Source: Lacipirellula parvula (GTDB taxonomy: Bacteria; Planctomycetota; Planctomycetia; Pirellulales; Lacipirellulaceae). Taken from it: a stretch of 64,000 nucleotides of DNA. Below, piece by piece: positions 1 to 64,000 of this stretch; position 1 is the first letter of the stretch, and every line of letters begins with the position of its first letter. A program made the position numbers and the translations under genes. The stretch lies in contig NZ_AP021861.1 of the NCBI RefSeq assembly GCF_009177095.1, positions 682,001 through 746,000 of the forward strand, in the 5' to 3' direction. The notes below the pieces were generated by a model, which saw only the letters and a list, made by a program, of their open reading frames with translations, searched no databases and was not told where the DNA came from.

Positions 1-564
1 ATCGTCGAAGAAATGCTGGTTGAAGGCGTCCACAGCTGCGGCGGCGAACTGGGCCACATCATCATCGACTGCCACCCCGAGGCGCCGATCAACTCGCTCG
101 GCATCCGCGGCACGCTCGAAGGCTACTGCGGGGCATACGCGTTCATCCGCCGGGCGGAGGAAGCCCTGTCGCACGGCACGCCGAGTGCGTTGCGGGCCCG
201 CATTGAACGCGGCGAAGAGCTCACGCCGAAGATGATTGCCGAGGAAGGCGAGCGCGGCGACCAGCTCTGCCTCGACCTGATCATGGAGACGGCCCGCTAC
301 ATGGCGATTGGTCTCGTCACGGCTGTCCACTCGATCGATCCGGAAAGCGTCGTCATTGGCGGGGCGATGACCTTCGGCGGCGACGGCAATCCGCTGGGCG
401 AACGGTTCATGTCGCGTCTTCGCGAAGAGGCGACTTCGCGGATGATCCACAGCCTGCGCGGTAATATTCACATCGACTTCGCCCACCTCGGCGGCGACGC
501 CGGGTACATCGGCGCGGCGGGCTGGGCTGGGCGGGAGTACCTGCTAGCAGCAACGGCGAGGTAG
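1..564 (+). CDS. ROK family sugar kinase, C-terminal part
   Basis: The reading frame is open from the first base of the window, so this is the 3' part of a gene that starts upstream. The visible part carries the ROK-family GELGH motif near its start, followed by the substrate-binding and dimerisation region and a GDAGYIGAA-like C-terminus. ROK proteins are sugar kinases such as glucokinase, or sugar-responsive repressors. No helix-turn-helix is visible, but the N-terminus is missing, so a repressor cannot be fully excluded. A glucokinase that phosphorylates glucose with ATP in the cytoplasm is the most likely role. The DNA after the stop codon is a long imperfect inverted repeat. Confidence 0.8.
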   Translation: MVEEMLVEGVHSCGGELGHIIIDCHPEAPINSLGIRGTLEGYCGAYAFIRRAEEALSHGTPSALRARIERGEELTPKMIAEEGERGDQLCLDLIMETARYMAIGLVTAVHSIDPESVVIGGAMTFGGDGNPLGERFMSRLREEATSRMIHSLRGNIHIDFAHLGGDAGYIGAAGWAGREYLLAATAR

Positions 565-570
565 GAAGGA

Positions 571-669
571 AAATGACGAATGACGAAATCCGAATGACGA
601 ATGAAGCGCTCATCGCGCCGAGTTGCCTTCGTCTCCCATTCGTCATTCGTCATTCTGGTTTCGTCATTA
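571..669. repeat. Inverted repeat of AATGACGA units upstream of lepA copy 1
   Basis: The left arm (572-604) repeats AATGACGA(A) units and the right arm (638-669) repeats CATTCGT units, so the two can pair imperfectly over about 30 bases. A shorter element of the same words lies directly after lepA at 2552-2605. It may act as a terminator for the ROK gene or be a dispersed palindromic repeat. Confidence 0.6.
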
Positions 670-722
670 AATCGTAATCGCTCCGGCGGCTCGTTGAGCC
701 GCGGCTACTATATCGACGTTAT

Positions 723-2540
723 ATGATTGATCCAAAGTTCATTCGCAATTTCTCGATCGTCGCTCACATCGACCACGGCAAGAGTACGCTTGCCGATCGG
801 TTAATGGAGATCACCGGCGCGGTGAGCAAGCGTGAGTCGAAGGAGCAGATGCTCGACGACATGGCGATCGAGCGGCAGCGCGGCATCACGATCAAGGCCC
901 GCGCCGTCACGATGCACTACACGTACAACGGCCAGAAGTACGAGCTGAACCTGATCGACACGCCAGGCCACGTCGACTTCCACTACGAAGTCTCGCGGTC
1001 GCTTGCCTGCTGCGAGGGCGCGGTGCTGCTCGTCGATGCCTTCCAAGGGGTCGAAGCCCAGACGGTCGCCAACGCCTTCGCGGCGATGGAGCATGATCTC
1101 ACCATCGTCCCGGCGATGAACAAGATCGACCTGAACCACGCGCGGCCCGATCAGGTCCGCGAGGAAATGGTGCAGACGCTCGGCCTCGACGCCGACGAAG
1201 TGCTCGGCTGCAGCGGCAAGACGGGGCTTGGCTGCGAGGACGTCATCAAGGCAGTAATCGATCGCGTCCCGGCGCCGACGGGCGATCCGAAGGCGACGCT
1301 TCAGGCGATGGTCTTCGACGCCCACTACGACGAATTCCGCGGCGCCATCACCTACGTTCGCGTCATGAACGGCACGGTGAAGAAGGGCCAAAAGATCAAG
1401 TTCATTCAGCAGGGAACCACTCACGAAGTCGTCGAACTGGGCCACTTCGCGCCGCAGCGCAAGGCCGCCAACCAACTGAGCGCCGGCCAGGTGGGCTACC
1501 TGGTCTGCAACATCAAGTCGCTCGGCAACGTGCAAATCGGCGACACCGTGACGGTTCCCGGCGATCACCCGGCGGAAGCCCTCCCCGGCTACGAAGAGCC
1601 GAAGCGGATGGTCTTTTGCGGCCTCTATCCGTCCGATGGCCAGGACTTCAAGCAACTCCGCGAAGCGCTCGAAAAGCTGCAGATCAACGATCCCAGCTTC
1701 GACTTCGAACCGGAAACGAGTGACGCGCTCGGCTTCGGCTTCCGCTGCGGCTTTCTCGGCCTACTGCATATGGAAATCGTGCAGCAACGGCTTGAAGAGG
1801 AAGCCGACATCGACCTCGTGCAGACGGCGCCGAACGTCACCTACGAGATCCTCACCAAGGCAGGCGAGACGCTTGAAGTCCACACGCCGCAACGCGTGCC
1901 TGAGCACGGCGACATTGAAGAGTTCCGCCAGCCGATCGTGCGCGTGAACTTCATTCTGCCGACCGAGTATATCGGCGGCATCATGAAAATCTGCGCCGAT
2001 CGTCGCGGCATTTACGTGCGGACCGAATACCTTTCGCCGACGCGGGCGATGCTCGTCTACGATCTCGCGCTCGCGGACGTGATCTACGACATGCACGACA
2101 AGCTGAAGAGCACCACCCGCGGCTACGGCACGATGGATTACGAAATCCTCGGCTACCGCGCCGACGACCTCTGCCGCATGGACATCCTCGTGAAGGGCGA
2201 GCGGATCGACGCGCTCAGCATCGTCTGCAACCGCGGCGACGCGGATTCCCGCGGCCGGGCGATCATCAAGAAGCTCAAGGAAGAAATTCCGCGGCACATG
2301 TTCGAAGTATCGCTGCAAGCGGCTATCGGCACACGGATCGTCGCCCGCGAGAACATCTCCGCAATGCGGAAGAACGTTACCGCCAAGTGCTACGGCGGCG
2401 ACATCAGCCGCAAACGCAAGCTGTGGGAAAAGCAGAAGGAAGGCAAGAAGCGGATGAAGTCGATCGGCCAGGTCGACATCCCGCAGAAGGCGTTCCTCGC
2501 GGTGCTGGAAACGGGCGAGGAAACGGGGCAGAAGAAGTAG
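723..2540 (+). CDS. lepA: Elongation factor 4 (LepA), divergent copy 1
   Basis: A translational GTPase of 605 residues, the usual LepA length. It binds ribosomes and is thought to back-translocate or rescue stalled ones. G1 is AHIDHGKST (about residues 15-23), G2 is RQRGITIK, G3 is DTPGHVDF, and G4 is MNKIDL. The EF-G-like domains and the LepA C-terminal domain follow (GGDISRKRKL, DIPQKAFLAVLE). It differs from usual LepA in the switch regions: RQRGITIK instead of RERGITIK, and HVDFHYEVSRSLACCEGAVLLVDA. A second, more canonical lepA lies at 58560-60356, so this is a paralogue. The ATG at 723 has no clear Shine-Dalgarno sequence. Both ends of the gene are bordered by related inverted repeats. 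Confidence 0.93.
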   Translation: MIDPKFIRNFSIVAHIDHGKSTLADRLMEITGAVSKRESKEQMLDDMAIERQRGITIKARAVTMHYTYNGQKYELNLIDTPGHVDFHYEVSRSLACCEGAVLLVDAFQGVEAQTVANAFAAMEHDLTIVPAMNKIDLNHARPDQVREEMVQTLGLDADEVLGCSGKTGLGCEDVIKAVIDRVPAPTGDPKATLQAMVFDAHYDEFRGAITYVRVMNGTVKKGQKIKFIQQGTTHEVVELGHFAPQRKAANQLSAGQVGYLVCNIKSLGNVQIGDTVTVPGDHPAEALPGYEEPKRMVFCGLYPSDGQDFKQLREALEKLQINDPSFDFEPETSDALGFGFRCGFLGLLHMEIVQQRLEEEADIDLVQTAPNVTYEILTKAGETLEVHTPQRVPEHGDIEEFRQPIVRVNFILPTEYIGGIMKICADRRGIYVRTEYLSPTRAMLVYDLALADVIYDMHDKLKSTTRGYGTMDYEILGYRADDLCRMDILVKGERIDALSIVCNRGDADSRGRAIIKKLKEEIPRHMFEVSLQAAIGTRIVARENISAMRKNVTAKCYGGDISRKRKLWEKQKEGKKRMKSIGQVDIPQKAFLAVLETGEETGQKK

Positions 2541-2551
2541 AAGTAGAAGTA

Positions 2552-2605
2552 AATGACGAATGACAGAAGCACGAATGACGAATGAATCAAAACATTCGTC
2601 ATTCG
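2552..2605. terminator. Inverted repeat between convergent lepA and pyrF
   Basis: CGAATGACGAATG (2572-2584) pairs perfectly with CATTCGTCATTCG (2593-2605) across an A-rich 8-base loop. It lies between the convergent ends of lepA and pyrF, so it could end transcription from both sides. The same word is repeated upstream at 2552-2563 and in the element before lepA. Confidence 0.55.
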
Positions 2606-2608
2606 GTA

Positions 2609-3502
2609 TTAACTTAGCTGCTCGATCATCAGCTTCGTCGCCGCTTCCACCGCTCGCTGCCAATGCTGATCGCCGAATTGCTCGGCGTATTCTTTTCGCG
2701 CGTGAGCGAAGATAATCCCGCGGCTGTTGTTGATCACCGCGCCGAGGCCGCCCGAGTCGAACGCCGGGGCGACGTCTTTGGCTGCACCCCCCTGGCTGCC
2801 GAAGCCAGGGACCAAAAACCAGGTGTGAGGCATCGCGGCGCGGAGCTCGGCGAGTTGCTCGGGGTAGGTGGCGCCGACGACGGCGCCGGCGAGGCCGTAG
2901 CCTGATTCGCCTGCGGTCTCGGCGGAGAGTTTTTCGACCAGCGACGCGACGTGGCGATAGACTGTTTGCTCGTTCGCAACGAGATCTTGCAGCAGGCCGC
3001 CGCCCGGATTGGAGGTTTTTACCAGGACGAAGAGACCGGCGCCGCGATCGCGGGCGACTTCGACGAACGGCGTGAGGCTATCTTCGCCGAGGTAGGGGCT
3101 TACCGTCAGGCAGTCGGCGCCCCACGGACTCACGCCGCGGCCGAGCAGCCCGCGGGCGTAGGCTTCGGCGGTCGAGCCAATGTCGTTCCGCTTGCCGTCG
3201 AGGATCACCAGCAGCCCGCGCTCCTGGGCGTAGCGAATCACCTCGGCCAGGGCCGTCATCCCGCTGGGGCCGAGCTCCTCAAAAAACGCCATCTGCGGCT
3301 TCACGACCGGCACGAGCGGCGCGACGACGTCGATCACCCCGCAGCAGAAGTCGAGGTAGGCGTCGGCATGTCCGTTCGGCTCGTTCTCGCGGCCGGTGGT
3401 AATCGGCCAGGGAAGTTGTTCCCAGCGAGGGTCGAGGCCCACGCAAACGGCGTTTCCGGTGCGCCGAACGGCGGCGGCGAGTTGGTCAGTGAAGTGGGGC
3501 AC
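2609..3502 (-). CDS. pyrF: Orotidine 5'-phosphate decarboxylase (type 2)
   Basis: Decarboxylates orotidine monophosphate to UMP, the last step of de novo pyrimidine synthesis, in the cytoplasm. The protein begins [12 protein letters not shown] and has the early CVGLDPR motif and the catalytic segment [18 protein letters not shown] with the Asp-Lys-Asp residues. VPGFGSQGG near the C-terminus is the phosphate-binding loop. About 297 residues fits the longer type 2 (mycobacterial-like) OMPDC. I place the start at the GTG at 3502 because family members begin close to this motif; a TTG at 3529 would add nine residues. Neither has a convincing Shine-Dalgarno sequence. The gene ends convergent to lepA, and no other pyr genes are nearby. 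Confidence 0.9.
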
Positions 3503-3616
3503 GGCAGGCGTCGATCTAGTACGAGGCAAACGGCGCCGTGATCTCCCCAGGCAATACGGGAATAAGAGCCACGCGGCGCTGCAAGGGCTGAGGAAATCGG
3601 GCGATGAAACCGCCCG

Positions 3617-4063
3617 TTAGTCCTTGAACTCTTGCACGGTGCGATTGTACTGCCGGGCCTTGGCGAGTGCAGCCCGCGATTCGGCGGCTTTGCCCTGCTT
3701 CGCGAGAACATAAGCGCGGGCTGCGTAAACCTGATCTAGGTTTGGAGCGTTTGCCTCCAATCGCGTCAATTCATTGAGCGCTTCTTGGTGCTTTCCTTCC
3801 GCACCCCAGCAAACAGTCCGCTTAACTGTTGCGGCACCATAACTGTCGGAACTCAGTCCATGCTCAATGGCGGTCGAAAAAAGCTTGGAAGCTTCCGCGA
3901 AATTACCCGCTGCAAAAGCGGTTTCAGCGCCTTCAAAGGCTTGAATTGCGAGCTGCCGGGAGTTCCCGCTTTGAACAGGAACACGATTGCACCCGAGTGC
4001 TGAATATAGAATTGCCAAATGGCACGTTACCGCCAGTCGGAATGCAGAGCTTTCTTGCAACAT
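3617..4063 (-). CDS. Small TPR-like lipoprotein, second member of duplicated cassette
   Basis: A protein of about 148 residues with a hydrophobic N-terminus ending in a lipobox-like SALGC, so probably a lipoprotein. The rest is helical and looks like two or three TPR units ([60 protein letters not shown]). Its closest visible relative is the protein at 5469-5915: the last 40 residues are almost identical. Each lies directly downstream of a DUF1559 gene, so the pair was duplicated together. The start is ATG at 4063, preceded by GGTAGGTG; a GTG lies one codon earlier. Role unknown; a partner of the DUF1559 pseudopilin-like protein is a reasonable guess. Confidence 0.75.
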   Translation of the reverse strand: MLQESSAFRLAVTCHLAILYSALGCNRVPVQSGNSRQLAIQAFEGAETAFAAGNFAEASKLFSTAIEHGLSSDSYGAATVKRTVCWGAEGKHQEALNELTRLEANAPNLDQVYAARAYVLAKQGKAAESRAALAKARQYNRTVQEFKD

Positions 4064-4081
4064 CACCTACCCGTAGCCGCC

Positions 4082-5263
4082 TTAGAACTGTGCGTCGATG
4101 GACTCTTCTCCATTCCGAGTACCGATTGCGCGCCAGACCACTAAGTCGACTGAGTCGGTCATAATCGCGGTGTGGCCGTCGCCAAAAGCGACTACAACGC
4201 TTCCGGGGTGCTCGCTTCGAGGGGCAATAATCGCATGCTCGCCCGGAGTGTCAGAGATTGCGCTGTAGAGGCCACAGTCCTGCCCCGCCCAGTTGGGCGG
4301 AGCGACGTGATTGTATTGGGTATTTGCATAACCAGCGAATGGCCAACCGTTTGAGAAGTCTTCGCCGTCAGCCCATCGCCCCGGGGTTAGGAAATTGAAG
4401 CTATCAGCCACGGGAGCGTAGGTCTGGCAGGCTGTGAAGTGCTTATCGCGAAACGCGGCGAGCGTGCTTGAAGTAGGAAATCCGGCTTCGCGCTGCGGCG
4501 AGGTAACCATGTCCGATTTTGCTGGCGAAGCGCTAGCGGCGGCGCCTCCCGTGCCTTTGGTGCGTTCTGAAAAGAATACGGTGTTGGATAGGCCGTCCGT
4601 GTACTCGCTAGCTCGAAGCCCTTCGGTTCCGATGCTGAAGGCCCCGTTACCGCTAGCTGGAACGCCATCCGCAGTGGTCGCCGTGTAGTTGCTCTGGGCA
4701 GAATTTGAGAGCGCTCCTCCGAATGGAGTAGAACCGCCGAAATTAGCACGGTAATTGTTTTCTGAAATCACTCTGCCTGTGAACGGGTCGCTTGGGCAGA
4801 TAAAGAGGCCTGCTGCTGTGGCGTAGGCGTTATAGTTGACGTTAAACGGCGTCGTTCCTCCGCCGGTCGTCATTTGTAGGACTTGGCCGACTTTAAAGTT
4901 GATCATGTTGTATATATTTGCCTGCTCCATATAGGGCAAAAGCCAGATATGTACGGAGTAAAATCCAGTTTTCGTGCTGGCGTTCTGCTGGACGGAATTG
5001 TAGTTCGTGTAAGAGCCCTGGGCTGCGCCATTGACAGCCCAGTCAGGCGACAGCCGCCCTGGCGGGAATGCCTTTTTGGCCGACTCGTAGTTGGCGGCGC
5101 CGAGCGCCATTTGTTTGACGTTGTTAACGCACTGTGTGCGACGCGCCGCTTCACGCGCGGCCTGAACGGCTGGAAGTAGCAACGCCACAAGGACGCCGAT
5201 GATTGCGATGACGACCAGCAACTCGACCAGGGTGAATCCGTGCGCGGCTCGCTTGTGGCTCAT
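4082..5263 (-). CDS. DUF1559 protein with prepilin-type N-terminus (copy B)
   Basis: 393 residues. The N-terminus is a type IV prepilin signal, [17 protein letters not shown], followed by one long hydrophobic helix and the DUF1559 start motif ([16 protein letters not shown]). The C-terminus has the DUF1559 'H-X9-DG' type motif ([26 protein letters not shown]). DUF1559 proteins are expanded in planctomycetes and are probably pseudopilin-like exported proteins whose function is unknown. The frame stays open upstream to 5590, but the prepilin signal places the start at the ATG at 5263. The gene is a tandem copy of 5922-7085 and is followed after 18 bases by its small lipoprotein partner. Confidence 0.88.
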
Positions 5264-5468
5264 ACTTACTCGCGTGGGTCTATTCCGCGCGACCAGCGCG
5301 GAGGCGTCTTGAATTGATTTCGAAAGAAGGGCGTCACGCAGGCCGTCGCTGCCGCGGCGCCGACCCGGCGTAGTCGCCACCCATCCTAAGGGAGGTGGCG
5401 AAATTCGCCAAACGATTTTTCGCGACGCGGATTGCCGCAGAGTCGATCGGCGACACGGTTCTCGGACG

Positions 5469-5915
5469 TCAGTCTTTGAACTCTTGCACGGTGCGATTGA
5501 ACTGGCGGGCCTTGGCCAGGGCGGCGCGCGATTCGGCGGCCTTTCCTTGTTTAGCGAGAGCATAACTTCGCGCGGCGTAGATTTGATCAAGATTGGGAGC
5601 GCCTGGCTCCAGCCGATCGAGTTCGCCTATCGCTTCGGTCGTCTTGCCGGTTGCCACCCAGCAGACTGCTCGCTTGACGGTTGCATCGCAGTAAAGATCA
5701 GGGTTAAGTCCGCCGATTGTCAATGCGGCGTTGAACTTCTGTCCTGCTGCAGAGTAGTTCCGCGCAGCAAAATCGGTTGCGGCGCTATCATACTGCTCCT
5801 GAGCAGAACGGCGCACGTCTTCAAGCTTATCTGCAGGCGAACTGCAGCCGTTAACGCCTATCGCCATACCTGCGAATAGCATCGTAGGGCCGAGCAAAAG
5901 TGCTTTCAGCTTCAT
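5469..5915 (-). CDS. Small TPR-like lipoprotein, first member of duplicated cassette
   Basis: 148 residues with a classical lipoprotein signal (hydrophobic core, then VNGC at about residue 24). The mature part is helical with TPR-like repeats ([47 protein letters not shown]). It follows the upstream DUF1559 gene after only 6 bases, so the two are surely co-transcribed and perhaps translationally coupled. It is paralogous to 3617-4063, and the DNA of the two genes is clearly alike over the last 120 bases. Function unknown. Confidence 0.8.
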
Positions 5916-5921
5916 CGGCCA

Positions 5922-7085
5922 TTACAATTCGTTGTCAATTGTTTCGGCGCCATTGCGAGTTCCGACTGCGCGCCACACTGCCAAGTCGATGCCGTCGCTC
6001 ACGATCGCCGTATGCCCGTCGCCGAAAGCGACCACAACGCTGCCGTTGTGCTCGCCGCGAGCGGAAATAATGGCATGCTCTTCCGGCGTATCGGGAATGC
6101 CGCTATTGCTTCCACAATCCTGTCCTTGCCAATTTGGCGGCGCCACATGATTGTATTGCGAGCAATCATAACCGGCGAAAGGCCAGCCATTGGACCAATT
6201 GTCGCCGGGGAGCCATCGGCCGGCTCCTCCGAGGTTTCGGCCGTCGGCGACTGGCTTGTAATTGAGGCATTGCGTAAAGAGGGACTCGACGCGAATTCCA
6301 GAAACATTGTTGCCGCTTCCCATCCCCACAACATCAAACTTTGTTGGCGGGGTCGAGCCAACATCAATTCCGCTGCCTTTAGTTCTCTCAGAGAAAAACG
6401 CAGTCTTAGAGAGGCCGTCAGTGAAGTCCTTCGCCCCTAATCCTTTTGCGCCGAATGAGAAGGCGCCGTTGCCTCCTGATTCAAATCCTTCGGGATTCTG
6501 TATTGTCGAGTCACGAGTTCCCGCTTGAACTCCGGCAAACGGAGTCGATCCTCCGAAATTGCAGCGGTAGTTGTTCTCTGAAATCACGACGCCTGTATTA
6601 GGACAGCTAGGGCAAATGAACAGTCCCTGCGCTGTCGCGTATGCTTGGTAGTGGGGATTGATCGGCGTTGTGCCATTCGTCATTTGCTTCGACTGGCCTT
6701 TGCTGAAGTCGATTAGGTTGTAGACGTTGGTCGCTTCCATGTACGGAAGAATGCGTACGTGAACCGAGAAGTTTTGATACCGAGTAGTTGTACTGCCACT
6801 CCAAGGCGGGTAGCTGGAGCCCGATGAGGCCGCCGGAACCCATGCGCCGCCGCTCTTCGTTTCGTAATCAGGGTTGTTTCTGCCCTGAGGGAAATAGCCC
6901 TTCGCAGACTCGTAATTTGCTGCCCCGAGCGCCATCTGTTTCACGTTGTTAACGCACTGAGTGCGTCGCGCCGCTTCGCGCGCGGCTTGAACCGCAGGGA
7001 GCAACAGTGCAACTAGCACTCCGATGATGGCAATCACCACCAAGAGTTCAACGAGCGTGAATCCGCGTAAGCGACGCGATTGCAT
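5922..7085 (-). CDS. DUF1559 protein with prepilin-type N-terminus (copy A)
   Basis: 387 residues. It has a prepilin peptidase site after RRLRG and the [12 protein letters not shown] helix, the [16 protein letters not shown] motif, a central aromatic- and glycine-rich domain, and the closing [25 protein letters not shown] segment. The start ATG at 7085 has AAAGGACAAGG upstream, a good ribosome-binding site. This is the first gene of the cassette; copy B at 4082-5263 is nearly identical in the N-terminal third and has diverged in the middle. The likely location is the cell envelope, anchored by the N-terminal helix. No pilus machinery genes are nearby. Confidence 0.88.
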
Positions 7086-7250
7086 GGCCTTGTCCTTTGA
7101 GTGTCAAAGCCGCCCTGACGATGCACGAAGTTTTATCCGATTTCGTCGAGCGGCTGCCTGGGACCGCCCTGCATCGTAACCGGTCTATGTTAAGGGAACG
7201 TGCGGAGATCGCAAAACGTTTTCTTGTTAGCAAGCTGCAACATTTGGCGG

Positions 7251-8552
7251 CTACAACTCAAGGTCGACCCAGACTAGGCGGTGGTCGGAACTCGGGAACG
7301 GGTGGGTTCCCACCAGTGGAAAGAGCGGGTCGTCTGCCGTCGGCCAAAAGACTCCGGATGCGGTGACTTTGAGGTCTGCCGACGGTAGGGCGTAGTCGAT
7401 GTGGAGATTGCCGGGGCCGGGATCGTCGGCGGGGTCGCAGGTGTCGTGGGCCGGGTCGCCCCGGTGGCGGGCGTTGGTGCCTCCTTGAAGTTTGGCCTGC
7501 TCGACGGCGCCGAGTGAGGCGGGGGGCGAATATTTCAATAGCTGCGGGGCTGCCAACAGCGCGGCAATACCAGCGGGGCCGTCGCCGTCGAGCGGGTCGC
7601 CGTTGAGGTCGCCGAGAATGACGAACGAGGCGCCGGGGGCGGGACGCGCCTGCTCGCTTTGGGGAGCAGCGAGGCCGCCTTTCGCGCCGTGGTCGTCCAC
7701 GATGTAGGCGCCCTGCTCCGCCGGTCCTATGTAGTCGACCCAGAAGCGAATTTCGTCGTGATTTCGCTTGCCGTTGCGATCTTCGGGGCCATCGAACGTC
7801 GGCGGCGTCGGGTGTGATGCGAGCAGGTGAATCGTGCGACCGTTGACGACGATCGGCACGTCCCAGTGGCTCTTCGAGGAGAGCGGAAACTGTTCCAGCG
7901 CCGCAGCAGAGTACCAGTCGTGCGGTTCTGGCGTCGCCGGATCATCGGGTAGCTGGGCGTCGGGCATGTCGCGCCAGTGGAAGTTCTGGAACGTGCGAAT
8001 CTTCGCCTCGTCGATTGGATAGCGAGAGAGAATCGCCATGGCGTACTGCCCTGCGTATCGGCCGTAGCCCCAGGCGTCGGCCCCGTAGGCATCGCTCCCC
8101 GGCGTGGCGTCGATCGTGCCGTTGCGGCCGAGGTCGAAACCGGAATGTCGGCCGGTGTTTACGGCAGCGGTGTAGCGATAAGGGTATTGGATTGCTTCGG
8201 CGGGCCCAGCGGGTGACTGCGACGCGTGCTGCGGGACGGTGAGGTAATTGTCGCAAAAGGCTTTGAGAACGGCGCCGTCCGGATCGTGGTCGATTTCGTT
8301 GAGGAGGATAACGTCGGGCCGAACTCGTTGAATGATTTCCGCGAGATGCTGGGCCTGAGGATCAGTTTTGGACTGCAATCTGGCCAGAATTTCCCCGCCA
8401 GTTTGGCCGTACAGCGAGAGGTTGAACGTGGCGATGCGGAGGGATGGAGCAGCGTTCGCAGCGCAGGGGGTGCTGAAGACCAAGCACGCTGCCAGCAGCA
8501 TCGGCAGGGCGTAGCAGCGGTCTCTTGACGGAAAGATGGCGGGGCGGTCCAT
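7251..8552 (-). CDS. Secreted endonuclease/exonuclease/phosphatase family protein
   Basis: About 433 residues: a signal peptide (hydrophobic LPMLLAACLVFS ending near ANA) followed by an EEP-fold domain starting LRIATFNLSLYG. Catalytic landmarks seen are the first-strand Asn (ATFN), the Glu in VILLNEIDHDPDG, the VILGDLNGDP metal-binding and acid segment, and the closing SSDHRLVWVDLEL with the Asp-His pair. EEP enzymes cut phosphodiester or phosphomonoester bonds. The export signal suggests use of extracellular nucleic acid or phospholipid, but the substrate cannot be told. I chose ATG 8552 because it precedes a normal signal peptide; the frame extends to a TTG at 8624. Two other EEP proteins lie in the window (12201-13871 and 30703-31956). 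Confidence 0.87.
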   Translation of the reverse strand: MDRPAIFPSRDRCYALPMLLAACLVFSTPCAANAAPSLRIATFNLSLYGQTGGEILARLQSKTDPQAQHLAEIIQRVRPDVILLNEIDHDPDGAVLKAFCDNYLTVPQHASQSPAGPAEAIQYPYRYTAAVNTGRHSGFDLGRNGTIDATPGSDAYGADAWGYGRYAGQYAMAILSRYPIDEAKIRTFQNFHWRDMPDAQLPDDPATPEPHDWYSAAALEQFPLSSKSHWDVPIVVNGRTIHLLASHPTPPTFDGPEDRNGKRNHDEIRFWVDYIGPAEQGAYIVDDHGAKGGLAAPQSEQARPAPGASFVILGDLNGDPLDGDGPAGIAALLAAPQLLKYSPPASLGAVEQAKLQGGTNARHRGDPAHDTCDPADDPGPGNLHIDYALPSADLKVTASGVFWPTADDPLFPLVGTHPFPSSDHRLVWVDLEL

Positions 8553-9188
8553 GGGAGCCTGCGGTTGAGTTCGTGCCTTGATGCGTTGCGGCGTTTGCTG
8601 GGAGAACAGGCACGCGAGGGTCAATCTGCGTGGTGAAGCGACCAGCCGTCGATTCTACCAGCGAATAGTTAACAAACCGCGTGGCTGGAGGGGCTTCCGT
8701 TAAGCCCTTTTCCGCCAACACGTTACGGTTTGCCAGCCCATTCGACGGAGTGGGGCGAACGGCGACGAGAGCTCATGCAGGACCCTAAACGGTCACGCGG
8801 GCATACCCTTTGCTGCAACTGGAGGGCCGATTCGTCGCGATGATGCGCGCCGAGCGGCAGGCGTGCGTTGAGGCGGGCTATTCTCGCGGCAGCTCGTAAA
8901 AAGGTTGCTTCGTCTTCATCAAGATGACACAACTTCCAAGTAGAACAGGCTGGGGCCGGATTTGCCCGCAGCCCACGGCGTTGGCGGATACTTCCGCCGG
9001 CGCGATGACTTGTTGGGCGAACGCCGCGTTGATTGTTCAAATTTACGGACCTGTTCAGGCTGGGAGTTCGATACTCGTCGCGACTATCGAAGCACTGCCG
9101 TGAACAGGCAATATCTCGAATAAAGTACCTCGAATCGCTATTACGATGCAGTCGAAGTCATCGCAACATTAGAAGTGAGGAATCGTCG
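8553..9188. other. Non-coding stretch between divergent genes
   Basis: About 640 bases between the divergent EEP gene and a dockerin/PEP-CTERM gene. Short open frames exist on both strands, but none has a recognisable domain, signal peptide or ribosome-binding site. The promoters of both flanking genes must lie here. I could not identify a strong operator or riboswitch. Confidence 0.5.
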
Positions 9189-10280
9189 ATGAGTCAGAGA
9201 TTTGTTTCCGCGTGTGTGTTGAGTCTTTTCGCCTTGGCGACGGTCTGTTCCGCGCAGGCTGCCGTCTATATCGAGGATGATTTTAACTATCCCGATGGCC
9301 AACTCACGAGCGCCGACGCGACCAGCACTGGCACCGGGGCGAACGTATCCGGCGGACTTTGGGCCTCTCACAGCGGCACGCAAGAGTTCATGCAGGCTGC
9401 GGGCGGGAAGGCGATCGTCCAGATGTTCGGAACTGAAGACATCAATCGCGCCACCTCGGGCGGGCAAGTTTTGGCTGACGGCGATACTTGGTACTACGCC
9501 CTGAAATTCACGGTGAAAGACATGCGACCCGAAGGCGATATCGCAACCGCTATCGGCAGCAACTACTTCATTCACTTCAAGGACACCGGGACGTTCAACT
9601 TCCTCGGTCGCCTGTATGTCGCTGCGCCGACCGACCTGCTGCAGGACAAGTTCACGCTTGAACTTTCATCCTATTCGGTAAACGGCACCGGCGGGCAGCG
9701 TGTGCGTTGGGGAACCGACTTGTCCTTCGACACGGAGTACACCGCAGTCGTGTCGTTCACGGCCCCAGATGACGACGCGGGCACGACGACCGACGGCTAC
9801 TCGTCGCTATGGGTTAATCCGACGACCGAAAGCAGCACGTCGATTACCGACACGATGCCGCACCCCGATTTGTTCATTCAGCCTGATCGCGACGACGTTT
9901 CGCAAATCGCTTTGCGGCAGGCCAACGCAGGGAATACTCAGCCGCAGGTGGAAATCGACAAGCTAGCCTTGGGCGATAGCTTCGCGGACGTGTTGGCTTC
10001 CGTCGCCGGCGGCGGGACGTTCAGCCCTGCCGACTTTGACCATAACGGCTTCGTTGACGCCAACGATCTTGCCACCTGGAAAACTGCCTACGGCTCGACG
10101 CCCGCCGGCGATGCGAATGGCGATAACGTCACCAACGGCGCCGATTTCCTGATTTGGCAGCAACAGTTCACCGGTGCGGCCCCGCCAGTGGCGTCGGTTC
10201 CCGAGCCGGCAACCATTTCGATCGGCCTGGCCGCAGCCGCCGGGCTGATTGCGGCCAGCCGTCGCCGCCGGGCCTCGTAG
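9189..10280 (+). CDS. Secreted dockerin-like / PEP-CTERM protein
   Basis: 363 residues. A signal peptide (VSACVLSLFALATVCSAQA) is followed by a domain of about 260 residues beginning VYIEDDFNYPDGQL, which looks like the LamG/concanavalin-like beta-sandwich common in planctomycete exoproteins. It then has two dockerin-type calcium-binding units (DFDHNGFVDANDLATWKTAY, DANGDNVTNGADFLIWQQQF) and a PEP-CTERM tail (VPEPATISIG, hydrophobic stretch, RRRR). The tail is normally cut by an exosortase and fixes the protein to the cell surface or matrix. The start at 9189 has AGTGAGG seven bases upstream; an in-frame codon at 9033 would precede the signal peptide wrongly. A strong hairpin terminator follows at 10318. 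Confidence 0.85.
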   Translation: MSQRFVSACVLSLFALATVCSAQAAVYIEDDFNYPDGQLTSADATSTGTGANVSGGLWASHSGTQEFMQAAGGKAIVQMFGTEDINRATSGGQVLADGDTWYYALKFTVKDMRPEGDIATAIGSNYFIHFKDTGTFNFLGRLYVAAPTDLLQDKFTLELSSYSVNGTGGQRVRWGTDLSFDTEYTAVVSFTAPDDDAGTTTDGYSSLWVNPTTESSTSITDTMPHPDLFIQPDRDDVSQIALRQANAGNTQPQVEIDKLALGDSFADVLASVAGGGTFSPADFDHNGFVDANDLATWKTAYGSTPAGDANGDNVTNGADFLIWQQQFTGAAPPVASVPEPATISIGLAAAAGLIAASRRRRAS

Positions 10281-10755
10281 CAACCGGGCGACTGCCGAAA
10301 AACTGAAACCGCAGTTCGGGCCCCGTCTACTTCGGACGGGGCCCTTTTCGTGCGCTGTTCCGCTGCGGTTAACCGAGCGCGAATGGCTTGCGGATTTTCG
10401 AGAGTGTGAATTTCCTTTCAGGAGCCTTGTCCGGCAGGTATACTGTGGCTCGCGTAGCCAACCGCCCCGCGTTGCCCGCCGCCGGCAACATTCCCCACGA
10501 TCCCCCACGTGCTTCGCATACGGAGCATGCCGGTCGCCTCTCGGGCGATTGAGTTTCTGGAAAGGGGATTCCCGCCGTCCACGCGCTCTCGCAGATGCTT
10601 GAGAGTTTTCAACAAGCAGTCGAGGCACGATCGCTCCGCTGCTGAGGCGCATGGATCGCGAAGAGTCGACAAGATCGTCGGGATCAATCGTTCAGCGAAC
10701 ATGATGAATGCATACGTGTCGTGATCAATCGTTTTGAGTCCGGTGGGAGAGATCG
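10281..10755. other. Intergenic stretch with one terminator
   Basis: 475 bases between two co-directed PEP-CTERM genes. It contains a strong hairpin terminator near its start and must contain the promoter of the next gene. Overlapping short open frames on both strands look accidental. No other element was recognised. Confidence 0.5.
10318..10347 (+). terminator. Rho-independent terminator
   Basis: GGGCCCCGTC pairs perfectly with GACGGGGCCC across a short loop (TACTTCG) and is followed by TTTT. It lies 38 bases after the stop of the upstream PEP-CTERM gene. It is one of the clearest terminators in the window. Confidence 0.85.
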
Positions 10756-12117
10756 ATGAGCAAGAGTGCATGGAAACAAAAGTTAGTTCAGTTAACGCTG
10801 GGCGTCGTGGCGTCGGGTCTGATCGCCGATGGCGCCGTAGCTGATTTGTACGTGGTGCGCGTCGGCGATGGCGCTGCGGCGTTGTCGAGCGGTGCAACCG
10901 CCACGTTTGTGGAGAAATTTGCGGACGCCGGCGGCTCCCCGCTCTCGACCATTGCGATGCCGACGACGGCTTCGGGCGGGAATTTCAGTCTCACGAATTC
11001 TGGTACGGCGACGTCCGAAGGATTTCTGTCACTGTCGGGTAACGGGCAGTACTTGCTACTGGGCGGTTACAACGCAACCATTCCCACGGCCAGCGTGGCT
11101 ACCACGGATTCGGCAACGGTGAATCGGGTCGTCGGGCGCATCAACCTCTCGACTAATGCGATCGACACCACGACGGCGTTTTCGGATAGCTCCTTCACGG
11201 GCGGCAACCTCCGGAGCGTCGCCTCCAGCGACGGCGTCAATCTGTGGATGACCGGTACCGGCAGCACCCCGAGTTCGAACGGCGGTTTGCGGTACGCCAC
11301 GTTGGGAGCGACGACTTCGACGGCAATCATCTCAACGCCCACTAACGTACGCGTCGCCAAAATTGCCAACGGGCAATTGTATATCAGCAGCGCCGCTCAG
11401 TCGGTGATGGGCGTGAGCAAGGTGGGAGAGGGCTTGCCGACGGAGGCCGGTCAAACTGCCACTTCGGTGACGGGCCCCGCAGAAACCAATTCGAGCTATG
11501 ATTTCTGGTTTAAGGACGCTGATACGTTATACGTTGCCGGCGATGCGAATGCTGCGAATGGCGGCGGCATCCAGAAGTGGACGCAGAGCGGCGGGACTTG
11601 GTCTTTCCAGTACACTCTGCTCAATTCAGGCGCCGCGACGACTAGCGTTCGTGGTCTGACTGGCGCCGTCGACGTTAACGGCAACGCCGTCTTGTACGCG
11701 ACGACGACGGCGACGAGCGCGAATCAATTGATCTCGGTGATCGACACCAGCGCTGCGGCAACGGCCACAACGATTGCAACCGCGTCGGCCAACACCGCAT
11801 TTCGCGGCTTGGCGTTTGTCTCCTCCGGCGTCACCCCGCCGGCGAACAACGCCGACTTCAACGGCGACAACGTCGTCGACGGCAAGGATTTCCTCGTCTG
11901 GCAGCGCGGCTTCGGTCTGACTGGCCAGCCGAATAAGTCGACGGGCGACGCCAACGGCGACGGCAACGTCAACGCCGCCGATCTCACCATTTGGAAGTCG
12001 AAGTTCGGTGGTCCACCGGCCGAAGTGGCGGTCGGCGCCGTGCCGGAGCCGGCGACCTTGAGCATGATCGGCGTCGCGCTTGCAGTCTTTGCCGGCGTTC
12101 GTCGCCGTGCCAAGTAG
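10756..12117 (+). CDS. Secreted beta-propeller-like dockerin / PEP-CTERM protein
   Basis: 453 residues with a signal peptide ending near VADLYVVRVG. The 340-residue middle is rich in Ser, Thr, Gly and Ala with repeated short beta-strand segments (for example YLLLGGYNAT, NLWMTGTGST, LYISSAAQS, LYVAGDANAA). This suggests a propeller or repeated beta fold, as in many planctomycete exoproteins. Two dockerin-like calcium units follow (DFNGDNVVDGKDFLVWQRGF, DANGDGNVNAADLTIWKSKF), then the VPEPATLSMIG PEP-CTERM tail with RRRAK. GGTGGGAGAG before the ATG is a good ribosome-binding site. Ligand or substrate unknown. The gene ends with a hairpin terminator that almost touches the next start codon. Confidence 0.82.
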   Translation: MSKSAWKQKLVQLTLGVVASGLIADGAVADLYVVRVGDGAAALSSGATATFVEKFADAGGSPLSTIAMPTTASGGNFSLTNSGTATSEGFLSLSGNGQYLLLGGYNATIPTASVATTDSATVNRVVGRINLSTNAIDTTTAFSDSSFTGGNLRSVASSDGVNLWMTGTGSTPSSNGGLRYATLGATTSTAIISTPTNVRVAKIANGQLYISSAAQSVMGVSKVGEGLPTEAGQTATSVTGPAETNSSYDFWFKDADTLYVAGDANAANGGGIQKWTQSGGTWSFQYTLLNSGAATTSVRGLTGAVDVNGNAVLYATTTATSANQLISVIDTSAAATATTIATASANTAFRGLAFVSSGVTPPANNADFNGDNVVDGKDFLVWQRGFGLTGQPNKSTGDANGDGNVNAADLTIWKSKFGGPPAEVAVGAVPEPATLSMIGVALAVFAGVRRRAK

Positions 12118-12152
12118 TTGCCGATTGCGATCGTTGTGATTTCAATGAGATG

Positions 12153-12195
12153 GGCCGCACCTGTCGTTCGATAAGCGACCGGTGCGGCCGTTTCT
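12153..12195 (+). terminator. Terminator hairpin just ahead of the next gene
   Basis: GGCCGCACC (12153-12161) pairs with GGTGCGGCC (12181-12189) and is followed by GTTTCT. It fits a terminator for the gene ending at 12117. The next start codon (12201) lies only five bases beyond, so it may also control entry into that gene. Confidence 0.7.
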
Positions 12196-12200
12196 ATTTC

Positions 12201-13871
12201 ATGAGCGTGAATTCAATGCGTCGTGCTGGCAGATTGGCGAAGTGCGTGGCAGCGCTCGGCGCCGCGATGATTTACTTGTGCGTCGCTTCGCCAGCGACTG
12301 CTCAACTGAGGATTGTCACTTACAACACCGCGACGGGGCAGAATCCCGGAACTCAGACGGCGCGGCCTGAGACGTCGATCATCCTGCAAGCGATCGGGGC
12401 CGAACTGAAGGCGGGGATCTCAAAGCCAATCGACGTCCTGCTGCTGCAAGAGCAGTTTTCGATGCAAGTCACGACGCAGTCGTTCGTTGACATGCTCAAC
12501 GGTATCTACGGCGCCGGCGTCTACGCGCGCAGCACCATCAATGGATCGACCAGCGACCCGCAGGCGCGCGCTGGGCGGCCGGGATTGGTCTACAACACGC
12601 AAACGGTCCAGCTTGTCAGCGAAATCGCCTTCGGCAACGTCGGTACGAACGACGGCCTCGACGGCAATCCGGCTCAGCAGCCGCGCTCGACGATGCGGTA
12701 CCAGTTGCGGCCGATCGGCTACGATTCTTCAGCCGACTTTTACGCTTACGACAGCCACTACAAGAGCGATACCGGCACCGACAACAACAATCGGCGACTG
12801 GTTGAAGCTCAGGCGATACGGACAAACTCCGACGCTCTGGGCGAAGGGACGCATGCCATTTACGTCGGCGACTACAACATTCAGTCGAGTAGCCAGGCGA
12901 TGTATCAGCACCTGCTTTCCGCGGGGCCGGGGCAAGCGTTCGATCCGATCAACTCGCCGGGCAGTTGGACGAGCAATTCAAACTTCACGTCGATCCATAC
13001 GCAAAGTCCGTCAAACTCGACGCAATTCTCGGGGCAAACGATCGGCGGCGTCGATGATCGTTTTGATTTCCAACTGATGACGGGCGAGATGCTCGACAAC
13101 GAAGGCTTAAGCTACATTCCTGGCACGTACCGCGCGTTCGGCAACAACGGCACGCATGGTTGCTGCAACAATTCGATTGCCGACGGGACGGGAGCGGCGC
13201 CGGCAGTGCTCGATGCCCTGACAAAGGCGAGCGATCATCTGCCCGTCGTCGCCGACTATCAACTGCCGGCGATCATGGGCGTCCAAGTGGCGGCGATGCC
13301 GACGACGGTGACGCTGGGGGCGTCGATCTCCGTCGGCATTACGATCTCGAACATTGCCAACGTCGTTGCCGTGAATGGCGCCGACGAACTCGACTACACC
13401 CTGAGCGTCAGCGGCGACCTATTCGGCGGGGCGACGGGGATCGACTTCGCGATAGGCGGCGGGAATGTGCATCAAGTCGGTTTAAACACCGCGACCCCCG
13501 GCATGAAGAGCGGCGTGATCACGGTTTCAAGCAGCAGCCAAGGCGCCGCCCATGCACTGCAAACGTTCCCCGTGAGCTTCGAGGTTCTGGCGCCCTTTCT
13601 GGCCGCCGATTTCAACGAGGACGGCTTCGTCGACGGAGCCGATCTAACAACCTGGAAAACGAGCTTCGGGCTGGCAAGCGGAGCGACCAAAGCGACTGGC
13701 GACGCGAATCTCGACGGCGCCGTCGATGGCGCCGACTACTTAACGTGGCAGCGGCAATTTAACGCGGCCGGCAGTGCGGCGGTATCTTCAACCGTGCCAG
13801 AACCTGCAGCCGGCGTGATGCTTGTGGCGGGATTCGCCCTGCTCTTCCAGCGGCGACGCTCGCACAGGTAA
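12201..13871 (+). CDS. Secreted EEP-family protein with dockerin and PEP-CTERM tail
   Basis: 556 residues. A signal peptide (ALGAAMIYLCVASPATA) is followed by an EEP nuclease/phosphatase-like domain from QLRIVTYNTATGQ to about residue 350. Landmarks are the YNTA strand, a VLLLQEQ segment with the metal-binding Glu, YVGDYN, and KASDHLPVVADYQL with the closing Asp-His pair. A beta-sandwich region, a dockerin-like pair (DFNEDGFVDGADLTTWKTSF, DANLDGAVDGADYLTWQRQF) and a PEP-CTERM tail (VPEPAAGVMLVAG, QRRRSHR) follow. It may be a surface-fixed nuclease or phosphatase. No Shine-Dalgarno sequence precedes ATG 12201, and another ATG in frame lies at 12216. The upstream terminator hairpin ends five bases before the start. 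Confidence 0.83.
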   Translation: MSVNSMRRAGRLAKCVAALGAAMIYLCVASPATAQLRIVTYNTATGQNPGTQTARPETSIILQAIGAELKAGISKPIDVLLLQEQFSMQVTTQSFVDMLNGIYGAGVYARSTINGSTSDPQARAGRPGLVYNTQTVQLVSEIAFGNVGTNDGLDGNPAQQPRSTMRYQLRPIGYDSSADFYAYDSHYKSDTGTDNNNRRLVEAQAIRTNSDALGEGTHAIYVGDYNIQSSSQAMYQHLLSAGPGQAFDPINSPGSWTSNSNFTSIHTQSPSNSTQFSGQTIGGVDDRFDFQLMTGEMLDNEGLSYIPGTYRAFGNNGTHGCCNNSIADGTGAAPAVLDALTKASDHLPVVADYQLPAIMGVQVAAMPTTVTLGASISVGITISNIANVVAVNGADELDYTLSVSGDLFGGATGIDFAIGGGNVHQVGLNTATPGMKSGVITVSSSSQGAAHALQTFPVSFEVLAPFLAADFNEDGFVDGADLTTWKTSFGLASGATKATGDANLDGAVDGADYLTWQRQFNAAGSAAVSSTVPEPAAGVMLVAGFALLFQRRRSHR

Positions 13872-13888
13872 CGAGCGAGATAAAATCC

Positions 13889-13997
13889 AGCCGGAGGCCC
13901 ACGGCCTCCGGGCTGTAGCGGCGACGACTAACCTCGCCGGTTTGTGGCCAGGCGCGAAGCGTTGGCTAGGCTTCGCCCGGACCGCGTGGCGGTCCGG
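13889..13997. terminator. Two hairpins between convergent genes
   Basis: The first hairpin (13889-13916) pairs CAGCCGGAGGCC with GGCCTCCGGGCTG with one bulge. The second (13977-13997) pairs CCGGACCGC with GCGGTCCGG perfectly. They sit between the convergent EEP gene and the DAC-domain gene. They could be bidirectional terminators or dispersed repeats; neither has a long T-run. Confidence 0.5.
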
Positions 13998-14057
13998 CTA
14001 GCGGGCAACGTGCGAGAACCTTGCTCAGGGCATTCCTTGAGAATGCCGCGGCGGATC

Positions 14058-14996
14058 CTAGTCCTGCCCGCCGGCGGAGGGATCATACTCGAAGTCGCGC
14101 CACTTCATCGCCCGGCGGAATGGTTCGATGCGCAGCATCACTTCGCCGTTCTGAAACAAGCGAACCGTGCCGTTCGACTCGCTGACGCTAATGGCGATTG
14201 CCTGTGTTGCGCGGCTGATCGACGCCGCGGCCCAATGGCGGGCGCCGAGGCCCTTGCTGAGCGTGATATCAGCAGCCGGCGCCGAGACGTGCTGGCAGGC
14301 GGCGACCACGGTGCCGTCCGAGGCGACGACGAACGCGCCGTCGAGTTGCGCGATTTCTTTGATCGCTTCCCGGACCTTCGAATCGTTGAGCTGTCGTTCG
14401 TGCGTGCCGTAACCCTTCACCGGGTCGAAGCCGAGCGGATGGCAATGCTTCAGCACCATGCGGTGGTCGCCGACGACGAACAGCGTGCCGACCGGCTTGC
14501 CCTCGCGCCCTTCGCGGCCGATGGCGACGGCCAAGTCGACGGTCGTCTTAAGCGTATCGAGCGGGACGCGAGTTTCGAGCTGCCGCAGGTCCTGCGCGGT
14601 GAGGCGGCCGAGATGCTCGTCGAGCCGAATGACGCTCAGCGAGTCGATCACCCCGGCTTCGAAGCCGCTGTACATCGCGAGGACGCAGGCGGCCGGATTG
14701 AGCAGATCGTCGGCGACGCTTTCGAGCAACGCGCGGGTGAGCTGTTCGTAAACGGGGCTGTCGCCGGCGACGAGCTGGATGACGCTAAACCCCGCATCGG
14801 CGGCGCCGGCGAGATCAGCGGCCCGGTCGGCGGCGAGGAGGACGTTGAGCCCTTCCGTGGCTTGGCGGAGACGCGCCCAGTCGAGAGGCGACTCCAGTAA
14901 GAACAGGAGCGAGTCGGCTTCGGCGGTCTTGGCAATCTGCCGCGCCACGTCGCAAAACGTGGCGAGCTGATCAGAGAATTTGGGTGGAGGTGACAT
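14058..14996 (-). CDS. Diadenylate cyclase (DisA_N/DAC) domain protein
   Basis: 312 residues. The N-terminal half (about 1-160) is a conserved-looking alpha/beta region that I do not recognise. The C-terminal half (about 165-292) matches the DAC domain, which condenses two ATP into cyclic di-AMP. The first motif is LDGAFVVASDGTVVAA (DGA at 219-221) and the second is LSKGLGARHWAAASISRAT, then AIAISVSESNGTVRLF. The usual GTRHRAA signature is changed to GARHWAA, so the last Arg of the RHR motif is Trp. It lacks the DisA DNA-binding parts and any membrane helices of CdaA, so it is neither standard type. c-di-AMP synthesis is likely but not certain given the change. It stands alone as a transcription unit. 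Confidence 0.8.
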   Translation of the reverse strand: MSPPPKFSDQLATFCDVARQIAKTAEADSLLFLLESPLDWARLRQATEGLNVLLAADRAADLAGAADAGFSVIQLVAGDSPVYEQLTRALLESVADDLLNPAACVLAMYSGFEAGVIDSLSVIRLDEHLGRLTAQDLRQLETRVPLDTLKTTVDLAVAIGREGREGKPVGTLFVVGDHRMVLKHCHPLGFDPVKGYGTHERQLNDSKVREAIKEIAQLDGAFVVASDGTVVAACQHVSAPAADITLSKGLGARHWAAASISRATQAIAISVSESNGTVRLFQNGEVMLRIEPFRRAMKWRDFEYDPSAGGQD

Positions 14997-15366
14997 CGCA
15001 GCGCCGCCTAAGGGACGAAAGCCAGGACGGTGCGTCCCCCCGTGGCGAAAGCGATTGCGAGACTCGGCGCCAGCAGCGGCGTCGGCCGAGGTTGCCCCAC
15101 GCGATCGGCGGCGAGAGAGAGCATGCCGTCGAGATGCTGCAGTGTAGGCGAGCTGGAGCGTTCGTTCAATGGCGAGTCGACTGTCAGGAGTTCAGCAATA
15201 GGGAGTTATGCGCGCCCCGGTTCACCCGTCGAACCACTAAGTAGCCGAATCTGGACTTATCTAAGCCACCGGCTTTGTCGGCGGACGAACTGCCAGTTCG
15301 CCGTGCTTTTGCTGCGTCCACCGGCGGAGCCGGTGGGTTGTATTGCCAAACCTCAACGCCCGCGAG
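14997..15366. other. Intergenic stretch with an inverted repeat
   Basis: 370 bases ahead of the DAC-domain gene and after the large Pro/Ala-rich gene. It holds the inverted repeat at 15264-15338, and the DAC-gene promoter should lie between 14997 and about 15200. No convincing gene was seen. Confidence 0.5.
15264..15338. repeat. Inverted repeat of the AGCCACCGGC family (copy 1)
   Basis: The left arm (15264-15287) and right arm (15315-15338) pair imperfectly, and both contain the words AGCCACCGGC and CGTCCACCGGC. The same family occurs at 23974-24065. It lies past the 3' end of the gene on the minus strand side. Confidence 0.6.
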
Positions 15367-17442
15367 CTACCGCTGAGCCGTGCCCGGCTTCTGAGCGACA
15401 GGCGTCGGTTGGGGCGCCGCGTCGTACGGGCCGAAGGCGAGCCGATCGTACAGCACCAAGGCGTGGACGGCGTGGCCCAGCGGGCCGGCTTCCCAGTCGC
15501 GCGTGCGGTTGGCGTGCATGATATTCGTGAGATAGTTGACGGCGCGAACGGTGCGGTAGTTGTGCAGTTGTTCGTCCGAGCCAGCGTACATCAGCAGTTC
15601 TAGTTGATGGCCGGTAGTCTTCAGGCGGCGATCGATGTCGGGATCGGCGCCGGGGCCTTTGAACCAGTCGGTGCTAAAACTGCCGTCGCTGTTTTGCAGG
15701 CGGTAGCAGTAGTTTTGGTAGTTGGCGACGAACTTTTGAGCGGCGGCGTACTGGCCGTCGATCGGCTGCCCTGAGGCTTTGCGTTTCTTGACCGCCAGCG
15801 CCAGGCCAGCCAACCGATGCGTGCCGCCGCAGGCCGCGGTGCGGACCGGCTGAGCCATTTCCTCAGCGATCAGCTTGGGGAAGTCCCACTGCATGCCTTG
15901 GTCGTTGACCCAGGTGTCGTTGATGTCGAGGTAACGTTGCAGGCCAATCAGCTTGAACGTCAGTTCCGTCTTCGGGTAGCAGGTGAGTTTCTCGACTTCG
16001 ATGAGATCTTGAACGGTGAAGTCTTTGCCCTCGACTTTCAACGGATAGTCGGAGCGAACGCGAGCTTGGGCCAGAATGGCGAGCAATTGGCCATGATGGC
16101 CTTGCAGCGCCGGACCGACTTTCGCGCGCAGATCGCCGTCCTCGTTGAGGTACATCAGCGTGCGGTTCTCGCACGGCTGATTGAAGCAGAGCCAACCGAC
16201 CGCTGTGATCGGTTGCTTGCCGGTCCCTTGCAGCACGCGGCTGTGGACTTCAAAGGCCAGCATGCCGTGCATCACTTCCCATGGGCTCCGTTCCGCGGCG
16301 TTCAGCGGACGGCTGTAGTAGTACTTCAGCACCTGGCGGACTTTGTTCCGCAGCATGATCTGATTTTTCGTGAGCGGCGGCAACGCTCGTTGCTGCTGAG
16401 CCGGAGTCGTCGGTTCGTCTGAGTCTTCGTAATCCTTGGCGTCGGTCGGATTCTCCACGCGGTCGCTGGGACGAGAATAGCGGTCGGGTTCACCGAGTGC
16501 GATGTTGCCGGCGGTGGAGCTCGTTTTGGGAGCTTCGCTGAGCGGCCGGGCGGAACCGGCCGACGGGTCGGCGACGGCGGCGCCGGTCATCTCTGGTTCC
16601 TGCGGATCACCCGGGGCGTCGGTATCGGGCGCTGGCGTCTCTGAAAGTTCGTCGATCGGCGCGAGGTCGTCCTCCGCAGCGTCGTCATCGGCGCCAGGCG
16701 ACGGAGCGACCGTGGGGCCGCTGAACTTGATCGGTGCGTGGAGGCGAGCGCCTCCCTGCTCTGCCGGCGCCGTCTTCGGCTCGGCGGGCGTGGTGGGCAG
16801 CGTCGGCGTCGATGCCGTCGGGGCGGCGAGCTGCGGTGCAGGCGCGGCGGCTGCGGGCGCCAACGAGAACGAAGGGCCTTCGCTCGGCGCGGCGACAGCC
16901 GGCTCCGGCGTCGTCGGTAGCGATGGGAACTGCGGTTCGGAGAAAGCCTCCTCAGCCGCTTTTTGATTTTTCAGGCTGCTCGAACCGGCCGGGCGCCATT
17001 GCCCGGAAGCCGTTTCGGCCGGGGCGTTGGCGGCGACGCGCTGCGGTTGCAGTGTGGGAGCGGGCGTCGTTGGCGCGGCTGCCGACGGGAGCGTGAGCAC
17101 CGGCGTTGATGCTGTTGGCAGCGTCGGAAACGACGGTTCCGGCGTTGGCTGTGCGACCGTTGCGGAAGTCGTCGGCTTCGATGCCGCAGCCGGCGTCTGC
17201 GTTTGCGACGACGAATGAGCTGGACGCAAATCGGGCAGCTTGCCGCGACTGACCATCGACGCAATTGTCGCGTCGAGATCGTTCGACTTGGGCGCTACTT
17301 GGGGCGCGAGCGTCGAGGGCGCATGGAACGAATCGTCGATCGCATAGCCGCTTGGCAACGTCCCGGCGAGAATTCCCGCCGTCGCCATGAGCCAACCTGC
17401 ACGAACGTTCTTCAATGCAAATCGTGAGCGCACCGACTTCAT
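15367..17442 (-). CDS. Large secreted protein with Pro/Ala-rich region and helical C-terminal domain
   Basis: 691 residues. The N-terminus has a membrane/secretion segment (AGWLMATAGILAGTLPSGYA). Residues about 40-350 are low complexity, rich in Pro, Ala, Thr and Ser, with runs such as PTTPAPTLQPQ. The C-terminal 330 residues are compact and appear alpha-helical (KVRQVLKYYYSRPLNAAERSPWEVMHGML, ACGGTHRLAGLALAVKKR, LQNSDGSFSTDWFKG, HQLELLMYAGSDEQLH). They resemble an alpha/alpha-toroid of the kind seen in prenyltransferase- or squalene-cyclase-like proteins, but I cannot name a family. GAGGGGGGAAC before ATG 17442 is a strong ribosome-binding site; the frame begins six codons earlier. Likely periplasmic or surface; function unknown. 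Confidence 0.75.
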   Translation of the reverse strand: MKSVRSRFALKNVRAGWLMATAGILAGTLPSGYAIDDSFHAPSTLAPQVAPKSNDLDATIASMVSRGKLPDLRPAHSSSQTQTPAAASKPTTSATVAQPTPEPSFPTLPTASTPVLTLPSAAAPTTPAPTLQPQRVAANAPAETASGQWRPAGSSSLKNQKAAEEAFSEPQFPSLPTTPEPAVAAPSEGPSFSLAPAAAAPAPQLAAPTASTPTLPTTPAEPKTAPAEQGGARLHAPIKFSGPTVAPSPGADDDAAEDDLAPIDELSETPAPDTDAPGDPQEPEMTGAAVADPSAGSARPLSEAPKTSSTAGNIALGEPDRYSRPSDRVENPTDAKDYEDSDEPTTPAQQQRALPPLTKNQIMLRNKVRQVLKYYYSRPLNAAERSPWEVMHGMLAFEVHSRVLQGTGKQPITAVGWLCFNQPCENRTLMYLNEDGDLRAKVGPALQGHHGQLLAILAQARVRSDYPLKVEGKDFTVQDLIEVEKLTCYPKTELTFKLIGLQRYLDINDTWVNDQGMQWDFPKLIAEEMAQPVRTAACGGTHRLAGLALAVKKRKASGQPIDGQYAAAQKFVANYQNYCYRLQNSDGSFSTDWFKGPGADPDIDRRLKTTGHQLELLMYAGSDEQLHNYRTVRAVNYLTNIMHANRTRDWEAGPLGHAVHALVLYDRLAFGPYDAAPQPTPVAQKPGTAQR

Positions 17443-17900
17443 CGTTCCCCCCTCAAGCAACTTCCCAATCGAGTGCGCGACGACGTTGCGGCTGACGAGG
17501 CGCCGCTGCCATGGCGGCAGCGAAGCGTAGTGCCGACAACCATGCGGCGTTTTCGCCTAGCATCCCTTCCGAGGATGGCAGGCACGCACGATCGCGCAGC
17601 GGGCCGAATTTAATCCCGCCTCCTTGGTATCGGGCGGCGCAGGCCTGAAATTCAACCTGATTGGGGGTGAGAACTCGGGGGTTACAGAGAAGTAACTCGC
17701 TGGAGAGGGCGGAGCCGCGCGTCTGTCGCGCGGCGCAGCAAATTGCCGGGAAATATGCTGCTTGCCATACCTCTCAGAGACCAGCCGAACCAGTTTGAGG
17801 TCGCTGGCTTCGTTAGATTGCCGAGGCTGCCTCGCCTCGCGCAGTTCTCAACGCACGATAAACGCTTGGCAATCGTCGCGTCGACGAAGAGACGGTTATT
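17443..17900. other. Intergenic stretch, no gene recognised
   Basis: 458 bases between a gene starting at 17442 and one ending at 17901, both on the minus strand. A small palindrome (GCTGCCATGGCGGCAGC) is near 17508. A 61-residue frame at 17743 has no features supporting it. Nothing else was recognised. Confidence 0.5.
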
Positions 17901-18587
17901 TTATTTAACCGTCGTGTCGGCAGGCTGAGTTGCGATGCTAGCGGCCGGCGCCGGCCCGGCGATGCGGTCTGCGTATTGACGCCATGCTTGCACGTCGTTG
18001 CCGAGGTCTTCGTCGGAGACTTTCTTCATGGCCTCGACGCCAGCATACTGCATCGCGGGGTCGCGATCTTTGAGCGCCGCGGCAAGGCTGGCGATGCTTT
18101 CTTTCGTTTTCATCGCGCCCAGGGCGTCGACGGCCGCCAGGCGAACGTCGAGATCGGCGTCCTTGGCGACAAGGTTGCCTAGCGGGGCGATCGCCTTCGG
18201 TTCCTTGCGTTTGCCGAGTTCGCGGCAGCAAGTGACTTTGACGTCGCGGTCTTCGTCGTTGAGGCCGGCGATGAGCATCGCGCTGGCCATCGGCGTCTCA
18301 AAATCGGCGACGGTTTCTTGGATCGCGCGGCGAACGATTGGATCGGGCTCTGTGCGGATCTGCAGGGCAAGCTGCTCGCAAGCCTTCGTCTGAGCTTCGC
18401 TATCGCCATCTTTCGCGCGGGGGCCCATCTCGCGGATCGACGCCGCCCGCATGCCGGGAGTGATAATCGTCGTGTTTTCTTTCGGATCCCACGGCCAAAG
18501 CATGCAACCCGGCGTCGACGCTAGCAGCGCGACGAGAGCCGCGTGCGGGGCTGCCGCGCGGAGAGTCGTCAGAAGTCTCGTCGACAT
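17901..18587 (-). CDS. HEAT-repeat lipoprotein
   Basis: 228 residues. The N-terminus is a lipoprotein signal (ALVALLASTPGC, Cys at about residue 28). The mature part is made of four or five HEAT/PBS-lyase-like helical repeats, for example DPIVRRAIQETVADFETPMA, DRDVKVTCCRELGKRKEPKA, DLDVRLAAVDALGAMKTKES and DPAMQYAGVEAMKKVSDEDL. Such repeats mediate protein-protein contacts; here the protein would be anchored to a membrane. The start was chosen at ATG 18587 because it gives the lipoprotein signal, while the frame extends further upstream. Partner unknown. It ends with two close stop codons (TAAATAA). Confidence 0.82.
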   Translation of the reverse strand: MSTRLLTTLRAAAPHAALVALLASTPGCMLWPWDPKENTTIITPGMRAASIREMGPRAKDGDSEAQTKACEQLALQIRTEPDPIVRRAIQETVADFETPMASAMLIAGLNDEDRDVKVTCCRELGKRKEPKAIAPLGNLVAKDADLDVRLAAVDALGAMKTKESIASLAAALKDRDPAMQYAGVEAMKKVSDEDLGNDVQAWRQYADRIAGPAPAASIATQPADTTVK

Positions 18588-18792
18588 GGTAGATCGGCGT
18601 GCTTCGGGCATGGTTGGCTGGAGCGAAAGCGGCGTTTTGGTACGAGCGGGCGGACCGTAACAAAACCGCGAAAGCGTCGCCAGGGCAGGTTGAGTGCGGC
18701 GCGCTGACCCACCCCTGCTGCTATCGCCATGCAACGCATTGCCGGCTGCCGCCCCACAACGCCCATTTAGCCTCGTCGCTCGCGGCGGGCAT

Positions 18793-20010
18793 TTACGCCC
18801 CAAGTGCCTGATCCAAATCGGCGATGAGATCGCGCACATCCTCAATCCCGCACGAGTAACGCACCAGCGTTTCCGGAATGCCGAGCGCCGCGCGCTGCTC
18901 AGCGGTCAGCTCAACGTGAGAGCCAGTCGCCGGCGGAGCGACGACTGTTTCGACGGCGCCGAGATTCGCGGCACGGTGCGCCAGCTGCAGTCGTGGCAGG
19001 AACCGCTTCACGGCGTCGAATTCGCCATGCAACTGAAAGCTCAGCACGCCGCCAAATCCGCCCGTCATCTGTCGCTTGGCGACGTCGTGGTTCGGATGGT
19101 CTTCGAGGCCAGGGTAGAACACTTGAGCGACGCGCGGGTGCTGCTGCAAATGCCGCGCGACGGTGAGGGCGTTGAAATTCTGCCGCTCGACGCGGAGCGC
19201 CAGCGTCTTCATGCCGCGCAGCAGCAGATACGCCGCTTCTGGGTGGAGCGTCGCTCCGGTGATCTCGCGGCGTTGGTAAACGCTGCGGACAAGTTCCGCG
19301 TCGCCCGCCAGCACGCCGCCGAGCGCGTCGGCATGCCCTCCCAAAAACTTCGTGGCGCTATGGATCACTAAGTCGGCGCCAAGCTGCAGCGGCTGCTGAT
19401 TGATCGGCGTCGCGAAGGTATTGTCGACGACGACAATCGCTCCGCGCTCGTGCGCCCGCTGGGCGAGCCGCGCGAGATCGAGCACCTTACAGGTCGGGTT
19501 CGTGGGCGTCTCGAGATAGAGCACCCGCAACCCTCCATCGATCGCCCGTTCGATCGCTTCCGCATCCTCGGTTTGGCAGAGCTCGACGACGACGCCGACT
19601 CGGGGCAAGAATTCGCTGAAGAGTCGGTTGGTGCCGCCGTAGGTGTCGACGACCGAAACGACGCGATCGCCCGGCGCCAGTAGCGTGAAGAGCGTGTCAC
19701 TGATCGCGGCCATGCCGGTGGCGAAGCTTGTCGCCGCCGCGGCCCCTTCGAGCAGACGGACTTTTTCCTCAAACACCTGCACGGTGGGGTTGGTGTTCCG
19801 TCCGTAGATGTGGCCCGGCGTTTCGCCGAGGGCGACGCTCCGCCATTCGTCGCAATCGCCGTAGCCAAACGAGACGCTGTTGACGACCGGCGTCTGAGTC
19901 GCACGTTGCCAGGTCGTGCCCCCCTCCCCTCCCCAGATGGCTTGCGTCGCGCGTTGAGCGGAGGCGAGTGGATTTGGTTGGTCGGCGGGTGGCTGCGGCG
20001 AATGGCTCAC
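18793..20010 (-). CDS. Cys/Met metabolism PLP-dependent enzyme (cystathionine gamma-synthase-like)
   Basis: 405 residues, the normal length of the family. The PLP lysine is in VIHSATKFLGGHAD, with the upstream VVDNTFATP and the phosphate-holding SFATGMAAI region. The early YGRNTNPT motif is typical of cystathionine gamma-synthase, cystathionine lyase and O-acetylhomoserine sulfhydrylase. The sequence alone does not separate these three. The C-terminal VETVVAPPATGSHVELTAEQRAALGIPETLVRYSCGIED fits a synthase or sulfhydrylase. It probably takes part in methionine or cysteine synthesis in the cytoplasm. It starts with GTG at 20010, with AGGAA about 13 bases upstream. No neighbouring gene belongs to the same pathway. 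Confidence 0.88.
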   Translation of the reverse strand: MSHSPQPPADQPNPLASAQRATQAIWGGEGGTTWQRATQTPVVNSVSFGYGDCDEWRSVALGETPGHIYGRNTNPTVQVFEEKVRLLEGAAAATSFATGMAAISDTLFTLLAPGDRVVSVVDTYGGTNRLFSEFLPRVGVVVELCQTEDAEAIERAIDGGLRVLYLETPTNPTCKVLDLARLAQRAHERGAIVVVDNTFATPINQQPLQLGADLVIHSATKFLGGHADALGGVLAGDAELVRSVYQRREITGATLHPEAAYLLLRGMKTLALRVERQNFNALTVARHLQQHPRVAQVFYPGLEDHPNHDVAKRQMTGGFGGVLSFQLHGEFDAVKRFLPRLQLAHRAANLGAVETVVAPPATGSHVELTAEQRAALGIPETLVRYSCGIEDVRDLIADLDQALGA

Positions 20011-20276
20011 GGCGGCAGAATTCCTGGGCGATCGTTTGGCAAGGGAAGGTCAGCATTGGCCGGCAAACGATCTGCAGGCGTGCAGACAATTTAAGCGACG
20101 GCCAGGATCCCATGAAGTGGGCCGCAGGTGCGGGTGGGCGTAAGTCGAGGCCTGCAAACGGGACGGGCGAGGAAAGAACGGCGCCGCCAGCATTCCAGAT
20201 GCCGACGCATGTATCTGGACGGGGAACTCGCTAGAATCAGACGGCACGGAATCGTTTTCGCGTTGGAGAAGCAGAG

Positions 20277-22934
20277 ATGAGGAGTGAGAGCCGTCGAACG
20301 TCGAGCGCTAGTGCTGCGCTATGCCGATGTTGGCTGCTCCTGCTCTTGATCTTCGCTCCCGTGGCGTCGCTTGCCGGCTGCGGCGGGTGCAGTCAGCAAA
20401 CCCCGGCCCAGCAAGCGGCCGAACGCAAAGCTCGCGAGCTCAAAGAAATCGAGGAAGCGAAGAAGCGGCTCGAAGAGGAACGCAAGAGCAAGCCGTTCAT
20501 CGTCGGACATCTGACGCCCCTGTTGAGCGAGAATCTCATCGAGGCGGAAGCGGGCGTCTCGCTGCGATTGGCGAAGCCGGGACACTGGGCGACGACGGTT
20601 CAGCCGATGAAGGCGAACCTTGGCGACTTCGAGGGACGCATCACCGTCGCCGCCGTCGATGCCCGCGGCAACCCTCTGCCGATTCCCCACACCTCGTACG
20701 AGATGACCTCAAGTCGCCCCGCCGTGCTCGCGAAGGGAATCTCGAAGCGCGTAGAGAACGAACTGCTCGTCCCCAGTGCCGTCGAGAAGTTGAACGTTTC
20801 CTCGGAGCTGATCAACGCCGGCGGCAGCATTGCCGACGCGCCGGCGACCGAAGCGTGGACGCTGATGCCGTCGCATCAGTATTTCCTCATGGTGCTCGCC
20901 CGCGAGCCAACGCGATATGCGTTCCTGAAAGTCACTGACTCGGTGCAAGCTCCTTACGAAGACATCAACGGCACGGAGTTGCCTCACTACCGCGTCGTGC
21001 TCGCCGACGGTAACAAGCCGCTGCCGTTGCCGCCGAACGTGCTGACGTGGACGAGCGTCGCTTACGTCGTGTGGGATGAGGTGAATCTCGACCAACTCGA
21101 TCCCTCGCAGCGCGAGGCGCTCGTCGATTGGATTCACTGGGGGGGCCGGCTGATCATCAACGGCCCCGATTCGCTCGACGCGCTGCGGGGAAGTTTTCTG
21201 AAAGAATATCTTCCGGCGGATGCGGGCGAGCGGACGACGTTCGATCTGCAGTCGCTGGAAGAGTTCTCCACTGGCTGGGGCGCGCGAGCGAACGGCAAGC
21301 CGACGGCGGCGATCTCCGTCACGCGGCCGTGGTCGGGCGTCGAGTTGCAACCACGGCCCGGCGCCAAGGCGTTGCCATTCGCCGACAAGTTGTTCTACGA
21401 GCGTTCGGTTGGCGCGGGGAGCATCGTCGTCTCTGCGGTGCAACTGGCGGAGCGCGACCTGGTGAACTGGCCTGGATTCGACGGCTTCTTGAACGGCGCC
21501 CTGCTCCGCCGCCCGCCGCGAGAATTCAGCGTGGAGGAGGGTGGCGCTTGGACGGGGTTGCAAACGCGTTGGGCTGGCGCTCGCGACCGCGTCCGCGACG
21601 CTCACTTCACGACGCCGCTGCGGTGGTTCGCCCGTGACGCCGCGACGAAGGCGAACGCTCGCAACGTTTCCGGCCCCGTCGATAGCTCTGCGAACGCACA
21701 ATTTACCTACCCAATGAACGCCCAATTCGCCGAGACGCGGCTCGAGGTCGATCGCGCGGGCGGGCTCGGCGATTGGGATGAGTTTGGTCCCGTGGCCACT
21801 GCCGGCCGAGACTCGTTGGTCGAAGCCGCTGGCGTCCGCGTGCCGGCCGCCAGTTTCGTGCTCATCTGCCTGGCGATTTACCTGGTTGTGCTTGTGCCGC
21901 TCAATTGGATGGTCTTCTACGCGCTGGGCCGCGTCGAGTGGGCTTGGATCAGTGCACCGCTCATTGCGTTGGTCGGCACGCTCGCTGTCGTCCGGCAGGC
22001 GCAGCTTGATATTGGCTTCGTCCGTTCGCAAACCGAGATCGCAGTGATGGAACTGCAGGGCGATTTGCCGCGCGGGCACTTAACACGCTTCACCGCGATC
22101 TATTCGTCGCTCTCCGATACATACGATTTGGAGTTTGAGAACAGCTCAGCCGTCGCCTCGCCGTTTCCACGCGACGATCGTTGGAATCCCGCGATCGGCG
22201 ATGTGTTGTCGACCGTTGCGTTCGAGAAGTACGACCAGCCGCGGTTGCGCGGCGTCGAAGTTTCTTCCGCGACGACGCAGATGATCCACAGCGAACAGAT
22301 GTTGCCGCTCGACGGCCCGATTCGGCTTTCGTCGCAAAGCAACAATCCGCGCCTGCTGCAGGTCGACAATAAGTCGGGCTTCGATTTGACGGACGTGGCG
22401 ATTGTCTTCCGCGATGGTTCTACCGCCGTGGAGCCTGCCGCATCAGATTCTGCCGCAGAAGCGCAGCGGAAGAGTTGGAGCAAGCTAAAAGGCTTTTGGA
22501 TCGGCGACTTGGCGAGCGGCGACGGCCGGTTGCTGCAGAAGCTTGAAACGCTGTCGGTGGCCGAAGGCGAGCTGCCGTTCGCCGAAGAGCGGGCGGCCGC
22601 GAACGAACTGACGAGCCGCAAACCACTAAACGTCGACCCGCTGCTGCGACTGGCGTTCTGGTTCCCGCAGCTTGACGACCCGATCCACGGGGCTCGCGAC
22701 GAGTACCGCCTGATCGGTCGCATTAATAAGGTCCTGCCCGGCAGCGTCGTTTCGCCGAGTGCCTCGCAATCGACTGGTTCGACAGTGGTGATCGCCCACC
22801 TCCGCTTGGGAGAAGCCGCCGCCGCCGAACCCGACCGCAACAGCCCCCGCGACGTGCAGCCGGCTGGGCAAAAGAATGCTTATGAGGAAGAGCCGCCTAC
22901 TGAGGATCCTCCGGCAGAAGAACAGGAACAATAG
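20277..22934 (+). CDS. Large lipoprotein/membrane protein upstream of an ABC ATPase
   Basis: 885 residues. It begins with a signal having a lipobox (VASLAGC, Cys at about 35), then a charged helical segment rich in Lys and Glu. Two transmembrane helices lie at about residues 524-545 (VLICLAIYLVVLVPLNWMVF) and 553-572. The part before the helices contains a region (VAYVVWDEVNLDQL to WGGRLIINGPDSL) like the class I glutamine amidotransferase-like sensor domain of planctomycete ABC-associated membrane proteins. The last 300 residues are probably outside the membrane. The next gene encodes an ABC ATPase, so a role as a regulatory or accessory subunit of an ABC transporter is likely. Family function unknown. 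Confidence 0.75.
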   Translation: MRSESRRTSSASAALCRCWLLLLLIFAPVASLAGCGGCSQQTPAQQAAERKARELKEIEEAKKRLEEERKSKPFIVGHLTPLLSENLIEAEAGVSLRLAKPGHWATTVQPMKANLGDFEGRITVAAVDARGNPLPIPHTSYEMTSSRPAVLAKGISKRVENELLVPSAVEKLNVSSELINAGGSIADAPATEAWTLMPSHQYFLMVLAREPTRYAFLKVTDSVQAPYEDINGTELPHYRVVLADGNKPLPLPPNVLTWTSVAYVVWDEVNLDQLDPSQREALVDWIHWGGRLIINGPDSLDALRGSFLKEYLPADAGERTTFDLQSLEEFSTGWGARANGKPTAAISVTRPWSGVELQPRPGAKALPFADKLFYERSVGAGSIVVSAVQLAERDLVNWPGFDGFLNGALLRRPPREFSVEEGGAWTGLQTRWAGARDRVRDAHFTTPLRWFARDAATKANARNVSGPVDSSANAQFTYPMNAQFAETRLEVDRAGGLGDWDEFGPVATAGRDSLVEAAGVRVPAASFVLICLAIYLVVLVPLNWMVFYALGRVEWAWISAPLIALVGTLAVVRQAQLDIGFVRSQTEIAVMELQGDLPRGHLTRFTAIYSSLSDTYDLEFENSSAVASPFPRDDRWNPAIGDVLSTVAFEKYDQPRLRGVEVSSATTQMIHSEQMLPLDGPIRLSSQSNNPRLLQVDNKSGFDLTDVAIVFRDGSTAVEPAASDSAAEAQRKSWSKLKGFWIGDLASGDGRLLQKLETLSVAEGELPFAEERAAANELTSRKPLNVDPLLRLAFWFPQLDDPIHGARDEYRLIGRINKVLPGSVVSPSASQSTGSTVVIAHLRLGEAAAAEPDRNSPRDVQPAGQKNAYEEEPPTEDPPAEEQEQ

Positions 22935-22941
22935 CGAGGCC

Positions 22942-23017
22942 GTCAGTTGTCCGTGGTCAGTTGTCAGTTGCTTGGGACTTGGACTCGCGAAGAAACAACT
23001 GACAACGGACAACTGAC
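22942..23017. repeat. Inverted repeat of GTCAGTTGTC words
   Basis: GTCAGTTGTCCGTGGTCAGTTG (22942-22963) pairs with CAACTGACAACGGACAACTGAC (22996-23017) with one mismatch. It sits between two genes of one apparent operon, only 17 bases before the ABC ATPase start, so a hairpin here could modulate expression of the second gene. Confidence 0.7.
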
Positions 23018-23033
23018 GACGGACCATCTTCAC

Positions 23034-23960
23034 ATGATCGAACTAAAAAACTTCGGCAAGCAATACGGCGACTTCACCGCCGTCGAGAACCTCAATCTCA
23101 AAATTGAGGCGGGGGAAATGTTCGGCTTCATCGGGCCGAACGGCGCCGGGAAGAGCACGACGATTCGCTTCCTCGCGACGCTGCTCAAGGCGAGCCATGG
23201 CGAGGGGACCGTCAACGGCCACAGCGTGACGAAAGACCCGATCGCCGTGCGGCGGAGCGTCGGCTACATGCCCGACAACTTCGGCGTTTACGACGGCATG
23301 AAGGTCTGGGAGTTTCTCGACTTCTTCGCCGTCGCCTACCAGGTGCCGAAGTCGCGCCGCAAGGCGGTGCTAACCGACGTGCTCGAACTGCTGGACCTCA
23401 CGCACAAGCGGGACGACTTCGTCAACGGCCTGTCGCGCGGTATGAAGCAACGGCTCTGCCTCGCGAAGACGCTCGTGCACGATCCACCTGTACTGATTCT
23501 CGACGAGCCGTCGAGCGGCCTTGACCCGCGGGCTCGCTTGGAAGTGAAGGCGTTGCTCAAAGAATTGCGGCGGATGGGCAAGACGATCCTCATTTCTAGC
23601 CATATCCTCACCGAACTCGCCGACTGCTGCACGTCGATCGGCATCATCGAACGCGGTCAGTTGCTGCTCCACGGGCCAATTGAAAAGGTCTACCGCCAGA
23701 TCCAGCGCAACCGCACGCTCGAGGTCCGCTTCTCCGGCGACCCCGCGGCCGGAGTGAGCTTGATTCGCAGCGATCCGAAGGTGCGGCAGGTGATCGAGGA
23801 TACGCGCAGCTGCACGGTGGAACTCGACGGCGGCGACGACGACGTCCAGCGGCTGCTGCGTCAGCTCGCGCTCGCCGAGTGCGGGCTCGTGTCGTTCGCC
23901 GACAAAGAGCCGACGCTGGAAGACGTGTTCATGCTCGTCACCAAAGGTCTGGTGACTTAA
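23034..23960 (+). CDS. ABC transporter ATP-binding protein
   Basis: 308 residues. Walker A is GPNGAGKST (about 38-46), the signature is LSRGMKQR, Walker B is LILDEPSSGLDP, and the switch His is in ILISSHILTEL. The ATPase domain spans about residues 1-220. The C-terminal 85 residues are the extension found in ATPases of the ABC-2 export or NatA/CcmA type. It powers export or membrane remodelling together with a membrane subunit. No classical ABC-2 permease is seen, and the upstream large membrane protein may be the partner. The start is ATG 23034; an in-frame region upstream overlaps a long inverted repeat and is unlikely to be coding. Confidence 0.9.
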   Translation: MIELKNFGKQYGDFTAVENLNLKIEAGEMFGFIGPNGAGKSTTIRFLATLLKASHGEGTVNGHSVTKDPIAVRRSVGYMPDNFGVYDGMKVWEFLDFFAVAYQVPKSRRKAVLTDVLELLDLTHKRDDFVNGLSRGMKQRLCLAKTLVHDPPVLILDEPSSGLDPRARLEVKALLKELRRMGKTILISSHILTELADCCTSIGIIERGQLLLHGPIEKVYRQIQRNRTLEVRFSGDPAAGVSLIRSDPKVRQVIEDTRSCTVELDGGDDDVQRLLRQLALAECGLVSFADKEPTLEDVFMLVTKGLVT

Positions 23961-23973
23961 CAAGGGGCATGAA

Positions 23974-24065
23974 AGCCACCGGCTCCGCCGGTGGACGAAG
24001 TGCCCCACAGCGTAGCGTGCTCGCGAGCCTTGCCTCTGTTCCGTCCACCGGCTCCGCCGGTGGCT
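23974..24065. terminator. Inverted repeat of the AGCCACCGGC family (copy 2), between convergent genes
   Basis: The left arm (23974-23997) and right arm (24042-24065) each form their own hairpin (CCACCGGC-TCC-GCCGGTGG), and they can also pair with each other. It lies between the convergent ABC ATPase gene and mobB, ending two bases from the mobB stop codon. This suits a bidirectional terminator. The same family is at 15264-15338. Confidence 0.65.
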
Positions 24066-24066
24066 T

Positions 24067-24585
24067 TTAAGTGATCCCAGCCAACTCGCGTACCTTTGCG
24101 GCAATCGCCGCGATATCGCTGCGCGGCACGCGCGGAATCGGCAAGTCAATCGCGTCGTCGCTCACAATCGCCCGGATCTGCGGATCGTGCGGCGCCATCG
24201 GCTCTGAACCGACTACGGCTCGCCAAACCTCGATCTTCGTTCCCTCGCAGGTCGTGTCTCCTTCGACGAGCACAAGATCGCAGCCGGCGAAGTGGGGCGC
24301 AAATTCCGCGTATCGATCGTAGGTTCCCTTTGCAGCCGCTTCCTCGCGCGGCCGCTCCGGCGGCCAGAAGACGGCGTTCATCGACCGCGACAAGATCGCC
24401 GAAACGCAGGCCCCTGCTTCGCGATGCCGGTGCGAATCTTTTCCTGGCGTATCGAGTTCATGCGCGTGATGCGTGTGTTTGATCGTGCCGACCCGCAGCC
24501 CGCACGCCGTGAGATGGGCGACGAGCTCGACCATCAGCGTCGTCTTACCGTTGTTCTTGCGGCCAAGGATATGGATGCGCTTCAT
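24067..24585 (-). CDS. mobB: Molybdopterin-guanine dinucleotide biosynthesis protein B
   Basis: 172 residues. The P-loop is GRKNNGKTT (8-16), close to the N-terminus as in MobB. It is followed by GLRVGTIKHTHH, the segment HELDTPGKDSHRHREAGA typical of this family, and the Walker B-like DLVLVEGDTTCEGTKIEVWR. MobB is a GTP-binding accessory factor that helps attach GMP to molybdenum cofactor. No other molybdenum cofactor gene is near, so its partner MobA must be elsewhere. It is transcribed divergently from the AAA ATPase operon across about 200 bases. Confidence 0.9.
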   Translation of the reverse strand: MKRIHILGRKNNGKTTLMVELVAHLTACGLRVGTIKHTHHAHELDTPGKDSHRHREAGACVSAILSRSMNAVFWPPERPREEAAAKGTYDRYAEFAPHFAGCDLVLVEGDTTCEGTKIEVWRAVVGSEPMAPHDPQIRAIVSDDAIDLPIPRVPRSDIAAIAAKVRELAGIT

Positions 24586-24790
24586 CGATCGAAATAGCGA
24601 AATTTGCAGAGAGGATCAGCGATTGCGGATTGCCGGGAGGCTCGTTTTGCGGGCGATTTGCTGCGATCGGTCGGGTTGACGCGATTGTGCGGGCACGCCT
24701 CAAGATAAGCGTCGCGGCTCCCCTACGGTATTCCACTTGTAACCTAAGTTTACATCACTGGAGATTGTTGCTCCCCCTGGCGGACATCGT

Positions 24791-26113
24791 ATGCGCGCAA
24801 GCACCCTGGAACCACCCAAAGACGACCTGCTCGAGTCGCTGCTAGGCGGCGATGCGTACCGACCTCCCGAGCCGCAAACGCTCGAGGAAACGGGCCTATC
24901 GCCCGTGGTGATTGAGACGCTCATCCTGAAGTATTTGCTGCAGGTCGGCTCGGCCTCGGGCCGCGAGATCGCCGCCCGCATTTGCCTGCCGTTCCGTCTG
25001 CTGGAAGAGCTGCTGCTTAGCCTCCGCAGTCGGCAAATGGTGGTTCACAAAGGCCAGTCGCAATTGAGCGACTACTACTACGCCCTCACCGACGTCGCTC
25101 AGGAGCGTGCTCGCGTGGCGGCTGCGGCCTGCGCTTACGTCGGCCCGGCGCCAGTGCCGCTCGACGACTACATCATGTCGGTCGAGGCCCAAACGATTCG
25201 CGCTGAAGCGGTCCGCCGTCGCGACGTCGAACAGGCCTTCGGCGACGTCTCGGTCGACGGCCCGACGATGGAACTCCTGGGGCCCGCGATCAACTCCGGA
25301 GCCGGCCTGTTCCTCTACGGCTTCCCCGGCAACGGTAAGACGACGATCGCCAAGCGGATCACGCGCTGCTTCGGCCAGCACATGTGGATTCCGCAGACGA
25401 TCGTTGAGGATGGCCAGATCGTCAAGTTGTATGACGCAGCGTTCCACGAAGCGGTGCGGACGACCGAGTCGAATATCATCAAAGTCGCTGCTCACGATCA
25501 ACGGTGGATCAAAATTCGCCGCCCCACGGTCGTCGTCGGCGGCGAGTTGACGATGGACAGCCTCGAAATTCGTCACGACGCGAACACCAACGTCAGCGAA
25601 GCGTCGCTGCAAATGAAGAGCAACGGCGGCTGCTTGCTGATCGACGACTTCGGTCGGCAGCGGATCGAGCCTGCGGCGCTCCTTAATCGCTGGATCGTCC
25701 CGCTCGAAAATCGACACGACTACCTGACGCTCGCCACTGGCAAGAAGATCCAAGTTCCGTTCGATCAGCTGATCATCTTTTCGACCAATCTCGAACCGAC
25801 AGATCTGGCTGACGAGGCGTTCTTGCGGCGTATTCCCTACAAGATCGAGATCGTCGACCCTTCGATCGAAGAGTTCCGCAAGCTCTTCCAGTCAGCTTGC
25901 CTGGCGATGGGCTGCCCCTATCAGCCGCAGGCGGTCGATTACCTCGTACAGACCCATTACCGGCCGTATGGCCGACCGCTCCGCCGTTGTCATGCTCGCG
26001 ACTTGCTCGCGGCGGCGGCGAATTACTGTGTGTTCAACGACACGCCGATGCAGTTGACGCCGCAGCTGCTCGACCGCGTCGCCAAGAGTTACTTCACCGC
26101 CCTCAACGGTTAA
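24791..26113 (+). CDS. AAA-type ATPase with N-terminal winged-helix-like region
   Basis: 440 residues. Residues about 34-105 look like a winged helix (ILKYLLQVGSASGREIAARICLP ... VVHKGQSQLSDYYYALTDVAQ). The AAA module follows: Walker A GFPGNGKTT (177-185), Walker B CLLIDDFGRQ (about 279-288), sensor-like IIFSTNLEP, and an Arg-rich EAFLRRIPYKIEI segment fitting the arginine finger. A C-terminal helical lid ends at YFTALNG. It is a cytoplasmic ATPase remodelling some protein or complex; I know no tested function for this family. It is the first gene of an operon with the kinase-tubulin fusion (gap 22 bases) and the FHA-EAL gene. Start ATG at 24791, without a strong ribosome-binding site. Confidence 0.85.
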   Translation: MRASTLEPPKDDLLESLLGGDAYRPPEPQTLEETGLSPVVIETLILKYLLQVGSASGREIAARICLPFRLLEELLLSLRSRQMVVHKGQSQLSDYYYALTDVAQERARVAAAACAYVGPAPVPLDDYIMSVEAQTIRAEAVRRRDVEQAFGDVSVDGPTMELLGPAINSGAGLFLYGFPGNGKTTIAKRITRCFGQHMWIPQTIVEDGQIVKLYDAAFHEAVRTTESNIIKVAAHDQRWIKIRRPTVVVGGELTMDSLEIRHDANTNVSEASLQMKSNGGCLLIDDFGRQRIEPAALLNRWIVPLENRHDYLTLATGKKIQVPFDQLIIFSTNLEPTDLADEAFLRRIPYKIEIVDPSIEEFRKLFQSACLAMGCPYQPQAVDYLVQTHYRPYGRPLRRCHARDLLAAAANYCVFNDTPMQLTPQLLDRVAKSYFTALNG

Positions 26114-26135
26114 CCAACCACCGCTGGACGCTTTC

Positions 26136-29100
26136 GTGAACGATCCCGACCGCCAACCGCCGACATTGCCTGGCTACACGCTGACCGCGCGCCTCGGTGC
26201 GGGCGGCTATGGCGAGGTTTGGCTTGCGCAGGCGCCGGGCGGCGTGCCGAAGGCCGTGAAGTTCATCTTTGGCTCGTTCAACGACCGTCGCGCGGAGCAT
26301 GAACTGCGCGCTCTGCATCGCATTAAGTCGGTGCGGCATCCATTCTTGCTGTCGCTTGAGCGGATTGAAGTGGCCGACGACCGACTGGCGATCGTCACGG
26401 AACTCGCTGATTCGAGCTTGAAAGATCGCTACGACGAATGCCGTCGGCAAGGCCTGCCCGGTATTCCGCGCGCAGAACTGCTCGGCTACATGCACGATGC
26501 GGCCGAAGCGCTCGACTATCTCAGCGAACGGCATTCGCTGCAGCATCTCGATGTGAAGCCCGAAAATCTGTTGCTGGTCGCCGGCCATGTGAAGGTCGCT
26601 GACTTCGGCCTGGTGAAAGAGGTCGGCAAGACGCAGGCGTCGCTTGTCGGCGGATTGACGCCGCTCTACTCGTCGCCCGAAGTCTTCCAAGGCATGCCGG
26701 GGGCCCGCAGCGACCAGTACAGCCTCGCGGTCGTCTACCAGGAAATGCTCACCGGCATGCCGCCGCTGGCTGGCGCCAATGCCGCGGAGCTGACGATGCA
26801 GCATCTGCAGGGCGAGGCAAACCTCACGCCACTGCCGATGCAAGATCGGTTTGCCGTCGCCCGCGCACTTGCGAAAGATCCGACGCAGCGATTTTCGAAC
26901 TGCTGCGCGATGGTCGATGCGCTGCTCGCTCAGCCCGGTGACGGTGGTCACGCGACAGGCGAGTCGCAGTTCGCAGGGGCCGAGATTGCAGATGAGCGAA
27001 CCTTTGGCGATTTCGGTTCCGCACTCCCGGAACGCCGCGCCGAACAACGGCCTGGGCCGATTGAACCACTGTTCGCCGGTCCGCATGCCGAGACGCAGTT
27101 TGAAGGGGCATGGGGCGAGCCTGCCAGCGACTGGGGCGCGGCTGAATCGTCGCCTGCCGAACCTGCGGAGCCGCAGTGCGTTGAATCGGTCGAGTTCAAC
27201 ACAGCTGATTTTGCCAGTCGCCCGACGCTAGTGATTGGCATCGGCGGGGCTGCCGCTAGCGTCATGCGACGTTTCCGGGCACGGTTGGTGCGCGAGCTAA
27301 GCGAAGAAGCCGCCGAGGCGGTGCAGTTGCTGCTCTTCGACAGCGATCCGCGCGAGATCGCCGCGGCGATGCAACCGAACGGGCGGTCCGCGCTCCGACC
27401 AAGCGAAGCGCTGGCGTTGCCGCTGCGTCGGCCGCAAGAATATCGCGAAGACTCCGCGCTGCTTATGCGGTGGCTGAGCCGTCGCTGGCTCTACAACATT
27501 CCGAAATCGCTGCGGACCGAGGGGCTGCGGCCGCTCGGACGGCTCGCGTTCGTCGATCACGCGCAGCGCGTCGAAGAACGGCTGATTGCCGCGATCCAGG
27601 GAGCGGTCTCCGCCAGCGGCGCCATTCAAGGTCCGCCGCGGATCTACCTAGTCTCGAGCGTGTCGGGCGGCACCGGCAGCGGAATGTCGCTCGACCTCGG
27701 CTACGCCGTGCGTGCGGCGCTGGCGACGCTCGGTATCGACAATGGCGAAGTTGTCGGGCTCTTTCTCCATTCCACCCCGCGCGACCCGAGGCAGGCGGAG
27801 CTTGCCCGCGTGAACTCGTGCGCCTGGCTACGCGAATACAATCACTATCATCGCGCCGCCGGCGCCTACCCAGGCGACGAAGCTTGTGGCTTGGCGCCGC
27901 TCGCACCGACGTGCAAGGCGTTCGATGCGGCGTACTTCCTCAACCTGGGGAGCGGACTCGAGGACGCGGCGTGGAGCGAAGCGATCGCCGACGTCGCGGA
28001 ATACCTTTACCTCGACGCGGTGACGCCCGCACAACGATTCTTCGACGCCTGTCGGAACCAGGCTGAACCTGGCGAAGAGGCCGTCTTGCGGTCGTTCGCC
28101 GTGACGACGGTTTCCGCAGCCGCAGACGACGCGATCGACGCGGCAGCTCAGCTCATCAGCCGAGCCGTCATCTGTCGCTGGCTAGGCCTGAAAGTGGGCG
28201 GCGACGGCGCCAAGTTCGCGGCAACCGCGGCTGACGCTTCAGCTGGCGGCAAGCTTCCAAATCTCGAACAACTGGCGTCGCAAACCCGCGAGCTGATCGC
28301 ACAAGCGATCGGCGTCGTCGCTGAACGCCAACCCGCAGAAGAACTCGGGCTGCGCGAGCGGATCGCCGCGATCGACGCCGACTTCATACCGCCCGACGAT
28401 CGACCCGGTGCATTCGCGGGTGGCCGGCCGTTGGAAGAAGTCGCCGCGCCCATCGCTCAGCGAATCGCCGCGACGATGGCGGCCGAAGTGCTGGGGCAGA
28501 TCAACGCGTTCGGCCAACGCTTACCGGGAGCTGAACTCGCGATCGGCGGCTGGCGCGGCGAACTGCAGCAGCTTGACGCCGAGGCGTCGCGGCTAGCGTC
28601 GGCACTCGCGCAGCAAGCAGCAGCGATGGCCATGCAGATCGATCGTTGGCAGCGCGAGCGAACGAGCGCCAGCGCCACCACAGCCCGCGAGCAAGAGCTG
28701 TGCGAAGGCTACCGCGGGCTCCGCACGGACCAGCATTCGCTCGTGGCGGCGGCGTTGGTCGCCAAGCGACTGCTGGCCGAGTTGCGTGCGGTCGGCGATC
28801 GCACCGGCGAACTCGCACGGCATCTCAAGGGAATGCTCGCTCGGTTCCCAGCGCCAGCCGAAGAGATCGAACAGGGCGCTTTTGCCGAACTCGTGGCGAT
28901 GCAACTCGGGTCGCTCGGCGAGCGCGTCGACGAGCGGTTGGAACAAACATTCATCAATCCATCGGGCGGGCTGATTGCCGTCACGATGGGGAGCCCGCGG
29001 GTGCGCGACCAACTGCTCGCTGAACTAGCGAAACTGGCGACGCGACAAGCCGAGCAACTGGCAAGCTCGCCCTCGTTTGCTGCAGGCGCATCGTTCGTCG

Positions 29101-29483
29101 AAGCGGCTGTTGGCGGCAGCGACGGCGTCGACGCAAGCCAATATCCCGCGGTGTTGCCGGTGGGCTCGACGTACGCTGTCCTCGAAACTCGCCCCAGCGC
29201 TGTGGCGGGACTCGCGGTGCAGCAAGCAAGCGCCGACGGTATGACGACGCTCGTCGGCGTCGGTTCCCAGACAGTTCGCTGCATTGAATCGTGGAATCTC
29301 TCGCCGTCGCGGACGGCGTTCGAGTTGGTCGATCGTCGCCGCGATTGCCTGGAGTTCGCCGATCGAGTGAGCAGTCGCTGCGACGTCGATTGGACGCCGT
29401 TGCTTGCCCCGCCGCGTCGCGTGCCTGCGCCGGCTGCCGTTTCGTTTACTGCATCGCCGATGGCGATGACGCAAGTCTTGTAG
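26136..29483 (+). CDS. Ser/Thr protein kinase fused to tubulin-like GTPase domain
   Basis: 1115 residues. N-terminal eukaryote-like kinase: glycine loop GAGGYGEVW (21-29), Lys42 in AVKF, catalytic loop HLDVKPEN (137-144) and DFG (156-158). The usual Arg before the catalytic Asp is Leu, so it is a non-RD kinase. A linker rich in Glu, Ala and Pro spans about 265-362. The second module (about 363-700) starts TLVIGIGGAAASVMRRF and has the tubulin/FtsZ-like GTP signature SVSGGTGSGMSLDLGYAVR (507-525), matching the bacterial 'tubulin-like' (Tubulin_2) family. The last 400 residues are helical with Gln/Ala-rich stretches. A role in a phosphorylation-regulated GTPase polymer or scaffold is inferred. 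GTG start, in an operon with the AAA and FHA-EAL genes. Confidence 0.88.
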   Translation: MNDPDRQPPTLPGYTLTARLGAGGYGEVWLAQAPGGVPKAVKFIFGSFNDRRAEHELRALHRIKSVRHPFLLSLERIEVADDRLAIVTELADSSLKDRYDECRRQGLPGIPRAELLGYMHDAAEALDYLSERHSLQHLDVKPENLLLVAGHVKVADFGLVKEVGKTQASLVGGLTPLYSSPEVFQGMPGARSDQYSLAVVYQEMLTGMPPLAGANAAELTMQHLQGEANLTPLPMQDRFAVARALAKDPTQRFSNCCAMVDALLAQPGDGGHATGESQFAGAEIADERTFGDFGSALPERRAEQRPGPIEPLFAGPHAETQFEGAWGEPASDWGAAESSPAEPAEPQCVESVEFNTADFASRPTLVIGIGGAAASVMRRFRARLVRELSEEAAEAVQLLLFDSDPREIAAAMQPNGRSALRPSEALALPLRRPQEYREDSALLMRWLSRRWLYNIPKSLRTEGLRPLGRLAFVDHAQRVEERLIAAIQGAVSASGAIQGPPRIYLVSSVSGGTGSGMSLDLGYAVRAALATLGIDNGEVVGLFLHSTPRDPRQAELARVNSCAWLREYNHYHRAAGAYPGDEACGLAPLAPTCKAFDAAYFLNLGSGLEDAAWSEAIADVAEYLYLDAVTPAQRFFDACRNQAEPGEEAVLRSFAVTTVSAAADDAIDAAAQLISRAVICRWLGLKVGGDGAKFAATAADASAGGKLPNLEQLASQTRELIAQAIGVVAERQPAEELGLRERIAAIDADFIPPDDRPGAFAGGRPLEEVAAPIAQRIAATMAAEVLGQINAFGQRLPGAELAIGGWRGELQQLDAEASRLASALAQQAAAMAMQIDRWQRERTSASATTAREQELCEGYRGLRTDQHSLVAAALVAKRLLAELRAVGDRTGELARHLKGMLARFPAPAEEIEQGAFAELVAMQLGSLGERVDERLEQTFINPSGGLIAVTMGSPRVRDQLLAELAKLATRQAEQLASSPSFAAGASFVEAAVGGSDGVDASQYPAVLPVGSTYAVLETRPSAVAGLAVQQASADGMTTLVGVGSQTVRCIESWNLSPSRTAFELVDRRRDCLEFADRVSSRCDVDWTPLLAPPRRVPAPAAVSFTASPMAMTQVL

Positions 29484-29492
29484 ATCGCATCG

Positions 29493-30626
29493 ATGAAGAA
29501 CTCGCCGACTATTTCGCCGCGCAACGACGTGACTTGGCTGCTGACAGGACAGCTGGGAGCGGACCAGGTTGCGCGCACCGTGACGATCGCGAGTTGGCCC
29601 TTCGTCATTGGACGCAGCCCCAGCGTGACGCTGACGATTGCCAGCCCGACGGTATCGAGCCAGCATGCCGAGTTGCGTTTGGAAGATGGCGGATTGCTCG
29701 TCCGCGATTTGGGAAGCACCAACGGCACCTTCGTCAACGGCACGCGCGTCGCGGGCGAAGCCGCGGTCCATGCCGGAGACCTGTTGCAGATTGCCGAGAT
29801 CGTGTTCCGCGTAACCGAGCAGCGCGGCTACGTAGATTGCAAAACAATCGCGGGCGACTCGACCGATCGCGCGCTAGCGATGATTCAGTTCGACAAACTC
29901 ATTGCCGAACGCGCCGTGCTGCCGCACTACCAGCCGATTGTGGAGATGAACAGCCAACAGACGATTGGCTTTGAGGTACTGGGGAGAAGTCCGCTGTTCG
30001 GGCTCAAGACGCCGCACGCGATGTTCTCGGCGGCGGCGTTGCTTGATCTTGAGGGCGAACTCAGTCGGATGCTGCGCGACGAAGGGGTCCGTTCAGCCCT
30101 GTCGCTGCCCTCCAATCCTTTGGTGTTCGTGAACACCCATCCCGCCGAGTTGGAAGATGCGTCGCTGCTGGAGAAGTCGCTACGCGAACTGCGCGCAGCG
30201 GCCCCGCGTGCGGCTCTCGTCTTAGAGATTCACGAAGCCGCGGCGACCAGCGTTCCGCAAATGCGAGCGTTACGGCAGCTACTCACCGAACTCGGCATGC
30301 AACTCGCTTACGACGACTTCGGCGCCGGGCAAGCAAGGTTGGTGGAACTCGGCGACGCCCCGCCCGATTTTCTCAAGTTCGACATCCAGCTGGTGCGCGG
30401 GATCGACCACGCGAGCGCCGAACGGCAAAGAATGCTGGAAAGTTTAGTGAAGATTGTCGCCGATCTCGGCATCGTCAGCCTGGCCGAAGGCGTCGAGACG
30501 GCTGAAGAGCACGCCGTCTGCAAGGGCATGGGCTTCGTTTACGGCCAAGGGTTCTACTACGGCACGCCCGCATCGGCCGGGACGTTCACGACGTGCGAGG
30601 CCCGCGTCACGCCCTGGCGACTATAG
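29493..30626 (+). CDS. FHA domain - EAL domain protein
   Basis: 377 residues. The FHA domain (about 30-110) has Arg41 in FVIGRSPSV, Ser55 and His58 in SSQHAEL and Asn77 in GSTNGTFVNG, all typical phosphothreonine-binding residues. The EAL domain (about 135-370) has YQPIV, EVLGR (161-165; the EAL position), the FVNTHP Asn, LVLEIHE, YDDFGAGQARL, FLKFD, LAEGVET and the final YGQGFYYG. The metal-binding and catalytic residues needed to cut cyclic di-GMP appear present. FHA plus EAL in one chain suggests that a phosphorylated partner, perhaps the kinase encoded 9 bases upstream, controls c-di-GMP breakdown. No REC, GGDEF or membrane part is seen. Confidence 0.88.
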   Translation: MKNSPTISPRNDVTWLLTGQLGADQVARTVTIASWPFVIGRSPSVTLTIASPTVSSQHAELRLEDGGLLVRDLGSTNGTFVNGTRVAGEAAVHAGDLLQIAEIVFRVTEQRGYVDCKTIAGDSTDRALAMIQFDKLIAERAVLPHYQPIVEMNSQQTIGFEVLGRSPLFGLKTPHAMFSAAALLDLEGELSRMLRDEGVRSALSLPSNPLVFVNTHPAELEDASLLEKSLRELRAAAPRAALVLEIHEAAATSVPQMRALRQLLTELGMQLAYDDFGAGQARLVELGDAPPDFLKFDIQLVRGIDHASAERQRMLESLVKIVADLGIVSLAEGVETAEEHAVCKGMGFVYGQGFYYGTPASAGTFTTCEARVTPWRL

Positions 30627-30702
30627 GCCCGAGGCTTGGCAACCGTTATCTTGGAGGGAACTTTTGCTTTCCCCCACAGGCGGTCTGCTGAGAGGAACCT
30701 CG

Positions 30703-31956
30703 ATGAAGCCGTGGTCGTTAATTGTCACCGTCGCCCTGTCGTTCGTTGCCTCTGCGGCATGGGCTCAGCCCGCGATTGCTCCCGAAGAAGGCCGCCCTGT
30801 CGTCATGTGGGAAGACGCGCGGCCGTTAGTCGGACAGGTCGCGTACGTTTGCGGCAAAGTGATCGGCGTGCCGACCGTCGGCAAGATCACCTTCATCAAC
30901 TTCGACGCGCAGCGGCCCGTTCGCTTTGCCGGCGTGATCTTCTCAGACAAGTTGACGAATTTCCCGAAGCCCCCCAGCGAAATGTACAACGGCAAGATCG
31001 TCAAAATCCGCGGCACGGTTTCGATGTTCAAGGACCAACCGCAGATTGTGGTGACGAGTCCCGAGCAGATTGAGATCCTCGACTCGATGCCGAAGACGAC
31101 GAAGCCGAAGCAAAACGCGGCGATCGCTTCGAAGCCAGGCGAAGTCGTCGTGGCGGCGTATAACATTCTCAATCTGTTCGACGAGCATGACGACCCCTAC
31201 AAGGAAGATGAGGGCACGCCAGCCAAGCCACGCGCTCAATTGGAGCACTTGGCGGCAAGCATTCGTGCACTCAACGCCGACGTGATCGCCGTCGAGGAAG
31301 TCGAGAATCGGTTTTACTTGGAACGGTTCGTCAATACGTTCCTGCCCGAGATGGGCTACCGCGACGTGGTGCTGTTCGAAGGCAACGACGGCCGCGGCAT
31401 CGACGTCGGATTAATTTCGCGCATCCCCGTCGGCGAAGTCCGTTCGCGGCGTCATCTGCGCTTCGAGGGACACGACGGCGGCGAAGCTCGCTTCAATCGC
31501 GATGTGCTGGCGGTGACGCTCGAACCAAAGGATGCGAAGCCGTTTGAGGTGTGGGTCGTTCACTTGAAGAGCAACTCGGGCGGCCGAGAGGCGGCCGAAC
31601 CAATCCGGCTTGCCGAAGCCCGCGAAGTCCGCCGTTTGCTCGACGCAGATCTGGCCGAGAATCCCGAGGCCCGCATCATCGTCACCGGCGACTTCAACGA
31701 CACGCCGGAGAGCGCCACGCTGCAGACGATCGTCGGCAACGGCGATAAGGCGCTCTGGTCGGCGGGCAGCGACCAGCAAGACCCCGAAGCGGTGACCTAC
31801 AACACGGGCCAGTACCGCTCGGTCATCGACTTCATTCTCTGCTCGCCCGCGATGCAAAAGCAGTACATCAAGGGCTCGCTCCGCATGCCGCAAGGTTCGA
31901 TCGAATCGAGCGGTTCGGATCACAATCCGATCTCGGCGACGTTCAAGCTGAACTGA
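30703..31956 (+). CDS. Secreted EEP-family protein with OB-like N-terminal domain
   Basis: 417 residues. A signal peptide (LIVTVALSFVASAAWA) is followed by about 110 residues resembling an OB-fold nucleic-acid-binding domain (GKVIGVPTVGKITFINFDA ... GKIVKIRGTVSMFKDQPQIV). The EEP domain begins VVVAAYNILNLFD and has VIAVEEVENR, IDVGLISRI, VVHLKSNSGG, IVTGDFNDTPES and the closing SSGSDHNPISATF. This order fits a secreted nuclease like those attached to OB domains; DNA or RNA is the likely substrate. AGAGGA lies six bases before the ATG. It follows the FHA-EAL gene by 76 bases, so co-transcription is possible but its export signal suggests an independent role. Confidence 0.86.
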   Translation: MKPWSLIVTVALSFVASAAWAQPAIAPEEGRPVVMWEDARPLVGQVAYVCGKVIGVPTVGKITFINFDAQRPVRFAGVIFSDKLTNFPKPPSEMYNGKIVKIRGTVSMFKDQPQIVVTSPEQIEILDSMPKTTKPKQNAAIASKPGEVVVAAYNILNLFDEHDDPYKEDEGTPAKPRAQLEHLAASIRALNADVIAVEEVENRFYLERFVNTFLPEMGYRDVVLFEGNDGRGIDVGLISRIPVGEVRSRRHLRFEGHDGGEARFNRDVLAVTLEPKDAKPFEVWVVHLKSNSGGREAAEPIRLAEAREVRRLLDADLAENPEARIIVTGDFNDTPESATLQTIVGNGDKALWSAGSDQQDPEAVTYNTGQYRSVIDFILCSPAMQKQYIKGSLRMPQGSIESSGSDHNPISATFKLN

Positions 31957-32170
31957 AATCAGCGAGGCGTAGCTTCCGGGCGCATGCGATATCCGAGCGG
32001 CAATCGGCTGTAGGATCCGTCAGGTTAATCTTCGGCGAGCGCAGCCGGGGTGCGCCTGTGCGCAAAATTGCAAGAATTGAGGGTGGCCGTGACGTGTATT
32101 TGGCGGTAGTTGCGTAGAATCGGCTAAAGAGCCCCGCACCGCCCAACGATCGCCCGCCCCTGGAACAGAT

Positions 32171-33187
32171 ATGCGTTTTTCGGTCCGCCTGTTGTCAGCC
32201 GCTTGCGCCGTCCTCGCCGTTCATGTAGTCCATAGCACCTGCCACGCGCAGTACACCTATGGAATCGACGTCTCCAACTATCAGTCGAGTGCGAACTGGA
32301 CCTCGCTGAAAAACGCGGGCACGATGTTCGCCTTCGTCAAGGCGACCGAAGGCGTTGATTTCATCGACGCCAGCTTCACGAAGCACATGACAAACGCCAG
32401 TAACGCAGGCGTTTACGTCGGTCCTTACCACTTCGGGCGCATCAACAGCAACACGTCGAATCCCAACGACGCGATTGACGAGGCCAATGATTTCGTTGAC
32501 GCGATTGCACCGTACTATCAGCAGCCAGGACGGTTCTTAAGACCGGTGCTCGACGTCGAAAATACTCCCGGCTTGAGTACGACCGCCGCGAACAAAGCGT
32601 ACATCTCCGAATGGGTGCGAGATTTTATCGGAGTGGTGCAGGACCGGCTGGGAATGGATCCAATTATCTATTGCAATACCAGCTACGCCTCGACTTACTT
32701 CACGACGGATCTTACGCAGTACGATCTTTGGGTCGCCAACTACAACTACGCCCCGCCCGCCATTCCGCCCGCCTCGATCGACGGCGTTTGGAACGGCTGG
32801 GATCTCTGGCAGTACACCGACTCGGGCGCCGTTTCCGGAATTACGGGCGGCGTGGATCGCGACGTCTACCAAGGCACGATGGATGAGTTTCTGACGCAAT
32901 TTCTCGCTGTGCCGCCGACCGGCGACTTCAACAAGGATGGCAGCGTCGATGGCAATGATTTCCTTATCTGGCAACGCAATTTGGGACGCACCTCGGGAGT
33001 GTCGCTCGCCACCGGCGATGCGAACGGCGACAAACTGGTGAACGACGCCGATCTCCAAATTTGGAAGACCGGATTCAGCGGAGCGGCGGCCGTTGCCAGC
33101 GTGGCGGCGGTTCCCGAACCGGCGACAATGGCCTTGGCGATGGCCGCGGGTCTGGCGATGCTGAATCTCCGCCGTCGCAGAATGTAG
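32171..33187 (+). CDS. GH25-type lysozyme with dockerin-like repeat and PEP-CTERM tail
   Basis: 338 residues: a signal peptide to about residue 26, then a glycoside hydrolase family 25 (Chalaropsis-type muramidase) domain. Its landmarks are YGIDVSNYQ (catalytic-site Asp), FAFVKATEG, GPYHFGR, PVLDVEN (Asp-X-Glu catalytic pair), PIIYCNTSYA, LWVANYN and WDLWQYTDSG. Dockerin-like units (DFNKDGSVDGNDFLIWQRNL, DANGDKLVNDADLQIWKTGF) and a PEP-CTERM tail (VPEPATMALAMAAG, RRRRM) follow. It should hydrolyse peptidoglycan, either its own or that of other bacteria, while fixed at the cell surface. The gene follows 214 bases of DNA with no recognised element. Confidence 0.9.
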   Translation: MRFSVRLLSAACAVLAVHVVHSTCHAQYTYGIDVSNYQSSANWTSLKNAGTMFAFVKATEGVDFIDASFTKHMTNASNAGVYVGPYHFGRINSNTSNPNDAIDEANDFVDAIAPYYQQPGRFLRPVLDVENTPGLSTTAANKAYISEWVRDFIGVVQDRLGMDPIIYCNTSYASTYFTTDLTQYDLWVANYNYAPPAIPPASIDGVWNGWDLWQYTDSGAVSGITGGVDRDVYQGTMDEFLTQFLAVPPTGDFNKDGSVDGNDFLIWQRNLGRTSGVSLATGDANGDKLVNDADLQIWKTGFSGAAAVASVAAVPEPATMALAMAAGLAMLNLRRRRM

Positions 33188-33276
33188 CATCGACCGTTCC
33201 GGGAGACGCTAGTCGACTGCCGCCCGTTGGCTTACGCTATCGGCAGTCTTTCACTCGTCTCTTGGGAGCATTCTCG

Positions 33277-34062
33277 ATGCCGCACGAAGAATCACTCAGC
33301 CCGCGCTCCGCGCTTTCTCGCCGTCACTTCGCCGCCATTGGGGCCGCGACGCTTGCCGCGGCCCACGGCCTGCAAGGCCGCGCGCAAGGAGCGGAAGCTA
33401 CCGGCGGCTCGCCGTTGAAGCCCGGTATCACGCTCCTTTTCCAGGGCGACTCGATTACCGACGCCGGCCGCAGTCGCGAAGCGGCGGGCGAGGCGAACTC
33501 GCAGCCCGCTCTTGGCAACGGCTACGCTTGGCTGGCCGCATCGCAGTTGCTCGTCGATCGCCCTGGCGATGGCATCAAAATCTTCAATCGGGGTATCAGC
33601 GGCAACAAGGTGCCCAACCTCGACGAACGCTGGCAGGCCGACTGCGTCGACCTGAAGCCGAACGTGCTGAGTATCCTCATTGGCGTCAACGACATATGGC
33701 GGACGTTCGACCGGGGCGAGAAGGGGACCGCTGAGATCTACGAAGAGGGGTACCACGCCCTTATCAAGAAGACGAAAGCAGCGCTCCCCGACACGACGCT
33801 CGTCATCTGCGAACCATTCGTCTTGAAGTGCGGCGCCGTCACCGACGCGTGGTTTCCGAAGTTCGACGGCTACCGCACCGCGGCCAAACGCGTCGCCGAA
33901 CAAGCCGGGGCGATCTTCGTGCCGTTCCAGACGATGTTCGACGAAGCGTCGAAGATCGCACCTCCAGAACGCTGGGCCGGCGACGGCGTCCATCCCTCGG
34001 CCGACGGCGCGGCCCTGATGGCGCACACTTGGCGCCGCGTCGTCGACGGCGGCGGGGTGTGA
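33277..34062 (+). CDS. SGNH/GDSL hydrolase with twin-arginine signal
   Basis: 261 residues. The N-terminus has a Tat-type signal (SALSRRHFAAIGAATLAAAHGLQG). The SGNH hydrolase fold follows: block I FQGDSITDAG with the catalytic Ser, block II RGISGNKV with Gly, block III IGVNDIWR with Asn, and block V GDGVHPS with the catalytic Asp and His. Such enzymes are esterases, often acetyl esterases on polysaccharides. Export in folded form is inferred from the twin arginines. GGGAG is about nine bases upstream of ATG 33277. The gene lies 90 bases after the lysozyme gene and may be read from the same promoter. Confidence 0.88.
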   Translation: MPHEESLSPRSALSRRHFAAIGAATLAAAHGLQGRAQGAEATGGSPLKPGITLLFQGDSITDAGRSREAAGEANSQPALGNGYAWLAASQLLVDRPGDGIKIFNRGISGNKVPNLDERWQADCVDLKPNVLSILIGVNDIWRTFDRGEKGTAEIYEEGYHALIKKTKAALPDTTLVICEPFVLKCGAVTDAWFPKFDGYRTAAKRVAEQAGAIFVPFQTMFDEASKIAPPERWAGDGVHPSADGAALMAHTWRRVVDGGGV

Positions 34063-34146
34063 GCTTTCATGAATCATCACAAGCGAGCCGAGTCGTCCCG
34101 ACCCCGGCGCGCTCGGGATGTTCCAATAAGACGATCGAGCCAAGAA

Positions 34147-34176
34147 TAAAAAACGCCGGGGGCGAGACGCCCCGGC
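34147..34176 (-). terminator. Rho-independent terminator
   Basis: The minus strand reads a GCCGGGGCG / CGCCCCCGGC hairpin with a TCT loop followed by a run of T. It lies about 22 bases after the stop codon of the gene ending at 34198. The stem can also serve the convergent SGNH hydrolase gene, although without a T-run in that direction. Confidence 0.7.
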
Positions 34177-34197
34177 TCGCTGTTCTCGCTTTGCTTA

Positions 34198-34737
34198 TCA
34201 ACCAAACAGCAGCGGCGCATCGCCGTCGCTCTCGTGCTGCTCCCACTGCCGCCGGACTTCGCCGAGCCCATAGACGCAAAGCTCAAAATTGTCGCTCAGC
34301 CGTTTGAGCACCTCGTCCGTCGCTGGTTCCTCCACCGCGGGCGGCAGCGTGCTCGCTAGCAGGTAGTTCCGCTTGCCTTGATCGCGGTAGTCGATCAGGC
34401 TGTCTGCCCTTCCCTGCCGCATCCGCTTGGCAATCTCTGGATAGACGCCCAGCCAGAAGAGCGTGAAATCGCCGATGTGGCGATGCGCTCGCCGCCGGGC
34501 CGAGCCTTGCCTCGCTTGCGCCTCGGCCAACATGTCGGCCACCTGCATCAGTCGCTCGCCGCGCGGCGTTCGCATGCCGTACATTGCATCGTTGCGAACG
34601 AATCGCACGAGCATCTCGGCGACATAGTCAACGAGCGGCGGGTCGGCGACCCCCATGCGAACCGCGAAGGCGTGCTCCGTGACGCCGGCGAAGAACCGGC
34701 GCAGCAGCTCATTTCGGTCGGGCAGATCGGCAGTCAT
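34198..34737 (-). CDS. Conserved hypothetical protein
   Basis: 179 residues, soluble, mostly alpha-helical, no signal peptide. Distinct segments are PLVDYVAEMLVRFVRNDAMY, QGSARRRAHRHIGDFTLFWLG and SLIDYRDQGKRNYLLAS. I do not recognise a family. The middle basic stretch next to an aromatic FTLFWLGVYPE could be a binding surface. The gene lies alone between the SGNH hydrolase and a repeat element and ends in its own terminator. Codon usage resembles the neighbours, so it is probably a real gene. Confidence 0.65.
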   Translation of the reverse strand: MTADLPDRNELLRRFFAGVTEHAFAVRMGVADPPLVDYVAEMLVRFVRNDAMYGMRTPRGERLMQVADMLAEAQARQGSARRRAHRHIGDFTLFWLGVYPEIAKRMRQGRADSLIDYRDQGKRNYLLASTLPPAVEEPATDEVLKRLSDNFELCVYGLGEVRRQWEQHESDGDAPLLFG

Positions 34738-35122
34738 CGGCAGACGCTCCCAAGGCGGTGGCGGAACGTGTCAGTACCGCGACCCAGGCGCCTTTGGTCC
34801 CTCAGGCGTCTCCGGTGGTGAGCGTCGAACAGAAGCGGACGACCCAACCACCGGATGGTGGGTCGCTATATAGGGCGGGATCGAGCCGACTCGCGATCCA
34901 CGCGAGAGGCCCAACCCGCTCAATTATAATTTCGGTCCGCTGCGGAGGTCAAATCCAGTTTTGCTGCGTGACCGCATTGAAGACTGGACAGGATCACAGG
35001 ATATCGCGGATCGACGGGATGAAAGACAAGTCAGATGCCTGTTCCCGAGACGGCTTTGACCTTACTCGCATCAAATCCTGTCAATCCATGACATCCTGTT
35101 ATCCTGTCAATAATCAGCAGAC
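34738..35122. other. Intergenic stretch with an inverted repeat
   Basis: 385 bases between two minus-strand genes. It holds the inverted repeat at 34987-35108, past the end of trpA. The promoter of the hypothetical gene at 34198-34737 should lie in the 200 bases near 34740-34940. No gene was recognised. Confidence 0.5.
34987..35108. repeat. Long inverted repeat of ACAGGAT words after trpA
   Basis: A 34-base left arm (34987-35020) starting GACAGGATCACAGGAT pairs with a 34-base right arm (35075-35108) ending ATCCTGTTATCCTGTC with about six mismatches. Repeats built from CAGGAT words are common as dispersed elements in several bacterial groups. Confidence 0.65.
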
Positions 35123-35929
35123 TCAGCCTGCCGGCAGCGCCTTAATAAGAGTCTCGACGTAGTCGCCGACTTCTTTGAGAACTTCCTCACGCGGCCGCTC
35201 AGCAGCCGTCGCGATGCGGCGGACGATCGCCGAGCCGACAATGAGCCCGTCGGCGGCGGGGGCGAGCAACCGCACATGCTCCGGCTGGCTGACGCCGAAG
35301 CCGATGCAAATTGGCAGCTTCGTCTGCTCGCGGAGCCAGGCGACGTTCTCCGCCAGTTCCGGCGGCAGTTGCGTTCGTTCGCCGGTGATGCCGGCGACCG
35401 AGACGTAGTAGACGAAGCCGGTCGAGGTCTCGCAAATCCGCAGCGCCCGGTCGCGCGGCGTCAGCGGCGTCACTAACTGAATCAGGCTCAGCCCGCGCTC
35501 GGTGCAGATTTTCAAGAGTTGCGGCGACTCCTCCACCGGTAGGTCGGGAACAATGAGCCCAGCCACCCCGGCCGCCTTCGCGTCGTCGCAGTACTTCTCG
35601 ACGCCGTGGCGATAGACGATCGCGTAGCTGACCATCGTCACCGCGGGCGCCGCGAGCTTCGGCGTCGTCTCGCCAAGCATCGTCAGGATGTCGCGCAGCT
35701 TGATCTTCTTCTCCAGCGCCCGCGTGTAGGACGCTTGAATCACCGGCCCGTCGGCGATCGGATCGCTGTAAGGGATGCCGACCTCGCACATGTGGGCGCC
35801 CCGCTTCACCAGTTCCTGCAACACGGCGGAGGTGAACGCCACGTCGGGATCGCCGGCGGTGATGAACGGCATCAGCGCCTTACGGTTTTCGGAGCGGAGC
35901 TTGGCGAAGAGTTGGTCGATCGAGGACAT
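35123..35929 (-). CDS. trpA: Tryptophan synthase alpha chain
   Basis: 268 residues, the standard length. It cleaves indole-3-glycerol phosphate to indole and glyceraldehyde 3-phosphate and passes indole to TrpB. Visible marks are FITAGDPD, CEVGIPYSDPIADGPVIQ with the catalytic Glu and Asp, GLIVPDLPVEE, LVTPLTP, VYYVSVAGITGER and IGFGVSQPEHV. trpB lies upstream on the same strand, but a toxin-antitoxin gene pair separates the two by about 720 bases. In most bacteria trpB and trpA overlap or nearly touch. No other trp genes are in the window. Confidence 0.95.
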   Translation of the reverse strand: MSSIDQLFAKLRSENRKALMPFITAGDPDVAFTSAVLQELVKRGAHMCEVGIPYSDPIADGPVIQASYTRALEKKIKLRDILTMLGETTPKLAAPAVTMVSYAIVYRHGVEKYCDDAKAAGVAGLIVPDLPVEESPQLLKICTERGLSLIQLVTPLTPRDRALRICETSTGFVYYVSVAGITGERTQLPPELAENVAWLREQTKLPICIGFGVSQPEHVRLLAPAADGLIVGSAIVRRIATAAERPREEVLKEVGDYVETLIKALPAG

Positions 35930-35950
35930 ATTTTTTAGGAAAGCAGAAGC

Positions 35951-36367
35951 TTATAGATTCTTACGGTTAGGGATTACCCGAAATCCGGCATGGGTGAAGT
36001 CATCGTCGAACGTGAAAACATCGCTTATCCCCAGCCGTTGCATTAGGGAGAAAGAAATGCAATCGGTAAAGCTAGCCTTCACGCCAGCCATGCGTTCAAA
36101 CCACGCGACTGCGTCGATTTCACTTTGCTCCGTAGCTCGCAGAATGGTGAACTGCGTCGACGCGTAGAGTCTGCGGGCCCGCTCGGCAGCGAATTTGTAG
36201 TCGGTGCGTCGTCCCAGTAACGTTAGCGTCTCGACGACGACATGGCAGCTGGTCACGAGCATTGTTTCGCTTGAAAGAAGTTCTGCCCAACATTCGCGAG
36301 CGGCAGCGAAATGTTGATCACGCTCCACGTACCGGGCCAACAAAGCACTTGTATCGATGAAGATCAT
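35951..36367 (-). CDS. PIN-domain ribonuclease toxin (VapC-like)
   Basis: 138 residues. The PIN fold shows the acidic residues at FIDTSALL (Asp5), VVVETLTLLG (Glu), FTDCISFSLM (Asp) and FTFDDDF (Asp), which bind the metal ion needed to cut RNA. It follows the antitoxin gene with a 4-base ATGA overlap, so translation is coupled. VapC toxins commonly cleave tRNA or rRNA; the actual target cannot be read from sequence. The pair is inserted between trpB and trpA on the same strand and may share their transcript. Confidence 0.87.
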   Translation of the reverse strand: MIFIDTSALLARYVERDQHFAAARECWAELLSSETMLVTSCHVVVETLTLLGRRTDYKFAAERARRLYASTQFTILRATEQSEIDAVAWFERMAGVKASFTDCISFSLMQRLGISDVFTFDDDFTHAGFRVIPNRKNL

Positions 36368-36597
36368 TCTGACTCGCCGTAGAGATAGTCATCGTGACGC
36401 TCTGACAAATCAGACGGCGCATCGCCTCGAAAGACATCCAAATCCGCAAAGAATGGATCTGATGCGCGGTTTCCTTGTCCTAGGGTTGCCACGACGCAGT
36501 GTCTAACAAATTCGTCAAGTGACAGTCCACGGTCCGTGGCTGCACTCTGCGCTTGATCTTTTAGATCTTCCGGCAGAGGGACAATTATATTGACCAT
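36364..36597 (-). CDS. Antitoxin of the PIN-domain toxin (VapB-like)
   Basis: About 77 residues, acidic, beginning MVNIIVPLPEDLKDQAQ. The first 45 residues look like a ribbon-helix-helix DNA-binding domain (NIIVPLPEDLK, then GLSLDEFVRHCVV). The acidic, probably disordered C-terminus would wrap the toxin. Such antitoxins usually repress their own promoter with the toxin as corepressor. I chose ATG 36597; an ATG four codons upstream is possible. It lies 48 bases beyond the trpB stop codon. Confidence 0.82.
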   Translation of the reverse strand: MVNIIVPLPEDLKDQAQSAATDRGLSLDEFVRHCVVATLGQGNRASDPFFADLDVFRGDAPSDLSERHDDYLYGESE

Positions 36598-36645
36598 TGT
36601 TAGCCCCAAAAGAATGATGCGACAGTCGCTACTGGCAATTATACC

Positions 36646-37884
36646 CTACCCAAACTTCACGCCCTTAATCCTCGCAATCTCGCTCGCATCCTTATCCCCA
36701 CGCCCGCTGAGGCACACCACGATGACGTCGTCCTTCGCCCGCCCCTTCGCTAGCTCCATCCCCTTGGCGATCGCGTGCGAACTCTCAAGCGCCGGCATGA
36801 TTCCCTCGGTCGAGGCTAGCGCATCGAACGCCCGCATCGCCTCGTCGTCGCGGCAGCTGGTATAGCGAACGCGACCGGCATCCTTCCAGTAGCTGTGCTC
36901 CGGGCCGACGCCAGGATAATCGAGCCCCGCCGACATCGAGTGGACGTCGCTCGTCTGTCCGTCTTCGTCCTGCATCACATAGCTGAAGCTACCGTGCAAC
37001 ACGCCGGGGCTACCGTAGGTGAGTGGCGCCGCATGCTCGCCGGGATCGTTGCTCCGGCCGCCCGCTTCAACGCCAACGAGTTCGACGTCTTTGTGCTCAA
37101 CGAACGGGTAGAACATCCCCGCCGCGTTGCTGCCGCCGCCGACGCAGGCGACCGCCATGTTCGGCAGTCGACCGATCCGGGCGATCGACTGCTCGATCGT
37201 CTCGCGACCGATGATCGCCTGGAAGTCGCGGACGATCATCGGGAACGGATGCGGCCCTACCACCGAGCCGAGAATGTAGTGCGTATCGCCGACGCTCGAC
37301 ATCCAGTCGCGCATCGCCTCGTTCACCGCATCGCGCAGCGTCCGGCTGCCGCTGGTCACCGGGCGCACCTCGGCGCCGAGCAGCTTCATCGAAAACACAT
37401 TCGGCGCCTGTCGGCGGATATCTTCCTCGCCCATGTAGACGACGCATGGCAGGCCGAAGTGAGCGCACGCCGTCGCTGTGGCGACCCCATGCTGCCCGGC
37501 GCCCGTCTCGGCGATGACCCGCTTCTTGCCCATTCGCAGGGTGAGCAGCGCCTGGCCGATCGTGTTGTTGATCTTGTGGGCGCCCGTGTGGTTCAGGTCT
37601 TCCCGCTTCAGCCAGATTTGGGCCCCGCCCACCTGCTCGCTCAGCCGTTTGGCGTGGTATAGCGGCGACGGCCGGCCGACGAAGTACTTCAGCAACTCGT
37701 CGAGTTCCGCCTGAAAGGCCGCATCGGCCCGCGCTTTCTTGTATTCGGCCTCAAGCTGGTCGAGGGCGTAGACAAGCGTTTCCGGGACATATCGTCCGCC
37801 GAAGCTGCCAAACCGCCCCTGATTGTCGGGGACGGTCGCCGCGGAGTCACGCTTGGTAGCGCTGTTTGTTATATTGGTGCTCAC
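36646..37884 (-). CDS. trpB: Tryptophan synthase beta chain
   Basis: 412 residues. It joins indole to serine to give tryptophan using PLP. The N-terminal part has [13 protein letters not shown], the PLP lysine is in [11 protein letters not shown], the phosphate-binding loop is [12 protein letters not shown], and the active-site Glu lies in [10 protein letters not shown]. The C-terminal segment GRGDKD is also normal. It starts with GTG at 37884, with GGAGGAATC nine to ten bases upstream, a good ribosome-binding site. This confirms the GTG start. The following genes on the strand are the VapBC-type pair and then trpA. Confidence 0.95.
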
Positions 37885-38236
37885 CGTTCAGATTCCTCCA
37901 ACCCCCGATTGTCGATGGCGGCCGACGATCTAGCAAGGCGTGGGGGTAGCCGCGGGTCAACGACCCGCCGGAGCGACCCGGAAAAGGCAACCGCCAAGAG
38001 CCAGATCCCGAAGAAATACGGGGAGATTAACCACGAAACACACGAATCACACCAAAGAACTCAGCACGAGCGGCGCCAAGCCGTTTCACATTTTGTGTGC
38101 TTCGTGTGTTTCGTGGTAAAAAGCATTCCTCTCGGCACTCTCGGGCTCTTTGGCGGTTCAAAGGATACCTGTTTTGATAGGTCTTTTGAGGATCAACGCT
38201 CGCATCGAACCCACTCCAGTAAGGCTAGAAAACGCC
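37885..38236. other. Intergenic stretch between divergent trpB and D-aminoacylase genes
   Basis: 352 bases containing the 38030-38117 inverted repeat. A trp leader or attenuator would be expected on the minus strand near 37890-38020, but I see no clear Trp-codon-rich leader peptide. Open frames across the repeat look accidental. Confidence 0.45.
38030..38117. repeat. Inverted repeat ACCACGAAACACACGAA
   Basis: ACCACGAAACACACGAA (38030-38046) pairs perfectly with TTCGTGTGTTTCGTGGT (38101-38117), with further imperfect pairing inside. I know this word family as a common dispersed intergenic repeat in several bacterial groups. It lies between the divergently transcribed trpB and D-aminoacylase genes. 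Confidence 0.75.
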
Positions 38237-39868
38237 ATGACGATAGTCGGGCGCGATGAACTGACCGCAGCGGGCTTTCGAGTTCTTCGTGGAGCGTGGG
38301 CCCTCGCTTTGGCGTTGGTGCTGTTTGGCCATTCCCTTGAGGCAATCGCTCAAACCCCGCCCCCCGTCGACGCCGACATTCTCCTCCGCGGGGGACAAGT
38401 CCTCGACGGCACAGGTTCGCCCGCCGTGGCTGCCGACGTCGCCATCATCGGCGACCGCATCGTGGCCGTCGGCCAACTCACGCCGGGCAAAATCGGCGAA
38501 ACGATCGACTGCACCGGCCTGATCGTGGCCCCCGGGTTCATCGACCTCCACAACCACAGCGACGAGTCGATCGTCGCCGACGACACCCGCACCGCGGAGA
38601 ACTACATTCGCCAAGGCTGCACGACGCTGGTCACCGGCAACTGCGGCGGCGGGGCGGTCGACGTCGCCAAGTATCTCGCCGAGATCGACGCCCACGGCGC
38701 CGGCACGAACATCGCCCACCTCATTCCGCACGGTTCCACTCGAGCCTTGGTGCTCGGCCGACGACAAGTCGATCCGACGCCCGAAGAGTTGGCCAGGCTG
38801 CAAGAACTCGTCGACAAGGGGATGCGCGAAGGCGCCTGGGGCATCGCGACCGGCCTCATTTACATCCCGGGAGCGTATTCGAAGATCGACGAACTCGCCG
38901 CGATGACCGAGCCGGTCGGCCGCCACGGCGGCTTCTACGCCAGCCACATTCGCAGCGAAGACAACGCCCTGCTCGAAGCGGTCAGCGAGGCGATCGAAAT
39001 TGGCCGCCGCGCGAATACGCCTGTCCACATCTCGCACCTGAAGGCCTCCGGCAAACCCTACTGGGGCATGGTCCGCGCGGCCGCGAAGCTGATCGAAGAC
39101 GCCCAAGCCGCGGGGCAGCGCGTCACCGCCGATCAGTACCCCTACACGGCGAGTAGCACCTCGCTTGAAGCGATGCTTCTCCCCGACTGGGCTCGCGAAG
39201 GTGGCCGCGAAGCGACCATGGCGAGGCTCGCCGATCCAGCGCAGCTCGAAAAGATCCGCCCTGCCCTTCAAATCGCGCTCGACGAACGCCCCCACGTTCG
39301 CATCGTCTCGTACGGTCCGAAGCCCGAGTACACCGGCAAGGCGATCCACGAAATCGCCGCTGCCGAGGACCGGCCCCAGATCGAAGTCGCCATCGAACTG
39401 CTGAGAGACGGCAGCCCCGCTGCGATCAACTTCGGCATGACGGAAGAAGACGTTCGCTTCGTGATGCAGCGCCCCTGGGTCGCGACAGCTTCCGATGGCT
39501 CGGTGAAAGAACCAAGCGGCGACATGGTTCACCCGCGTAGTTTCGGCACGTTCCCGCGGAAGATTGGCTTCTACGCCATCAAAGAAAAGGTGCTGCCGCT
39601 TGAGCAAGCGGTAAGAAGTGCGAGCGGCTTGCCCGCAGACGTGCTCGGCTTCGTCGACCGTGGCTATCTGAAGCCCGGCCAATTCGCCGATGTGGTTGTC
39701 TTCAACCCAGAGACGATCATCGACGGGGCAACGTTCGACCAGCCGTTCGAAGCGCCACAGGGAATTCCGTGGGTCTTCGTGAACGGCAAAGCAGCCGTTA
39801 AAAACGGCGAGCCGACAAAGTCGCTCTCGGGGCGGGCGCTGCGACATCCGTCGAAGCTTCCGCACTAA
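38237..39868 (+). CDS. N-acyl-D-amino-acid deacylase (D-aminoacylase) family amidohydrolase, exported
   Basis: 543 residues. It begins with a hydrophobic signal segment (WALALALVLFGHSLEAIAQ), unlike most cytoplasmic family members. The amidohydrolase domain shows the small beta domain (DADILLRGGQVLDGTG), the metal motif PGFIDLHNHSDES, TTLVTGNCGGG, VHISHLKASG, VTADQYPY and ATASDGSV near the end, then LKPGQFADVVVFNP. Such enzymes remove acyl groups from N-acyl-D-amino acids, or act on related amides. An exported form may work on cell-wall-derived D-amino acid compounds. The ATG at 38237 fits the signal peptide; the frame also extends upstream. No operon partner is visible. Confidence 0.85.
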   Translation: MTIVGRDELTAAGFRVLRGAWALALALVLFGHSLEAIAQTPPPVDADILLRGGQVLDGTGSPAVAADVAIIGDRIVAVGQLTPGKIGETIDCTGLIVAPGFIDLHNHSDESIVADDTRTAENYIRQGCTTLVTGNCGGGAVDVAKYLAEIDAHGAGTNIAHLIPHGSTRALVLGRRQVDPTPEELARLQELVDKGMREGAWGIATGLIYIPGAYSKIDELAAMTEPVGRHGGFYASHIRSEDNALLEAVSEAIEIGRRANTPVHISHLKASGKPYWGMVRAAAKLIEDAQAAGQRVTADQYPYTASSTSLEAMLLPDWAREGGREATMARLADPAQLEKIRPALQIALDERPHVRIVSYGPKPEYTGKAIHEIAAAEDRPQIEVAIELLRDGSPAAINFGMTEEDVRFVMQRPWVATASDGSVKEPSGDMVHPRSFGTFPRKIGFYAIKEKVLPLEQAVRSASGLPADVLGFVDRGYLKPGQFADVVVFNPETIIDGATFDQPFEAPQGIPWVFVNGKAAVKNGEPTKSLSGRALRHPSKLPH

Positions 39869-39937
39869 GAGCAACTCGTCGGCTCAACCTTCTCTGTTAT
39901 TTCTATTGCTGTGCGTTTGTCGCACTAGCTCTGGTCG

Positions 39938-40105
39938 CTAGACAACTGGCGGACGACGTCCCGCCACCAAGCTCACCAGGAACAGCACGATGAAGACGAT
40001 GAACAGTACCTTGGCGATCCAAGCGGCCGTGCCGGCTACCGCACCGAGGCTTAGCGCCCCTGCCACCAGAGCCACGATCAGAAAAATAAGTGCCCAGCGT
40101 AACAT
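39938..40105 (-). CDS. DUF1328 small membrane protein
   Basis: 55 residues, almost all hydrophobic: [20 protein letters not shown], then a second helix [17 protein letters not shown] and a short basic end. This matches DUF1328 (YtjA-like) in length and in the opening MLRWALIFL. The function is not known; relatives appear in stress-related gene groups. GGAGGACGCC just before ATG 40105 is an ideal ribosome-binding site, which decides the start. Another stress-type small membrane protein lies divergently 230 bases away. Confidence 0.88.
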
Positions 40106-40338
40106 GGCGTCCTCCGAAGCAAGCGCTAAGTGACGCCGTGGTCGATGTCGGGGCCATGCCCGATCTTTTCCATCGCCGCGGCGTTGATTGCTAGCGGACG
40201 CAATCGCCGTGCCATTCCGCGGAGCCGTCGCTTCTCCCGGATAACCGTCACCGGCCCGAAGTTTGCATAGCCGCTGAGCGTTCTCCAACCAAGGAGTTCC
40301 CTTCTAACTGGTTTCCAATCGAGCAACGGAGTCGTGCC

Positions 40339-40614
40339 ATGGGCACTGTCGGCGCCATTATTTCCTGGATCGTGTTTGGGTTTGTCGTAGGGCTCCTCGC
40401 CCGGGCCCTCTACCCCGGGAAGCAGAAAATTGGCGTCCCGAACACCATCGCCCTCGGCATCGGCGGCTCGATCGTCGGCGGTCTGATCGCCTGGGCCCTC
40501 GGCTATCGGCCAGATGGCGGGGCGTTTCAAGGCGCGGGTTGGATCATGTCGATCGTCGGGGCCTTGATCGTCGTGTGGGGAGCCACCGCGATGGGGGGTA
40601 AACGAGCAGAATAG
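40339..40614 (+). CDS. GlsB/YeaQ/YmgE family small membrane protein
   Basis: 91 residues with three hydrophobic helices (IISWIVFGFVVGLLARAL, IALGIGGSIVGGLIAWAL, GWIMSIVGALIVVWGATA). The motif ARALYPGKQKIG between helices one and two and the glycine-rich second helix are typical of the transglycosylase-associated/GlsB family. These proteins sit in the inner membrane and rise under stress; exact function unknown. GGAG lies about eight bases before the ATG. Confidence 0.87.
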   Translation: MGTVGAIISWIVFGFVVGLLARALYPGKQKIGVPNTIALGIGGSIVGGLIAWALGYRPDGGAFQGAGWIMSIVGALIVVWGATAMGGKRAE

Positions 40615-40830
40615 CGGCCGAACCCGCCGGCCATTCCTGCGTACAACGCATTGACTTGGGGCGTAACCCCGGCGGCGAACGCCCGGGGCGGCGGAGAGCG
40701 TACGTGCCGGCATACGGTATGCACTCGCGGTTCATTAGATGCGGTTGCTCTTAGGCGGGCTTCCACTCTTTTCGCGCTTCACCTCCAGATTTAGGCAGCT
40801 TGAGCAGTGGTCGCCGCAACGGAGCAACAC

Positions 40831-41208
40831 ATGGCGGAACAGGGGGCAAGACGCGTCAAAATCGCGCTGGCCGATGACGAACCCGACCTGCGCTCAACGA
40901 TGGCGCGGCTACTCGGGCTGCTTGGCCACGAAGTCGTCTACACTGCGGCCAACGGAGCGGAACTCCTGCAGGCATGCGCGGAGCAGCCGGTCGATCTGGT
41001 GATCCTCGACCTCGATATGCCGGTGATGGACGGACTCACCGCGGCGGAAGAGCTCGCCGAGCGCGGCATCCCCGCGGTGCTCGTCTCGGGCCATCCCGAC
41101 ATCGAAGAAGTCGTGCTTGAACACGAGCCGGTCGTCACTCGCATCATGAAGCCGGCGACGGTCGACAAACTTCGCGATGCTATCCGCATTGCGCTGTTGC
41201 GACGATAG
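40831..41208 (+). CDS. Stand-alone response regulator receiver domain
   Basis: 125 residues: one receiver domain with the acidic pocket ALADDEPDLR, phospho-acceptor Asp in LVILDLDMPVMDG, the VLVSGHPD segment (Ser for switch Thr) and RIMKPATVDKL with the conserved Lys. No output domain follows, so it works like CheY or as a phosphorelay step. No sensor kinase is nearby. I place the start at ATG 40831 with GGAGCAAC ahead of it; a GTG at 40807 is possible. An inverted repeat directly follows the gene. Confidence 0.88.
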   Translation: MAEQGARRVKIALADDEPDLRSTMARLLGLLGHEVVYTAANGAELLQACAEQPVDLVILDLDMPVMDGLTAAEELAERGIPAVLVSGHPDIEEVVLEHEPVVTRIMKPATVDKLRDAIRIALLRR

Positions 41209-41232
41209 CACTCCCTTGTCATCCTCGCTCCC

Positions 41233-41308
41233 CTGTCATTCCGAGCGGAGCGAGGAATCTCGAAGTTTATTTGAGCCACTAGATCCCTCGCTCCGCTAGG
41301 GATGACAG
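41233..41308. repeat. Inverted repeat with GTCATTCCGAGCGGAG words
   Basis: CTGTCATTCCGAGCGGAGCG... (41233-41260) pairs with the 28-base right arm 41281-41308 ending GGGATGACAG with three mismatches. A third related piece follows at 41311-41329. It lies between the convergent receiver gene and cutC and could end both transcripts. I know this word family as widespread in many bacterial genomes. Confidence 0.7.
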
Positions 41309-41353
41309 AGCTCCGCTCGGGGTAACAGGTGCCACGCTCAGCCGAAGATCACT

Positions 41354-42121
41354 CTAGGCATTGCGCAGCGCCGCGGCCGTAGCCGCCACGCTATTCTGCA
41401 CAACGACGCGATACTCTGCGCCGTGAAAGAAGCGTTGATCGCACAGATTGATCGACGCCGTCGGCGCGATCGACCGATCGTCCGCCGGCCCCGAAGCCCC
41501 GATGTGAACTTGCCGCAGGCCGGACGCGGATAGCACGTCGCCAACATTGTCGGCGTTGATGCCGCCCCCTGCCATCAACTCGATTCGTCCCGCGGCTCGC
41601 GTCGCCAGTTCACGCAGCTTCGCACTGCCAGCCAGTGCCGCCGGTTCGCCGCCGCTGGTGAGGATGCGCGTCGCCTTCAATTCGATGAGCGCCTCAAGCG
41701 TCGCGAATTGATCTGCCGTGAAGTCGAACGCCCGATGCATTACCGTTTCGCGCGTTCCCGCGCGGGCAACGATCTCGCGCGAGCGGGCGACGTCGAGTCG
41801 GCCTTGCTGGTCGAGGATCCCAAACGCTACGCCTGCCGCCCCCGCCGCCAGAAACCGCTCGGCGTCGCGGAGCATCGCCGCGAACTCGTCGGCATCGTAA
41901 CAAAACCCGCCCGCCCGCGGCCGCAACATCGCAATCACTGGCACGCTGCTCGCCGCGACCACTGTCTCGACCAAGCCGATCGAGGGCGTTAGCCCGCCGA
42001 CCTCGAGTCCCGAGCAAAGCTCCAATCGGTCGGCGCCTGCGGCGATCGCGGCCCGCGCATCGGCCACCGAGCCGACGCAAACTTCCAGGGTGATTTTTTC
42101 GGCAGGTACGGCGGTCGTCAT
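41354..42121 (-). CDS. cutC: CutC family protein
   Basis: 255 residues forming a TIM barrel. The motifs are LEVCVGSVADARAA, GADRLELCSGLEVGGLTPS, PVIAMLRPRAGGFCYDADE, VAFGILDQQGRLD, VMHRAFDFT, RILTSGGEPAAL and IELMAGGGINADNV. Named for copper homeostasis in E. coli, but its actual biochemical activity is uncertain. Start ATG at 42121, just outside an intergenic region shared with hmp; both are on the minus strand, and cutC follows hmp by 91 bases. Confidence 0.9.
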   Translation of the reverse strand: MTTAVPAEKITLEVCVGSVADARAAIAAGADRLELCSGLEVGGLTPSIGLVETVVAASSVPVIAMLRPRAGGFCYDADEFAAMLRDAERFLAAGAAGVAFGILDQQGRLDVARSREIVARAGTRETVMHRAFDFTADQFATLEALIELKATRILTSGGEPAALAGSAKLRELATRAAGRIELMAGGGINADNVGDVLSASGLRQVHIGASGPADDRSIAPTASINLCDQRFFHGAEYRVVVQNSVAATAAALRNA

Positions 42122-42212
42122 AGCGTCGGCGGCTCAGTAGGCGGCGTGGGGCGAAGCAGAGCGAGACAATATATCGCCTGCTCCCGCCCGCCGACGAGTC
42201 CCCGACCGCCCC

Positions 42213-43448
42213 TCACGCCTCCGCGGCTGCGAGTTCCGCCTTCGGCCCGAAAAACTCGTAGTGAATCCGCGCGTCGTCGACTCCCTCCGCCCGCAGGCAG
42301 CGGATCACGCTCGACATAAACAGCTTCGGCCCGCAGATGTAATACTCGGCGTCGAGCGCAGGAGCGATCGATTTCAGTAGCGCGGCATCGACGACGCCGG
42401 TGCTGTCGCAGCGCCGCTCAACAACGTCGTCTGCGAGCGGAGCATCGTAGCGGACGTGCACCGACACGTTCGGCGCGGCGGCCGCCAAACGGCGAACCTC
42501 GTCGACATGCGAATGCACTCGACTATTCCGTGCGGCGTGGACAAAGTGCAGCGGCCGCGTGGCGCCCTCGGCCGCGAGCGCGTGGGCCATCGACAATAGC
42601 GGCGTGATCCCGATGCCCCCCGAGAGCAACACCACCGGCGTCGTTGTAGCAGTGTCGGAAGCAAGCGTGAACTCGCCGCACGGCGGCCCGACGTTCAGCG
42701 TTTCCCCCACGCGCACATTGTCGTGCAGATAGTTCGAAATCAGCCCGCCCGGCGCGCCTGCCGCAGGGCTCGCTTCGCGCTTCACGCTAATGCGATAGTA
42801 GTCGCGCCCCGGCCGATCAGAGAGGCTGTAGTTCCGGGGCGACGTCGGCGTCACCGGGTGATCGATCTGCACGGTGATGTACTGCCCAGGCTTGAACGCC
42901 GCGATCGGTCGGCCGTCCGCCGGCTTCAAGTAGAGCGACACGACGACGTCGCTCTCAACCTCGCGGCGATCGACGACGAACGGTCGATAGCCATTCCAGC
43001 CGCCCGGCGTCGCCGCTTGCTCGCGATAGATCTCCGCTTCGCGATTGATGAAAATCTCAGCGAGGAATCCATATGCTTCCCCCCACGCCGCCAGGACTTC
43101 CTCAGTCGCGGCGTCGCCAAGGATGTCGACGATCGCCAACAGCAGATACTTGCCGACAATCGGGTAGTGTCCTGGCTGGATGCCAAGCGAGCAATGCTTC
43201 TGGGCGATTAGCTCGACCGCGGGACCGAGGGCGCCGAGGTTATCAATGTTCGCGGCATACGCGCAGATCGCGCCGGCGAGGGCCCGCTGTTGGCCGCCCG
43301 AATGTTGGTGGGCCTGATTGAAAAAGGCCTTCACTTCAGGGTTCCCCGCGAACATCTGCGCGTAGAAGCGGCGGGTGATCGCCTCGGCATTCGCGGCGAC
43401 CGCGGGGGCAGTCTGCTTAACAATCGCAATCGTCTGGTCGGTGAGCAT
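42213..43448 (-). CDS. hmp: Flavohemoprotein (nitric oxide dioxygenase)
   Basis: 411 residues, the normal length. The N-terminal globin (1-140) has the distal-side [17 protein letters not shown] and the proximal haem His in AQKHCSLGI. The FAD domain has RNYSLSD and YHYRISVK-like segments, and the NAD-binding part has [14 protein letters not shown] and YICGPKLFM. It turns nitric oxide plus oxygen into nitrate with NAD(P)H. An Rrf2-type regulator gene is transcribed divergently from 43647, which suggests NO-responsive control as with NsrR. Confidence 0.94.
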
Positions 43449-43522
43449 GGCAACCTGCTGCGTTGAAGGTGCGAAAGAAAATGACGCAATGGTCGCCGGC
43501 CGGCTGTCTCTGAATGATAGAA

Positions 43523-43535
43523 TGAAAATACTTCA
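43523..43535. promoter_or_regulatory. Possible Rrf2/NsrR operator between hmp and its regulator
   Basis: TGAAAATACTTCA is a short dyad (TGAA-N5-TTCA) in the only AT-rich part of the hmp/Rrf2 divergent region. NsrR sites are AT-rich dyads with AAATAC-like halves, so this is a candidate, but it rests on one weak match. Confidence 0.3.
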
Positions 43536-43646
43536 CGTCAATATGCAGATTTGGTTGAGGCGATTCTTTCTCGCTACGACAAATGCCGCCGCTCACCTAG
43601 AATTGAGGAAAGCCGGTCGCCCTCCGCCCTGCCCCACAGACTGACG

Positions 43647-44069
43647 ATGCTCTCGAAAACCGCCGAATACGCCCTCCGCGCCGCCGTCTGGATGGCGAGC
43701 GCCGAGCGACCTGCCGCTGCCGATCAATTGGCCGAGGTGACGAAGGTGCCGCGGCGCTATCTCCACAAGGTGCTGCAGGATCTGGTGAAGGCCGGCCTAG
43801 TGCGCTCGCAGCCGGGGCCTGGCGGCGGCTATTCGCTAGCGGTCGCCGCCGAGGAAGTGACGATCCTCGCCGTCGTCACCGCGGTCGCGCCGCTCGAGCG
43901 CATCACCCACTGCCCGCTCGGGTTGCCGTCGCACACCAAGCTCTGCCCGCTCCACAAGGAACTCGACCGCGTCTACGCCTACGCCGAAGAAAGCCTCGGC
44001 CGCGTGACGCTCGCGCAGCTGGTCAACTCGAAGAGCAAGATCGTGCCGCTGTGCGACATCAAGCTCTAA
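43647..44069 (+). CDS. Rrf2 family transcriptional regulator (NsrR-like)
   Basis: 140 residues. It opens [17 protein letters not shown], and has the winged-helix segment [26 protein letters not shown] and the wing [11 protein letters not shown], as in Rrf2 proteins. Fe-S cluster cysteines of NsrR or IscR are spaced as C-X5-C-X5-C; here the Cys are at 89, 100 and 136 ([13 protein letters not shown] and LCDI), so one expected Cys is missing. It may bind an altered cluster or none. Divergent arrangement with hmp suggests it represses hmp until NO is present. The start is ATG 43647. Confidence 0.87.
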
Positions 44070-44103
44070 GTCGGCCGTCGCGCCTAGCGCGTAAAGTTAT
44101 CTC

Positions 44104-44328
44104 CTAGCGCGTAAAATCATCGGGCCGCAACGCCACGCGCTCGCTCGACTCCGCCGCAGCGCCATCGCGCTCGTCGCTGGAGTTCGACTCGGGCAGTTCG
44201 TCCTTGCCTTCAAACTTAGCGACGACGTGGATGCCGGTCATCTGGTGATCGACGGCAATCTCCGCCGTCTTGCATCCGCTCAGATAACTGCAAGTGGTCG
44301 TCGTTGCTAGCAGTAGCCACGTACGCAT
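44104..44328 (-). CDS. Small lipoprotein
   Basis: 74 residues. The N-terminus MRTWLLLATTTTCSYLSGC ends in a lipobox with Cys19. The mature part is short and acidic with no recognised domain. AAAGGAGGGG lies right before the ATG and is one of the best ribosome-binding sites here, which argues that the gene is real. It ends shortly after the Rrf2 gene, convergent to it. Function unknown. Confidence 0.7.
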   Translation of the reverse strand: MRTWLLLATTTTCSYLSGCKTAEIAVDHQMTGIHVVAKFEGKDELPESNSSDERDGAAAESSERVALRPDDFTR

Positions 44329-44560
44329 GGCTCCCCTCCTTTGCTGGCACAGCCCGTCTGGGCTGGCGAAACGGAGTGATGCACGTCGCGTGCCGTGTAG
44401 CGGATATTGTTGTCCGCCAATGGTTTCCTGCCGAGGGAGGCTGTGTTTCGCCTTTAGGAGACGCGCAGCGATGCTCGCAGAACTCTCACGACGTGCGCCA
44501 ACCGTCCAATCGCCGGGGATTTCCGTAAAAATCGTCCCCGATCGATGAAAGATTAAAGTG

Positions 44561-44591
44561 AGCGCCGCTCGTCTGCCGACGAGCCGGCGCT
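44561..44591 (-). terminator. Possible terminator hairpin
   Basis: AGCGCCG-CTCGTC pairs with GACGAG-CGGCGCT across a 4-base loop with one bulged base. On the minus strand it overlaps the stop codon of the gene ending at 44590, and a weak T-rich stretch (CTTTAATCTTTC) follows. Confidence 0.45.
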
Positions 44592-44985
44592 ACTTCTTCG
44601 CTTTGGCTTCGAGCCGTTTCTCGCGTCGCTGCAACTCGCGTCGCGCCTGCTTCGCGAACGAACGATCTAGCCGCGCCAGCCGCATGCGGCGAACGTCGAG
44701 CACCTTCCCCTCTCGCTGCGGCGTCTTCACCAAGACGAACGGCAGGCAAATGCTGACCACTTCCAACGGCTCCGCTTCGTCGCACGGCACGCTGCGGATG
44801 CGCACGAGTTCGTCGCGCGGGTGGAGCGCATCGTCATCGTCCCAGTACCACGACGGCCACTCGCTCACGACGTGTAGCGCCGTCACGTAATCGCCACGGC
44901 GGATTTCTTCCGGCGCGAGCGACTTCGCTAGCGAGGCGGCGCCACGCGTCGTCGAGGTGTCAGCGGTATCGGAACAACGGCCCAT
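44590..44985 (-). CDS. Conserved hypothetical protein
   Basis: 131 residues, soluble. The middle (GDYVTALHVVSEWPSWYWDDD ... VVSICLPFVLVKTPQREGKVLDVRRMRLARLD) looks like a compact beta-rich domain, and the last 30 residues form a basic helix (RSFAKQARRELQRREKRLEAKAKK). The style resembles small planctomycete proteins of unknown role. No signal peptide. It lies between the small lipoprotein gene and nrdB. Confidence 0.7.
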   Translation of the reverse strand: MGRCSDTADTSTTRGAASLAKSLAPEEIRRGDYVTALHVVSEWPSWYWDDDDALHPRDELVRIRSVPCDEAEPLEVVSICLPFVLVKTPQREGKVLDVRRMRLARLDRSFAKQARRELQRREKRLEAKAKK

Positions 44986-45065
44986 GCCGAGCAGACAGCC
45001 GGCGCACCGCGAAAGTTCGCGGCGCCCCGCCGGCTTTTACTCGAAGGGCGCTAGCACGATCCTGT

Positions 45066-46130
45066 TTAATCCCAACTTAGCGTCGACGCACTCTGGTACT
45101 CCGTCACGCGCGTCTCGAAAAAATTCTTCTCCTTCGCTAGGTCCATCGTCTCGCTCATCCAAGGGAATGGATTAGACGACCCATACTGTGGCGCGAGGCC
45201 GATCCGTTCCAAACGACGATCGGCAATGAACTGCACGTAGTCGCGGAACAGATCGCCGTTGAGCCCCAGAATGCCCCGCGGCAGCACGTCGTGGGCATAG
45301 GCAATTTCCAGTTCCACGGCGAGGCGTACGCGCTCGATCATCGCCTCCTGAAATTCCGGCGTCCACAGCTCGGGGTTCTCGTAGCGGATCCCGTTGATGA
45401 GATCGATGCCGAAGTTCAGGTGAATCGACTCGTCGCGCAAGATGTACTGAAACTGCTCGCCGATGCCGGTCATCAGGTTCCGGCGATGGAACGACAGCAC
45501 CATCACGAAGCCTGTGTAGAAGAAGATCCCCTCCATGATCAGGTAGTAGCCGATCAGGTTCTTCAGAAACGCTTGCGCCCCTTCGAACGTATCGGTCGTG
45601 AAGTCGGGGCTGAGAATCTCTGCCGTCAGCTCCATTTCTAGCTCGTCCTTGCGGGCGATCGACGGCACCTCGTGGTACATGTTGAAGACTTCGCCCTCGT
45701 TGAGCCCAAGGCTTTCGACAATGTAGAGGAACGTGTGCGAGTGCACCGCCTCTTCAAACGCCTGCCGCAGCAGATACTGCCGGCACTCGGCGTTGGTCAC
45801 GTGACGGAAGATCGCCAGCACTAGGTTGTTGCCAACCAAGCTCTCGGCCGTCGAGAAGAAACCGAGGTTGCGGAGGATCACGCGGCGTTCATCGTCGGTC
45901 AGCTTGCTCGACTTCCACGTTTCGATGTCTTTGTGCATCGGCACTTCGGTCGGCATCCAGTGGTTCGCGCACCCGTTGAGGTAGTGTTCCCACGCCCAGC
46001 GGTACTTCAGCGGCATCAGCTGGTTGACGTCGACTTCGTTGCAGTTGATCAGCCGCTTCGCACGGGCGTCGACGCGGCCAGTGGCTGGAGCAGCGGGGAG
46101 AGAGTTCGGGGCATCGGCAGTCAGAAACAT
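45066..46130 (-). CDS. nrdB: Ribonucleotide reductase beta subunit, class Ic type
   Basis: 354 residues. It carries the metal cofactor that generates the radical for ribonucleotide reduction. Metal ligands are Glu96 (FSTAESLVG), Glu127 and His130 ([11 protein letters not shown]), and later Glu and His in MEGIFFYTG and [11 protein letters not shown]. The residue where class Ia enzymes have the radical Tyr is Phe134 (HTFLYIVE), and the first ligand is Glu rather than Asp. This is the pattern of the Chlamydia trachomatis class Ic enzyme with an Mn/Fe cofactor. Sequence similarity to Chlamydia NrdB is also high in the regions I can recall, such as [23 protein letters not shown]. nrdA is directly upstream, 69 bases away, so both share the riboswitch-controlled transcript. 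Confidence 0.93.
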
Positions 46131-46199
46131 ATCGAGAATCGCTTTCGCTGATAATTTTTGAAGTATGTGATGGAGCGGAACTGGAAGTCGCCAGCCCGT

Positions 46200-49013
46200 T
46201 TACTGGCAGGCTTCGCACGTCGGATCGTCGAGGCTGCACGCCGCCGTGGCGACCGGCTCGCTCTCACGGTGAATCTCGACGTCGCTCGAAGCGCTCCGGT
46301 TCTTCATCCACTTCGGCTGCACGCCGAACCGATTGACGTCGAGCGTCGACTTTTCGACCTGCGTTGCCGCGAGCGTCCGCAGGTAGTAGGTCGTCTTGAG
46401 CCCCAGCTCCCACGCCAACTGGTACATGTCGTGCATCTTGCGGCCGCTCGGTTCGGAGAGATATAGGTTGAGCGACTGCCCTTGGTCGATCCACTTCTGC
46501 CGCCGAGCGGCGCACGCGATGAGCCACTTCGGCGCCACTTCAAACGCCGTGAGGAATCGTTGCCGCAGTTCGAGCGGAATCCGGCCGATGTTCTGCAGCT
46601 GGCCATCGTGGTACTTCAGTTCGTCGAGCATCGCCCCATCCCACAGGCCGCGGCGCTTGAGCTCCGCCACCAGCGGCTCGCTCACTTGCGTGAACTCGCC
46701 CGAGAGGTTGCTCTTCGCGTAGAGGTGCTTGTACGCCGGCTCGATCGATTGCGAGACGCCAATGATCGTCGAGATCGTCGCCGTCGGCGCGATCGCCAGC
46801 ACGTTGCTGTTCCGCATGCCGTGCGCCGCGATCGACGCGCGGACCGGCGACCAATCGAACCACCCCGCGCGGTCGATCGGAATCGGCACGTCCCGCGCTT
46901 CTTCGAGCAGTTGCAACGTATCAATCGGCAGCAGCCCGCGATCCCACTTCGAACCAGGGTAACTCTGGTAGGCGCCTCGCTCCGCCGCGAGTTGCGACGA
47001 CGCGAGCAGTGCGTAGTACGAGATTGCCTCCATGCTTCGGTCGGCAAAGGCCACCGCGTCGTCGCTGGCGTAGCTCAGCCCGAGCGCGTAGAGGGCGTCC
47101 TGAAAACCCATCAGCCCCAGCCCCACCGGGCGATGCCGCTGGTTCGAGTTGGCCGCCTCAGGCGTCGGGTAAAAGTTGACGTCGATCACGTTGTCGAGCA
47201 TCCGCACCGCGACGGTGACGGTCGCTTCGAGCTTCGCCAGATCGAGCGCCCCGTCAACGATGTGCGCTGCCAAGTTGACCGACCCGAGGTTGCACACGGC
47301 CGTTTCGTCGGCCGAGGTGTTCAGCAAAATTTCCGTGCAGAGGTTGCTGCTATGCACCACGCCCACATGGTCTTGCGGTGAGCGGATGTTCGACGGATCT
47401 TTGAATGTGATCCAAGGGTGCCCCGTTTCGAACAGCCGCGTCAGCATCTTGCGCCACAAGTCGGCGGCGGGGACGCGGCGGAAGAGTTCGATCTCCCCCT
47501 CGTCGGTCATCCGCTCGTACTGCTCGTAGCGAGCTTCGAACTCGCGGCCGTACAAATCGTGCAGGTCGCTCACTTCGTTGGGGCTGAAGAGCGTCCAATC
47601 GGCCTTCTGCCGCACGCGCTTCATGAACAGGTCGGGAATCCAGTTGGCCGTGTGCATGTCGTGCGTGCGGCGGCGATCGTCGCCGGTGTTCTTCCGCAAT
47701 TCGAGGAACTCCTCGACGTCGAGATGCCACGTCTCAAGATAGCTGCAGACGGCGCCCTTCCGCTTGCCGCCTTGGTTCACTGCCACCGCGGCGTCGTTCA
47801 CCACCTTCAGGAACGGAATCACCCCCTGGCTGCGGCCGTTCGTGCCGCGGATGTGGGAGTTGGTGGCGCGAATGTTCGTCCAGTCGTTCCCGAGCCCGCC
47901 GGCCCATTTTGATAGCAGCGCGTTGTCGGACACCACTTTGAAGATATGTCCCAGATCGTCGCTTACGGTGCTGAGGTAGCACGAGCTCAGCTGCGGATGC
48001 GGCGTGCCGGCGTTGAACAACGTCGGCGTTGCTGAAGTAAACCGGAACGTCGACAGAATCTCGTAGAACTCGATCGCCCGCTCTTCGCGGGCCGCTTCCC
48101 GCAGCGCGACGCCCATCGCCACCCGCATCCAAAAGTACTGCGGCGTTTCGATCCGCCGGCCGTTCACGTGGAGCAAGTAGCGGTCGTAGATCGCCTGCAG
48201 GCCGAGGTAATGGAACTGCGCGTCCCGCTCCGGCTTCATCGCCGCGGCGAGTTTTTCTATATCGAACTCGCGCAGCTCCGCCGACAGCCGTCCGGCACGA
48301 ATGCCGTCGATGATGTAGTGCTCGAACTGATGCTGGTGGAGCCGGTCGAGCGATCGCGCATCGGGCGTTTCGCCGAGCGCTTCCTGGTAGATAACGTTGC
48401 GCATCAGCCGCGAGGTGACGACGTCGTAGGCTGGATCGCGTTCAATCCGCGAGCGTGCGGCCAGAATCTGCGCCCGGTAAATCTCGTTGATCGAGATCCC
48501 GTCGAAGACCGATCGCAGCACCTCGTCGACAAGTTCGTCGACGTCGACCACCGCTTCCCAGCCGGCCGCCGCTTCGGCGAGCCGCTTGCGAATCCGCCGC
48601 GCATCGAACGGCACGCGGCTGCCGTCGGCGAGCGTCACCTGCACGGTCGGCGGCGCCTGAATGATCGCTTCGCCCCGAATCGCTCTCATTTTGGCGTGTT
48701 CGGCGCGGTAGATGATGTACCGCCGCGCGACGCGATAATGCCCGCGGGCCATCAGCTCCATCTCGACGATGTCTTGAATCCGCTCGACGCTGACCCCTTC
48801 GCCCTGATTCACCAGCGGCGAGACGTCGTCGGAGACCGACTGCAGCACGCCCGCCACGTCGGCGGCCACGTCGTCGTCGAGCGGCGCACTGGCGGCGATG
48901 TTCAGTTCCGCGCGAAACGCATTGGCGATCGCGCCGCGGATGCGGTCGAGTTCAAACGGAACGTGACGACCGTCGCGTTTGCGGACAATCCATTCGTGGG
49001 GGGCGCACAGCAT
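46200..49013 (-). CDS. nrdA: Ribonucleotide reductase alpha subunit, class I
   Basis: About 937 residues. Two ATP-cone-like modules lie at the N-terminus ([21 protein letters not shown] ... [14 protein letters not shown]; then [20 protein letters not shown]). The catalytic barrel has NLCTEI (Asn-Cys-Glu triad), CNLGSVNLA and [16 protein letters not shown]. The C-terminus has the redox pair CEAC. It reduces ribonucleoside diphosphates to deoxy forms with the NrdB radical. Two ATP-cones and the length match the Chlamydia-type enzyme. The start is ATG 49013, with AGAGGAG just upstream; the frame runs on to 49070 but that part lacks similarity. A cobalamin riboswitch lies 260 bases further upstream. 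Confidence 0.94.
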
Positions 49014-49048
49014 GAGAGTGACTCCTCTCCCTATCGACCCGATAGGGG
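49014..49048 (-). promoter_or_regulatory. Two small hairpins over the nrdA ribosome-binding site
   Basis: On the minus strand CCCTATCG pairs with CGATAGGG (49029-49047), and right after it GAGAG pairs with CTCTC (49014-49029) around the GGAG ribosome-binding site, with the ATG next. The second stem could hide the ribosome-binding site and so be the output part of the upstream riboswitch. The link is inferred. Confidence 0.35.
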
Positions 49049-49274
49049 ACAGCGGGTTTCCCGGAACCAAACCGGTGAACGCCGATCGAGGAATCGTGCG
49101 AGAGTGCAGTCGCGAGAGTGCCAGCGCTCAACGGCGAGCGGAAGCCAGCGAGTAATGACTGCGCGCAGCAGAATATCAACATCCTCGACCGTCCTTTCCC
49201 GAGAAGGTTCGGTAGACAAGCGGCCCAGTCCGATGACATCCGGTCATCGCAATCCTGTAATTCTGAACCGCTCA

Positions 49275-49475
49275 GTCGCTGGCAGGTCTTCGGACTTGCG
49301 GACTGGCCGGCGGGCCTCGAAAGGTCCTCCGGCACCTACTAGCCGTCGCTTCCCAGCCCTTGCGAGCCAGTGCTTAATGACGGCGTTCGTTTCCGCTTAC
49401 CGCTGCGGGGCAGCCCTGGATTTGCACCAGGTTCCCTCTTGTCGCGACCACAATCGCTTGTGGTCGACCAGCAAC
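49275..49475 (-). promoter_or_regulatory. Cobalamin (B12) riboswitch ahead of nrdAB
   Basis: Read on the minus strand, the core has AGGGAACCTGGTGCAAATCC, then GCTGCCCCGCAGCGGTAAGCGG, then GCACTGG, GGGAAGCGACGGCTAGTAGG and AGACCTGCC. These are the conserved B12-box parts in the right order. Outer stem P1 is formed by GUUGCUGG (49468-49475) and CCAGCGAC (49275-49282), and a perfect 8-bp hairpin (GACCACAA/TTGTGGTC, 49447-49466) fits P2. Adenosylcobalamin binding would turn off nrdAB when B12 is plentiful, as known for class I RNR genes in Streptomyces coelicolor. This implies a B12-dependent class II enzyme elsewhere in the genome. Confidence 0.9.
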
Positions 49476-49627
49476 GGGCGTCAACATACTGCGGGTCGGG
49501 AGCGATGTCCAGCGTGTTCGGGGAGAAGTTTTTTGAGCTTGGTTTTAAGCTCTGCGAACAACCGAGCGACTCTTTCGATCACGCTGACTGCGCGCCGTTG
49601 ACCGGTGACGCACATGCGCTGGTCTCG

Positions 49628-49999
49628 CTACTTCGCCTTCCCTGCGTTCAACTTCACCGCCGCGCGGATGAGCGCCTTGAACGGGGTCGCCTTCACTTTG
49701 TCTCCTTCAAAAAAATCGATCGCCCGTCGCGCGTTGCCGTCGAGGCTCGAATTAAACAGACCGCTCGGATCGGGGAGCGCCGCCCCCTTGGCGAACGTCA
49801 CCTTCACTTTGTCTTTGTACGTCTCGCCGGTGCAGAGAATCCCGCCTTGCGACCAAGTCGGCACGCCCGCGGGGTTCGACGGCTTCCGCCATTTTACTTC
49901 TTCGACCGCATCGGGCGCGGCTTGCGCGATGAGCTCGCGAATCCGTTCGAGCGTTTCAGTTCGCCAATCGTCGAGATTATCGGATGCTTTACTCGCCAT
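49628..49999 (-). CDS. DUF1801 domain protein (first of two)
   Basis: 123 residues. Family features are WRTETLERIRELIAQAAPDAVEEVKWRKPS, GGILCTGETYKDKVKVTFAKGAALPDPSGLF and the C-terminal IDFFEGDKVKATPFKALIRAAV. DUF1801 proteins (YdhG type) have no proven role. The CGGAGAAATC before the ATG is a good ribosome-binding site. The neighbour at 50020-50484 has the same domain, but the two differ widely and are not recent copies. Confidence 0.85.
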   Translation of the reverse strand: MASKASDNLDDWRTETLERIRELIAQAAPDAVEEVKWRKPSNPAGVPTWSQGGILCTGETYKDKVKVTFAKGAALPDPSGLFNSSLDGNARRAIDFFEGDKVKATPFKALIRAAVKLNAGKAK

Positions 50000-50019
50000 A
50001 TGATTTCTCCGTGGATTGA

Positions 50020-50484
50020 TTACATCCGCTCCAGTGGCAACTTACTCGCCTGCTTCACCCACTTGGCGAACTGCGCTTCATCAAGCTCGTCGTCCTCGTG
50101 GATATCTAGATACCGCACCTCCTTCTGCTTCGACTCGCCCGGCGGCAGCGGCCGCAGCGCGGCGCCTTTGAAGAACGCGACTTTCACGTACTTCGCGAAG
50201 CAGTGGAAGCTGAGGAACCACCCTTCCCCGTCGCGGCCATAGAACGGCGAGTTCCACTTCACCGCCTTCGCCACGTCGGGCAGCGTCCGCGTGATGATCG
50301 CATCGAGCCGTTCGCCGAGCTCGCGCTTCCACTCTGGCATTGCCGCGATGTAGGCCTGCACCGGTTCGTCGCCGTAGCCCTTGGCGATTTGAGGATTACC
50401 GCCGGAGAGGAGCTTTGGTTTTGTGGCGGCAGGCTTCGCACTGGCACGCTTGGGCGCGGGCTTCTTTGGCGTTTTCTTGGCCAT
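50020..50484 (-). CDS. DUF1801 domain protein (second), with basic N-terminal tail
   Basis: 154 residues. The first 30 residues form a Lys/Pro/Ala-rich basic tail (KKTPKKPAPKRASAKPAATKPK), as on some nucleic-acid-associated proteins. The rest is DUF1801: VQAYIAAMPEWKRELGERLDAIITRTLPDVAKAVKWNSPFYG, then GWFLSFHCFAKYVKVAFFKGAALRP. The gene ends 20 bases before the first DUF1801 gene, so the two form an operon. Role unknown. Confidence 0.84.
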   Translation of the reverse strand: MAKKTPKKPAPKRASAKPAATKPKLLSGGNPQIAKGYGDEPVQAYIAAMPEWKRELGERLDAIITRTLPDVAKAVKWNSPFYGRDGEGWFLSFHCFAKYVKVAFFKGAALRPLPPGESKQKEVRYLDIHEDDELDEAQFAKWVKQASKLPLERM

Positions 50485-50530
50485 GCGATTTTCTCTCTGT
50501 CACGCTAGGTAGATCGATCTCGCCTGATTG

Positions 50531-50755
50531 CTAGGCGCCAGCCGCGCTGGTCGAACCGCGGGAAAGCAATCGCCGCACGACATGGCCCTTCCACATCCAC
50601 AGTCCCGACAGGACGAGGAGCGGCAGGAAGACGTATCTCGTCGCGGGGGCGTAGTTGGGAATCTCTTCGAACGGGCTGTAGACGTAGCCGATAATCGGCA
50701 CGCTGAAAACGATGTGGATCCAGCGGAGGATCGTCCGCTTCGTGCTTTGGGTCAT
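50531..50755 (-). CDS. Small membrane protein, third gene of the ArsR operon
   Basis: About 74 residues, starting MTQSTKRTILRWIHIVFSVP. Two hydrophobic helices (WIHIVFSVPIIGYVY and YVFLPLLVLSGLWMW) flank a short polar loop with Pro and Glu. No family named. It overlaps the preceding SRPBCC gene by four bases (ATGA), showing translational coupling. Longer readings of the frame would add an Arg-rich N-terminus that looks accidental. Confidence 0.78.
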   Translation of the reverse strand: MTQSTKRTILRWIHIVFSVPIIGYVYSPFEEIPNYAPATRYVFLPLLVLSGLWMWKGHVVRRLLSRGSTSAAGA

Positions 50756-51207
50756 GTGGATGATCCTTCGGAGGTTTGGCTGTCGGTGTTCGTGAGGATG
50801 GCGACGAGCTGCTTGAGCATCTTCGCCCACCCGTACTCGGCGCCCTTGAATGCTTGCTCGCCCCATGGCGCCGCGAGGTCGAAGCCAGCGTGTTCGAGCC
50901 GCAGTCGCGTCCCCGCGCCTTCTTCTTCAAGCTCGAAGGAGACGCGGGTGTCGACCAGTCCGCCGGCGGTCCACGAAAACGCGAGCCGGCGGGGAGGTTC
51001 GCACTCCAGTACGGTGCAGCGAACAGTGAGCCCGTCGAAATTCGCCTGGGGATTGGGCGGTACTTCGAACGTAAACTGCCGGCCGACTTGCGGTGCGAAG
51101 TCGTTGGGGAACATCCACTCGGCAAGCGTGGCGCTGTCGGTGACGGCCTGCCAGACCTCTTCGCGCGACTGTGGAATCAGGATTTCTTTGCGAATCATAC
51201 GGCTCAT
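50752..51207 (-). CDS. SRPBCC / AHSA1-type START-like protein
   Basis: 151 residues. MIRKEILIPQSREEVWQAVTD, LAEWMFPNDFAPQVG, LVDTRVSFELEEEGAGTRLRLEHAGF and the last helix EYGWAKMLKQLVAIL match the activator-of-Hsp90-like/START fold, which holds a hydrophobic ligand. It is paired with an ArsR regulator by an ATGA overlap upstream, a very common arrangement for this family. Ligand unknown. ATG 51207 is chosen since the overlap and domain start agree. Confidence 0.88.
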   Translation of the reverse strand: MSRMIRKEILIPQSREEVWQAVTDSATLAEWMFPNDFAPQVGRQFTFEVPPNPQANFDGLTVRCTVLECEPPRRLAFSWTAGGLVDTRVSFELEEEGAGTRLRLEHAGFDLAAPWGEQAFKGAEYGWAKMLKQLVAILTNTDSQTSEGSST

Positions 51208-51539
51208 TGTTTGCCCTTCTTCTTCGCGAGCACATTCTGCAGCTTCTGCAGACGATCGTCCCAAAACCGCTCGTAGAGCGCGAGCCAATCTCGCACGGGG
51301 GCGAGACGCTCAGGAATGAAGTGATAGCGGCGTTCGCGTCCGTGCCGCTCCTCGGTCACGAGGCCCGCGTCGAGCAAGATGCGGAGGTGCTGCGAGATCG
51401 CCGGGCGACTGATTTCGAAGTGCGACGCGATCGCACTGACGGATCGATCGGACTCTGCAAGCAGATCGAGAATGTGCCTTCTGGCGGGATGGCCGATGGC
51501 TCCGAAGACGTCGGCATCGGGGTTTCGCGTGCTCACCAT
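51204..51539 (-). CDS. ArsR family transcriptional regulator
   Basis: 111 residues. The winged helix is VFGAIGHPARRHILDLLAESDRSVSAIASHFEISRPAISQHLRILLDAGLVTEERHGRERRYHF. No metal-binding cysteines are visible, so it is of the type paired with SRPBCC proteins rather than a metal sensor. It probably represses its own operon (ArsR - SRPBCC - membrane protein). A basic C-terminal tail (LAKKKGKQ) ends the protein. The ATG at 51539 lies right before the domain. Confidence 0.88.
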   Translation of the reverse strand: MVSTRNPDADVFGAIGHPARRHILDLLAESDRSVSAIASHFEISRPAISQHLRILLDAGLVTEERHGRERRYHFIPERLAPVRDWLALYERFWDDRLQKLQNVLAKKKGKQ

Positions 51540-51734
51540 GCCGCCACTATAGGTAAGTGATTGCTTACGAGTCAAGCGGGCTGGTTGCGGGGCCAGCTTT
51601 TTTATATTGAAGAGGGGCGTGGTTCCTAGGGCGGAACTGTGTCACGCGGTTGGCTGCGGTCGCGCTGGCCGCGGCGATACGATGAATTGACTGGCGAGCC
51701 GAGAGCCACCGCTCGCAGCGACGGATGACGATGA

Positions 51735-52418
51735 ATGAGCGCTGAGACCTACTCCCCCGGACCGAGTCCCGACACCGTCCGCGCTCCGGACGGAACCTTG
51801 CTGACGGCCCCTGCCGATTGGTCGCTGCTGCCGCCGGGCGATGCGGCGCTGACCCGCCGCGTGAAGGCCGCGGGCGACCATTGGGTCGTCGCGGAGAAGC
51901 GGGGCCGCAAGATGTTCTCGCGCGGCGTCTGGGCGCCTGCGGCGACGATCGCGCGGATTCAAGCCGATCTCGAAACGGAGCGTTCGACCGAGAGCTTTGC
52001 GAAGCGGAAGGTGGCCGATGCTCAGCGACGGGAGAAAGTTCAGGCGGAATACGTCGAAGATTTTCATGGTGCGGTCGTCTCGTTTCTTGCGTTTCACTCG
52101 GCCCATGCGCCGCTTGCTCAGCGATTCGCCACTGCCGTCACCGAGCATGCCACGCCGGTCGGCAGCGGCACGGTGGCCCGCACGAAGCGGATTCCGATTG
52201 AGCGCCGCGCCGAAGCGGCGGTCATCGCCTGGATGCGGCACCAAACGACGGCGTACGATTCGATGAAGATCCCGCGCGAGAAAGGGAAGCGGCGCGAGGT
52301 ACGGCGGATGCTGGCGCAGCGGTCGAAAGAATTGCTTGAGCAATATCGCCGCGGCGTTGGCGCTGGCGGGCCTTGCCCGCTGCTGACGGCGCTGCAAGCC
52401 TCGCTCGCCGATCATTAG
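51735..52418 (+). CDS. DUF2293 domain protein
   Basis: 227 residues, soluble and basic in its second half. The C-terminal region (IPIERRAEAAVIAWMRHQTTAYDSMKIPREKGKRREVRRMLAQRSKELLEQY) is like DUF2293, known for a helical, Arg-rich segment. The N-terminal 90 residues include DWSLLPPGDAALTRRVKAAGDHWVVAEKRGRKMFSRGVWAP. No known activity. It stands alone on the plus strand between ArsR and mug. Confidence 0.8.
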   Translation: MSAETYSPGPSPDTVRAPDGTLLTAPADWSLLPPGDAALTRRVKAAGDHWVVAEKRGRKMFSRGVWAPAATIARIQADLETERSTESFAKRKVADAQRREKVQAEYVEDFHGAVVSFLAFHSAHAPLAQRFATAVTEHATPVGSGTVARTKRIPIERRAEAAVIAWMRHQTTAYDSMKIPREKGKRREVRRMLAQRSKELLEQYRRGVGAGGPCPLLTALQASLADH

Positions 52419-52467
52419 AGCCCTCCACGCTATCTATCGAAACAACTTTGCAACAACACTTTGAGGT

Positions 52468-52560
52468 CCCCTCCCCTTGAGGGGGAGGGTTAGGGAGGGG
52501 TGAAAGTAGCGGGTACCAGGGTTCCATCCCCCTCCCCAGCCCTCCCCTCCAGGGGGAGGG
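52468..52560. repeat. Inverted repeat of CCCTCCCC words
   Basis: The left arm (52468-52500, CCCTCCCCTTGAGGGGGAGG...) and right arm (52528-52560) are each palindromic and pair with each other. It lies between the convergent DUF2293 and mug genes, so it may end both. Similar CCCTCCC elements are common as dispersed repeats in bacteria. Confidence 0.65.
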
Positions 52561-52612
52561 AGCCACACGTTTCTTTAATCCGTAAAATCCGCACTCTCAT
52601 CGCTTCCAAGCC

Positions 52613-53200
52613 TCACTTCTTCCGCCGGCGATGCTCAGCTACGGCCCATACTCGCAACTCGCCAAATAGCTTCGCCAACGCCGCCGGTTGATAGTGCGCA
52701 TTGAGTCCGCTCGGGTTCGGCAGCACCCACGCGTGGCTGCCGCCGAAGAGGTCTTTTTGTATGCCGACGCTCGCATCCTTCACGCCGGAGACGATGCGGT
52801 ACGGGCCGATGCCGACGAAGGCGACGACGGTTGGTTGCCAGCGTTTGACTTTCGCTGCGAGTCGCTTGCCGCCGGCGCGGAGTTCGTCGTTCGTGAGTTC
52901 GTCGGCGCGAGCGGTGGCGCGCGAGACGACGTTGGTGATGCCGAGGTGGAGGTCGAGGAGCGAGTCGCTTTCAAACGGCGAGAAGAGTCGTGGCGTAAAA
53001 CCGCCGCCGTAGAGCGCGGGCCAAAAGCGATTGCCGGGCCGGCCGAAGTGGCGGCCGATCGCGGCGGTGTAGAGCCCGGGATTGATCCCCGCGAAGAGGA
53101 CGATGAGATCCTTCGCGAGCAGGTCGGGGACGCGCTTGTTCTGCGCGGCGGCGAGTTGGGCCTTCGTGGGCTTCCAGGGTTCTTGAGCTTTGCGTTTCAT
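52613..53200 (-). CDS. mug: Mismatch-specific uracil/thymine DNA glycosylase
   Basis: 195 residues. The first motif FAGINPGLYTAAIGRHFGRPGNRFWPAL carries the catalytic Asn and the base-binding loop, and NPSGLNAHY is the DNA-inserting loop of Mug enzymes. It removes uracil or thymine from G:U and G:T mispairs, the first step of base excision repair. The N-terminal EPWKPTKAQLAAAQNK is a typical lead-in. No repair neighbour is next to it. Confidence 0.9.
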   Translation of the reverse strand: MKRKAQEPWKPTKAQLAAAQNKRVPDLLAKDLIVLFAGINPGLYTAAIGRHFGRPGNRFWPALYGGGFTPRLFSPFESDSLLDLHLGITNVVSRATARADELTNDELRAGGKRLAAKVKRWQPTVVAFVGIGPYRIVSGVKDASVGIQKDLFGGSHAWVLPNPSGLNAHYQPAALAKLFGELRVWAVAEHRRRKK

Positions 53201-53259
53201 GGACGTTGGTTGCGGTGAGTCGCACTCTTGCGGCGCGGCTGTCGGGCTGAAAGACCAAC

Positions 53260-54060
53260 CTACCCGGCGTTGCGTCGTCTGGAGGCTGCGGCGCGCTTCT
53301 TGGCGGCTTTTTCTTGCTTCGCGAGCTGCCGCTGCTTCCGTCGCGTCGTGATGTCGGTGGATGTCGCGTTGCTTGGTGTCGCTTTTTCTATTTTAGGCGA
53401 CAGCTGCGCGGCGGATGAGTGGGGGCTCGCGATTGCGGGGAGAAGACGAGCGGTGTTTCGTGGCGATTTGGGCGCCGTTGCATCGTTTGGCTTCGTGTCG
53501 TCATCTGTCGCCTCGGCGATTTTAGGCGACAGTTCCGCGACGGCTTCCGCCGCTTCGTCGGCGAGCGGCGTGGCGGGGAATTGGGCGTGCTTCGGGCTCT
53601 CGCAGCGATCGGGTTGTGGAAAGCATTTGTGAAATGCTTGCTCGACGGCGGCGACGACTGGTTGGTAGAGCGCGGCTCGCTGTTCGGGGGGCGTTGCGGC
53701 GAGGGCGGCTTCGAGCACCAGGTCGAGCGCGGCCTCGACTTCGTGCTTGCGGGCCGTGTTGGCGCGGCGGCGGCCGAAGCGGTCGGGACGTTCGCGTTCG
53801 AGGAGCCACGCGGCGGCCCGCCAGTGGGTGCGGGCGGCGCTTTCCATCAGCAGCAGCGGGTTGGGGTGCGACTGTTGGGCGGCGCGGACGTCGCGATCGA
53901 ACGCTTCGTCGCGTTGGCGTTCGCGCTGCACGGTGCGGAGGGAAACGTCGAGCTGCTCGGCGGCTTCCTCGAGCGAGTAGCTGTCGCGGACGAGCTCGCA
54001 GAAGCGCTGCTTTTTCGAGGCGTCGATGATGCGGCGACTGGCGTAGCTGGTGGCTTGCAT
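53260..54060 (-). CDS. Helix-turn-helix protein, terminase-small-subunit-like N-terminus
   Basis: 266 residues. The N-terminal 60 residues are a helix-turn-helix (RFCELVRDSYSLEEAAEQLDVSLRTVQRERQRDEAF). The next part (about 60-130) resembles the small subunit of phage terminases (ESAARTHWRAAAWLLERERPDRFGRR). The rest is acidic then Lys/Arg-rich with a basic tail; the phrase LSPKI-(A/E)-(E/K)-AT occurs twice (near residues 187 and 230). No other phage gene is close, so this is likely a domesticated DNA-binding protein. GAGGAGGACC before ATG 54060 is a good ribosome-binding site. Confidence 0.75.
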   Translation of the reverse strand: MQATSYASRRIIDASKKQRFCELVRDSYSLEEAAEQLDVSLRTVQRERQRDEAFDRDVRAAQQSHPNPLLLMESAARTHWRAAAWLLERERPDRFGRRRANTARKHEVEAALDLVLEAALAATPPEQRAALYQPVVAAVEQAFHKCFPQPDRCESPKHAQFPATPLADEAAEAVAELSPKIAEATDDDTKPNDATAPKSPRNTARLLPAIASPHSSAAQLSPKIEKATPSNATSTDITTRRKQRQLAKQEKAAKKRAAASRRRNAG

Positions 54061-54344
54061 GAGATCGGTCCTCCTCGGTGAGCGCGCGGGTGCGCTGGGA
54101 AACGTGGCGTGGCGCCGTGCCCCCGGTTTGAAGAACCGGGGGCTAAGGGAATGCGCAGCACGGTGGTTTACGTTAGAGGAATGGGTGGCCTAGTTTCAAC
54201 ACAAAAGTTGTGGGAATTATTTTGGAGGTTCTGGGGAGAATTTTGGGGGGCGCGGCAGATTTTGGGAGGGGTGCGTGCGGATTTGCCGCGCGGGATGGAG
54301 AGCGGTGGGCGCTGCCGACTGGTCGCTGAAGCGATCGGTCCCGG

Positions 54345-57300
54345 CTATCGCGTTTGGAGTTTGCGAGTGCGGCCGCGGGTTGCGAGAACGGGGGCGGCGG
54401 CGAGGAGGAGGAGCACTGCGGCGGCGGGTTCGGGGACGACTTCGCCGGCGGTGAGCGTGAACTGCAGGATGTTTCCCTTGTACGCGAAGACGCCGTCGAG
54501 GCCGTGGCTGTTGGTGAACTTGAAGTCGGCGATCGCGATCGTCGTTGAGTCGAAGTTCACCAGGTCGTAGGTCGTGCCGATGTTCCAGTTGTTGTTCGTG
54601 AAGGTGAATGCGTAGGTGGAAGCGAAGCCTTGCAGACCGCCGACGGTGAGGGAGTCGGACTGAGCCGGCGTGGCGCCGAGGTCGAAGACGAGGTTGCCGG
54701 AGGTCCAGAGGAGGTTGCTGGCCGTGAGCGTGCCGGCAGAGTTACCGGCGACGAGGTTGCCGGGGGCGAGGTTGCCGCCGTTGAGGGAGACGTTGCCGAC
54801 GAGGCCGCTGCCGCCGAGCGTGGCGCCGGCGTTGACCGTGGCGCTGCCGAAGCCGAACGAGAGCGAACCGTTTACTAGGAGCGTGCCCGCGTTGACCGTC
54901 GTGCCGCCGATGAACGCGGTTTGGCCGGAGAGGGTGAGCGTGCCGTTTGAATCTTTCACGAGGCCGCCGTTGCCGGCGATGTTGCCGGCGAAGTTGCCGG
55001 CGTCGACGACGAGCATGGTCGCTGCATTGGAGCCAATGTTCACCGTGCCGGCGCCGAAGAGGGCGCGGACGCCGCCGGTGGAGAGATGGTCTTGGAAGTT
55101 GAGCGTGGCGCCGCTCGCGACGGTGGTCGACGCGGCGATCGAGGTGATGAATTCGAGGCCGCCATTGTCGGCGACGAGTGTTCCCGCGGCGACGTTGAGG
55201 GTCGCCTCGGCAGTGAGCGCCACCGCGCCGGTGGGGGCGAAGACGACGGAACCGGTTTGGCCGCTGCTGCCGACTTGCATCGTGGCGCCTTCGACGAGGA
55301 GGAAGTCGAGCGGCGCGAGCGTGAGCGTTTGGTTCGGCGCTGCCGAGAAGACGCCGGTTTGGTTGGCGGCGACGGAGACGAGTTGGATGCCGCCGTTGAG
55401 ATTGCCGGCGAGGGTGGCGCTCGCGTGGGCGCGTAACTCGGCGGAGCCGAGGGCGACGTTGCCGGCGCCGAGGGCGGCGTTGTTCGTGACTTCGAGCAGG
55501 CCGGCTGAGACGGTGGTGCCGCCAGCGTACGTGTTCGGCGCGGTGAGCCGGAGCCGGCCGGCGCCCGTTTTCGTGAGGCCGCCGGCGCCGCTGAGGATCG
55601 TGGGGATTTGAGCGTTGCCGCCTTGCGTGTCGACGGTGAGCCCCCCTGCCCCGATGACCGCCGCATCGGCGGCGAAGCCATCGATGAGGGCCGTATCGAC
55701 GACCGACGATCCGCCGAGGAGTTTTAGTTGGACGCCTGAGAGTGAAAGCGACGCCGTGCCGGCTCCGCGGATGATGTTCTCTGTGGTGATCGTTGTGTTG
55801 ACCGCGCTGAGCAAGCCCGTGACGTTTGCGCTCTCGGCGAGTTCGATCGTTTGCGCCGTCACGTTCGCGCCGTTGGTCGCGTAGAACTCGCCGCCGTTGC
55901 CGCCGACGCCGATGGTGAGCGTTTGCTCGGTCGTCCAACTGGCGTTGCCGACGTTGACGACGCCGAGCGAATCGCCGGAGAGGCCGACTTGCGCCCACTT
56001 CGAGGAGATGGTGCCGCCGGTCATCGTGAGCGTTCCGCCGCCGTTGACGCCGACCGCGAGCGTGTTGGTCATTGCCCACGAACCGCCGGTGACGTTGACT
56101 TCGCCTTCGCCGGTCGCGTCTTGGCCGATGTAGCCGCTCTCGCTGTTGATGACGCCGCCGGCGCCGAGGTTGAGCGTCCCCTTGCCGGCAGCGCCGACGA
56201 AGATCGCGAGCTTGTTGGTCCACGTGGCGTCGAGGACGTCGATCGTGCCGGTGGAGCCCACGGCGAAGCCGATGTTCGCTTTGTTGGTTTCGAGCGTGCC
56301 GCCGCCATCGAGCGTGAACGTGCCGGCGCCGCCGTAGCCGACGTGGAACTCGCCGGAGATTGCCAACTCGCCGCCGGAGAACGTGGCCGTGCCGGTCGAG
56401 CCGCCATTTTGGGCGACGAAGAGTTCGGGAGCGGCGAAGTCGGCGTCGGTCGCGTCGAGCGTGCCGTTGCCGTTGAAGCCGATCGCGGCGACGCCCATCA
56501 CCTGGACGGAGGCCAGGTTGGTGAGCGTGAGACTGCCCGTCCCCGCGGCGCCAACGGTGAGGTTTTCCGCAGTGGTGATGTTGCCGCCGTCGGCAGAGAC
56601 GTCGCCGGTGGAACCTGCGTTGGCGGCGAGGATGAGGTTGTTTACCGAGAGGAGCGAGCTCGTGGCGTGGACTTCGCCCTTGCCGCTCACGCCGACCGTG
56701 ACGTCGCGGGGAATGCTTTGGTTCTCGGCCTTCCAGGTGCTGCTCAAAAGATTCACGACGCCGTGCGAGCCGGCGGAGTAGCCGACGTAGCCGGTGGTGC
56801 TTTGCAGCGTCGAGGCGTTTTCGAGCGTGACCGTCGCGTTGCCGCCGTAGCCGAAGTAGACGGTGAAAGGAGATAAGTAGCTACCGTTCAAGTTGACGGT
56901 GCCGGTCGCGCCTTGATTGTAGCCAGCCCAGAAATCGCTCGTGCCGATGAACGCTTGCGTTCCGGCGGTAAGCGTGCCCTGTCCGCTGTAGCCGACGTAG
57001 AACTCGTTCGCCTGCAACTGCGTGTTGTTGCCGGAACCGAGTTCGATGGCGCCGGAGCCGGCTTGCCCGAGCGTGACGGTGCTGACCACGTAGCCGTTCG
57101 CGCCGGCGATTTGCGCCGTGCCGCCGTTGGCGATGACGATCGACTCGCCTTGGATGGGGACGGCGCCGCCGCTCCAGTTGGCGCCGGCGCCGAAGTTACC
57201 AGTGCCGCCGATCCAGTTGATGTCGGCGTGCGCGGGGGCGAGCGTGAGCGAAGAGATGGCCGCGAGGGCGAGCGCGATCGCGCGAGGGCGTCGAGCGTGG

Positions 57301-57359
57301 GCGGTGCGGCGGGCGAGGTTCAGGCAGCGCTGGGAACGGCGGAGGATTCGGTGAGGCAT
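54345..57359 (-). CDS. Large secreted beta-repeat (autotransporter-associated strand) PEP-CTERM protein
   Basis: 1004 residues. A long basic N-terminus leads to a signal peptide (ALALAAISSLTLAPAHA). Nearly all the rest is repeats of about 20-30 residues rich in Gly, Asn and Thr (for example GTLTMTGGTISSKWAQVGLSGDSLGVVNVG and TLNLGAGGVINSESGYIGQDATGEGEVNV). This resembles the beta-helix repeats of autotransporter-associated proteins. The C-terminal 300 residues have segments such as GGLTKTGAGRLRLTAPNTYAGGTTVSAGLLEV, the autotransporter-associated beta-strand repeat. VVPEPAAAVLLLLAAAPVLATRGR forms the PEP-CTERM tail. No beta-barrel is seen, so it is not a true autotransporter. Likely a surface or matrix fibre. 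Confidence 0.85.
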   Translation of the reverse strand: MPHRILRRSQRCLNLARRTAHARRPRAIALALAAISSLTLAPAHADINWIGGTGNFGAGANWSGGAVPIQGESIVIANGGTAQIAGANGYVVSTVTLGQAGSGAIELGSGNNTQLQANEFYVGYSGQGTLTAGTQAFIGTSDFWAGYNQGATGTVNLNGSYLSPFTVYFGYGGNATVTLENASTLQSTTGYVGYSAGSHGVVNLLSSTWKAENQSIPRDVTVGVSGKGEVHATSSLLSVNNLILAANAGSTGDVSADGGNITTAENLTVGAAGTGSLTLTNLASVQVMGVAAIGFNGNGTLDATDADFAAPELFVAQNGGSTGTATFSGGELAISGEFHVGYGGAGTFTLDGGGTLETNKANIGFAVGSTGTIDVLDATWTNKLAIFVGAAGKGTLNLGAGGVINSESGYIGQDATGEGEVNVTGGSWAMTNTLAVGVNGGGTLTMTGGTISSKWAQVGLSGDSLGVVNVGNASWTTEQTLTIGVGGNGGEFYATNGANVTAQTIELAESANVTGLLSAVNTTITTENIIRGAGTASLSLSGVQLKLLGGSSVVDTALIDGFAADAAVIGAGGLTVDTQGGNAQIPTILSGAGGLTKTGAGRLRLTAPNTYAGGTTVSAGLLEVTNNAALGAGNVALGSAELRAHASATLAGNLNGGIQLVSVAANQTGVFSAAPNQTLTLAPLDFLLVEGATMQVGSSGQTGSVVFAPTGAVALTAEATLNVAAGTLVADNGGLEFITSIAASTTVASGATLNFQDHLSTGGVRALFGAGTVNIGSNAATMLVVDAGNFAGNIAGNGGLVKDSNGTLTLSGQTAFIGGTTVNAGTLLVNGSLSFGFGSATVNAGATLGGSGLVGNVSLNGGNLAPGNLVAGNSAGTLTASNLLWTSGNLVFDLGATPAQSDSLTVGGLQGFASTYAFTFTNNNWNIGTTYDLVNFDSTTIAIADFKFTNSHGLDGVFAYKGNILQFTLTAGEVVPEPAAAVLLLLAAAPVLATRGRTRKLQTR

Positions 57360-57668
57360 GGAGGACTGGCGTGGGCTCGGTGCGCTACGGCGGCGGTGGG
57401 AAGCAGGCGAGGGAGTGCGAATCTGCTAGGCATCGAATCTGCCAGGCATCCAGGATAGTTGGTTGAAATTGGCGGTCAATTTACTGGGGCGGTTCGTGGT
57501 TTTACGCGCTGTTGGCTCTGGTACGGTTGTGCGCGTTGGGCGGTTCGAGGCTTTGGTTGCTCTGCGGGTTGGATGTGGAGGAGCGGGTGTGATGGCGTTG
57601 CCTCTTGCGGCTGCGCCGCCCTGGTAGGCGAGTACGCCAACCAGGGCTACCCTGCGGAGAAGTTGGCG
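57360..57668. other. Intergenic stretch with one hairpin repeat
   Basis: 309 bases between the large repeat protein and a small HExxH gene, both on the minus strand. It contains repeat copy 1 (57598-57653), 15 bases beyond the small gene's stop codon. The region upstream of the large gene should hold its promoter. No gene was recognised. Confidence 0.5.
57598..57653. repeat. 55-base hairpin repeat, copy 1
   Basis: Reads TTGCCTCTTGCGGCTGCGCC then GCCCTGGT-AGGCG-AGTA-CGCC-AACCAGGGC and TACCC. The second half (57618-57647) is a strong hairpin with one A/A mismatch, and the first half has a small GCGGC-TGC-GCCGC stem. Copy 2 is identical in sequence. It lies just after the HExxH gene. Confidence 0.85.
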
Positions 57669-58061
57669 TTACCGCGTGATGTTCATGAACGGTCGCGGGA
57701 AGCCCCATGCGGCGGCCAATGCGTCGGCGGCTTCTTCGGGATCGAGGATGTCGCCCCAGGAGCCGTTTCGTAGATACGCATGGGCGAATTCGTGCGCGAT
57801 CACGTAATGAGCGAACGACTCGTCGCAATCGGAGAGTCGCGGTCTGAGCACCACGCTGCGGCTGCTGATGCCGGCATCGTGCGGGGCGGCCATGAAGACC
57901 GACGAGCCCTCGCCCGGGACGTAGTTGTCGAGGGAGACCGTGAAGGAGGCGTCATTCACGAAGTCTTGCTGAACTTCCGTCGGTAGTGCCTCAAGTACCA
58001 GCAGGACGCGCTGGCCCAGCGGTTGGTGACGCTCGAATGATTGAAGGTAGGCGGCGAACAT
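57669..58061 (-). CDS. Small zincin-like protein with HExxH motif
   Basis: 130 residues without signal peptide. The pattern VIAHEFAHAYL has an HExxH motif as in zinc metallopeptidases, preceded by FTVSLDNYVPGEGSSVFMAAPHD and a third metal ligand candidate among the Asp/Glu after the motif (ILDPEEAADALAAAWGF). The small size suggests a minimal peptidase or a domain kept for binding only. The next gene in the transcription order upstream is at 58076, 14 bases away, so they form an operon. Function unknown. Confidence 0.72.
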   Translation of the reverse strand: MFAAYLQSFERHQPLGQRVLLVLEALPTEVQQDFVNDASFTVSLDNYVPGEGSSVFMAAPHDAGISSRSVVLRPRLSDCDESFAHYVIAHEFAHAYLRNGSWGDILDPEEAADALAAAWGFPRPFMNITR

Positions 58062-58075
58062 TTTCGGGCGGGCGT

Positions 58076-58420
58076 TTAGAGATGCACTGGAACGTAACGG
58101 ATTTGCTCGTGCTCAAGTGGCGGCGGAGGGGGATCGATCCACGGCATTGTCTGCTGCTGTTCGTGCATTTTCGCGACGCGCGATTTGAACTCGCGAGTTA
58201 GTTTGAACAGCACGTCGCGTTCGGAATTGCCGTTGGCGACGATTTCGCCTGCGTCGCCGCCGGCGAGGTTTGCGACGCGACCGTTCATTGAGCCGTCAGC
58301 GGTTTTGCTGACGTAAATGATGCATGAGAAGGCTGGGACGGGAGGCTTGGCGCCGCCGGTGATCTCAAGTGGTTTGGGGGCGGCGGGGTTAGGTCCACTT
58401 GCGCTCGATGGTGTGGTCAT
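58076..58420 (-). CDS. Conserved hypothetical protein
   Basis: About 114 residues, starting MTTPSSASGPNPAAPKPLE. The core VPAFSCIIYVSKTADGSMNGRVANLAGGDAGEIVANGNSERDVLFKLTREFKSRVAKM looks like a small alpha/beta domain; the C-terminus is Pro-rich (WIDPPPPPLEHEQIRYVPVHL). Similar small proteins occur with planctomycete genes of unknown function. The frame extends to 58576 but that part overlaps repeat copy 2 and the lepA end, so I use ATG 58420. It precedes the HExxH gene by 14 bases. Confidence 0.68.
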   Translation of the reverse strand: MTTPSSASGPNPAAPKPLEITGGAKPPVPAFSCIIYVSKTADGSMNGRVANLAGGDAGEIVANGNSERDVLFKLTREFKSRVAKMHEQQQTMPWIDPPPPPLEHEQIRYVPVHL

Positions 58421-58502
58421 TGTTGTACGTTCGATCTGCGAAATTAGCTTGCTGTACTCGGGGGCGTGCCAGCGACTGGAGGCGCAGGACATTGGCGGTG
58501 GC

Positions 58503-58557
58503 TTGCCTCTTGCGGCTGCGCCGCCCTGGTAGGCGAGTACGCCAACCAGGGCTACCC
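58503..58557. repeat. 55-base hairpin repeat, copy 2
   Basis: Identical to copy 1 along its 55 bases; the hairpin core is 58523-58552. It ends two bases from the stop codon of lepA copy 2 (58560), so on the minus strand it follows the gene directly and may work as a terminator or transcript-end stabiliser. Confidence 0.85.
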
Positions 58558-58559
58558 AC

Positions 58560-60356
58560 TCAATCGTCCTCGGCACGCAGCACGGCGATGAACGCTTTTT
58601 GCGGGATGTTCACGCTGCCAAACAGCTTCATTTTGGCCTTTCCCTTCTTCTGCTTCTCGAGCAGCTTTTTCTTGCGCGTTACGTCGCCGCCGTAGAGTTT
58701 CTCGGTGACGTCTTTGCGATACGGGTCGACCGTGGTGCGGGCGATGATCTCGCCGCCGATGGCGCCTTGGATCGGGATTTTGAATTGATGCCGCGGGATT
58801 TCCTTGGCCAGCTGTTCGCAGTAGTGGAGCGCCCGCGTGCGGGCCTTGTCGCGGTGGACCAGGTACGAGAGCGTGTCGACCGGTTCCTTGTTCACCAAGA
58901 TGTCGACCTTCACCACGTCGGTCTGGCGGTACTCGATCGGCTTGTAGTCGAACGAGCCGTAGCCTCGCGTCAGCATTTTCAGCTTGCCGTAGAAGTCGAA
59001 GAGGACCTCGCCGAGCGGCATGACGCTGGTGACTTCCATCCGCTTGGCGGAGAGGTAGTCCATCGTTTGGCTTTCCGAGCGGTGCTCGCGGCAGAGTTCC
59101 ATCACGCCGCCGACATATTCTTCGGGGGTGATGATCGAAGCCTTGATGTACGGCTCGCTGGCCGATTCGATCGACATCGGGTCGGGCCAGTACGTCGGAT
59201 TGTCGACTTCCATTTCCGAACCGTCGCGCAGCTGCAGCTTGTACTTCACCGACGGCGCGGAGATGACCAGGCCGATATCGAACTCTCGCTGCAGTCGCTC
59301 TTGGATCACGTCGAGATGGAGCAGGCCGAGGAATCCGCAGCGGAAGCCAAACCCGAGCGCCGCCGAGCTGTCTTTCTCGAAGGTGAGCGCGGCGTCGTTG
59401 ATCGAGAGTTTTTCAAGCGCCTTCGTGAGTTCCTGATACTCGCCGGTATCCATCGGGTAAATCGATGAGAAGACGACCTGCCGCGCCGCTTGATAGCCGG
59501 GGATCGGTTCGTCGGCTGGCCGATCGAGCAGCGTGAGCGTGTCGCCGATTTCGATGTCTTGCACGCTCTTCACGCCGGCGACGATGTAGCCGACTTCGCC
59601 GGCGCTGAGTTGCTGACGCGGCACGAGTTGGAACTGGTTGTAGCCGACCTCGTCGACCTTGAAGTCGCGATTCGCGTGCATGAAGTGGATCGTATCGCGC
59701 GGCTTGAGCGTCCCCTCCACCACGCGGCATTGCAAGATCACGCCGCGGAACTTGTCGAAGTGAGCGTCGAAGACGAGCGCCTTCAGCGGCGCGTCGGGAT
59801 CGCCGGTCGGGGGCGGCAGCTTTTCGACGATGCCTTCGAGGACTTGGTCGATGTTCACGCCGTTTCGGGCGGAGATCGGAATCGCAGCGAACGGATCGAG
59901 ACCAAGTTCGGCGTCGATCGCTTCTTGAGCGCGGTCGATGTCGGCGGATGGCAAGTCGATCTTGTTGATGATCGGCAGCAGTTCCAAATTGTGTTCCATC
60001 GCCATGTAGAGATTGGCGACCGTTTGGGCCTCGACCCCCTGCGACGCGTCGACGACGATCAACGCCCCTTCGCACGCCATCAGCGAGCGGCGGACTTCGT
60101 GCGAAAAATCGACGTGGCCAGGCGTGTCGATGAGATTCAGCAGGTAGTCTTTGCCGTTGAGAGCGCGATAGTTGAGCGTGATCGTGTTGCTCTTGATGGT
60201 GATGCCGCGCTCGCGTTCGATGTCCATCGAATCGAGCATCTGCTCGTGGAGATCGCGCTGCGCGATGCCGTTGCAGTTCTGGATGAGCCGGTCGGCCAGC
60301 GTCGACTTGCCGTGATCGATGTGGGCGATAATGCAGAAATTGCGAATGTGTTCCAT
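58560..60356 (-). CDS. lepA: Elongation factor 4 (LepA), canonical copy 2
   Basis: 598 residues. It has AHIDHGKSTLADRL, RERGITIK, DTPGHVDFSHEVRRSL, VVDASQGVEAQTVAN and INKIDLP, then GFGFRCGFLGLLHLDVIQERL and the C-terminal GGDVTRKKKLLEKQKKGKAKMK with IPQKAFIAVL. These are close to standard LepA, more so than copy 1 at 723-2540. The two proteins have diverged throughout, so the duplication is old. Hairpin repeat copies lie directly after this gene (copy 2) and in the intergenic region before it (copy 3). Confidence 0.95.
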   Translation of the reverse strand: MEHIRNFCIIAHIDHGKSTLADRLIQNCNGIAQRDLHEQMLDSMDIERERGITIKSNTITLNYRALNGKDYLLNLIDTPGHVDFSHEVRRSLMACEGALIVVDASQGVEAQTVANLYMAMEHNLELLPIINKIDLPSADIDRAQEAIDAELGLDPFAAIPISARNGVNIDQVLEGIVEKLPPPTGDPDAPLKALVFDAHFDKFRGVILQCRVVEGTLKPRDTIHFMHANRDFKVDEVGYNQFQLVPRQQLSAGEVGYIVAGVKSVQDIEIGDTLTLLDRPADEPIPGYQAARQVVFSSIYPMDTGEYQELTKALEKLSINDAALTFEKDSSAALGFGFRCGFLGLLHLDVIQERLQREFDIGLVISAPSVKYKLQLRDGSEMEVDNPTYWPDPMSIESASEPYIKASIITPEEYVGGVMELCREHRSESQTMDYLSAKRMEVTSVMPLGEVLFDFYGKLKMLTRGYGSFDYKPIEYRQTDVVKVDILVNKEPVDTLSYLVHRDKARTRALHYCEQLAKEIPRHQFKIPIQGAIGGEIIARTTVDPYRKDVTEKLYGGDVTRKKKLLEKQKKGKAKMKLFGSVNIPQKAFIAVLRAEDD

Positions 60357-60461
60357 GCTGCAATTTTAGCAGGATACGCCGTGCCGCAGCAGGGCCGACC
60401 TGGTTGTCCTGCGACTTCACGCGTGTGGCGCAGCCTTATGCGGTAGTACTGCGGCGATGGT

Positions 60462-60517
60462 TTGGCTTCTTGCGGCTTCGCCGCCCTGGTAGGCGGGTAT
60501 GCCAACCAAGGCTACCC
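60462..60517. repeat. 55-base hairpin repeat, copy 3 (variant)
   Basis: Same pattern as copies 1 and 2 but with substitutions (GGCTTCTTGCGGCTTCGCC, and GGCGGGTATGCC, ACCAAGGC). The hairpin core is 60483-60512; one base pair is lost and one becomes G-T. It lies 16 bases after the stop codon of the VOC gene. Confidence 0.8.
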
Positions 60518-60533
60518 ACTTCGCGCTTGCTGA

Positions 60534-60983
60534 TTAGCTTGGCGCTTGGGCGAGGTCCCACACGTAGCCGAACGGGTCGCGCAGTCGTGAGCGTAGGTCT
60601 CCCCAGATCTCTGTGCGCGGCGGGAAGATTTCCGCGGCGCCCTGCTCTTTCATCCGCGCGCTCGTCGCGGCGACGTCGTCGACGTAGAGGTAAAACTGAA
60701 ACGGCGGCGCGTGGCTGGAGTCGGCCGGCGGTTGGCCGTCGAAATCCCAACCGGTTTTGTTGAGGGTGAAGTTGCAACCGCGGTAGCGCATCCGCGCGAA
60801 GAGGAGTTCGCCGTTCTCGCCCGGCAGTTCGAAAATCGCGACGAAGGACAACGCCTGCGCGTAGAAGTCGACCGCCCGCCGCACGTCCGCACACGCTATC
60901 GCGGTGGTGAGCCAATTAAGCCCCGGCCAGGGGTGGGGGCGATGCTCGACGTTGTCGAACCAGTTCAGGTTGTCGGCGCTCAT
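60534..60983 (-). CDS. VOC family protein (glyoxalase/bleomycin-resistance-like)
   Basis: 149 residues. It contains WLTTAIACADVRRAVDFYAQALSF, LLFARMRYRGCNFTL, FQFYLYVDDVAATSARMKEQGAAEIFPPRTEIWGDLRSRLRDPFGYVWDLAQ. The segment order and paired beta-alpha-beta-beta-beta units match VOC (glyoxalase/PhnB) proteins. It may bind a small compound with or without metal; the activity is not predictable. Start ATG 60983. It has no operon partner. Confidence 0.85.
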   Translation of the reverse strand: MSADNLNWFDNVEHRPHPWPGLNWLTTAIACADVRRAVDFYAQALSFVAIFELPGENGELLFARMRYRGCNFTLNKTGWDFDGQPPADSSHAPPFQFYLYVDDVAATSARMKEQGAAEIFPPRTEIWGDLRSRLRDPFGYVWDLAQAPS

Positions 60984-61603
60984 GTTGGTTTTCGTCTATT
61001 GAGTGTGGTCGTTGGCTGGGCGATGCTGTGCAGCGGTCGGAATCGCAGCTGATCAGTCCGTTGCGAATTAGAGGCTCTCGGTGACGTCTCAGCTAGCGTG
61101 AGCGCTGCGCATGTTACCGTCGCCTCTTGCGGCTGCGCCAGCCTGTGGCAGGCGAGTACGCCAACCAGGGCTACCCGCTGGATTCCGCAGCAGGAAGTAA
61201 GCTCACCGCCCCACCCTGCTCTTGCGATGGCCACCCATAATCGGCATTGATCTAACTACTAATTGTTTAGTAAATAGTGGCGCGACCGGCGGAAATGGTA
61301 ACGCTGCCAGGAGATCCACGGACTTCGTGCGGGACTTTCCAGCGCGTCTGGGACGACGCTTTCGTTGCATTATTAAGCTCGCGCGGCTGGCCACTGGCCA
61401 TCACGTTGCATTCGGTTTTCAAAAAAGAATCGTGCTTATGTGTAATAGTCGAATTTAAGTTCAGTACCTGCGGTTGGGCCGACAGCTGGGAACTGAGGAA
61501 GCGCGTTGCATCTTAGATTTTCGTACGTCCCGTTTTACGCGATTTGCCGATAACCAATAGTCGGCGTGTAGTGCCCAGCTTTCCAAGTACTTGACCCGCA
61601 TGG
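60984..61603. other. Intergenic stretch with repeat copy 4
   Basis: 620 bases between the VOC gene and the glycosyltransferase fusion. It holds hairpin repeat copy 4 (61121-61176), and DNA after about 61200 is visibly more AT-rich, which may mark the edge of another genomic segment. Short frames on both strands at 61203-61709 have no support. Confidence 0.55.
61121..61176. repeat. 55-base hairpin repeat, copy 4 (degenerate)
   Basis: CGCCTCTTGCGGCTGCGCCA, then GCCTGTGGCAGGCGAGTACGCC and AACCAGGGCTACCC. It has the flanks of copies 1 and 2 but an altered left stem (61138-61171). Unlike the others it does not follow a gene end closely on the minus strand. Confidence 0.75.
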
Positions 61604-64000
61604 ATGCGAGGTATGTTTCAAAACTCAAGCAAAGCGTTAGCAAGGGCAGCGACTCCGACGTCAAACGGCATTTCGCTCGTCCTACCTGCATGGAATGAAG
61701 CTGAATCAATCGAGCGCGCCGTTAGTGAAGCTGAAGCCGCACTGGCGACCGTTTCAGACTGCTTCGAAGTCATTGTTGTAGACGATGGGAGTTCTGACGA
61801 AACTGCCGTACGCGTGACAGCGATGGCAGCCACAAGACCTTCCGTGAGGCTGATTCGGCATGAAGCGAATCGCGGGTACGGCGCTGCATTGCGATCTGGA
61901 TTTGAGGCGGCCAACTTCGAGCTGGTCGCATTTACTGACGCCGACTGCCAGTTCCACTTAACTGAATTAGATCGCTTCGTTTTGCTCTCACGAGACTACG
62001 AAATCGTTTGCGGTTATCGAATTGATCGCAAAGATTCGCCGCTTCGTTGCCTCTACTCTCGCGTCTACAACCAACTGGTGAGATTGCTGCTTGATACAGG
62101 CGTGCGAGACGTCGATTGCGCTTTGAAGATGTTCCGGCGCGAGACGTTGAACGAGTGCGACATCACGGAGAATGGATTTCTGGTCAATGCGGAAATCATC
62201 TCACAGGCTCGACGGCAAGGGCGATCCATCGTCGAAGTTGGCGTTTCGCACCGGCCGCGCGAGGCCGGGACGAGTACGGTGTCGATTGCGCACATACCTG
62301 TAGTGTTGGCGAGTCTGGTTCGACACTGGTGGAATAAGGTGCAGTTTTCAGCAGCTGACGGCCAATCAGCAGTGGAAGCGAAACTATCGCCAGAGAAGGC
62401 TGCAAGCGACCGCCGCTTTCGCTTTGCAGAATTTATTTTGATTTTGGTTGCCGCGATACTCCTGCTCTCAAATCTCAACTATCCTCTGATCGATCGAGAT
62501 GAAACTCGCTACGGCGAAATACCTCGTGAGATGATTGAGTCAGGCGACTGGACGCTGCCAACGCTCAATTTCCAGCCGTACTACGATAAGCCGGTATTGC
62601 TCTATTGGTTGTGCGCGACGAGCTATTCAATATTCGGAGTGTCGCCAGGAGCCGCTCGGATCATTCCAGCAATTTGCGGTTTGGCGACGCTGCTCGCGAC
62701 AGTCTGGTTGGGAAATCGGGTATTCGGACGCCGAGCAGGATTCTTTGCGGGGCTGGCGCTCTTCCTTTCCGTTGGATTCTTGGGAGGAAGTCGAATTCTG
62801 TTGCTCGACGGGTTACTGACGTGCTTCACGACCATTTCGTTTGTGGCCGCATATGAAGCAGTGAAGAGTGACAAGCTAAATTGGAAATGGTGGACGATAA
62901 CGGCGCTTGCAGCCGGGCTTGGGTTTTTGTGCAAAGGCCCAATATCCGTCGTGCTACTGGCTCCGCCGCTCGTTATGCATTGTTGGCTAACGAAGAATCC
63001 CGCGCGTTTACTAGTGCGACACTGGGCGTATCTATTTGCGATCGTCGTCTTCGTGAACGCTCCTTGGTTCTACGCTGTTTCGCAGCGAGACCCGGCGTTT
63101 ATTGGCGAGTTTTTCTACCGTCATAATCTGCAACGGTTCGCTGGCGCATTTCATGCTGAGCCGTTCTGGTACTTTGTGCCTATTTTGCTTGTCGCCGGGC
63201 ATCCCTGGACGTTCATGGCAATTCCGTATGCGAGTTTTCTGTGGTCCAAGAAAGACCCGATCCGGAAGCTCAGGTCTCGATCACTTAGCTTCCCCGTACT
63301 TTGGAGCGCTTGGTGCTTCGCTTTTTTCTCGATGTCGAGTTGCAAGCTGCCAACCTACATACTGCCGGCCGCTCCAGCTTTTGCTTTGATGATTGGGCAT
63401 TATCTAGATCGTGCAGTGTTTGCGTCGATCGGCGAAATTGGCGCTGAATTCTCAAGGCGCTGGTCGCCTTGGCTCGCGAGCATGGCGACTTGCTTGGGTG
63501 GAATTGGGTTCACCATTTTCATGCTGATGAGCGGCCTAGAATCCTGGACTGCAGGAGCGGCAATCTCGAGCCTCTGGATTCTTCTGGCGGCCGGAGCGGT
63601 TCTTTCAATGCGGCGCTGGCCGACGCCGGCATTCCAGTGGTCTGTCTGCGTTTCAGTCACGCTCATTCTCAGCGCGGTTGTGCTGCACCGAAATATCCCG
63701 CGCTTCGCGTTCGCAGAGACAGTATTTGGAAGTGGTTCGCCGGTCGCGTTGGACGTGAGGGGCACGATCCCAATGGCGACGATCGGTCACGAGTGGTCGT
63801 CCGTGCCATTTGATCTCGACCGAAACGACGTTCAGCACTTCGAAGCGAATTGCATGAGCGACTTGATCGAGTACGCGGGGCAGCACGAGCAGGCGATTTT
63901 AGTCTTGAAGACGGACCAGCAAGTTGAATACCTGCGGAAATCGCTTCCTCCTGGCAAGCATCTGATAAAGGTCGCCGATCGAGGACCGGCCAAAGTGGTA
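61604..64000 (+). CDS. GT2 glycosyltransferase fused to ArnT/PMT-type membrane glycosyltransferase (5' part)
   Basis: The frame is open from 61604 to the window end (799 codons, no stop), so the gene continues beyond. Residues about 15-230 form a GT2 domain of the polyprenol-phosphate sugar synthase type: SLVLPAWNEAESIERA, VIVVDDGSSDETAV, NRGYGAALRSGFEAA, FTDADCQ, RVYNQLVRLLLDTGVRDVDCALKMFRR. A linker follows, then from about residue 275 a GT39/ArnT-like membrane enzyme with many helices, starting with NYPLIDRDETRYGEIPREMIESGDWTLP (the DETRY motif) and PYYDKPVLLYWL. Such enzymes take the sugar from a polyprenyl phosphate carrier and transfer it outside the membrane. Here donor maker and user appear joined. 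Start is ATG 61604 or 61613. Confidence 0.88.
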   Translation, partial: MRGMFQNSSKALARAATPTSNGISLVLPAWNEAESIERAVSEAEAALATVSDCFEVIVVDDGSSDETAVRVTAMAATRPSVRLIRHEANRGYGAALRSGFEAANFELVAFTDADCQFHLTELDRFVLLSRDYEIVCGYRIDRKDSPLRCLYSRVYNQLVRLLLDTGVRDVDCALKMFRRETLNECDITENGFLVNAEIISQARRQGRSIVEVGVSHRPREAGTSTVSIAHIPVVLASLVRHWWNKVQFSAADGQSAVEAKLSPEKAASDRRFRFAEFILILVAAILLLSNLNYPLIDRDETRYGEIPREMIESGDWTLPTLNFQPYYDKPVLLYWLCATSYSIFGVSPGAARIIPAICGLATLLATVWLGNRVFGRRAGFFAGLALFLSVGFLGGSRILLLDGLLTCFTTISFVAAYEAVKSDKLNWKWWTITALAAGLGFLCKGPISVVLLAPPLVMHCWLTKNPARLLVRHWAYLFAIVVFVNAPWFYAVSQRDPAFIGEFFYRHNLQRFAGAFHAEPFWYFVPILLVAGHPWTFMAIPYASFLWSKKDPIRKLRSRSLSFPVLWSAWCFAFFSMSSCKLPTYILPAAPAFALMIGHYLDRAVFASIGEIGAEFSRRWSPWLASMATCLGGIGFTIFMLMSGLESWTAGAAISSLWILLAAGAVLSMRRWPTPAFQWSVCVSVTLILSAVVLHRNIPRFAFAETVFGSGSPVALDVRGTIPMATIGHEWSSVPFDLDRNDVQHFEANCMSDLIEYAGQHEQAILVLKTDQQVEYLRKSLPPGKHLIKVADRGPAKVV

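Follow-up and report, generated by a model that had tools for sequence, protein, structure and literature searches.

A co-inherited AAA+ ATPase, kinase-tubulin and FHA-EAL module in Lacipirellula parvula and other Pirellulales

Three co-directed genes and their products

The DNA stretch analyzed here (the window) comprises 64,000 nucleotides of the Lacipirellula parvula genome. Between window positions 24791 and 30626 it contains a run of three co-directed genes, separated by gaps of 22 and 9 bases, which code for an AAA+ ATPase, a kinase-tubulin fusion and an FHA-EAL protein. The features of the region are the following:

24067-24585, minus strand: divergent mobB-like gene
24586..24790, plus strand: gap between the mobB-like gene and the AAA gene, expected promoter site of the run
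24791..26113, plus strand: AAA+ ATPase, ATG start, 440 aa; winged-helix-like N-terminus followed by the AAA+ domain; relative of Tad-operon ATPases
26136..29483, plus strand: Ser/Thr kinase-FtsZl1/Tubulin_2 fusion, GTG start, 1115 aa
29493..30626, plus strand: FHA-EAL protein, ATG start, 377 aa

No sigma-70-like match was found in the gap 24586..24790, and the terminator-like sites within the stretch (6, against a shuffled mean of 6.0) are not above chance. Housekeeping-like genes, MobB and tryptophan synthase alpha, are found among the neighbours. The three-gene module reported in the preliminary description is confirmed, both in its layout (open reading frames and short gaps) and in the identities of its domains, Pkinase, Tubulin_2, FHA and EAL being matched by Pfam and the AAA domain being recognized by motifs and fold. 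Of its wider interpretation, the lack of FtsZ and the joint inheritance of the genes also held, but the claim of novelty was too broad, and a part in dividing or shaping cells generally is unlikely.

In the kinase-tubulin protein, the Pkinase domain spans residues 14-243 (E 7e-29) and Tubulin_2 (PF13809) residues 365-676 (E 1.3e-31; 110.6 bits against a cut-off of 27). The kinase has the Lys, alpha-C Glu, catalytic Asp, Asn and DFG Asp of active Ser/Thr kinases (K42, E56, D139, N144 and D156); HLD replaces HRD. K42, E56, D139, N144 and DFG are kept in at least 90% of the kinase domains of 28 proteins. According to the structure model, the tubulin-like fold starts at about residue 361, bears a long helical insert and closes at about 1012-1091. 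Its closest fold match is CetZ (3zid; Z 24.9, 302 residues, rmsd 5.9), followed by tubulins at Z about 23-24 (BtubA 2bto, Z 23.6), and Foldseek matches the model to the tubulin superfamily with E 3.3e-5. The GTP-binding loop reads SGGTGSG, the first letter of which differs from the printed GGGTG[ST]G, and we count it as the FtsZl1 signature; its glycines are conserved among 45 aligned rows (G511 in 45, G512 in 44, G516 in 43). Helices modelled at 443-489 and 497-549 would represent the coiled-coil/helical region of FtsZl1. The insert-bearing region measures 265-442 residues in 37 of the 45 rows and just 42-65 residues in three loci (L040, L063 and L068), which retain the C-terminal block. An acidic NxDxx[DE]-like motif is the T7 loop catalytic motif of FtsZ and tubulin. 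It is not recognizable as conserved in the 45 rows, in which the T7 register is a guess, and hence GTP hydrolysis driven by polymerization cannot be assumed. PF00091 has no match in the genome (the control matched in 13 of 14 genomes); FtsZ is thus not found, as had been proposed, and the kinase-tubulin protein is the only tubulin-superfamily match by Pfam.

The FHA-EAL protein, the sole EAL match in the genome, comprises an FHA domain (residues 38-100, E 7e-18) and an EAL domain (136-359, E 2.4e-39). When aligned to the solved EAL structure 4hjf, the window protein has all eight catalytic or metal-binding residues (ENEDDKEQ), and its FHA domain has all five residues of the phosphothreonine site, R, S, H, N and G. 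A role as the only c-di-GMP phosphodiesterase of the cell was considered and discarded: 8 ORFs with HD_5 matches are present elsewhere in the genome, and therefore the protein need not be the only such enzyme.

The AAA protein includes Walker A (GFPGNGKT) and Walker B (LLIDDFG) motifs and falls under every Pfam cut-off, the best match being AAA_5 (E 0.0066). Its AlphaFold2 model (pLDDT 85) resembles AAA+ structures, best of all PDB 8p49 (Z 17.8). Residues 38-99 are modelled as helix, short strand, helix, helix, strand and strand, an order that fits the winged-helix-like N-terminus predicted earlier.

Co-inheritance and two locus types in the Pirellulales

Co-location of the three families across related genomes had been set beforehand as the test of the module. 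We surveyed 196 genomes of the order Pirellulales, which include 80 genomes with strong Tubulin_2 matches, at 85 loci. Among the matches listed, an EAL match lies within 8 kb of 62 of these loci (chance, about 0.2%). An AAA gene lies within 10 kb of 60 loci; both partners are near at 44, and neither at 7. AAA proteins of at least 56% identity occur in 63 genomes, every one with a strong Tubulin_2 match, and in none of the 116 other genomes. Seventeen of the 80 strong Tubulin_2 genomes have no AAA protein at that level; according to the lists used, nine of these have one of 50-53% identity beside Tubulin_2 and eight have neither. In the first 57 genomes, 56% identity separated strong Tubulin_2 genomes (25 of 26) from the others (0 of 31). 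As an orthology rule this value fails over the 196 genomes, as linked copies of 50-53% exist, and an AAA tree was used alongside it.

Of the 30 strong Tubulin_2 loci in the first sample of the order, 28 carry the kinase fusion. An FHA-EAL gene accompanies all 28 (27 from the main survey; L080 was added by its EAL match, its FHA part being read separately), and the AAA gene is adjacent too at 17. Loci L105 and L127 have no FHA-EAL gene near them, the contig breaks off at L126 and L166, and one genome (G004) combines AAA and tubulin without kinase or EAL. Co-inheritance of the module is evident from these counts; genes inherited together in so many relatives make up a real working unit.

R, H, N and G of the FHA site are present in 27 of 27 proteins of the first sample and in 21 of 21 further proteins, two of which duplicate earlier ones; the second site residue varies among relatives. 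Of the 27 FHA-EAL proteins in the first sample, a set that includes the window protein, 19 have lost the EAL catalytic residues. Degradation of c-di-GMP, as put forward in the preliminary description, would hence fit the window copy, judged by its eight residues, but not the family as a whole. This divides the loci into two types. A gene coding for a REC-pseudoGGDEF-CBS protein (C3) is found at none of 25 loci with intact EAL (type I) and at 18 of 19 with pseudo-EAL (type II), the exception, L085, being located at a contig start. Type II is described here for the first time. Four genomes (G024, G033, G048 and G056) include loci of both types. We discarded a single loss of EAL catalysis as the explanation: the kinase-tubulin tree (49 rows, quick method, careful search unfinished) needs five "pseudo" changes, just one of which is forced by starred branches, so that one loss or several may have occurred. 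A TQVM-type motif is enriched in type II FHA-EAL proteins (24 occurrences; shuffled mean 4.1, maximum 12 in 200 shuffles). It is not enriched in type I FHA-EAL proteins (2 vs 5.2), kinase-tubulin (27 vs 25.3), C3 (8 vs 4.2) or AAA proteins (14 vs 9.5). As the motif was picked after inspection, we consider it a lead only.

Relatives of the module in known systems

Fusions of kinase and FtsZl1 have already been reported in Planctomycetes: Makarova and Koonin in 2010 mentioned four members with an N-terminal kinase domain (PMC2875224), and a further paper names the tubulin-like domain as the partner found most often with planctomycete Ser/Thr kinases that are purely cytoplasmic (PMC11032199). The earlier statement that no such system had been described was therefore too wide. 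The window protein shares with FtsZl1 the Tubulin_2 domain, the coiled-coil/helical region and the N-terminal kinase found in some planctomycete members. The contexts published for FtsZl1, usual and not universal, are vWA, GTPase, OmpA and kinases (PMC2875224); in the main text of that paper FHA and EAL are not mentioned, and AAA is mentioned once, concerning chelatases. The locus differs in its partners, FHA-EAL and AAA+, and Pfam finds no vWA, GTPase or OmpA on the 12 neighbouring ORFs of the window scanned. The FHA-EAL and AAA partners of the fusion are reported here for the first time.

Also new is the kinship of the AAA protein with ATPases of Tad-pilus operons. Accessory Tad/Flp operon ATPases are about 34-38% identical to it over nearly the full length (E at most 2e-60; 38 records listed). 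Relatives are found on 75 plasmid records, and lie inside Tad operons at all five plasmid loci viewed; the Tad plasmid records belong to Rhizobium, Burkholderia and Paraburkholderia. Among 116 planctomycete AAA genes gathered, many on cut stretches, relatives adjoin CpaF or TadB/TadC genes at four loci, none of which has a kinase-tubulin gene. The 64-kb window gives no CpaF, TadB, TadC or CpaB match at 1e-6, and in the tree the window AAA belongs to a clade linked to kinase-tubulin and separate from the Tad-linked proteins. Nine AAA genes from strong Tubulin_2 genomes which do not adjoin kinase-tubulin share the starred clade with the linked ones (quick method, which warned of long branches for the Rhizobium and L042/L043 rows). 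The link of the module to Tad is thus indirect.

OdhI and GarA are FHA regulators with a phosphorylatable tail. The module resembles them in its FHA domain and in the threonine motifs beside FHA in type II proteins, and OdhI matches weakly the FHA domain only of the window protein; unlike in OdhI and GarA, this domain is fused to EAL, and phosphorylation is a prediction.

A proposed envelope machine and its alternatives

We propose, giving it about an even chance, that the genes code for one co-inherited, phospho-regulated tubulin-family machine acting in the envelope or in surface attachment, with FHA-EAL as its reader and the AAA protein as its helper. Its phosphorylation, its polymerization and the process served are what we infer. 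The kinase would phosphorylate threonines on the tubulin-like protein, on AAA or on FHA-EAL itself, and phosphothreonine would be the docking site for the FHA domain. The tubulin-like GTPase would assemble at the envelope, or at least switch there with GTP, the helical insert sticking out as an arm, and the AAA+ ATPase, of a family embedded in Tad operons, may remodel or dismantle the assembly. In type I, the window form, EAL would hydrolyze c-di-GMP locally, coupling assembly state to an attach-or-leave signal; in type II, EAL and its partner GGDEF, both without catalytic motifs, may serve as a folded scaffold or sensor.

The tubulin-like domain could instead be a non-polymerizing GTP switch or scaffold within a local phospho/c-di-GMP signalling complex. 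We regard this as unlikely, if worth keeping in sight: strong conservation of FHA and kinase residues and the unrecognizable T7 motif agree with it, and a non-filament FtsZl1 is allowed as less likely by Makarova and Koonin 2010 (PMC2875224), but the fold is predicted to be complete and nearest to CetZ and tubulins, and the AAA protein is inherited along with it. Less probable still is a biological-conflict system, anti-phage or similar. Multigene GAP1-N2 GTPase-centred systems include proteins in which a tubulin domain is followed by a C-terminal coiled coil, reminiscent of the helical region here; in the published account, however, this theme is confined to firmicutes and actinobacteria, where vWA and GTPase are its partners (PMC7159879), in contrast to the kinase fusion, FHA-EAL and AAA+ of this locus, whose 12 neighbouring ORFs scanned with Pfam have no vWA or GTPase domains and are in several cases housekeeping-like. 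The patchy distribution of Tubulin_2 and the plasmid-borne AAA relatives could suit such a system, but no plasmid match was obtained for the tubulin part and no phage match for AAA. PADLOC defence-model kinases do match the kinase domain (best mad6, E 1.7e-38), but that domain alone; the NCBIfam match for the same kinase is far below cut-off (55.6 of 460 bits), FHA-EAL has no PADLOC match, AAA has weak P-loop or N-terminal matches only, and PADLOC gave no system-specific match for the module.

A further reading, in line with the preliminary description, which allowed a role in shape, polarity, division or defence, is an FtsZ substitute in division, budding or cell shape. Being the only Pfam tubulin-superfamily match in a genome lacking PF00091 would suit that reading, as would kinase and AAA partners for a regulated ring. 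Tubulin_2, however, goes unmatched in 114 of the 196 Pirellulales genomes. Of 246 genomes sampled phylum-wide, 235 likewise give no match, and so do 125 of the 134 among them with completeness of 90% or more and contamination of 5% or less. Four genomes have two loci of different type. With Tubulin_2 missing from the majority of the relatives sampled, the domain does not replace FtsZ in general; we consider the substitute very improbable and set cell division aside. Chance neighbourhood, already refuted by the co-location counts, is virtually out of the question. The machine we propose most likely serves the envelope or surface attachment, and does so in only some members of the order, rather than cell division at large. 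In a bolder form, which we hold to be doubtful, a kinase-controlled tubulin machine with a Tad-descended AAA+ would govern an adhesive pilus or envelope structure, and the GGDEF-EAL pair of one branch would be dead enzymes reading kinase signals and not the second messenger.

FtsZl1 has been known since 2010, and the literature found gives no demonstrated function for it. The locus offers it a small set of co-inherited partners, a testable phospho-reader and a tubulin fold, predicted to be complete, into which a long arm is inserted, together with natural variants for comparison: EAL active or dead, arm present or missing. As Planctomycetes, to our knowledge, divide without FtsZ, a polymer formed by the only recognizable tubulin relative of the genome would draw broad interest, even one that served attachment and not division.

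The three-gene run and its surroundings

The host genome is a single contig of 6.92 Mb, of which the window covers positions 682001-746000. ORF calling bore out the positions of the three genes and the gaps of 22 and 9 bases between them, and domain analysis the domains that the preliminary description had assigned. The genes flanking the run look ordinary; they include mobB-like, GldA/DrrA-like ABC ATPase, nuclease-family, GH25, GDSL lipase and tryptophan synthase alpha genes. Features within the window are as follows:

20277-23960, 5′ of the run: an 885-aa protein with weak DUF4350 similarity, then a DrrA/GldA-like ABC ATPase gene; the pair was not seen by the module in the relatives searched, save for scattered ABC ATPase matches
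24791-30626, forward strand: AAA+ ATPase, Ser/Thr kinase-tubulin fusion (26136-29483) and FHA-EAL protein
30454-31956, ORF directly 3′ of the run: an endonuclease/exonuclease/phosphatase-family protein, whose start overlaps the FHA-EAL gene, the real start probably being later
32171-33187: a protein of the GH25 (lysozyme) type, with dockerin domain and PEP-CTERM tail

The FHA-EAL protein is the one EAL match of the host genome. As five GGDEF matches, eight ORFs with HD_5 matches and one PilZ match were also obtained, c-di-GMP signalling is present in this organism. The absence of FtsZ, which had been stated for planctomycetes in general, holds for this genome: PF00091 (FtsZ/tubulin) has no match in it, and the control search was positive in 13 of 14 genomes.

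Both the FtsZl1 family and its fusion with a kinase have been published (PMC2875224, PMC9871819); PMC4672568 lists FtsZl1 in a Gemmata genome, and PMC11032199 describes cytoplasmic planctomycete kinases that have tubulin-like domains as partners. FHA-EAL phrases were not found in the literature searched, nor did the titles and abstract openings covered describe the three-gene set; this search did not extend to preprints, supplements or most subscription journals.

Co-inheritance of the three genes

It had been proposed to check the co-occurrence of the three families, and in samples of 57 and 196 genomes of the order (Pirellulales, judging from the names of related records) the genes travel together. 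Tubulin_2 is present in 28 of the 57 genomes (two of them weak), EAL in 27 and the AAA family in 49. The kinase fusion occurs in 28 of the 30 strong Tubulin_2 loci of this sample; an FHA-EAL gene accompanies each of the 28 (that of locus L080 from an EAL match and sequence reading), and AAA adjoins the kinase-tubulin gene in 17. Two exceptions were observed: in genome G004 (L059), which has no EAL match at all, AAA adjoins a Tubulin_2 protein without a kinase match, and G038 has a Tubulin_2 locus with none of kinase, EAL or AAA beside it. Pfam gives Tubulin_2 alone, without a kinase domain, for the proteins of five loci, from four genomes outside the order and from G038.

Among the 196 genomes, 80 have strong Tubulin_2, at 85 loci in all. 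Neighbour counts being lower bounds here, at least 62 of the 85 have a listed EAL match within 8 kb (against an expectation of about 0.2% for each locus), at least 60 a listed AAA within 10 kb and at least 44 both, with seven having neither among the matches listed. By genome, EAL is present in 72 of the 80 with strong Tubulin_2 vs. 15 of the 116 others.

The AAA gene has two common copies in the order, one widespread (for example G000:C1:2554177-2555439) and one bound to the kinase-tubulin gene. The widespread copy lies, in several genomes, near what we take from sequence reading to be endonuclease III, dCTP deaminase and aconitase genes. Listed AAA matches of at least 56% identity occur in 63 of the 196 genomes, all 63 with strong Tubulin_2, and in none of the 116 others. 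The tree built from 55 AAA proteins has one starred clade that unites 19 kinase-tubulin-linked AAAs, nine that are not beside a kinase-tubulin gene but come from genomes with strong Tubulin_2, and that of L110, which is FHA-EAL/C3-linked (C3 being a REC-GGDEF-CBS gene) and has no kinase-tubulin gene in the stretch available. From this distribution and clade membership, AAA is associated with kinase-tubulin also where the two genes lie apart.

The closest named relative of the window's AAA belongs to a Bythopirellula MAG (73% identity), and the best named records are mostly from Pirellulales and other planctomycetes. The predicted fold of the window's AAA is AAA+, nearest to 8p49, an uncharacterised Pyrococcus protein (Z 17.8 over 273 residues, rmsd 6.4), followed by Lon-type ATPases (Z 15.8). 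No phage match was found; relatives exist on 75 plasmid records, mostly large plasmids of Rhizobium, Sinorhizobium, Burkholderia and others. Most share about 34-38% identity along almost their entire length, and E is no higher than 2e-60 in any of the 38 rows listed. In all five plasmid loci viewed (L200-L204, from Rhizobium leguminosarum, two strains of R. etli, Burkholderia pyrrocinia and Paraburkholderia terrae), the gene is enclosed by a Tad/Flp pilus operon, in one or the other of two positions. This Tad/Flp-operon AAA+ family, on the alpha- and beta-proteobacterial plasmids viewed, is uncharacterised. Four planctomycete loci among the 116 AAA genes gathered (L043, L074, L155 and L158) adjoin CpaF or TadB/TadC genes, and none of them carries kinase-tubulin. 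The AAA family is thus linked to type IVc pilus machinery, a link not directly shown by the window's copy: no Tad genes were found in the 64 kb.

The kinase-tubulin protein and its possible role

The catalytic residues of the kinase are conserved in 90% or more of 28 kinase-tubulin proteins. The alignment shows a conserved GTP loop and no recognisable T7 catalytic motif. Compared with known structures, the model of residues 353-1115 (pLDDT 83) resembles CetZ (Z 24.9) and tubulins (Z about 23-24), the aligned part being bounded near residues 9 and 739 of the model. Within these bounds lie model residues of about 340-655, largely long helices, so that the helical region seems to be inserted into the predicted tubulin fold and not to form a tail. 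Natural length variation between two conserved flanks supports this reading: of 45 rows, 37 have a region of 265-442 residues, and it measures 184-197 in L041, L081 and L082, and 42-65 in L040, L063 and L068, the last three all retaining the C-terminal block (the L120 and L166 rows are cut by contig ends).

What the comparison establishes is the module itself, its residues and its distribution, together with folds as predicted; phosphorylation, docking, assembly and remodelling, and the process they would serve, are steps that we infer. A general role in division is disfavoured, because Tubulin_2 is patchily distributed in the samples of the order and of the phylum. Tubulin-containing conflict systems are described in PMC7159879, and for a defence role of the module the support is only generic; no plasmid match was found for the tubulin part.

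Two locus types

We compared 49 unique kinase-tubulin loci, among which AAA-linked ones are over-represented, the named loci having been gathered via AAA. In 25 the FHA-EAL protein has all eight catalytic residues, as in the window (type I), and none of these has C3. Another 19 encode a pseudo-EAL, and 18 of them have C3 (type II), the 19th, L085, lying at a contig start. At the other five, gene calling gave no FHA-EAL: L080 has C3 and, on sequence reading, an FHA domain with a degenerate EAL; none was found at L105 and L127; L126 and L166 are cut by contig ends. L110 is outside this set, lacking a kinase-tubulin gene in its stretch; there C3 is the neighbour of an FHA-EAL gene that the contig end truncates and in which one aspartate is altered.

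REC-GGDEF-CBS architecture was seen in the four C3 proteins scanned (L040, L047, L052 and L068), REC being above the cut-off in two and weak in two, and the GGDEF motif is lost in all 19 C3 proteins. L064 is telling for this comparison: its run of AAA, kinase-tubulin and an intact FHA-EAL also includes a GGDEF protein that is shorter, has kept its motif and weakly resembles CBS. Scoring 70 bits against the C3 model, this protein was left out of the C3 count. At L086:10850-14200, degenerate and intact GGDEF genes of the C3 kind adjoin each other beside an FHA-pseudoEAL gene.

Type II FHA-EAL genes (for example L047:4070-5233 and L051:7198-8370) encode T-Q-V-M/L type motifs, located N-terminally and immediately behind the FHA domain and more frequent than in shuffles; they may serve as phosphothreonine sites for the FHA domain of the same protein. 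Similarly, the window's kinase-tubulin protein ends in MTQVL, and that of L105 has ATQVL near its end.

Both types occur together in four genomes (G024, G033, G048 and G056), and R, H, N and G of the FHA domain are conserved in type I and type II alike. Judging from the binding-site and catalytic residues, phosphothreonine reading is what the two types keep, and c-di-GMP chemistry appears to be given up twice over in type II, in EAL and in GGDEF.
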